From an uncultured Algoriphagus sp. (lineage in GTDB: Bacteria; Bacteroidota; Bacteroidia; Cytophagales; Cyclobacteriaceae): a stretch of 32,870 bases of DNA. A program made the position numbers and the translations under genes. How positions within the stretch are numbered: the stretch's first letter is position 1; every line of letters begins with the position of its first letter. Under the pieces are notes generated by a model, which saw nothing but the letters and a program-made list of their open reading frames with translations, had not been told where the DNA came from and did no database searches. This document shows, one piece after another, positions 1 to 32,870 of the stretch. The stretch covers positions 1-32,870 of the forward strand of contig CAJBER010000219.1 in the NCBI GenBank assembly GCA_903952135.1, in the 5' to 3' direction.

Positions 1-38
<38 letters not shown>

Positions 39-231
39 GTATGTTGTCTATTTTAATAAGTCTGTCTACAGGTAAAGTATACCCATAAACAACCTCGTTC
101 TCAGGTTAATCTTTTTTGCCTTACATCACTTCAAAGAACTTGCTTCCAAACATTTTTGGAACACGTACATTTCTAGAGTTTAACCCCCTAAAAACATCCA
201 CTTTTTCTCCTGTTCCTTCCGAACAGGGTTG

Positions 232-261
232 CAAAGGTAATCAAACTCTACTTCACCACAA
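232..261 (-). promoter_or_regulatory. Putative Bacteroidota-type promoter of the rRNA operon
   Basis: Minus strand TTG (259-261), 19 nt spacer, TACCTTTG (232-239), matching the Bacteroidota -33 TTG / -7 TAnnTTTG consensus, about 190 nt upstream of the 16S 5' end. Confidence 0.6.
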
Positions 262-433
262 CTAATTCAAGAAAATAAATTTTAAAAATCTACCCACCCT
301 GAATTCCCACAAAAACCGCTTACCCGCCTTTTGGGAGTGCAAAGATCGTAAAAAGAATCCAATTGACAAGAATAAATCAAGATTCTACCCGGGAATCGCA
401 CAAGTGCTTGAGCCTGAACAAGAAAAATTTGCA

Positions 434-469
434 GAAAAAATGCCCTGTAAATCCGAATTTACAGGGCAT
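434..469 (-). terminator. Rho-independent terminator downstream of the DUF1080 pair
   Basis: Perfect 13-bp inverted repeat ATGCCCTGTAAAT (440-452) / ATTTACAGGGCAT (457-469), followed on the minus strand by a T run. Confidence 0.85.
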
Positions 470-492
470 TAACTTATTTAAAATTTGGTAAA

Positions 493-1089
493 CTATAATT
501 TTTTCAAAACTATATTTCTCCAATAGACTTTTATTCCTCCACCATCGTGGATTTGAAGCAAAACACCGCCTTTTCCTGCACCAATCTTCTCATCGGCATA
601 ATTGACCATTTCTACCCCATTCACATAAGATATCACTCGATCCCCCTGCACCACAATACGCATGGTGTTCCATTCGCCAAACTTTAAGGCCTTGTCCTTC
701 TCTGGATCAGGCTTTACCAGCCAGCCCCGACCATAGGATTCGTAAATCCCTCCAGTATCGTTGCCCGGAGGAGCTACCTCCACCTGCCAGCCAGATACCT
801 TGGTGCCGTCTACCGTGGAACGGATAAACACCCCAGAGTTTCCATTGGCCTCTTGCTTAAACTCCAACTCCACCTCAAAATCACCATACTCGGCTGTGGT
901 GCCCAAATAGCCATAGCCCTTGTCAGGTCCACTTTCAGAAACCAACAAGCCCTTCTCTACATACCATTTCTCTGTTCCATACACGGTCCATCCCGTCAGG
1001 TCTTTTCCGTTAAACAATTTTTCCTTTTTCTGGGCATACACCGTCTGCATCCCAACCAGTAGCAAGGCTACTAAAATCACTTTTTTCAT
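493..1089 (-). CDS. DUF1080 (3-keto-disaccharide hydrolase-like) secreted protein
   Basis: 198 aa ORF with signal peptide; LFNGKDLTGWTVYG, GNSGVFIRS and GGVLLQIHDGGGIKVYWRNI motifs of DUF1080/PF06439. Confidence 0.85.
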   Translation of the reverse strand: MKKVILVALLLVGMQTVYAQKKEKLFNGKDLTGWTVYGTEKWYVEKGLLVSESGPDKGYGYLGTTAEYGDFEVELEFKQEANGNSGVFIRSTVDGTKVSGWQVEVAPPGNDTGGIYESYGRGWLVKPDPEKDKALKFGEWNTMRIVVQGDRVISYVNGVEMVNYADEKIGAGKGGVLLQIHDGGGIKVYWRNIVLKKL

Positions 1090-1853
1090 AAGGGTCGAAT
1101 TTTAATGTTTTTATACCAAACAGGATCCCCATGATCCTGCAATGCAATTAGCCCCTTGCGGGCAATTTTGTAATCAGGGAAATCATTCCACTTGCCTGAA
1201 TTCCGTCGCGTCTTCCAGTCTTCAGAATAAGGCACAAAAGCAACCGTCTGCTTTCCATTCAACCAGTAGCTGGCACCTGCTTCAGAAAAAACAATCTTAG
1301 ACTCGTTCCACTCTCCGGCAGGTTTCACCACTCCTTCGTAATCCGGCTCATACATCGCATAATCTCCAGCAAGTGATTGCCACTTTTCCAGAGGCTGTGC
1401 AAAGCCCAACTGATCAATCACCTGGTATTCCGGTCCTGTATAATAAGGAGCCTTGTAGGCTGGACCCTCCACTACATGGTAGAATACCCCTGAATTACCC
1501 CCTGCGGAGATTTTCCAAGAAAACTTCAATTCAAACTCCTCGAACTCCTGAGGACCATAGACCACATCTCCTCCAAAATCTTCTCCACCCGTAGCACCCA
1601 ATCCCTTCATCGCGCCATCTTCAATGATCCAGTTGGCTGGAGTCGTATCCCCATTGAAGGCTCTCCAACCCTGCATACTATTCCCATCAAATAACAAAAT
1701 CCAGCCCTCGGCCTGCTCCTCTGGAGTCAATGCATTTTCGGCCTGAGCCCCAGTCCCAAGGGAATCCAATCCCGTGGCAGATTCTTGAGACTTGGGACTG
1801 CACCCAAATCCAAGCCCTACCATAAGCGCTAGTACAACAGCAATTTTTTTCAT
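1086..1853 (-). CDS. DUF1080 (3-keto-disaccharide hydrolase-like) lipoprotein
   Basis: 255 aa; signal peptide with a Cys (VGLGFGCSPK); LFDGNSMQGWRAFNG, GGNSGVFYHV and GLIALQDHGDPVWYKNIKIRPL motifs. Overlaps the next gene by 4 nt. Confidence 0.87.
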   Translation of the reverse strand: MKKIAVVLALMVGLGFGCSPKSQESATGLDSLGTGAQAENALTPEEQAEGWILLFDGNSMQGWRAFNGDTTPANWIIEDGAMKGLGATGGEDFGGDVVYGPQEFEEFELKFSWKISAGGNSGVFYHVVEGPAYKAPYYTGPEYQVIDQLGFAQPLEKWQSLAGDYAMYEPDYEGVVKPAGEWNESKIVFSEAGASYWLNGKQTVAFVPYSEDWKTRRNSGKWNDFPDYKIARKGLIALQDHGDPVWYKNIKIRPL

Positions 1854-2010
1854 TTTTCTGTTCGTTTAACTACTAATTCAAACTCGTATTTTTCACTTTT
1901 TAATTCTACCTGTAAACCTGATTTTTTACAGATTCAGGATTGTAGCAACAAGTTAAAAAAAAAGTCCCAACCCCATTTCTATAATTTATACAAATGGGGA
2001 TGTCCCCTCC

Positions 2011-3075
2011 TTAACTGATGTATCGGAAATCAAAACTCGGATCAAAGTCTACCAAAAACGCATACATCAGTTCAATGACCTGCTCAATATCACTTTTGCT
2101 GGCAGTTTCTACCGTAGTATGCATATACTTCAAGGGAAGCGAAATCAATGCAGAAGGCACCCCTCCATTGGAATAAGCAAAGGCATCGGTATCCGTGCCA
2201 GTAGTCCGTGATGCAGCCGCTCGCTGAAAAGGAATCTCATGCTTTCGCGCAGCGGCAATGATAAGATCTAGTAATTTTTTGTGCACCGAAGCTCCATAGG
2301 TGAGCACGGGGCCTTTGCCCGCGGCCTGATCACCGCTACTGATTTTGCTGTACAAGGGCGCTGTAGTATCGTGACAAACATCTGTGATGATCGCCACATC
2401 AGGCTTGATTCGTTGCGCAATCATTTCAGCTCCTCGAAGTCCAATTTCCTCCTGAACCGCATTCACTATATATAGTCCGAAAGGTAGTTTCTTCCCAGAC
2501 TCCTTGATTTTACGAGCTACCTGCGCAATCATGTATCCTCCGATTCGATTGTCCAAGGCTCTGCCTGACCAATATTTTCCATTTAATTCGGTCAGCTCGT
2601 CCTGAAAGGTAATGACACATCCCACATGGATCCCCAACTGCTCCACCTCCGCTTTGGATTGTGCGCCCACATCGATAAAGATATTGTCCAAGGTAGGCGC
2701 ATCTTCTTTTCCTTCTTTCCGCACGTGGATGGCTGGCCAACCGAAGACTCCTGGAACAATCCCTTTATCGGTATGGATATTGACCCGCATGGAAGGAGCA
2801 ATCATGTGATCGGATCCTCCATTGCGGCGAACATAGATGTATCCATCGTCTTTGATGTAGTTGACAAACCAGCTGATCTCGTCGGCATGAGCTTCAATCA
2901 CCACGCGAAAGGGAGCATCGGGCTCGATCACTGCCACAGCGGTACCATAGGAGTCGGTAAAGTAGCTGTCGACATAGGGCTTGATGTAATCTAGCCAGAT
3001 CTGTTGCCCCGAAGCCTCATGTCCTGTGGGGGAAGCATTGTTTAAATAGGTTTTCAAAAACTGAGTCTCATTCAT
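2011..3075 (-). CDS. M42 family metallopeptidase (glutamyl aminopeptidase/endoglucanase family)
   Basis: 354 aa; metal-site motifs EAHADEIS, GRALDNRIGGY, VQEEIGLRGA, ITDVCHD and TDTDAFAYSNGGVPSALISLPLKYMHTTVE. Confidence 0.9.
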   Translation of the reverse strand: MNETQFLKTYLNNASPTGHEASGQQIWLDYIKPYVDSYFTDSYGTAVAVIEPDAPFRVVIEAHADEISWFVNYIKDDGYIYVRRNGGSDHMIAPSMRVNIHTDKGIVPGVFGWPAIHVRKEGKEDAPTLDNIFIDVGAQSKAEVEQLGIHVGCVITFQDELTELNGKYWSGRALDNRIGGYMIAQVARKIKESGKKLPFGLYIVNAVQEEIGLRGAEMIAQRIKPDVAIITDVCHDTTAPLYSKISSGDQAAGKGPVLTYGASVHKKLLDLIIAAARKHEIPFQRAAASRTTGTDTDAFAYSNGGVPSALISLPLKYMHTTVETASKSDIEQVIELMYAFLVDFDPSFDFRYIS

Positions 3076-3172
3076 CGCTTTAGGGGTAGGACACTATAAT
3101 TTAAATGGATAGTGTCTTTAAGTTTAGGTAAGTGAAAATTTGAAAAGGTGAAAACTTACACCTGAATACTAC

Positions 3173-4756
3173 TTAGAGTGGAATATTGCCATGCTTCTTT
3201 CGAGGCAATTGAGCCACCTTATTTTCGAGCATTTTAAATGCCTTGATTAATTTAGTTCTCGTGTCAGAAGGGAGAATCACCTCGTCAATGTAGCCTCGGT
3301 GTGCAGCACGGTACGGGTTGGCAAACTTGGTCGTATACTCCTCCACCTTCTCTTGTAGTTTGGCTTCGGAATCTTCAGCTTCGGAAATCTCTTTTTTGAA
3401 GATAATTTCTGCTGCTCCCTTTGCCCCCATCACGGCGATTTCAGCCATGGGCCAAGCGTAATTCAAATCTGCTCCAATATGCTTGGAGTTCATCACATCG
3501 TAGGCTCCCCCATAGGCTTTTCGGGTAATCACGGTGATCCGTGGGACCGTCGCTTCGGAGAAGGCATAGAGCAACTTCGCTCCATTGGTAATGATCCCAT
3601 TCCATTCCTGATCGGTGCCTGGCAAAAACCCTGGGACATCCACCAATACCAATAGCGGCACATTGAAACTATCACAGAAGCGCACAAAGCGTGCTGACTT
3701 GATCGATGCATGATTGTCCAAAACCCCTGCCATGGATTGGGGCTGATTGCCCACAATGCCGATGCTCCTGCCGGCAATTCGTGCAAAACCAACTACAATA
3801 TTATCCGCATAGCTTTCATGTACTTCTAAAAACGAGCCTTCATCCACTATCCCGCCAATCACTTCCCGCATGTCGTAGGGATGGTTTGGGTTTTCTGGTA
3901 TCAAAGTATCCAAAACAGGTCTTGTCTCGTCTTTCTTGGGTTCGTAGGGATAACTAGGTGCTCGGTCCTCACAATTTTGTGGGAGGTAGCTCAGCAAGGA
4001 TTTGATTCGCTTCAGCGCCTCCACCTCATTCGCACAGGCAAAATGGGTGACTCCTGACTTAGTGCTGTGGGTGGAAGCTCCGCCCAATTCCTCAGCCGTG
4101 ACTGTTTCCTGGGTAACCGTCTTGACCACATTGGGTCCAGTCACAAACATGTAGGAGGTATTTTCTACCATCAAGATAAAGTCCGTGATCGCTGGAGAGT
4201 AAACTGCCCCACCTGCACAGGGACCCATGATGGCAGAAATCTGAGGCACCACCCCTGAAGCAAGGGTGTTGCGGTAAAAAATATCGGCATAGCCGCCGAG
4301 GGAATTGACCCCTTCTTGAATTCGGGCCCCTCCCGAATCATTCATTCCAATAATTGGCGCACCATTCTTGAGTGCCAAATCCATCACCTTACAGATCTTT
4401 TCGGCATGAGTCTCGGAAAGCGAACCACCAAAAACAGTAAAGTCCTGGGAGTAAACATACACCAATCGTCCATTCACCTCCCCATATCCAGTCACTACAC
4501 CATCCCCGAGGTAATGCTCCTTGTCCAAACCAAAGTCTTTGGATCGATGCATGACAAACTTATCCAACTCTTCAAAGGTGCCCTCGTCCAATAGCAAGGC
4601 GATTCGCTCTCGAGCGGTGAGTTTCCCTTTTTTATGCTGCGCATCAATTCGTGATGCCCCTCCCCCTTGTTCTGCTTCTGCATTTTTTTTCGCCAGAAGG
4701 GCGGTTTTCTCTAGGTGGCCTGATGGGCTGTAATTTGGGTTCTTTGGATCTGTCAT
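3173..4756 (-). CDS. Acyl-CoA (propionyl-CoA-like) carboxylase carboxyltransferase beta subunit
   Basis: 527 aa; carboxyltransferase motifs [65 protein letters not shown]. Confidence 0.93.
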
Positions 4757-4939
4757 CTTGGGAAATTAATTCTTCTACCAAATATAAACTCTCCAACGGA
4801 TAGAAAAAGCCTTCGCTCCCCAAATCAAGTCCCAAGCTGGATTCAAGCTACTGCTAACCTGCGTTTTATTTGATGTATAAAAACTTAAAATAGAACTTTT
4901 AAAAAACTTTCTATATTCGCCCATCCAAAAAAAAGGACA

Positions 4940-5884
4940 ATGGCAGATCCCAAGAAGGCAGCGGTAATTGATATGGGGACCAACACGTTTCATCTCTTGT
5001 TGGTGGAGCTGGATGGGAAAGAATTTAAGACCATTTACAAGGAAAAAATTGCCGTAAAATTGGGTCAAGGAGGCATCACCCAAAATCAAATTACTCCCGA
5101 AGCCGAAAAAAGAGCGGTACATACCCTTGGTCATTTTAAGAACATGATCGATGGGGAAACAATCAGCCAGGTATTTGCCTTTGCTACCTCCGCAGTTCGC
5201 AATGCAACCAATGGGCCTGACTTTGTCAAAAAAGTCAAGGAGGAACTCGGCATACAAATCCACGTCATTTCTGGGGAAGAAGAAGCCCAGCTGATTTACG
5301 AAGGCATTCATTTTTCAGGAGCGCTGGACGAGCGAACTTCTCTGATGATGGATATCGGCGGGGGCTCTGTGGAATTTATCATAGGCAATTCACAAGAGGT
5401 ATTCTGGAAAAGAAGTTTTGAAATAGGCGGACAGCGTCTTTTAGATGCATTCCATTACCATGACCCCATTTTGCCAGAAGAGGTAGAAAAGCTAGAACAG
5501 TATTGTGGAGAAAAACTTCAGCCCCTACTCGAAGCCATTGCCACCTACCAGCCCAGTGGATTTGTGGGTGCATCAGGTACCTTTGATACGCTGATTGATA
5601 TGTATTATGCGACCATGCTGCAAAGCAAACTCACGGGAGAGCATGTGTTCGAGTTACCAGTGAACCATTTTCACCAGATTTTTCAGTTGCTGGTTACCAA
5701 AAATAGAGCAGAACGATTACTCATCCCAGGCATGATTGCCATGCGAGTGGATATGATTGTGGTCGCAAGCTGCCTCATCGACTTTATCTTGCAACATGTC
5801 CAAGTGGAAAGCATTCGCTGCTCCCATTATTCCTTAAAAGAGGGTGCAGTATCTCGAATGGTCTCGGGGGAAATAAACCTGTAA
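4940..5884 (+). CDS. Ppx/GppA family exopolyphosphatase/phosphatase
   Basis: 314 aa; AVIDMGTNTFHLLL, ATSAVRNATNG, VISGEEEAQLIYEGI and LMMDIGGGSVEFI (ASKHA fold) motifs. Confidence 0.92.
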   Translation: MADPKKAAVIDMGTNTFHLLLVELDGKEFKTIYKEKIAVKLGQGGITQNQITPEAEKRAVHTLGHFKNMIDGETISQVFAFATSAVRNATNGPDFVKKVKEELGIQIHVISGEEEAQLIYEGIHFSGALDERTSLMMDIGGGSVEFIIGNSQEVFWKRSFEIGGQRLLDAFHYHDPILPEEVEKLEQYCGEKLQPLLEAIATYQPSGFVGASGTFDTLIDMYYATMLQSKLTGEHVFELPVNHFHQIFQLLVTKNRAERLLIPGMIAMRVDMIVVASCLIDFILQHVQVESIRCSHYSLKEGAVSRMVSGEINL

Positions 5885-6010
5885 GGAGCCCCTCATTTCC
5901 ACTTGAGTAAAACCAGCCCATCGCTTATTTTTTAAGAGAGCAAGGGAATACACCCTGCCTCTTGATTTCTATCTTTGCAACATACTTTATCGCTATTTAC
6001 TCCAGCAGCC

Positions 6011-7084
6011 ATGCAACAATTCTCCTACGATCACTTGTACCGCTTCACCTACGACATGCTCCTCAAGATTGGTTGTCCTGAAGCGGATGCTCAATTGGCG
6101 GCAAAGGTGTTGCTTTCGGCAGACCTTCGCGGTGTAGATAGCCATGGAGTAGCACGACTCAGTGGCTATGTGCGTCTATGGGAAAAAGGAAGAATTAATG
6201 CAGCACCTAAGTTGCGGGTGAGCTACGAAACCCCCTCCACTGCCGTAGTAGATGGGGATGGAGGCTTGGGTTTGGTGGTGGCACCTTTTGCCATGAAAGT
6301 GGCCATGGAGAAGGCCAAGCAAGTAGGTACTGGCTGGGTATCCGTCAAAAATTCCAACCACTATGGCATCGCAGGATATCACGCCATGATGGCCTTAGAA
6401 GAGGACATGATTGGCATTTCCTTGACCAACGCCAGTCCACTGGTAGCTCCAACCTTTTCCAAAGAGCGACTGCTCGGCACAAATCCCATTGCAGTGGCCA
6501 TTCCCGCCAAGGAGGAACCTGCCTTCGTAGCAGACATGGCTACTACTACAGCTGCAAATGGAAAATTAGAAATCCTTCAACGCAAAGGTTTGGATACCCC
6601 CAGCGGCTGGGTGCAAGACAAGTCTGGAAACCCCACCACCTCTGCCAATGGGGTAAAGGATGGGGGAGCATTACTTCCATTAGGCGGTGATCGGGAGCAT
6701 GGCTCGCACAAGGGGTATGCACTCGGGGCTGTGGTAGACATTCTCTCTGCCGTACTTTCAGGAGCCAATTATGGGCCCTGGGTCCCTCCCTTTGTGGCAT
6801 TTTTGGATCCACTTCCCAACCTTGTTGGCGAAGGGATTGGACACTTTTTTGGGGCCATGCGGGTAGATGCCTTCCGTCCCGCTGAAGAATTTAAAGGACA
6901 CATGGATCAGTGGATCCGTAGATTTCGATCTGCAGAACCTACCCCAGGTCATGAGAAAGTATTGATCCCCGGAGACCCAGAGCGGGAACTCGAAATCATT
7001 CGAAAAAAAGAAGGCATACCCTTACTCGATCCGGTAGTGCAAGATTTGACGGAACTGGGGAAAAAGTTTGGGGTCAGTTTTTAA
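6011..7084 (+). CDS. Ldh family (malate/L-lactate/ureidoglycolate dehydrogenase type) oxidoreductase
   Basis: GVDSHGVARL, NSNHYGIAGYHA, GTNPIAVAIP and GDREHGSHKGYAL motifs. The ORF track begins at a TTG (5975) that overlaps a TATCTTTG promoter-like motif, so ATG at 6011 is preferred. Confidence 0.9.
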   Translation: MQQFSYDHLYRFTYDMLLKIGCPEADAQLAAKVLLSADLRGVDSHGVARLSGYVRLWEKGRINAAPKLRVSYETPSTAVVDGDGGLGLVVAPFAMKVAMEKAKQVGTGWVSVKNSNHYGIAGYHAMMALEEDMIGISLTNASPLVAPTFSKERLLGTNPIAVAIPAKEEPAFVADMATTTAANGKLEILQRKGLDTPSGWVQDKSGNPTTSANGVKDGGALLPLGGDREHGSHKGYALGAVVDILSAVLSGANYGPWVPPFVAFLDPLPNLVGEGIGHFFGAMRVDAFRPAEEFKGHMDQWIRRFRSAEPTPGHEKVLIPGDPERELEIIRKKEGIPLLDPVVQDLTELGKKFGVSF

Positions 7085-7220
7085 CATTCTAAGAAAAAGA
7101 GGCAAGGGCTCCAAGGAAAAGAGCTTTGAGGTATCAGTTTTTCGGTTTCTATCTAATCCGAGGTGCATTCCTCCCTTTTTCTGCCTAACTTAGACCTTAG
7201 GTCCATTTTATCCCTTACCC

Positions 7221-7889
7221 ATGAACCGATTCACGCTTTTCCTTGGCTGGTTTTTGACCTGCATTAGCTTCACTGCGTGCAGCCAAAAGGCTACTTTACG
7301 CATTTTTGACAAGCCCATCACCTGGAATACCGAACGGGAGCAGCTCTCGCTTAACTACCTCAAGGAGCGCCATGGCTTGGAGCAAACAACCGCTACCATC
7401 AAACCCCAAATGGTGGTGGTACACTGGACGGCCATCTCCAACATCGAAGTGACCTTTGACGTCTTCAACCCAACCACCTTGGGTGGTAGAGCCGACCTCA
7501 CCGGAGCCAGCAACTTGAATGTTTCCAGTCAATTTTTGATCGACCGCGACGGTACCATTTTTCGCCTATTGCCAGAAACCACCTTTGCCAGGCACGTGAT
7601 CGGCCTCAATTACCTCGCTATCGGCATCGAAAATATTGGTAGCGACGACATGCCCCTGACCAAGGCCCAACTGGATGCCAACGAGAAACTGATTCGATAC
7701 CTCAAACGGAAATACGCCATCGAATACGTCATTGGCCACCACGAGTACCAACGCTTCCAAAAAACAGAACTTTGGAAAGAGACGGATCCCAACTACCGTA
7801 CCGTAAAATCAGATCCTGGAGATGCCTTCATGAATCGATTGCGGAAAAATCTGACTGACCTGAACTTAAAACCGCTTCCTCCGCTTTGA
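7221..7889 (+). CDS. N-acetylmuramoyl-L-alanine amidase (Amidase_2), predicted lipoprotein
   Basis: 222 aa; lipobox-like CISFTAC; VVVHWTA, FLIDRDGTIFRLLPE, ARHVIG, IGIENIG, VIGHHEY and KSDPGDAF motifs of zinc amidases. Confidence 0.88.
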   Translation: MNRFTLFLGWFLTCISFTACSQKATLRIFDKPITWNTEREQLSLNYLKERHGLEQTTATIKPQMVVVHWTAISNIEVTFDVFNPTTLGGRADLTGASNLNVSSQFLIDRDGTIFRLLPETTFARHVIGLNYLAIGIENIGSDDMPLTKAQLDANEKLIRYLKRKYAIEYVIGHHEYQRFQKTELWKETDPNYRTVKSDPGDAFMNRLRKNLTDLNLKPLPPL

Positions 7890-7896
7890 TTGCATT

Positions 7897-9510
7897 ATGA
7901 ATCTGGTCCTCAAATTTACCGCAACTTTTCTTCTTTTACTTTCCGTATGGACAGGCAGCTCTGCCCAAGAATTGGATCCTCAAACTCCAAAAACTAGCGC
8001 TACAGAAACCACAAGCAGTGCCTTAGAAAGCAGCGAGGCTTCCTTTGTGACCATTCCCCACAACCTACCCGAAATTCCACGAGAATTTAGAGGCGTTTGG
8101 ATCGCTACTGTAGCCAATATTGACTGGCCACTCTCCCCCACAGATCCTTGGGAAAAACAAAAAAAGGACTACCTCGCGCTTTTGGATTACTACAAAGGGC
8201 TGCATTTCAATGCGGTAATCGTCCAAATTCGTACTGCCGGTGATGCCTTGTACCCTACCAAATTGGCCCCATGGTCCAAGTTCCTAACTGGCCAACAGGG
8301 GACAGCGCCTAAAACCCAGGAAGATCCTTTGACATGGATGATTGATGCCGCTCACCAGCGCGGCTTGGAATTCCATGCCTGGCTCAACCCCTACCGTGCC
8401 ACCATGGACCTCAATACCGCTGCATTAAGTCCAGAACATGACTTCAACACCCATCGAAAGTGGATGCTCAAATACAGCACCAAGTGGTACTACGACCCAG
8501 GTCTACCTGAGGTGAAAGCCCATTTACTCAAAATCATCGACGAAGTAGTCTTAAACTACGACATTGACGCCATCCATTTCGATGACTATTTTTACCCCTA
8601 CCGAGAGCCCAACTTGGAGTTTCCCGACCAAGCTTCTTATGCGGCTTACAAAAAGCCAGGCCAAACCAAAGACGATTGGAGAAGGCAAAATGTGGATGAG
8701 CTAATTCTAGCCCTCAGCCAAACCATCAAAAACAAAAAGCCTTGGGTTCAGTTTGGCATCTCTCCATTTGGGGTGTGGCGCAACAAGAGTAAAGACCCGA
8801 AAGGTTCTCCCACCCAAGCAGGGCAAACCAACTACGACGACCTTTTTGCAGATGTGCTGCTTTGGATGAAAAACAGGTGGATTGATTACCTGATTCCTCA
8901 ACTCTACTGGAGCATGGAGCACCGCCTTGCCTCACACCGCATTTTGGCCGACTGGTGGTCCAATACCAGCTATGGTGTTCCCATTTACCTAGGCAATGGC
9001 CCTTACAAGATTCGAGACGATTCGGATGCCGCTTGGAAAGAGCCCAAGGAACTCATTACGCAAGTGCATTACGGAAGAACCCTGCCTCAAATTCAAGGCA
9101 ATGCCTTTTTTTCGGCCAAATCCATGTACCAAAAGAATCAGGACATCGCCCAACTCCTGAAAAAAGAGGTGTACGATCGTCCGGTATTGCCTCCTGCTTT
9201 TGAACCCAAAACACCCGTACGCATCAGCGCTCCACAGGTCTTGGATCTCAGCATTTCTTCTTCAAAAATCCAACTTCAACTTGAAAAGCAGTTGGACCCT
9301 GCCATCCGCTATGCCCTCGTTCAAGGCAGCAATGACCTGAACAGCATTCATCAGACCACCCTTCACAAGGTATGGGTAGGAAGCAACCAAAAATCCAGTC
9401 TAGATATCCCGCAACTCAATAGCAGCTACCTGGCCATCCGCTGGGTGGATAGCTATGGTAGAGTGATCCAAAGCCAAGTCCTCCAACTCACCAAACCATC
9501 ACGACCATGA
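7897..9510 (+). CDS. GHL10/DUF187 family glycosyl hydrolase (DigH/YddW-like), secreted
   Basis: 537 aa; signal peptide; REFRGVWIATVANIDWP, NAVIVQIRTAGDALYPT, HAWLNPYR, IDAIHFDDYFYPY and FGISPFGVWRN motifs. Confidence 0.9.
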   Translation: MNLVLKFTATFLLLLSVWTGSSAQELDPQTPKTSATETTSSALESSEASFVTIPHNLPEIPREFRGVWIATVANIDWPLSPTDPWEKQKKDYLALLDYYKGLHFNAVIVQIRTAGDALYPTKLAPWSKFLTGQQGTAPKTQEDPLTWMIDAAHQRGLEFHAWLNPYRATMDLNTAALSPEHDFNTHRKWMLKYSTKWYYDPGLPEVKAHLLKIIDEVVLNYDIDAIHFDDYFYPYREPNLEFPDQASYAAYKKPGQTKDDWRRQNVDELILALSQTIKNKKPWVQFGISPFGVWRNKSKDPKGSPTQAGQTNYDDLFADVLLWMKNRWIDYLIPQLYWSMEHRLASHRILADWWSNTSYGVPIYLGNGPYKIRDDSDAAWKEPKELITQVHYGRTLPQIQGNAFFSAKSMYQKNQDIAQLLKKEVYDRPVLPPAFEPKTPVRISAPQVLDLSISSSKIQLQLEKQLDPAIRYALVQGSNDLNSIHQTTLHKVWVGSNQKSSLDIPQLNSSYLAIRWVDSYGRVIQSQVLQLTKPSRP

Positions 9511-9986
9511 AAGACATGCTCGTTCGACTTCTAGAACTTCCTTCAGCCGCAGCACTGGAGCAGCGACTATTAGAGAAGGAAAAAATAGTGGTGCGCAGAG
9601 CGATAGCGCCAGAAAAACACCTAGTGAGCGACTGGGTCATGCAAGCCTTTGGTGCCTATTGGCATTCGGAGGTGGAGGTGGCATTTTCCCGGCAACCCGT
9701 AACTTGTTGGATTGCTCAGCGGGGCAATGCTATTTTGGGTTTTGCCTGCTACGAAAGTACGGCTCGAAATTTTTTTGGTCCTACGGGGACCCTGGAGTCT
9801 GAGCGAGGCAAAGGCATCGGCAAACTACTACTACTCAAATCCCTAGAATCCATGCGAGAAATGGGCTATGCTTATGCCATTATCGGTGGCGTAGGACCAG
9901 CAGAATTCTATGAAAAGGCGGTTGGGGCAAAAGTCATCGAAGGCTCAGAAATCAGCATTTACCAACACTTACTCCGCAAACCATGA
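9507..9986 (+). CDS. GNAT family N-acetyltransferase
   Basis: 159 aa; acetyl-CoA-binding motif ESERGKGIGKLLLLKSLESMREMGYAYAIIGGVGPAEFYEKAVGA. ATGA overlaps with both neighbours. Confidence 0.85.
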   Translation: MKDMLVRLLELPSAAALEQRLLEKEKIVVRRAIAPEKHLVSDWVMQAFGAYWHSEVEVAFSRQPVTCWIAQRGNAILGFACYESTARNFFGPTGTLESERGKGIGKLLLLKSLESMREMGYAYAIIGGVGPAEFYEKAVGAKVIEGSEISIYQHLLRKP

Positions 9987-11248
9987 CCCAAAGTCACTCC
10001 AAAAACCCTTGGTTGTGGGTTCCCACGCTCTACCTCACCGAATCGGTACCTTATGTACTGATTATTTCGGTCTCGGTAGTGATGTATAAAAATCTGGGTA
10101 TCTCCAATGAAGACATTGGATTGTATACTTCCTTTCTCTACTTGCCTTGGGTGATCAAACCTATCTGGAGCCCAATTCTAGAACTCTTTGGCCACAAAAA
10201 GCAATGGTTTTTGAGTATGCAGTTTATCCTATCCCTGGTGTTTTTGGGAGTAGGATTGACTACCGGTAGTTCGCATTTTTTCACGCTTACGCTTGCTTTT
10301 TTTTGGATGGGAGCCTTTGCTTCTGCCACCAACGACATTGCTTCAGATGGCTTGTATTTGATTGCCTTAAAACCCGAGCAACAAAGTTTTTTTGTGGGCA
10401 TGCGCAGCACCTTCTACCGGGTGGGGATGATTACAGGTCAGGGTTTGATCGTGATTGTTGCCGGCTTTTTGGAAGAGAAATTTGCCGACCCTACCCAGGC
10501 CTGGTCTTGGACCATGTTGGGCGTAGGGGGCTTAATGCTCGTACTGACCGGAATCAACTACCTCGCTACGCCAAAAGTGCTGGAGGAACGCATCGCCAAG
10601 GAAGACCAACCCAGTTTTGGGAAGGTGTTTTCCACCTTTTTTACGAAGAAAAATATAGGCCTATCTCTGGGCTTTGTCCTTCTCTACCGCTTGGGAGAAT
10701 CCCAACTCGTGAAGATGGCCTCGCCCTTCTTTTTGGATAAGCGAGCAGCCGGGGGACTGGAATTAAGTACCACCGAGGTGGGATTTATTTACGGAACACT
10801 TGGGGTGATTGCCTTATTAGTTGGCGGGATTTTGGGAGGCATCTTCATCTCCCGAGATGGACTGGGCAAGTGGATGATGCCCATGGCCTTTGCGATCAAT
10901 GCTCCGAATATCGGCTACGTGTTTTTGGCATGGCTTCAACCGGACAACGTCTACTTTGCAGCCTTTGTGGTCGTAATTGAGCAGCTGGGCTATGGTTTTG
11001 GCTTTGCTGCCTTTATGGTGTTTTTGCTGTTTCTGGCAGAAGGAATTTTCAAAACGGCCCATTATGCCCTCGCCACCGGATTTATGGCCATGGGGATGAT
11101 GCTTCCAGGCATGCTCAGTGGCTACGTGCAGCAGTGGCTAGGCTATCCCGGATTTTTCGTTTGGGTGGTGATTGCTACGATTCCAGGATTTGTGATGGCC
11201 TACACGGTGAAGTTTCCGAGGGAGTTTGGGAAGAAGCTGGAGGGCTAA
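9983..11248 (+). CDS. MFS transporter, AmpG-like
   Basis: 421 aa multi-pass membrane protein; YLTESVPYVLI, LGLYTSFLYLPWVIKPIWSP-type start (here IGLYTSFLYLPWVIKPIWSP), ATNDIASDGLYL, FYRVGMITGQG and a second-half GTLGVIALLVGGILGG, as in the AmpG/PAT family. Confidence 0.82.
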   Translation: MTQSHSKNPWLWVPTLYLTESVPYVLIISVSVVMYKNLGISNEDIGLYTSFLYLPWVIKPIWSPILELFGHKKQWFLSMQFILSLVFLGVGLTTGSSHFFTLTLAFFWMGAFASATNDIASDGLYLIALKPEQQSFFVGMRSTFYRVGMITGQGLIVIVAGFLEEKFADPTQAWSWTMLGVGGLMLVLTGINYLATPKVLEERIAKEDQPSFGKVFSTFFTKKNIGLSLGFVLLYRLGESQLVKMASPFFLDKRAAGGLELSTTEVGFIYGTLGVIALLVGGILGGIFISRDGLGKWMMPMAFAINAPNIGYVFLAWLQPDNVYFAAFVVVIEQLGYGFGFAAFMVFLLFLAEGIFKTAHYALATGFMAMGMMLPGMLSGYVQQWLGYPGFFVWVVIATIPGFVMAYTVKFPREFGKKLEG

Positions 11249-11424
11249 GATTCATCATTCGCTACTCAACATTCGATATTCATTATTGATTTATATTCAA
11301 ATGTCGAATGTCCAAGGCTGAATTTCGAATAGCGAGCACTTCGACATTCGCTGCTCAGCATTCATCATTTAAATAATGTCGATAGAAGAAGGATGAATTT
11401 CGAAGAACCTACAACGACACGAAC
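11249..11424. repeat. ATTCG/ATTCATCATT-rich intergenic repeat patch
   Basis: Related near-repeats CATTCGCTACTCAACATTCGATATTCATTA and CATTCGCTGCTCAGCATTCATCATTT, plus partial inverted copies (ATGTCGAATG, GAATTTCGAATAGCGAGC, GATGAATTTCGAAGAA). Confidence 0.6.
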
Positions 11425-12924
11425 ATGAATAAAAATCAAAAAATTGCGCAGCTGTTTTCTCCTGCAGCATTTATTCACGATACGGAAGAAAATTACCAAG
11501 CCATCGAGGCGCTGATTCACGAACAGGAAATCGGGGGGCTGACTTTTTTTCACAGCAGGCATTCTGCAGCGGCTAACTTTGAAAAGCGGGCAGAAGTCCT
11601 GGATGTGAGTGGCACTTTTGAGAAATTGATCGGCTTAATCCATCGCTACCAGAAAGTCTCCAAAACTCCCCTACTCATCAGTATCGATGGGGAATATGGA
11701 TTGGCCATGCGGATCGAAAATACCCCACAATACCCCTTTGCAATTACCCTCGGAGCTTTGAAAAACGATGCGGCAAGATGGGTGGAGGAAGTGGGCTACC
11801 ACATGGGCTTGGACATGAAGCGCTCCGGCATTCACCTCAACCTTGCCCCTTGCGCAGACGTGAATACGAATCCCGACAACCCCGTGATTGGCTACCGCTC
11901 TTTTGGAAATAGCCCCGAAAAAGTATCCCAATTGGCATTTGCAGCCTATTCAGGAATGAAAAATGCGGGCATCGGAGCTTGCTTGAAGCACTTTCCAGGA
12001 CACGGGGATACGGCCACGGACTCGCATCTGGGCTTGCCGATTTTACATAAAAGCAAAGCGGAACTTCAATCCGAAGAGTTGCTGCCTTTTCAATACGGCA
12101 TTGATCGAGGCGTAGAACTGATCATGGTGGGCCACTTGGCGGTGCCTGCCCTCACTGGGGGCAAAAACATTCCCGCAAGCGTCAGCCGCGAATTGATCAC
12201 CGACTTGCTGAAAGGCGAAATGGGATTCAAAGGGCTGGTGATCTCTGATGCGCTGAATATGAAGGCAGTGGCCAATCTGTATCCCGAGCCAGGGGAACTC
12301 GAATGGCAGGCTTTTCATGCGGGCAATGACATCCTATGCTTTTCGGATCACGCGAAAGAGGGCATCGAGAAAATTGCCCAGAAGGCCTCAGATTCAGAGA
12401 TAGATGCTGTTTATGAAAAAGTAATGGGGTTAAAATTCCGCCTAGGCGCTGTAGAAACCCAGCCCATTGCTGTCCCTACTTTTGATTGGGAAAGCCATTC
12501 CCAACTTCAAAAAGACTTGGCCGAAAACTACGTTTCGGTAATCTCAGGGGAACATAATCCTACACAGCTCCAGAAGGTGGCAGCAGCTGGAAAACTGGGA
12601 TACCGAGAATTTTTCTCCACCAGCCCAAGCATCTTTTCCCAAGAGTTGGACCTCTCCTTTGGGTCGATCCAAGAGGCAGAGCAAGTGATTTTGGCCGTAT
12701 TTGTGCCAAGTCACAAGCCCCTCAACCAGTTTGGAATGGAACAAGATATCCTAAATAAAATCCAAAACTTGGCGAAAACCAAGCCTTGCATCCTGGTCCA
12801 TTTTGGCAATCCCTTGGCACTCAAACATCTGGGGGAGCTGTCCGATTTTGATGCAGTGATCTGTGCCTACCAAGGGTTTATTGAGGCCCAAGTTCAGGCT
12901 GCAGTAGTTCTTAAAGGAAGGTAA
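11425..12924 (+). CDS. nagZ: Glycoside hydrolase family 3 beta-N-acetylhexosaminidase (NagZ-like), two-domain, no signal peptide
   Basis: 499 aa; NagZ signature CLKHFPGHGDTATDSHLGLP and VISDALNMKAV; about 130 aa C-terminal GH3-C-like domain. Confidence 0.87.
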   Translation: MNKNQKIAQLFSPAAFIHDTEENYQAIEALIHEQEIGGLTFFHSRHSAAANFEKRAEVLDVSGTFEKLIGLIHRYQKVSKTPLLISIDGEYGLAMRIENTPQYPFAITLGALKNDAARWVEEVGYHMGLDMKRSGIHLNLAPCADVNTNPDNPVIGYRSFGNSPEKVSQLAFAAYSGMKNAGIGACLKHFPGHGDTATDSHLGLPILHKSKAELQSEELLPFQYGIDRGVELIMVGHLAVPALTGGKNIPASVSRELITDLLKGEMGFKGLVISDALNMKAVANLYPEPGELEWQAFHAGNDILCFSDHAKEGIEKIAQKASDSEIDAVYEKVMGLKFRLGAVETQPIAVPTFDWESHSQLQKDLAENYVSVISGEHNPTQLQKVAAAGKLGYREFFSTSPSIFSQELDLSFGSIQEAEQVILAVFVPSHKPLNQFGMEQDILNKIQNLAKTKPCILVHFGNPLALKHLGELSDFDAVICAYQGFIEAQVQAAVVLKGR

Positions 12925-13080
12925 AGCAGTTCTTAAAGCTATTTTATTAATCTAGAGAAAAAGAAAAAGCCCTTCACCGTGCTAAGGATTGCTTTTCGTT
13001 ATGACGGCCTTTGTTGACAAAAGGTGAAAATACAATATCATGATGGATTAGGTAACCATCAGGAAATTGAAGCGTTGAAT

Positions 13081-14040
13081 TTATCTTTTGAATTTTTTAA
13101 AAAAGGCCCAAGCGATTTCACAGGCATTCATATCCTGACTTGTTTTGCCAATTATTGCTTCGCTTAAATACTGATATCCTTGAGGCCAAGTATGACCACC
13201 ATTTAAAACCACATAACTTACTACTTCGCTACCATTGGTTCCACCGGAATAAACTCTTCGTTTTATGGTAGTTCCATCGTTTGAAAAATCTGGTAAATCT
13301 GTAATGGTCGGTGTAGAATTACACCCATTGATTGTTATCCATTTGTCTATTACTTGAAAATGAGATAATATCATTCCACCTGCAGTACCGCCTGCGGTCA
13401 TTTGTCCTCCAGTAAATGGTACAAGAGGATCGGCAGTGCCGTGAATATATAAGGTTGGAACTGGAAGACTAGGATTGCAATTGGGCGCTATGGTAGTAGC
13501 TTCCATAGTAGCTGCTACTACTGCAATGGCTGCAATTCTGTTACTTAATTCGCACGCTAAGCGTGAAGACATAAAACCTCCATTTGAAATGCCTGTAACA
13601 TATATTTTTGCTTCATCTACTGGATAGTTCTCAATCAAATAATCGGAAAGCTTATTAAAAAAACTTACATCATTAATCCCCAATTGATTGGGCGTAGTGG
13701 GTCGACCATCATTCCAGTTCTTTTGAATTCCAGCTGGATAAACCAAGAGCACCTTATCTCTATCAGCGATTGGCTTGAAATTGGCAATGGTTATCATGCC
13801 GTCAGGTGTTCCGCTTCCGCCATGAATGGCAAAAATCAAAGGCATTTTATCCGCATTGTTGAACCCTTCTGGTAAATAAATAATAAAACTTCTATCGATT
13901 CCATCAATAGTCAAGTTTATCGTTTTCTGTTCACCTGGTTTATCCCCCCTTGATAACAGTGCATCTTCTTTTATACAAGAACACATCAAAGTGGAAATTG
14001 CAAGAAGAATAATATGTACTCTCATATTGAATTCTATCAA
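13081..14040 (-). CDS. PHB depolymerase/LpqC-like alpha/beta hydrolase esterase, putative lipoprotein
   Basis: 319 aa; FIIYLPEGF, LIFAIHGGSGTPDGM, nucleophile elbow VTGISNGGFMSSRLACEL, YIHGTADPLVPFTGG and GGHTWPQG motifs. Confidence 0.87.
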   Translation of the reverse strand: MIEFNMRVHIILLAISTLMCSCIKEDALLSRGDKPGEQKTINLTIDGIDRSFIIYLPEGFNNADKMPLIFAIHGGSGTPDGMITIANFKPIADRDKVLLVYPAGIQKNWNDGRPTTPNQLGINDVSFFNKLSDYLIENYPVDEAKIYVTGISNGGFMSSRLACELSNRIAAIAVVAATMEATTIAPNCNPSLPVPTLYIHGTADPLVPFTGGQMTAGGTAGGMILSHFQVIDKWITINGCNSTPTITDLPDFSNDGTTIKRRVYSGGTNGSEVVSYVVLNGGHTWPQGYQYLSEAIIGKTSQDMNACEIAWAFFKKFKR

Positions 14041-14236
14041 TTCACCATTTTAAACTAAATGACAATTTTGACTATTTAAATGTGAAATGGTTTAAAAATA
14101 AGTAATCAAAAAAATTAAAGTATTGCGTTGATTTTACCAATCAGGCTTAGTTCAACTTGCCGATTGCCAAATGAATAAACAGTATCCACCAAGGTGAATG
14201 GCTTGCCTAGTTTGTCTCCTTTTAACTAAATTCAAC

Positions 14237-14617
14237 TTACTTCAACACATGATGCGCCAAGACGCGCTGTACTTCGTAGACGTTGACGGACTTGTTGAAC
14301 TGCTTTTTGATGCTAGGATGCACCTCACTGGACACCCAAATCTTTAGCTCCGCATCCAAATCAAAGGTGCCTGCAGTCTCTATACTAAACCTAGAAATAC
14401 TCTTGTAAGCGATCGAGGTATATTCGGTTTTGCTCCCCGTTATTCCTTGGATATCGACCAAAATAAGTCGCTTGTTAGTAAAAATAAAGGTGTCTCGGAC
14501 AAGCTTGAAACCAAGCTCAATCTCCTCTCCGGTAGTAAGCAACTCCCCATATTTCTTTTGAAGTTCTTCTTGACTTACCGCCCCCGCATTCCCCAATAGT
14601 GCTGAAAATAATCCCAT
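14237..14617 (-). CDS. Bacterial PH-domain protein (PF08000-like)
   Basis: 126 aa; LVRDTFIFTNKRLILVDIQGITGSKTEYTSIAYKSISRFSIETAGTFDLDAELKIWVS is characteristic of this family. Confidence 0.88.
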   Translation of the reverse strand: MGLFSALLGNAGAVSQEELQKKYGELLTTGEEIELGFKLVRDTFIFTNKRLILVDIQGITGSKTEYTSIAYKSISRFSIETAGTFDLDAELKIWVSSEVHPSIKKQFNKSVNVYEVQRVLAHHVLK

Positions 14618-14715
14618 GATGATTTTTTAAGATGAATGACTAATTGAATCGCTGTCCATGAAGACGAAAGATATGCCCCAAAGGTTTTTTGTATCCCTCG
14701 GGAATGTGGACCTAC

Positions 14716-15876
14716 TCAATCTTCTACGGAAAAGCGGTAGTCGATGGTATGCGTGTAGGTTTCCCCAGGCCGAAGTACGGGGCTTGGGAAGTTGGAATGA
14801 TTGATCGCATCAGGCCAATTTTGAGATTCTAAACAAAAGCCCCAATGGGTATCGTAGGTCTGACCCCCTGCACCGGGAAACTTGCTTAGAAAATTGCCCG
14901 TGTAGAATTGAACGCCCACATTGTCTGAATACATTTCCATCACCCGACCACTTTCCGGATGACGCACGCGAGCCACTTGCTTCATTTCGCTTGATTTTTC
15001 ACGTTTCGTCACGAAGTTGTGATCAAAGCCTCCTCCATTGGCTGCGATTTGGTCCCCCAAGATTTTTGGCGAACGAAAATCAAATGGAGTACCTGCTACA
15101 TCCTTCACCTCTCCGGTAGGAATCAGCTCCTCGTCAATGGGTGTGTAGGCGTCAGCCCAAAACTGAATTTCATGATCCAACACATCGCGTTTCATACCTC
15201 CCAAATTGAAGTAGGTATGGTTGGTCAAGTTGACCAAGGTGGCTTGATCTACAGTCGATTCAAATCGAATTCGGAGCGTATTGTCACCATGTAGCTCCAT
15301 CCAGAGCGTCGTCTGCAGGTTGCCAGGATAGCCCTCTTCCCCATCTGGACTGAGGTAAGTCATCTTGACCCCTACCGTGGAGTCTGTGGAGTAGGTTTCG
15401 GGTGTCCACACCTTCTTGTCAAATCCCACTTTTCCTCCATGGAGGTGATTGTCTCCATTGGTCTTCGCTAGATCATAGGTCTTTCCGTCCAACTTGAACT
15501 GAGCATTCGCAATTCGGTTGGCCACTCTACCTGCGGTCGCGCCAAAGAAGGGGTTTTCTGTATCCAAAAAATCTTCTACTCGATCCAAAGTCAAGGCCAC
15601 ATTCTCCTTCTTCCCGTCACGATCTGGTGCTAGGATTTTGTAGACAATCCCTCCAAAGTTGGAGAGTTCTACTTGAATGGTGCCGTTGTCCAACACATAG
15701 CGGTAAACGGGCTGTCCCTGAAAGTCGGTTAGGTGTTCGGATTGAATCATAAAGGTGGTGGTTGCTGATTTGGGGTTTTGTTTTGGAGGAGCGGTACAGC
15801 TACTAATCGCTAAAGTAATTAAAAGTAGGAGTTGGCCTAACCGGAGATTTAAACTAGGAATAGAGTGCTTTTTCAT
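14716..15876 (-). CDS. Galactose mutarotase (aldose 1-epimerase), predicted lipoprotein
   Basis: FGGIVYKILAPDRDGK, FFGATAGRVANRIANAQF, NGDNHLHGG, LTNHTYFNLGG and GFCLESQNWPDAINH motifs. Start at MKKHSIPSL (15876) gives a lipobox signal (LAISSCTAP); the ORF track extends to 15945. Confidence 0.92.
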   Translation of the reverse strand: MKKHSIPSLNLRLGQLLLLITLAISSCTAPPKQNPKSATTTFMIQSEHLTDFQGQPVYRYVLDNGTIQVELSNFGGIVYKILAPDRDGKKENVALTLDRVEDFLDTENPFFGATAGRVANRIANAQFKLDGKTYDLAKTNGDNHLHGGKVGFDKKVWTPETYSTDSTVGVKMTYLSPDGEEGYPGNLQTTLWMELHGDNTLRIRFESTVDQATLVNLTNHTYFNLGGMKRDVLDHEIQFWADAYTPIDEELIPTGEVKDVAGTPFDFRSPKILGDQIAANGGGFDHNFVTKREKSSEMKQVARVRHPESGRVMEMYSDNVGVQFYTGNFLSKFPGAGGQTYDTHWGFCLESQNWPDAINHSNFPSPVLRPGETYTHTIDYRFSVED

Positions 15877-15883
15877 AAACAGT

Positions 15884-17254
15884 TCAGTTTCTGAGGTGAT
15901 TTTTTTCGATACGATCCAAATTACTTTGAAGTTCTTCTCTCCCAATCCACTTTCCTCGGATCACTACACCCACGGGCTTTTGGAGGGTTTTAAGATCAAG
16001 CAGCGGGTTTTGTTCCACAAGGACAAAATCGGCTTCAAAGCCTTCTTTAATTTGTCCCCAACTGTCTGTTACTCCCATGTACTGGGCAGGAACAAGCGCC
16101 CCTGTTTTTAAGATTTCAAGGTTGGACATTCCTGCTTCCGACATCAAGGCGATCTCGTGGTGGATTGAAAATCCTGGAACATTGAATACCTGCGGGGAGT
16201 CAGAGGCCATGATCATGGGCACGCCAGCGCGGTGCATTTCAAGAAACAACTTTCGGCGAAAAGCGAGGTAAGGAGCCACTACTTCTTTGTTCAGCATGCC
16301 TGCCCGTTCCAATTGCTTTTTGGTATTCACCCATTGTTGGATCTGCAAGCCTGGGAGGTATTTCATTTCTGGAGCCAGACGAAAGGTATCGGCCGGAATG
16401 TATCCAAAATACCGGTCAAACAGCGTGAGCGTAGGCGCCAAGTAAGTCCCTTGATCCAAGGTCTTCTGAATGAGTCCTGGGAGTTTGCTCCAGTCCACTT
16501 GAGAAGATAAATTCAGGTTAAATGGGCCAGAGGTAGCGGGGTCAATGGTAACCGTATTGGGAAGTAAACCTTCCATGTACCCATCCATGTGTTCGATGGA
16601 TTTAAAGCCATCTTCCAGGGCCTGATGAATCCCAACATCCAAAGGTACGTGTCCTCCAAATGGAATATTTTCTGCCTTGGCTGAAGTTGCGATTGCTTTC
16701 ATTTCATCCGAAAGCACTCCTGGATGGATCTTTAAGTGATCGTAGCCTTCTTGCTTTTGGGATTTGACCATCGCCGCACCCTGCGCTGGGTCTGTCACGG
16801 AATTGGCATTGAAGGAGGGGCCTGAAATGTAGGTTTTTGGTCCCATCAATTGCCCTGCATTCAATTTATCTCGAAGGGCAATGTGGCTCGGGTGTCCCAA
16901 CATGCTTCGAATCCGTACCACCCCATTGGCTAGGTAAAGCCACATGGATTCCTCTTGGAGTTGGGTATTGCCATCTGCAGCTACCGGCAAATGCGCATGA
17001 AATTCGGCAAGCCCAGGGAAAACATAACTACCCTTGCCCTCGACTTGGGTCACTTGCTGCCAGGCCGCGGGCAACTTTCCAGCAGGGACAATGGATTCAA
17101 TTTTGCCATTTTTGACCAAAAGGGTTTGGTCCTCTTGAATCTTTCCCGTTTCCAAAGAAACCACATGGACGGACGTGATGACTAGGTCTTGGCCAAAAGC
17201 AAGGAGCGAAAGAAGTCCAAAAAGAAGAGTCAGGGCAAGCGATTTGAATGTCAT
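15884..17254 (-). CDS. Amidohydrolase family protein, secreted
   Basis: Signal peptide MTFKSLALTLLFGLLSLLAFG at the preferred start (about 17254; GTG-started ORF extends to 17359); FPGLAEFHAHLPVA, LKIHPGVL, FGGHVPLDVG, MIMASDSPQV and EGFEADFVLVEQNPL motifs. Confidence 0.88.
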   Translation of the reverse strand: MTFKSLALTLLFGLLSLLAFGQDLVITSVHVVSLETGKIQEDQTLLVKNGKIESIVPAGKLPAAWQQVTQVEGKGSYVFPGLAEFHAHLPVAADGNTQLQEESMWLYLANGVVRIRSMLGHPSHIALRDKLNAGQLMGPKTYISGPSFNANSVTDPAQGAAMVKSQKQEGYDHLKIHPGVLSDEMKAIATSAKAENIPFGGHVPLDVGIHQALEDGFKSIEHMDGYMEGLLPNTVTIDPATSGPFNLNLSSQVDWSKLPGLIQKTLDQGTYLAPTLTLFDRYFGYIPADTFRLAPEMKYLPGLQIQQWVNTKKQLERAGMLNKEVVAPYLAFRRKLFLEMHRAGVPMIMASDSPQVFNVPGFSIHHEIALMSEAGMSNLEILKTGALVPAQYMGVTDSWGQIKEGFEADFVLVEQNPLLDLKTLQKPVGVVIRGKWIGREELQSNLDRIEKNHLRN

Positions 17255-17411
17255 AGGGGTATACTTCAGTTGATGTTTGAAGTTCGCTCCTTGTTTAACC
17301 AAATCCAATCCCATTGATGGAAAAAAGAGGATCATTTTGGTCAACGGTCCACAGTTCACGGCTGATGGGATTGAACTTCAACTCCAAGTTGCTTTTTATC
17401 GAGTGACTTTT

Positions 17412-17442
17412 CAAAAAAAAAGCTGGACGATTTTCCAGCTTT
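17412..17442 (-). terminator. Rho-independent terminator downstream of the gntK-gnd fusion
   Basis: AAAGCTGGA...TCCAGCTTT inverted repeat with a long T tract on the minus strand. Confidence 0.8.
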
Positions 17443-17457
17443 AGTGTAGTATGAAAT

Positions 17458-19359
17458 TTAAGAATTCGTCCATTGGGTGTGGTAAAACTTCCCGCTTGGA
17501 TCGTCCTTGCGCTGATACGTGTGCGCCCCAAAATAATCGCGCTGGGCCTGAATCACCGATGCTGAAGACTCGGCAGTAATTCGACCTAGCAGGTAGTTGA
17601 TCCCTGCACTCATCACCGGCAAAGCAAACCCATTGGTCACCCCCAAGCCCACCAATTCCGCCAAGGCCTTTCTTCCAGAAATCACCTGTTCTTTCACTCC
17701 CGGGATTTCAAAGAAGGCCACTTGATCTGCATAATTGGCTGAAATTCGCTCCATCAAACCGGATCGGATGATGCAGCCATTGGTCCAGATGCGGGCGATT
17801 TCATTGAAATTCAGTTCCCAGCCTTTGGTGTCTGATACGGTTTTCATCAATCGGAAGCCTACCTCATGATTGATGATTCGAGCCAAGGCATAGGCCTCTT
17901 TGATTTTGGGAAGCCAAGTTTCCAAAGAACCCTCCACCTTTTGAAATTCATGTTGGAAGGTTTTGGAAAATGCTACGCGCATCGCCTTTTCTCCAGACAC
18001 ACCACGCGCATTCACGGCCTCAGCCAATGGACTGTAGGGAATTCCGTACTCCAAGGCAGTGGTTAAGGACCAAGCTCCAGTCCCTTTTTGACCAGCCTGG
18101 TCCAAGATTTTATCGAGCAGCAATTCTCCCCCTTCTTTGAAAAGCAAAAGATCGGCAGTGATTTCCAGCAGGAAGGACTTCAACTCGCCTTTTCCCCAAT
18201 CCGAAAAAATAGCAGATACCTGAGCAGCCGAGCAGCCAAATCCAAAACGGAGGAAGTGAACCAACTCCGCCAAAACCTGCATCTCCCCGTACTCAATCGA
18301 GTTGTGGACCATTTTGATAAAGTGACCGGATCCTCCCGGACCAACGTAGGTCACGCAAGGCTTTCCATCCTTGTCTTTGGCAGAGATTCTGCCCAAGAAA
18401 TCGGCCACCATCGCATAACCTTCCGCATTTCCGCCAGGCATGATGGATGGTCCTTTGCGTGCCCCTTCTTCTCCGCCGGATACCCCCATGGGGAGGAAAT
18501 GCATGCCCACTTCTTTGAGGCGATTGACTCTTCGATCTGAATCGAGGTAGAAGGAATTGCCTCCATCGATCACCAAATCGTCTTTCTCCAAAATCGGAAT
18601 CAAGGCATCCAACTGGGCATCGATCGCAGCGCCCGCAGGAATCATCATCAAAATGCGACGCGGGGTAGCCAAGGAAGCCACAAAAGCTGCAAGGTCCTCA
18701 AATGCAGCCATTTGCGTGAACTCTGGATTTTCTAAGAGCACTTTTTGAGCGATACCCTCCTCCTTACCCGCCACAAATCGGTTGTAAAGAGATACGGAAA
18801 CCCCATTTTCTGCGAGGTTGAGTGCCAAGCTTTTGCCCATCACACCCATACCGATCACCCCCATGTTCATTTTCATGTCCTGCATTTTTAAATAGTGTAG
18901 TGAAACCTCCAACACTTCAGCTGGGGTTCCAGAAATAGCAACCAAATGGCCGACTCGTGGCTGCTCCCAAATGACAAGTTGGGAGTCCAAAAGTCCTGCC
19001 TTCATGTAGTGGTTTTGACGCGCAAGCATCCGTTGCCAGATCAGGTCTCGGTCACCAACCAGGTGGATCCAACGCAAACTTTCGCTCACCTGAAGCTGCT
19101 CCCGGTAGCCGTTTTTAAGTGCCGAACAGGCGAGTACTGCGCCCCCCTTTTCTTCCATCTCCAGCAACTTGGCCGCCAAGCTGGCTAACCAGGGTTGGCG
19201 ATCAGCATCCGTGAGTGGCTCTCCACTGCTCATTTTTTCAATGTTGGCAGGAGGATGAAAGTCATCGGCATCCAAAAAGGGGATTCCCAGTGCCTGAGAC
19301 AAGCCCAATCCTAGGGTAGTTTTCCCTGTACCTGAAACTCCGGTGACCACTACAAGCAT
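17458..19359 (-). CDS. Bifunctional fusion: gluconokinase (N-terminal, about 158 aa) plus decarboxylating 6-phosphogluconate dehydrogenase (C-terminal, about 475 aa)
   Basis: N-terminus MLVVVTGVSGTGKTTLG, FLDADDFHPPANIEKMSSGEPLTDADRQPWL, CSALKNGYREQL (GntK). C-terminus MGVIGMGVMGKSLALNLAENG, GVSGGEEGARKGPSIMPGG, GHFIKMVHNSIEYGEMQ, DYFGAHTYQR (Gnd). The junction at about 18864-18890 was read by hand with no stop codon. Confidence 0.93.
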   Translation of the reverse strand: MLVVVTGVSGTGKTTLGLGLSQALGIPFLDADDFHPPANIEKMSSGEPLTDADRQPWLASLAAKLLEMEEKGGAVLACSALKNGYREQLQVSESLRWIHLVGDRDLIWQRMLARQNHYMKAGLLDSQLVIWEQPRVGHLVAISGTPAEVLEVSLHYLKMQDMKMNMGVIGMGVMGKSLALNLAENGVSVSLYNRFVAGKEEGIAQKVLLENPEFTQMAAFEDLAAFVASLATPRRILMMIPAGAAIDAQLDALIPILEKDDLVIDGGNSFYLDSDRRVNRLKEVGMHFLPMGVSGGEEGARKGPSIMPGGNAEGYAMVADFLGRISAKDKDGKPCVTYVGPGGSGHFIKMVHNSIEYGEMQVLAELVHFLRFGFGCSAAQVSAIFSDWGKGELKSFLLEITADLLLFKEGGELLLDKILDQAGQKGTGAWSLTTALEYGIPYSPLAEAVNARGVSGEKAMRVAFSKTFQHEFQKVEGSLETWLPKIKEAYALARIINHEVGFRLMKTVSDTKGWELNFNEIARIWTNGCIIRSGLMERISANYADQVAFFEIPGVKEQVISGRKALAELVGLGVTNGFALPVMSAGINYLLGRITAESSASVIQAQRDYFGAHTYQRKDDPSGKFYHTQWTNS

Positions 19360-19363
19360 GTGA

Positions 19364-19396
19364 CAAAGGTAACTTTTTGATTTCAACTCTGCACAA
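19364..19396 (-). promoter_or_regulatory. Putative Bacteroidota-type promoter of the gntK-gnd fusion
   Basis: Minus strand TTG (19394-19396), 22 nt, TACCTTTG (19364-19371), ending 4 nt before the ATG at 19359. Confidence 0.4.
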
Positions 19397-19561
19397 TTTG
19401 GTAGCCCTAGGATTTCCATTTTTAGTAGGTGCCCAACCTAAATGAATGAAGTAGGCAAGAAAACCACTCTTCTATTCACAATTCCTTAATGCACTAATTT
19501 TGAGCTGGGTGATTTTTCCAAGAACTGAATCCCTACCTTTGCTGCTCAATTTCAAGTACTC

Positions 19562-21196
19562 ATGATTTCAGTAGACAATGTATCCGTCATTCACGGCGGC
19601 AGCCCCCTCTTCAGCAACATCACTTTCAACATCAACGAAAGTGATAAAATCGCCCTTATGGGTAAAAATGGAGCAGGAAAATCCACACTCCTTAAAATTA
19701 TTGCTGGGGTAAACAAGCCGAGTTCAGGTTCGGTTTCTGCCCCAAAAGGATATGTAGTTGCCTACCTCCCACAGCACCTGCTGACTGCAGACGACTGCAC
19801 GGTCATGGAAGAAGCCTCCAAGGCCTTCGCTTCCTACTTGAGCATGAAATCGGAAATTGACCAGATCAACGAGGAGCTGACCGTTCGTACCGATTACGAA
19901 TCCGAGGAGTACTACAAACTCATCGAGCGGGTATCCGAACTCAGTGAGAAATTCTATGCCATCGAGGAGATCAACTACGAGGCAGCCGTTGAAAAGGTAT
20001 TGCTAGGCCTTGGCTTCCTACGGGAAGATTTTACACGCTCCACCTCTGAATTTTCGGGAGGTTGGAGAATGCGTATTGAGCTCGCGAAGATTCTCTTGCA
20101 AAACCCAGACCTCATCCTTCTCGATGAGCCCACCAACCACCTGGATATCGAATCCATCCAATGGCTGGAAGACTTTTTGCTGACCAAAGCCAAAGCGGTG
20201 GTCGTGATTTCCCACGACCGGGCCTTTGTAGACAACATCACCTCCCGAACCATCGAGGTGACCATGGGACGCATTTACGATTACAAAGCGAAATACAGCC
20301 ACTACCTCGAGCTTCGCAAGGAGCGTCGAGAGCAGCAACAAAAACACTACGAGGAGCAGCAACGCTTCATCGCCGACACCACCCAGTTTATCGATCGCTT
20401 CAAAGGCACCTACTCCAAAACCCTGCAGGTGCAGTCCCGTGTGAAAATGCTGGAAAAACTGGATATCGTCGAAGTCGATGAAGTGGATACTTCTGCATTG
20501 AAGCTTCGATTCCCTCCCTCCCCACGATCCGGAAAATACCCGGTAATCGTGGAGGACATGAGCAAAAACTATGGGGACCATGTGGTATTTCACCAAGCAT
20601 CAATGACCATCGAGCAGGGGCAGAAAGTAGCCTTTGTCGGAAAAAATGGTGAGGGAAAATCCACGATGATCAAGGCCATCATGGGGCAGATTGATTTTAA
20701 GGGAAAGTGTGAATTGGGGCACAATGCCTTGATCGGCTACTTTGCTCAAAACCAAGCCTCCCTCCTCGACGAAACGCTGAGCATCTTCGAAACCATCGAT
20801 CAGCTAGCAGTGGGCGAGGTCAGAACAAAAATCAAGGATATCCTCGGAGCTTTTATGTTTAAGGGGGACGACATCAACAAAAAAGTGAAGGTGCTTTCAG
20901 GGGGTGAAAAAACCCGTTTGGCAATGATTAAACTCCTCTTGCAGCCGGTCAATTTTCTGATTCTCGATGAACCGACCAACCACTTAGATATGAAGACCAA
21001 GGACATCATCAAAGATGCGCTCAAGGCCTTTGACGGTACGCTCATCTTGGTTTCCCACGATAGAGACTTCTTGGATGGCTTGGCCAGCAAGGTCTTTGAA
21101 TTTGGCAACAAGCGGGTGCGCGAGCATTTTGAAGATATCAATGGGTTCTTGAGAAACAAGAAACTTGAAAACTTACGCGAAGTAGAGCGCAAGTAA
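19562..21196 (+). CDS. ABC-F family ATP-binding protein (YbiT/Uup-like)
   Basis: 544 aa; two ABC domains, Walker A GKNGAGKST and GKNGEGKST, signatures FSGGWRMRIELAKIL and LSGGEKTRLAMIKLL, DEPTNHLD twice, no transmembrane segments. Confidence 0.93.
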   Translation: MISVDNVSVIHGGSPLFSNITFNINESDKIALMGKNGAGKSTLLKIIAGVNKPSSGSVSAPKGYVVAYLPQHLLTADDCTVMEEASKAFASYLSMKSEIDQINEELTVRTDYESEEYYKLIERVSELSEKFYAIEEINYEAAVEKVLLGLGFLREDFTRSTSEFSGGWRMRIELAKILLQNPDLILLDEPTNHLDIESIQWLEDFLLTKAKAVVVISHDRAFVDNITSRTIEVTMGRIYDYKAKYSHYLELRKERREQQQKHYEEQQRFIADTTQFIDRFKGTYSKTLQVQSRVKMLEKLDIVEVDEVDTSALKLRFPPSPRSGKYPVIVEDMSKNYGDHVVFHQASMTIEQGQKVAFVGKNGEGKSTMIKAIMGQIDFKGKCELGHNALIGYFAQNQASLLDETLSIFETIDQLAVGEVRTKIKDILGAFMFKGDDINKKVKVLSGGEKTRLAMIKLLLQPVNFLILDEPTNHLDMKTKDIIKDALKAFDGTLILVSHDRDFLDGLASKVFEFGNKRVREHFEDINGFLRNKKLENLREVERK

Positions 21197-21215
21197 TCGG
21201 ATCCACAGACAACAT

Positions 21216-21248
21216 AAAAAATAGCAATTCTTTCGAATTGCTATTTTT
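21216..21248. terminator. Bidirectional intrinsic terminator between convergent ABC-F and rny genes
   Basis: AAAAATAGCAATTC TTTC GAATTGCTATTTTT near-perfect hairpin with A/T tracts on both sides. Confidence 0.85.
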
Positions 21249-21265
21249 GTTTGGGTGAGCTGGAC

Positions 21266-22834
21266 TTAGCGGGCGTAGTTCACGGCTCGCATTTCGCGAA
21301 TCACCGTCACCTTGATTTGTCCAGGGTACTGCATTTCCTTTTCGATCTTTTGGGAAATATCGAAGGAAAGTTGACCTGCCTTCTGATCATCCACATTGTC
21401 TGCATCAACTAGAATTCGCAACTCTCTACCTGCCTGCATGGCGAAGCATTTGTTGACTCCGTCAAAGTTCAAGGCGAGTTCCTCTAATTCTTTCAGACGC
21501 TTCACATAGCTATCCATGATCTCTCGACGGGCACCTGGACGTGATCCGGAGATCGCATCTGAAGCCTGTACAATAGGCGATATCATGGAAGTCATTTCGA
21601 TTTCATCGTGGTGAGCACCGATGGCATTGCAAATTTCTGGATGCTCCTTGTAGCGCTTGGCAAGTTCCATACCCAAGAGTGCGTGCGGCAATTCCTGCTC
21701 TTCAGGCCATACCTTACCGATATCGTGGAGTAAACCGGCGCGCTTAGCGAGCTTGGCATTGAGCCCCATCTCTGCAGCCATAGTGGCGGAGAGCTTGGCC
21801 ACTTCTCTGGAGTGCTGAAGCAGGTTCTGTCCATAAGACGAACGGAAACGCATACGGCCTACCATCTTGATCAATTCAGGGTGCAATCCATGAATTCCCA
21901 AGTCGATACAGGTACGCTCCCCGATCTCAACAATTTCCTCTTCGATGTTTTTCTCTGTCTTGGCCACAACCTCTTCGATACGTGCGGGGTGGATACGTCC
22001 ATCCTGTACCAAGCGGTGAAGGGAAAGGCGAGCAATCTCTCTTCGAACGGGATCAAAGCCAGAGATGATGATTGCTTCTGGAGTATCGTCTACGACGATT
22101 TCCACACCCGTAGCTGCTTCCAGCGCACGAATATTTCGACCTTCTCTTCCGATAATTTTTCCTTTGATGTCGTCGCTTTCAATATTGAATACGGACACAC
22201 AGTTTTCCACTGCATGCTCGGTAGCGGTACGTTGGATGGTATCCAAAACGATCTTCTTGGCCTGCTTGGTGGCGGTCAATTTAGCCTCGTCTAGAATGTC
22301 CTTTATTTGAGAGGAAGCCTTGCTTTGCGCCTCTTCGGTCAGCATGCTTACCAATTGCTCTCTCGCCTCTTCTCTGCTCAAGCCCGCAAGTTTTTCCAAG
22401 TCTGCAATGCGCTGATTGGTGACACGATCTAGCTCTTCTTTCTTCACTTGAACGGCATGCAATTGAGCCGTCAAGTTTTCTTTTTTGGAGTCGAGTTCAG
22501 CCTCTCTGCGCTTGACATTTTCTTGTTCCTTAGCCACCTGCTGCTGCAGTTGCTTCACCTTATTTTCGTTGGTGATGATGAAGTTTTTCTTGTTATTGGT
22601 TTCCTCATCAAATTCCGCCTTGAGCTTAAAGAACTTTTCTTTTGCCTCAAGCATGCGGTCTTTTTTGATGGTTTCCGCGGTCAATTCCGCTTCTCGGAGC
22701 ATGGATTTAATCTTCTCCTTGGTCTCCCCAACCTGTTTGTTTTGTTTATTTTTAAATAGGAAGCCTGAAATTACGGCTCCTCCTCCTAGCCCTGCAAGGG
22801 CCGCTAGGATGGAAAATAAAAGTACGTTTGCCAT
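21266..22834 (-). CDS. rny: Ribonuclease Y
   Basis: 522 aa; N-terminal TM segment, long coiled coil, KH domain ([43 protein letters not shown]), HD domain ([10 protein letters not shown]). Confidence 0.96.
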
Positions 22835-22899
22835 AGTAGTGAATATATATAAGGTTCACCTACCGGCTCCAGAATCATCAAAATGAAAGGGACTTACTC

Positions 22900-23184
22900 C
22901 TAAACAGCCTTGGCAAGCAAGGAGGAAATATGGACAAGACTGCGCTCTATTTGCTCGCTGTCTTCCGCATTTCCAGCATTGGTCTCAAGGGATTCCACCA
23001 TGCAATCAAAGGCCACCATGGCCAATAGATCGGTGGAATCATCCAAGCCAAACTCGGATTTATACTTTCTTAACTTCTCATTGATCACTCGTCCTGCATG
23101 GCGGATTTTGGCCTCATCTTCGGGCTTTACGCGCATGGGATATTCCCTGTCTCCGATTTTTACTTTTATGGCTAATGTTTCCAT
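22900..23184 (-). CDS. zapA: Cell division protein ZapA
   Basis: 94 aa; VKIGDREYPMRVKPEDEAKIRHAGRVINEKLRKYKSEF; ZapA-like and located between pheT and rny. Confidence 0.85.
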   Translation of the reverse strand: METLAIKVKIGDREYPMRVKPEDEAKIRHAGRVINEKLRKYKSEFGLDDSTDLLAMVAFDCMVESLETNAGNAEDSEQIERSLVHISSLLAKAV

Positions 23185-23185
23185 G

Positions 23186-23470
23186 TTATTCGGATAGGTG
23201 GGTAATCAACTGATCGATTTCTTGTATATAGGAATTGATTAAGTCACTCATTTCGACGGTATCCTCAGGGCTTACCGGTCGGTTGTCCACAATGTTACTA
23301 ATTTTAATCTTATTTTTAAAATGGTCGAGGGCGACTTCCTTCTCTTGCACCTGGGCTTCAAGCTCTGCCAAACGGGCATTTAAGCGCTCATTTTCAGCAG
23401 TCAAGGCTTCTACCTTTTTACTTACCTGTACAGAAAGTTTTTCAAGTTTTTGTAATTCCTCGTGAATCAT
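23186..23470 (-). CDS. Small coiled-coil protein of unknown function, coupled to zapA (ZapB-like candidate)
   Basis: 94 aa; heptad-rich LEKLSVQVSKKVEALTAENERLNARLAELEAQVQEKEVAL plus C-terminal MSDLINSYIQEIDQLITHLSE; 1 nt from zapA and 3 nt from pheT. Confidence 0.75.
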   Translation of the reverse strand: MIHEELQKLEKLSVQVSKKVEALTAENERLNARLAELEAQVQEKEVALDHFKNKIKISNIVDNRPVSPEDTVEMSDLINSYIQEIDQLITHLSE

Positions 23471-23473
23471 AAC

Positions 23474-25891
23474 TTAGCTTCGGATGATGGCCCCCACTTG
23501 ATTTTGAAAGGCATGAATCAAGTTACTCATTGTTTTTTCAATTTCCTTATCGGTCAAGGTATTTTCTTGATCCTGAAGAATAAAACTCAGCGCATAGGCT
23601 TTTTTCCCAGCCTCCAATTTGTCTCCTTGGTACACATCAAAAACATCCAATCGCTTCAATAATTTTCCTCCTGCTTTTTCGGCCACTACCTTGACACGGG
23701 CAAAGGAAACCTCCTTATCCAGCACCAAGGAAAGGTCACGACGAACCTCAGGAAACTTGGATAGTTCTTGGAATTTTTTCAATCCTGAAGATTTCTTAGC
23801 CAGCAAATCCCAGTCAAGCTCTGCATACCAAACCTCCTGTCTTACTTCGGCCAACTTCAGTTGTTTATCTTCGACCAGACCCAAGGTAGCTACCACTTTT
23901 TCACCCAGTTTCAAACTCAAGCCGTAGGCAAAAGGGGCTGTTTCCATCACCTCCACCTCACTTGCTTCTACATTCAAACGCTCGAGGATTCGAGATACTG
24001 TGGCATACAAGTCGGTAAAGCCAAATGGCTTCGCGGGCTCTACCCAGCTCTCCGAAGAACGGTTGCCGGACTGAAAAATCGCCAAACGGCGCGATTCCTT
24101 GTAGCCCCCTTCCGCCTTCTTTTGGTATATCGTACCAAACTCAAAGCACTTCAAGTCAGTTTGTCTTCTGTTGATGTTGTGTGCTACAACCTCCAAGCCG
24201 GAGAACAAGAGGGTTTGGCGCATGACACCTAAGTCTTCACTCAACTTGTTGTAGATCTCCACGGTGGTGCTGGCATCCAAAAAGCCTGCCTTTTCCACAT
24301 ACTTGGGGCTGGTCAAGCTGTTGGTCACCAACTCAAAATAGCCTTGATTGGCAAGCAGCTCGGTGAGTCTGTACTGCAGCTTCGCCACATCCTTTACGGG
24401 ATGCTCAGCCAAGTAATCCGTGCGTAGTGCATTAGAAAGTAGCACTTGCTGGAAGCCATGAATACGCAACACTTCCTCGATGATGTCTGCTTCACGCGTC
24501 ACATCCACTCGGTAAGGCTTGACGGTAGCTACAAATCCTTCGGTCGTCAACTCAGAAACTGCAATCTCTAAACTTTCCAAGATCCCCACCACTTCGGTAG
24601 GTTCGATAACTTTGCCAATCAGGCGATTGATGTGCCCAAAATTGACTGGAATACGCACGTCCTGCTTGGACTCAGGATAAACATCAATGATTTCGGAGGC
24701 AACTTTTGCTCCGGCATACCGCTGCAAAAGGATGACGGCCTGCTTCAGTGCATACACAGGCATGTTGGGATCGGTTCCCCGCTCAAAACGGAAGGAAGCA
24801 TCGGTCTTCAATCCATGCACCTGAGATCCCTTGCGAATCACGTCAGGGGAGAAATAAGCAGACTCCAAAAAGATACTTGTGGTCTGATCGGACACACCTG
24901 AAACGGCTCCTCCAAAGACCCCAGCAATACACATCCCTCCCTTCGGATCACAGATCATTAATTCTTCGCCAGAAAGCTTTCGCTCTTTTCCGTCTAGGGT
25001 CACGAAGGTGCTCCCTTTCGGAAGTTTGCCTACGCGAATTTTGCCCTCCCCAATTTTGGAAGCATCAAAGGCATGCAAAGGCTGCCCCAAATCGTGAAGG
25101 ATGTAGTTGGTGATGTCGACCACATTGTTGATCGGCTCCAAGCCCAGTGAGCGCAGAAAATGCTGGATCCATTGTGGGGAAGGTCCTACTTGAATATTCG
25201 TCAAGACGACCCCTGCATAGCGAGGGCAATCGTCCGTTTTGTCCACGACTACTTGTACGGCAGGGCCTTGGGCCTCTACAGGAAGTGGTTTTTCCTCAGG
25301 CAAACAAAGATCTCTACGCACAAGGGCTTTCAAGTCTCTAGCTACTCCTAGGTGTGAAGCGGCATCTGCTCTGTTGGGGGTAAGTCCGATTTCTAAAATT
25401 TGATCTTGGGTTACTTCAAAATAGGCCGAAGCAGGAGTTCCGTTTGGTAGGTCCGTGTCCAGCACCATGATTCCCGCATGGGAAGTACCAATTCCGATTT
25501 CGTCTTCGGCACAAATCATTCCTTCGGAAACTTGTCCTCGGATTTTAGCTTTCTTAATTTCAAAAGGCTCTCCATTGCTTGGGTACAAGGTGGCTCCAAC
25601 AGTAGCTACCACTACCTTCTGGCCTGCTGCCACATTGGAAGCACCACAAACAATCTGAGAAACCTGGTCTGGGCCGAAGGCTACAGTCGTCAAACTCAAC
25701 TTATCGGCATCGGGATGCTTTTCACAGGTCAACACCTCTCCAATGACCATCCCTTCCAAGCCTCCAGGTACAGACACAAAAGAATCAATGCTCTCTACTT
25801 CAAGCCCAGATTGGGTGAGTAGCGCGGCAATTTCGGCTGGACTTTCAGTCAAATGGATGTACTCCTTGAGTCTATTGATCGATATTTTCAT
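23474..25891 (-). CDS. pheT: Phenylalanyl-tRNA synthetase beta subunit
   Basis: 805 aa; MKISINRLKEYI, tRNA-binding domain GEVLTCEKHPDADKLSLTTVA, NVVDITNYILHDLGQPLHAFD, C-terminal FDX-ACB domain. Confidence 0.97.
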   Translation of the reverse strand: MKISINRLKEYIHLTESPAEIAALLTQSGLEVESIDSFVSVPGGLEGMVIGEVLTCEKHPDADKLSLTTVAFGPDQVSQIVCGASNVAAGQKVVVATVGATLYPSNGEPFEIKKAKIRGQVSEGMICAEDEIGIGTSHAGIMVLDTDLPNGTPASAYFEVTQDQILEIGLTPNRADAASHLGVARDLKALVRRDLCLPEEKPLPVEAQGPAVQVVVDKTDDCPRYAGVVLTNIQVGPSPQWIQHFLRSLGLEPINNVVDITNYILHDLGQPLHAFDASKIGEGKIRVGKLPKGSTFVTLDGKERKLSGEELMICDPKGGMCIAGVFGGAVSGVSDQTTSIFLESAYFSPDVIRKGSQVHGLKTDASFRFERGTDPNMPVYALKQAVILLQRYAGAKVASEIIDVYPESKQDVRIPVNFGHINRLIGKVIEPTEVVGILESLEIAVSELTTEGFVATVKPYRVDVTREADIIEEVLRIHGFQQVLLSNALRTDYLAEHPVKDVAKLQYRLTELLANQGYFELVTNSLTSPKYVEKAGFLDASTTVEIYNKLSEDLGVMRQTLLFSGLEVVAHNINRRQTDLKCFEFGTIYQKKAEGGYKESRRLAIFQSGNRSSESWVEPAKPFGFTDLYATVSRILERLNVEASEVEVMETAPFAYGLSLKLGEKVVATLGLVEDKQLKLAEVRQEVWYAELDWDLLAKKSSGLKKFQELSKFPEVRRDLSLVLDKEVSFARVKVVAEKAGGKLLKRLDVFDVYQGDKLEAGKKAYALSFILQDQENTLTDKEIEKTMSNLIHAFQNQVGAIIRS

Positions 25892-25921
25892 AGCAATGGG
25901 TGAGCTACCTTTCCGGTTAGC

Positions 25922-25943
25922 AAAAAAGGTGCATGAGCACCTT
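25922..25943 (-). terminator. Terminator-like hairpin 5' of pheT
   Basis: AAGGTGC ATGA GCACCTT (25926-25943) followed on the minus strand by TTTTTT; 35-50 nt upstream of the pheT ATG and about 45 nt downstream of the DUF1684 stop. Confidence 0.7.
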
Positions 25944-25987
25944 GTGGGTAAGTTACAAATTTAAAAGATTTGCCTGAGCCCTGGGCA

Positions 25988-26602
25988 TTAATCGTAATTT
26001 TTCTCCCCTACCGGAATGGCAATTTCCAAGATATTTTCTCGAGGAGGCAGCGGGCAGGCAAAGTCAGGATTGTAGGCGCAGTAGGGGTTGAAGGCCAAGT
26101 TAAAATCAATGGTAATGCTGTTTTTTCCATCTTGGCGAACATTCAGGTAGCGCCCTCCTCCATAGGTTTCTTTGCCCGAGGTCTCGTCTGCAAAGGCCAA
26201 GAAAAAGTTGCGCATATCGGATTCACTCAGGGATTGTAGCAGGAGGACTTTGTTGGTTTTTCCGCCCAACTCAAATTCTGCCCAGGAATGTTCCAAGTAG
26301 CGCTCGGTACTTCCATCTGTCAAAGGCACCTCCCGAACTTTCTTGATTTCGATGGGGAGTAAGCGTGCTTTGACCCGATAGTCTGGGTTGATGGCATAAA
26401 ATTTCAAACTTTGTAATCCTCGTTTTTGCTCTTCGGTCAAGGGGGACTCGACATTGAAGCGGATGTATTTGAATTGGCGCTCGCGCTCTGTTTCGATTTT
26501 TTCTTGGTAATCTTCCGGACTCTCGGCAGCGGTAAACATGTAGGCAACGGCGGCCAAGACCACTAGCGATGCCAGAATAAGTAGAAGATGACTTGATTTC
26601 AC
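25988..26602 (-). CDS. DUF1684 domain-containing protein
   Basis: 204 aa; TYGGGRYLNVRQDGKNSITIDFNLAFNPYCAYNPDFACPLPPRENILEIAIPVGEK. Confidence 0.9.
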   Translation of the reverse strand: MKSSHLLLILASLVVLAAVAYMFTAAESPEDYQEKIETERERQFKYIRFNVESPLTEEQKRGLQSLKFYAINPDYRVKARLLPIEIKKVREVPLTDGSTERYLEHSWAEFELGGKTNKVLLLQSLSESDMRNFFLAFADETSGKETYGGGRYLNVRQDGKNSITIDFNLAFNPYCAYNPDFACPLPPRENILEIAIPVGEKNYD

Positions 26603-26680
26603 GTGTTCTTTTATTTTTAACTATTCAAACTACCCTTCCCTACTCTTGGTTTGAACCCCTGCGAAAGAATAGTCCCAATT

Positions 26681-27376
26681 CTACATCATCCCTTCATCCG
26701 CAAAACTAAAGTACCCCTGATCGGTGTAGATGAGGTGTTCAATTAGTGGCAGTTCCAACTCCCTTCCTATTTGCTGTACGCGTTGGGTGAGGCGCTGATC
26801 CGCCTCGGAAGGTTTTAGGTTGCCGCTGGGGTGATTGTGTACCAAAATTAGGGAATGCGCTCCGTGTTCCAAAGCAAATTTGAAGACCACCTTGGGATCA
26901 ACTACCGAAGCAGTGGTTCCACCTTGACTGATGCGTTGCTTTTTGATCAAGCCATTGGTTCGATTCAGGAGGAGTAAATACACTTGCTCTACCGGTTCGT
27001 CATGCAAATCCGGTCGCATAAGCAAATAGACTTGTCGGGAACTGGTGATTTTTTCTCGTTTGGGCAGTTCCTGTTCTTTTCTCCGTCTACCCAGTTCCAA
27101 GGCACTGACAATCGAAACGGCTTTGGCCTCCCCTATCCCTTTGAATTGGGTGAGGTCTGCTATGGACATCCGTGCCACAGCTCCCAGGTCATTACCTACC
27201 GACGATAGCAGCATGCGGGCTAGGTCGACGGCACTGCAGGCCGCGGTGCCTGTGCCAATCAGGATGGCAATAAGCTCTGCATCGGAGAGGGCTGCTTTCC
27301 CTTTGAGGAGGAGCTTTTCGCGGGGCCGATCTGCTTCGGCCAACTCAAAAATTCTAATTGAGGAGTGTATATCCAT
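26681..27376 (-). CDS. radC: RadC family JAB/MPN-domain protein
   Basis: 231 aa; helix-hairpin-helix region FKGIGEAKAVSIVSALELGRR and JAMM motif LVHNHPSGNLKPSEAD. Confidence 0.93.
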   Translation of the reverse strand: MDIHSSIRIFELAEADRPREKLLLKGKAALSDAELIAILIGTGTAACSAVDLARMLLSSVGNDLGAVARMSIADLTQFKGIGEAKAVSIVSALELGRRRKEQELPKREKITSSRQVYLLMRPDLHDEPVEQVYLLLLNRTNGLIKKQRISQGGTTASVVDPKVVFKFALEHGAHSLILVHNHPSGNLKPSEADQRLTQRVQQIGRELELPLIEHLIYTDQGYFSFADEGMM

Positions 27377-27423
27377 GCGTAGGTTAAAAAGTAAATTAAA
27401 CCTACGGAAAAAAGGGCATAAAA

Positions 27424-27447
27424 AAACCCTGCTTGTAGGCAGGGTTT
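27424..27447 (-). terminator. Rho-independent terminator downstream of rpsT
   Basis: AAACCCTGC TTGTAG GCAGGGTTT hairpin with a T tract on the minus strand. Confidence 0.85.
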
Positions 27448-27466
27448 GATTTTTTGGTGGGATAAA

Positions 27467-27721
27467 TTATCCCAAAGCGCTTACCACTTTAGCCAATCTT
27501 GACTTCTTGTTGTTTGCGTTGTTTTTATGAATGACATTCTTCTTAGCCAGTTTGTCCAACATGGAAGAAACTTTCTTATACAACTCCATCGCTTCTACTT
27601 TATCGGTAGCCGCCTTCAATCTTTTGATAAAAGTACGGGTGGTCTTAGCCTGATATCTGTTTCTCAAACGCTTTACGTCGTTGGCGCGAATTCTCTTTAG
27701 AGCTGATTTATGATTTGCCAT
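27467..27721 (-). CDS. rpsT: 30S ribosomal protein S20
   Basis: 84 aa; MANHKSALKRIRANDVKRLRNRYQAKTTRTFIKRL...KNVIHKNNANNKKSRLAKVVSAL. Confidence 0.97.
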   Translation of the reverse strand: MANHKSALKRIRANDVKRLRNRYQAKTTRTFIKRLKAATDKVEAMELYKKVSSMLDKLAKKNVIHKNNANNKKSRLAKVVSALG

Positions 27722-27771
27722 ATCTAGTTAATTTTCTAATTCTTGTCCGAGTCCTATTTTGAACGGGAATG

Positions 27772-27803
27772 CAAAGTTATTGGAAATAATTAATTCTGCC
27801 AAA
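27772..27803 (-). promoter_or_regulatory. Putative Bacteroidota-type promoter of rpsT
   Basis: Minus strand TTTG (27800-27803), about 20 nt, TAACTTTG (27772-27779), about 50 nt upstream of the rpsT ATG. Confidence 0.6.
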
Positions 27804-27928
27804 GGAATTTTAAACATTCCTTACCAAGTATCGAGGTCTTCGGGGAAAAATAAAAGATTGAATGAAAAAAAGTGGGTAAAAATGGGTTCTAGACCCTATT
27901 TATCCGAAAAAATCCAGTAGATTCAATC

Positions 27929-28870
27929 ATGAATTTTTTAATCTTTTCTTTCGCATCTATTTTTTTTTATCTCCTTCCGATGCCCTTCTGGGGCTTTTTT
28001 GGACATGCCTTGATCAATCGACAGGCTGTATATTCCCTCCCTCCCGAGATGCTGCACCTCTACAAGAAGGAGCTAGCTTACCTTGCGGAAAAATCGGTGA
28101 ACCCCGACCGAAGGCGCTATGCCGTCAAAGGGGAAGCAGAAAAGCACTACATCGACTTGGATCATTACGGGGACAGTGTGCGCTACCGGCTACCAAAATA
28201 CTGGGCAGCCGCATTGGAACAGTATCCCGAAGATTCCCTGCGGGCACATGGCATTGGACCTTGGTCTACCTACCTTACTTTTTTGAGTTTGACCAAAGCC
28301 TTTGCAGCTCAGGATAAAGCCGCCATCCTACGCCTGTCAGCAGATCTTGGGCATTACCTTGGGGATTTGAATGTCCCCTTGCATACCACTCAAAACTACA
28401 ATGGGCAACTCAGCGGACAAACGGGTATTCATGGCTTCTGGGAAAGCAGAATCCCGGAGCTGCAGGCCAAGAATTACTCCTTCTGGGTGGGTAAGGCAAG
28501 TTATGTTGCGGACCCCCAACAAGCCCTTTGGGAAGCGGTCTACCGAGCCCATGCACAGGTAGACTCCGTGTTGAAATTTGAAAAACTAGTAACGGAGACG
28601 TTTCCCGAGGGCCAAAAATATAGCTACGAGGAACGAGGAGGACAGACGGTGCGGGTCTATTCTCGAGCGTTTACTGAAGCCTACGCCTTGGCACTCAACA
28701 AACAGGTAGAACGGCAAATGCGTGCGTCCATCAAGATGATAGCTGACTTTTGGTATACCGCTTGGGTCAATGGCGGGCAGCCAGATTTAAGTTCACTCAA
28801 GCAGGAGTCTGTGCGAGAGGATGGGCTTCGCCCAGATCCCAAACTGCGGGTACGCGAGCATCGCCCCTAA
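27929..28870 (+). CDS. Zinc-dependent phospholipase C / S1-P1 nuclease-fold protein, secreted
   Basis: 313 aa; N-terminal WGFFGHALINRQAVYSLP, HYIDLDHYGD, LGHYLGDLNVPLHTTQNYNGQLSGQTGIHGFWESRIPE metal-ligand motifs. Confidence 0.82.
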   Translation: MNFLIFSFASIFFYLLPMPFWGFFGHALINRQAVYSLPPEMLHLYKKELAYLAEKSVNPDRRRYAVKGEAEKHYIDLDHYGDSVRYRLPKYWAAALEQYPEDSLRAHGIGPWSTYLTFLSLTKAFAAQDKAAILRLSADLGHYLGDLNVPLHTTQNYNGQLSGQTGIHGFWESRIPELQAKNYSFWVGKASYVADPQQALWEAVYRAHAQVDSVLKFEKLVTETFPEGQKYSYEERGGQTVRVYSRAFTEAYALALNKQVERQMRASIKMIADFWYTAWVNGGQPDLSSLKQESVREDGLRPDPKLRVREHRP

Positions 28871-28978
28871 GCAGGAGGTGAATTAAGGCGTTCCTTTACA
28901 CTCCCAGGTTTTTGAGCCAAACGCTTATCAAATAGTTAACTTTTTTTTCCCCTTAACTAACTAAATGCTAGAAGCCTC

Positions 28979-29620
28979 CTACAAATACAGGAGGTGGATG
29001 CCAAAAACACCCTGCAAGGCATTGGCCCGCTGCATGTAGCTTCGGTCACTAGGGTTGATGACAATTTTGTTTCCATTCAGAAGGCTGTAATTCCCCCCAA
29101 ATACCAACTTGAGATCAAAAATGCCCTTGACTTCCTTGGCAACAGTGTACTGAAATGCCAGCCTTCCAGAAAAATTCCCGTAGTCGAGAATAAATCGGGA
29201 GGGACTTAGGCCGTGAATCACCTGCAATTGTCCATAACCCAGTTCACCCCGGAGATCAAGATTTTTGACTAGAGGCACCTGATGGTAGAGCTAAATTCCA
29301 GTTTCTGGCATACGCACCTCGGTAAAAAACCCTCCCAAAAACCGGTTGTTTTGAATGCTAGCTTCTTGCTTGTCAAAGTAAATCCCAACACCTGGATAGC
29401 CATGAAATCCAAAATCTACGGTGAGGCGGTAGCTCAACCCCACCGCATAGGTATCCCCTAAAAAAGTGCCCTTTTCGAAGGCACGGTATCCCAGCGCTGC
29501 CCCTTGGGCAAAGGTAAACTGCCCCTTGGGAAGCCTTCCTTCCTCCTCCTTCACCTCTTGAGAAAATCCGGGCAAAACCGCCCAAAACAAAAGGATTGCA
29601 AAAAAGCTTTTTCGGATCAT
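28979..29620 (-). pseudogene. Outer-membrane beta-barrel-like protein interrupted by one in-frame TAG
   Basis: ORFs 29291-29620 and 28979-29278 are in the same frame, separated by TAG at 29291-29293 (...EVRMPETGI*LYHQVPLVKNLDLRGELGYGQ...). Signal peptide at the start; alternating barrel-like pattern on both sides. Confidence 0.72.
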
Positions 29621-30054
29621 TCGCGGACAATTTTTAAAATGCCCAAATCCCTAACCCCATCTGCATCTCTGGGCGCATCAGTGGCGAGCAGGAAATTTTC
29701 TGTGAGCTGTATGCCATTGAATTCGGTTTGAAACCGAGCCGGCGCAGTCAGCATTAGGTAATATTCATTTTCAAAAGAGCTATCCGTACGAGATGGTAGG
29801 ATGAAACTAAACTCCCCTCTTTCATCGGTTTTTATCCGGTAAACTATCGACTTGGCTACCGGAACTTGTCCATTCAAAAAATCAATATTTTGGGATAAAG
29901 TAAGTTCCAAACCAGGGACTGCTTTTCCTTCCTTATCCACTATCCGTCCCGTAAACGTATCAAAGCTATTGTGGATAAATTCCTGGCAGGCCCCAAGCGA
30001 AAACAGGAGGCTGACCAGTAGAAAAAAAAATCCTTTGCTACAGATTTTTCTCAT
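29617..30054 (-). CDS. Lipoprotein with carboxypeptidase-regulatory-like (Ig-like) domain
   Basis: 145 aa; SLGACQEF lipobox; FTGRIVDKEGKAVPGLELTLSQ...YRIKTDERGEFSFILP motif. ATGA overlap with the downstream gene. Confidence 0.75.
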   Translation of the reverse strand: MRKICSKGFFFLLVSLLFSLGACQEFIHNSFDTFTGRIVDKEGKAVPGLELTLSQNIDFLNGQVPVAKSIVYRIKTDERGEFSFILPSRTDSSFENEYYLMLTAPARFQTEFNGIQLTENFLLATDAPRDADGVRDLGILKIVRE

Positions 30055-30104
30055 TTATTTAGTGAAAACACGCGAAAGGGACAAATACACCGTTGCCATT
30101 ACTA

Positions 30105-30202
30105 AAAACCTCGACGGTTTAAGTATTAAAACCTTCGAGGTCTAAAAAGACCTCAAAGGTTGGAGGAACAAAACCTTCGAGGTCTGGAAGACCTCAAAGG
30201 TT
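30105..30202. repeat. Tandem short palindromic elements (AACCTTCGAGGTCT-N3/4-AGACCTCAAAGGTT) plus a degenerate half-copy
   Basis: Copy 1 at 30130-30161, copy 2 at 30172-30202, degenerate arm AACCTCGACGGTTT near 30107-30120. Each full copy has 14-nt arms with one mismatch. Confidence 0.85.
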
Positions 30203-31880
30203 ATTTCAAATTCTTATATCGGATACGCTTCGGCATCACGTCGCCCAGGCGCTTTTTCTTGTTTTCCTCGTAGTCGGAGAAGTTGCCTTCAAACCAGTAC
30301 ACCTGTGAATCGCCTTCAAAGGCCAGGATATGCGTACAGATTCGATCTAGGAACCAGCGGTCGTGGGAAATCACCACGGCACAGCCTCCAAAATTTTCCA
30401 AGGCTTCTTCCAAGGCACGAAGCGTGTTCACGTCCAAATCGTTGGTCGGCTCATCGAGCAAAAGCAAGTTGCCCCCTTCCTTCAAGGTGATCGCCAAGTG
30501 CACGCGGTTGCGCTCTCCACCGGAAAGCACGCCTACCTTTTTCTCCTGATCGGAACCGGCAAAGTTGAACTTGGACACGTAGGCCCGTGAGTTCACTTCC
30601 TTATTGCCGAGCTTCATCAACTCATTGCCATCGGAGATTAACTGGTATACTGTCTTGTTGGGATCCAAGGTATCGTGCTCCTGGTCCACATAGGCCAGCT
30701 TCACTGTATCTCCCACTTCAAAGTTTCCTGAATCCGCTTTTTCCTGTCCAGTAATCAATTTGAAAAGGGTAGACTTACCCGCACCATTGGGACCAATGAT
30801 TCCCACAATCCCCCCTTGCGGTAGGGAGAAGCTGAGGTTTTCAAAAAGTAATTTGTCTCCGTAGGCTTTGGACACGTTGTTGACCTCAATCACCTTGGCA
30901 CCCAAACGTGGTCCCGGAGGGATAAAGAGTTCCAACTTGGCTTCCTTGTCCTTGGATTCTTCGCCAATCAATTTGTCGTAGGCATTCAAACGGGCCTTGC
31001 CTTTGGATTGTCTGGCCTTGGGAGACATGCGAATCCATTCCAGTTCCCGTTCCAAGGTCTTCTGACGCTTGGATTCGGTTTTCTCCTCCTGCTTGAGTCT
31101 GTTTTGCTTTTGATCGAGCCAAGAGGAATAGTTGCCCTTCCAAGGAATGCCCTCGCCACGGTCTAGTTCGAGGATCCAACCGGCCACATTGTCTAGGAAG
31201 TAACGGTCGTGGGTAACGGCAATGACTGTACCCTTGTAATTCTGCAAATGCTGCTCTAGCCAATGCACGGATTCGGCATCGAGGTGGTTGGTCGGTTCAT
31301 CGAGTAGCAACACATCGGGCTCCTGCAAAAGCAATCGGCAAAGCGCCACACGTCTTTTCTCCCCACCGGAAAGGTTGGCCACATTGGCATCGGCAGGTGG
31401 GAGACGCAAGGCATCCATGGCCTTGTCCAGCATCACGTCCAGTTCCCAGGCGTTGACTGCATCTAATTTTTCCTGCACCTCTCCCTGACGGGTAATCAAC
31501 TTGTCCATGGCATCCGGATCTTCCATGAGGGCGGGATCCATGAATTTCTCGTTGATTTCTTCAAATTCTTTGAGCAAGGCTACCGTGCTCGCTACCGCTT
31601 CCTCCACTACTTCCTTGACGGTCTTGCTTGGATCGAGTTTGGGCTCTTGTTCCAACATGCCTACTGTGTAACCTGGAGACCAGACTACCTCCCCTAAAAA
31701 TTCCTTGTCTAGGCCTGCGATGATGCGAAGTACAGAGGACTTACCGGAGCCATTGAGACCCAAAACGCCAATTTTAGCACCGTAAAAAAAGGATAGGTAA
31801 ATGTCTTTTAAGACTTTTTTCTGTGGTGGGTAGATTTTGGATACCCCTGCCATGGAAAAGATAATTTTTTCTGCACTCAT
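30201..31880 (-). CDS. ettA: Energy-dependent translational throttle protein EttA (ABC-F)
   Basis: From MSAEKIIFSMAGVSKIYPPQKKVLKDIYLSFFYGAKIGVLGLNGSGKSSVLRIIAG; two ABC domains; LSGGEKRRVALCRLLL and LSGGERNRVHLAITLKEGGN; IPWKGNYSSWLDQK. The ORF track start at 31991 is probably too early. Confidence 0.95.
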   Translation of the reverse strand: MSAEKIIFSMAGVSKIYPPQKKVLKDIYLSFFYGAKIGVLGLNGSGKSSVLRIIAGLDKEFLGEVVWSPGYTVGMLEQEPKLDPSKTVKEVVEEAVASTVALLKEFEEINEKFMDPALMEDPDAMDKLITRQGEVQEKLDAVNAWELDVMLDKAMDALRLPPADANVANLSGGEKRRVALCRLLLQEPDVLLLDEPTNHLDAESVHWLEQHLQNYKGTVIAVTHDRYFLDNVAGWILELDRGEGIPWKGNYSSWLDQKQNRLKQEEKTESKRQKTLERELEWIRMSPKARQSKGKARLNAYDKLIGEESKDKEAKLELFIPPGPRLGAKVIEVNNVSKAYGDKLLFENLSFSLPQGGIVGIIGPNGAGKSTLFKLITGQEKADSGNFEVGDTVKLAYVDQEHDTLDPNKTVYQLISDGNELMKLGNKEVNSRAYVSKFNFAGSDQEKKVGVLSGGERNRVHLAITLKEGGNLLLLDEPTNDLDVNTLRALEEALENFGGCAVVISHDRWFLDRICTHILAFEGDSQVYWFEGNFSDYEENKKKRLGDVMPKRIRYKNLK

Positions 31881-32012
31881 GCCCGAATAGTTAGGAAGTT
31901 GGTAAGTAACTGATGAATGAGGCAAAAATATACCTTTCTTAGGATAAGTGAGGGCTAATTGATTATTTTGCATAAAATTGAGCCTCAACACCTATAACTT
32001 AGTCTAGTACCA

Positions 32013-32870
32013 TGAAACATTCCTTTGGATATATCAAAGACGGAAAGGTCTTTCTAAAGGGTTTTTTAGGGGGAGAAGACCGGGAAATAGGCGAGGTAAA
32101 GGGGGATGAACCCTCTACTCTCCGCTACTTTGAAGCCCGTTTTGCTCAACTTCAGGAAAAAGTGGCCCATTTAAAGGCTGCCATCCAAGAAAATCAAAAC
32201 AAGGGCTCTTTTTTGATGAAATTGATTCACCTCAAGGAATCCCTCTTCGAAAGTGATGCATTGGGGGATTTCCCTTCCCTAATTGCAGAACTAGAGGAGC
32301 AGGAGGCTATTTTGGGTGAAATTATTCAAGGCAACCGAAGCAAAAACTTGGAGATCAAGCAAGGATTGGTTCAGGAAGCCCTTGCCTTGCAGGACAGTAC
32401 CGACTGGAAGGAAACCACAGAAAAATTCAAGGAACTGAAGTTGCGCTGGATCAAGACCGGCCCTGTGGAGAAGGAAGTTCATGAGGATTTGGAAGGGCAG
32501 TTCAATCAGGCAGTAAACTACTTCTTTGGACAGCGTCAAGAATTCTACGATCAGATGACGCTTCAAGCGGAAGTAAACATCAAAGTGTACGAATCTTTGC
32601 TGGAGCAGGCACGCGAAGCACACGACCTACCCGATGCCAAAATGGCTTTTGACATCAGCAAACGCATTCAAAAAGAGTGGAAAGCAGCAGGGAAAGTTCC
32701 TGCCGAACGGCGCCAACCCATCTGGGATGAATTTTCTCGATTGAATAACCGAATCTTTTCCCGCTACAAGCGAACGCTCAATCCAGGTCCAGAAATGCAT
32801 CCTCGAGAAGTGCTTCGTAAAATCGAGGGGATGGTAGAGGAGTTGAAAAAAATGGCTCACCTGCCAACCA
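32013..32870 (+). CDS. DUF349 domain-containing protein, partial (runs off the right edge)
   Basis: Not in the ORF track. Hand translation from ATG 32013 is open for 286 codons: MKHSFGYIKDGKVFLKGFLGGEDREIGEVKGDEPSTLRYFEARFAQLQEKVAHLKAA...FKELKLRWIKTGPVEKEVHEDLEGQFNQAVNYFFGQRQEFY...RIQKEWKAAGKVP. Confidence 0.87.

Follow-up and report, generated by a model that had tools for sequence, protein, structure and literature searches.

A conserved gene cluster in Algoriphagus as a probable Cyclobacteriaceae form of the Bacteroidota cell-wall sugar salvage locus

Five consecutive genes, all on the plus strand, lie in a stretch of 32,870 nucleotides from an uncultured Algoriphagus sp. (contig CAJBER010000219.1; the whole stretch is the window). 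In order they encode an Amidase_2 protein, a GHL10 protein, a GNAT, an AmpG-like MFS protein and a NagZ-like GH3 protein (Pfam E-values of 2e-20, 2e-71, 4e-7 for Acetyltransf_1, 8e-17 for MFS_1 and 3e-66 for Glyco_hydro_3). The first two genes are 7 nt apart, the next two junctions are ATGA overlaps (-4 each), and 176 nt precede the GH3 gene. The open reading frame calls agree with the original prediction in position, strand and coupling. The intergenic segment between the MFS and GH3 genes (11249..11424) is rich in repeats of the ATTCATCATT/TTCGA type and is typically shorter in relatives. The catalytic residues of the amidase, GHL10 and GH3 proteins are all present.

The first gene (7221..7889) encodes an exported, AmiD-like putative N-acetylmuramoyl-L-alanine amidase. 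It scores 73.8 bits for Amidase_2 against a Pfam cut-off of 26 and keeps the equivalents of AmpD H34, E116, H154 and D164, which are the zinc ligands and the catalytic Glu. The N-terminus is hydrophobic and carries a probable lipobox (FTA-C). Export signals had been claimed for both the amidase and the GHL10 protein, and none for the GH3; these assignments hold, except that the lipoprotein label fits only about half of the amidase relatives, the remainder being merely exported. The exported protein is the sole Amidase_2 match in its own genome. No AmpD-type Amidase_2 was found there, although the genome is about 90% complete and the absence of AmpD is therefore not proven. This result favours stem-peptide removal outside the cytoplasm. 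Some relatives have a second Amidase_2 without a signal.

The GHL10 protein (7897..9510) has a Sec-type signal and is a putative glycan-strand-cleaving enzyme of the Cwp19/DigH family. The domain scores 241 bits against a Pfam cut-off of 27.9, and a search of NCBIfam returned no family name for the protein. It had been described as DigH-like. The identity to E. coli DigH is indeed 37%, but Cwp19 of Clostridioides fits at least equally well (2e-98). The Cwp19 active-site positions D195/D196/Y197, R132, Q295/Y297, G328 and F367/S368 are kept, in the motifs FDDYF, NPYR, PQLYW, LGNG and FFSAK. The Algoriphagus protein differs from Cwp19 and DigH in lacking CWB2 wall-binding repeats, in having an extra C-terminal segment and in being located in an importer operon. 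Cwp19 of C. difficile is a lytic transglycosylase that produces anhydro ends (PMC6016235, PMC5765458), and DigH is a septal enzyme that cuts denuded glycan (PMC12288456). By analogy with these enzymes, we infer that the GHL10 protein cuts peptide-free glycan or leaves anhydroMurNAc ends.

The MFS gene (9983..11248) encodes a predicted importer. The best family model is TIGR00901 (AmpG) at 2e-50 and 171.6 bits, which is below the cut-off of 350 bits, and the protein is therefore named AmpG-like. All four sequences matched in the PDB are AmpG or muropeptide transporters, and the identity to E. coli AmpG is 26%. The expected grouping with AmpG, and with no other substrate family, is thus borne out. 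The genome encodes one AmpG-like MFS. The GH3 gene (11425..12924) encodes a predicted cytoplasmic beta-N-acetylglucosaminidase with an extra C-terminal region. The KHFPGHG...DSH acid/base loop and the Asp nucleophile are there, in KHFPGHGDTATDSH and ISDALNM, and there is no N-terminal signal. The protein scores 154 bits for the NCBIfam beta-N-acetylhexosaminidase model NF003740, below the cut-off of 207, and the top PDB match is a GH3 beta-N-acetylglucosaminidase (1e-51).

The third gene (9507..9986) encodes a cytoplasmic GNAT. It received no family name from NCBIfam, and a single-sequence search of the PDB gave no significant match. A profile search of the PDB recovered 5kf1/5kga/5kgh at 4e-11, together with 4zm6, and the predicted fold matched 4zm6 and 5kgh best, with ranks 1-7 all RmNag or GlmA. 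By profile and modelled fold, the nearest solved relatives are thus two glucosamine N-acetyltransferases: GlmA from Clostridium acetobutylicum (PDB 5kf1) and the GNAT half of RmNag (PDB 4zm6), a fungal NagZ-GNAT (GH3-GNAT) fusion active on chito-oligosaccharides (PMC4680927). RmNag joins in one chain the two activities that are ascribed here to separate GH3 and GNAT proteins. GlmA is recognised by a tandem GNAT with Asp287 and Tyr297. The Algoriphagus protein is a single domain with Gly at the position of the catalytic Asp287, which is Pro in tandem relatives, while Tyr135 (Tyr297 in GlmA) is invariant. It is therefore classed as GlmA-related only and not as GlmA.

The order amidase-GHL10-GNAT-MFS was found in 18 of 32 Cyclobacteriaceae loci that were picked solely by the MFS gene, with couplings alike, and the ATGA overlaps of the GNAT are retained in relatives. 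The grouping of the five genes is not due to chance, because the order is kept across many genera while the flanking genes vary. In Flavobacteriaceae the arrangement is GHL10-MFS-GH3-AnmK, frequently with MurQ close by. Among the named Flavobacteriales loci AnmK adjoins the cluster genes in 24/31 and MurQ in 11/31. The neighbourhood comparison that had been called for, including proximity of anmK and murQ, thus came out in favour of conservation. One Saprospiraceae genome has AnmK-GHL10-(249 aa)-MurQ-GNAT-MFS-GH3, and one Muricauda locus has a NagB-PIG-L gene ahead of GHL10. In other lineages AnmK, MurQ, NamZ, SpoIID and a MurK-type kinase recurrently adjoin the MFS gene. SpoIID was absent from all 19 sampled genomes of the families that have the GHL10 cluster; judged by gene content, GHL10 occupies the place of SpoIID in these families. 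The genome of the window likewise yielded no SpoIID. It encodes AnmK away from the cluster, MurQ with a kinase-like neighbour on another contig, and NamZ, also on another contig.

The association of the GNAT with AmpG is new. The GNAT is a constant partner of AmpG, as all GNAT-bearing genomes have this MFS (20/20 versus 126/396), though it is missing from many Flavobacteriaceae clusters, and several clusters lack it but keep the remainder. Among distant genomes with the GNAT, about half do not have it beside AmpG. A tandem GNAT adjoins SpoIID-AmpG in Marinifilum and AmpG in others. Apparent GNAT-AmpG fusions at two loci (L079 and L080) are really overlapping, out-of-frame ORF calls beside a separate tandem GNAT. 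Some MFS ORFs (loci L078-L080) were missed by the default filters of HMMER, and --max was applied. The original prediction gave the GNAT no role; it belongs integrally to the cluster and probably acetylates sugars.

Related systems are known. The ampG operon of Tannerella forsythia (Tanf_08345-08385) encodes AmpG, LytB/SpoIID, NamZ (YbbC) and murTKQ (PMC5388701, PMC7670621). An ampG mutant releases peptide-free disaccharides, and uptake or scavenging of the glycan backbone was earlier proposed for this species (PMC7670621). In both loci an AmpG-type importer is clustered with a glycan-strand enzyme; the importer of T. forsythia takes up muropeptides as well as peptide-free disaccharides. However, the T. 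forsythia operon is without Amidase_2, GHL10, GNAT and a single-domain NagZ. In Algoriphagus GHL10 stands in for SpoIID, murQ and anmK lie elsewhere, with NamZ and MurQ on other contigs, and the locus falls outside the T. forsythia operon type. The likeness to AmpG-NagZ-AmpD-AnmK-MurQ recycling of E. coli extends to the importer family, the GH3 step and the downstream kinase and etherase. In E. coli the peptides are removed by AmpD in the cytoplasm and the recycling genes are scattered, whereas the sole Amidase_2 of Algoriphagus is exported and the genes are clustered.

The locus is very probably the form that a Bacteroidota locus for cell-wall sugar salvage takes in Cyclobacteriaceae; we infer the enzyme activities, the substrate of the MFS and the acceptor of the GNAT. 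The amidase would strip stem peptides from peptidoglycan or muropeptides outside the cytoplasm. GHL10 would then cut the bare glycan, probably with at least some 1,6-anhydroMurNAc ends, and the AmpG-like MFS would bring the peptide-free disaccharides into the cytoplasm. There the GNAT would re-N-acetylate fragments with deacetylated GlcN; such acetylation of imported glucosamine probably comes ahead of the NagZ step, in which the GH3 would release GlcNAc. AnmK and MurQ, encoded elsewhere, would convert the (anhydro)MurNAc to GlcNAc-6-phosphate. The glycan-first route of the original prediction is supported at the sequence level by the gene neighbourhoods, by AnmK and MurQ and by the failure to find AmpD. 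The principle is no novelty in Bacteroidota, since such a route had been proposed for T. forsythia (PMC7670621). Counting against the salvage reading are the MFS score below the AmpG cut-off, the Asp to Gly change in the GNAT and the lack of linkage of anmK and murQ to the cluster in this genome.

Whether the enzymes serve scavenging of foreign peptidoglycan or only recycling of the cell's own wall bears on this reading. Action restricted to septal and turnover fragments is a serious contender, at somewhat under even chances. AmpG-NagZ-AnmK is the classical recycling chain, and the GHL10 relative DigH works on septal denuded glycan (PMC12288456). On the other side, SusC/SusD-type outer-membrane uptake genes lie directly upstream in a Flagellimonas locus (L161) and in locus L044 and suggest external import in at least some lineages, but the window has no SusC/D adjoining the cluster. 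A locus for chitin or chitosan oligosaccharides, in which the MFS imports chito-oligomers for the GH3 and a glucosamine-type GNAT, would accord with the activity of RmNag (PMC4680927) and with the top PDB matches of the GH3, which are general beta-N-acetylglucosaminidases. It is nonetheless improbable: an Amidase_2 is useless for chitin, and peptidoglycan genes (AnmK, MurQ, NamZ, SpoIID and the MurK-type kinase) recur by the MFS in other lineages. Transport of an unrelated substrate such as a siderophore (RhtX/FptX type), with accidental adjacency, is very improbable indeed. The weak match to TIGR02718 (47.6 bits) is set against 171.6 bits for TIGR00901, PDB matches to AmpG structures only and a repeated peptidoglycan-gene context.

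The role of the GNAT is less settled. That it has an unrelated function, in housekeeping or protein acetylation, and is a mere operon passenger has roughly a one-in-three standing, given the loss of the GlmA catalytic Asp and the clusters that lost the GNAT and kept the other genes. The best matches to glucosamine N-acetyltransferases by both profile and fold, the tandem GNAT beside SpoIID-AmpG in Marinifilum and beside AmpG elsewhere, and the strong co-occurrence with AmpG argue against a passenger. A tentative proposal, slightly better placed, is that the GNAT is an AmpG-coupled repair enzyme, by which non-N-acetylated GlcN at the non-reducing end regains its acetyl group after import and becomes open to cleavage by NagZ, and that GHL10 and SpoIID are interchangeable bare-glycan enzymes paired with AmpG.

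Flavobacterium johnsoniae, a member of the Cytophaga-Flavobacterium group, feeds on peptidoglycan of Bacillus cereus, according to a review's account of the work (Peterson 2006, via PMC6448482). The cluster provides concrete candidate genes for growth on peptidoglycan and for its turnover in Bacteroidota, a phylum in which most of what is known of recycling comes from a single oral pathogen. GHL10 and SpoIID, which are unrelated glycan enzymes, fill one place beside AmpG, and the previously unassigned GNAT gains a testable role. If it is true, repair by the GNAT would enable Bacteroidota in the environment to subsist on peptidoglycan that is de-N-acetylated and resists lysozyme, as in Bacillus cereus.

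All five genes lie on the plus strand where the original prediction placed them, and ORF coordinates, junctions and Pfam domains agree with it. Amidase_2 (7221-7889), GHL10 (7897-9510), GNAT (9507-9986), MFS_1 (9983-11248) and Glyco_hydro_3 (11425-12924) ORFs each carry their domain above the curated cut-off. The successive junctions are 7 nt, two ATGA overlaps and a 176-nt gap ahead of the GH3 gene; this gap (11249-11424) holds intergenic repeats of the ATTCATCATT/TTCGA type. Elsewhere in the window, two 40-nt direct repeats, 80% alike, occupy intergenic DNA at 30104 and 30146 (30104-30185), and a minus-strand gene (17458-19419) encodes a 653-aa fusion of gluconokinase (approximately residues 20-158) and decarboxylating 6-phosphogluconate dehydrogenase (approximately 182-652). 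The genome is a draft of 2.84 Mb in 249 contigs, approximately 90% complete. Its nearest MFS records are a MAG labelled Spirosoma fluviale (97%), an Algoriphagus sp. MAG (93%) and Algoriphagus zhangzhouensis (80%); this points to an Algoriphagus-like member of the Cyclobacteriaceae as the likely source, and the Spirosoma label is probably wrong.

The cluster neighbourhood is conserved well beyond chance. The MFS gene is present in 37 of 149 Cyclobacteriaceae genomes. Among 32 loci of this family, selected by the MFS alone and read within six genes, GHL10 is found near it in 24, GNAT and GH3 in 23 each and the amidase in 19. In 18 of the 32 the genes run exactly amidase-GHL10-GNAT-MFS, and GH3 comes next in 14. 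The ATGA coupling of GNAT and MFS is retained in most of these loci; the flanking genes vary. In one family of a phylum-wide sample, 21 of 22 genomes have GHL10 no more than approximately 300 bp from the MFS (hand count). The 31 named Flavobacteriales loci, grouped by record title, have GHL10 (28), GH3 (31), AnmK (24) and MurQ (11) near the MFS. One Saprospiraceae locus has the order AnmK-GHL10-(249 aa)-MurQ-GNAT-MFS-GH3, and in a Muricauda locus a 645-aa NagB-PIG-L protein precedes GHL10. AmpG-like genes approximately 50% identical, with GHL10, also occur in Betaproteobacteria-titled records (L182, L200, L201, L206, L210 and L215, from Duganella, Roseateles, Oxalobacteraceae and others). MurQ and a BadF-type kinase often accompany them, and the pattern looks like inter-phylum horizontal transfer.

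Each of the cluster's proteins appears catalytically intact. The GHL10 domain shares 37% identity with E. coli DigH; its match to the solved Cwp19 domain scores 2e-98, and it retains the Cwp19 active-site residues (as listed in PMC5765458). DigH is specific for denuded glycan, and whether its product is that of a muramidase or a glucosaminidase is not settled (PMC12288456). Cwp19 is a lytic transglycosylase producing anhydro ends, and its product has a reducing end when the terminal MurNAc carries no peptide (PMC6016235). The position of AnmK next to GHL10 in Flavobacteriaceae suggests that the GHL10 product bears anhydroMurNAc at least in part. The GH3 carries both the acid/base loop and the nucleophile motif of NagZ and, as originally read, lacks a signal peptide. 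AmpG is the only match of the MFS among solved structures, and the AmpG family model scores best, yet below its cut-off; the importer is thus called AmpG-like. Some AmpG-like relatives carry inserts, possibly in periplasmic loops: approximately 190 aa after query residue 168 (L093:8897-10762, L060:9185-11050) and approximately 90 aa after residue 253 (L088:8472-10007). The L093 insert gives no Pfam match. The gene is apparently decaying in two genomes: G005 has stop-bearing fragments (L062) and G014 a single in-frame TAG (L030).

The GNAT is the least expected member. Its family profile matches GlmA of C. acetobutylicum (4e-11) and RmNag (6e-7), and its AlphaFold2 model (pLDDT 91) places GlmA or RmNag at positions 1-7 in the whole PDB, before every other GNAT. 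In RmNag, of fungal origin, a GH3 is joined to a glucosamine N-acetyltransferase, which enables the glucosaminidase half to use (GlcN)2; bacterial RmNag-like enzymes are described as re-acetylating peptidoglycan fragments ahead of glucosaminidase cleavage (PMC4680927). The MFS is present in 20 of 20 GNAT-bearing genomes of the phylum sample versus 126 of 396 overall (hypergeometric 4e-11), and by genus in 15 of 15 versus 76 of 171 (2e-6), both ignoring shared ancestry. The two genes lie within approximately 1 kb in 8 of 17 genomes with strong GNAT matches (hand count), and in Marinifilum a tandem GNAT adjoins SpoIID-AmpG. Y135 (equivalent to Tyr297), the sugar-stacking W52 and E55 are invariant. 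Despite this, the predicted enzyme is named GlmA-related, not GlmA, because the Asp287 position of GlmA is Gly here (Pro in tandem relatives).

Glycan-backbone salvage is not a new idea for the phylum. The T. forsythia operon encodes LytB (SpoIID), AmpG, YbbC (NamZ), MurT, MurK and MurQ (PMC5388701). An ampG mutant sheds GlcNAc-anhMurNAc and GlcNAc-MurNAc without peptides, and the authors' proposal was that mainly sugar-backbone fragments are scavenged after amidase action (PMC7670621). This plan recurs in Proteiniphilum/Bacteroidales loci (L191, L181, L184, L197, L208), ordered golvesin-C protein (L191) or other upstream genes, glycosyltransferase, SpoIID, AmpG, NamZ, approximately 390 aa, MurK-like and MurQ. 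The glycan enzyme differs, however, being SpoIID there and GHL10 in our cluster. SpoIID acts on denuded glycan. Within four genes of the MFS, 80 loci have GHL10 but no SpoIID, 21 have SpoIID but no GHL10 and three have both; these counts include related sequences and some duplicate genomes and are not independent. SpoIID was found in none of 19 sampled genomes of Cyclobacteriaceae and the GHL10-type class family, 18 of which have the GHL10-type cluster; the six SpoIID-positive genomes of this survey were preselected for SpoIID beside AmpG and form no independent test.

The AmpD-type H, E, H and D residues are retained in the amidase, which, as predicted, has an export-type N-terminus with a probable lipobox (present in about half of its relatives, the remainder having a plain signal). 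An Amidase_2 family search of the draft, approximately 90% complete, found no second member. Since this single Amidase_2 is exported, the sequence favours, short of proof given an incomplete draft and an Amidase_2-only search, removal of peptides before import. It is also the sole Amidase_2 in 8 of 13 more complete cluster-carrying relatives; the others have extra copies, mostly without a signal and of a length unlike AmpD. Elsewhere the genome encodes the remainder of the pathway: AnmK, MurQ with a kinase-like neighbour, NamZ and a second GH3 (983-aa frame, signal-like N-terminus; G000:C19:638-1582, locus L108), similar to the GH3-beta-lactamase fusions found beside AmpG in other lineages.

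The cluster most likely works as a sequence in which peptides would be stripped first and the naked glycan cut next, both outside the cytoplasm. The disaccharides would then be imported, re-acetylated where needed and split by NagZ, after which AnmK and MurQ would act. In Flagellimonas (L161:1595-5925) and a Cyclobacteriaceae locus (L044:14626-19152), the salvage cluster is immediately preceded by SusC/SusD-type outer-membrane uptake genes, an arrangement resembling a polysaccharide utilisation locus. The peptidoglycan of B. cereus is rich in free glucosamine. The source may be the cell's own wall or foreign peptidoglycan; that some lineages have SusC/D genes beside the cluster, and that F. 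johnsoniae is known to grow on peptidoglycan from B. cereus (reviewed in PMC6448482), favours scavenging at least sometimes.
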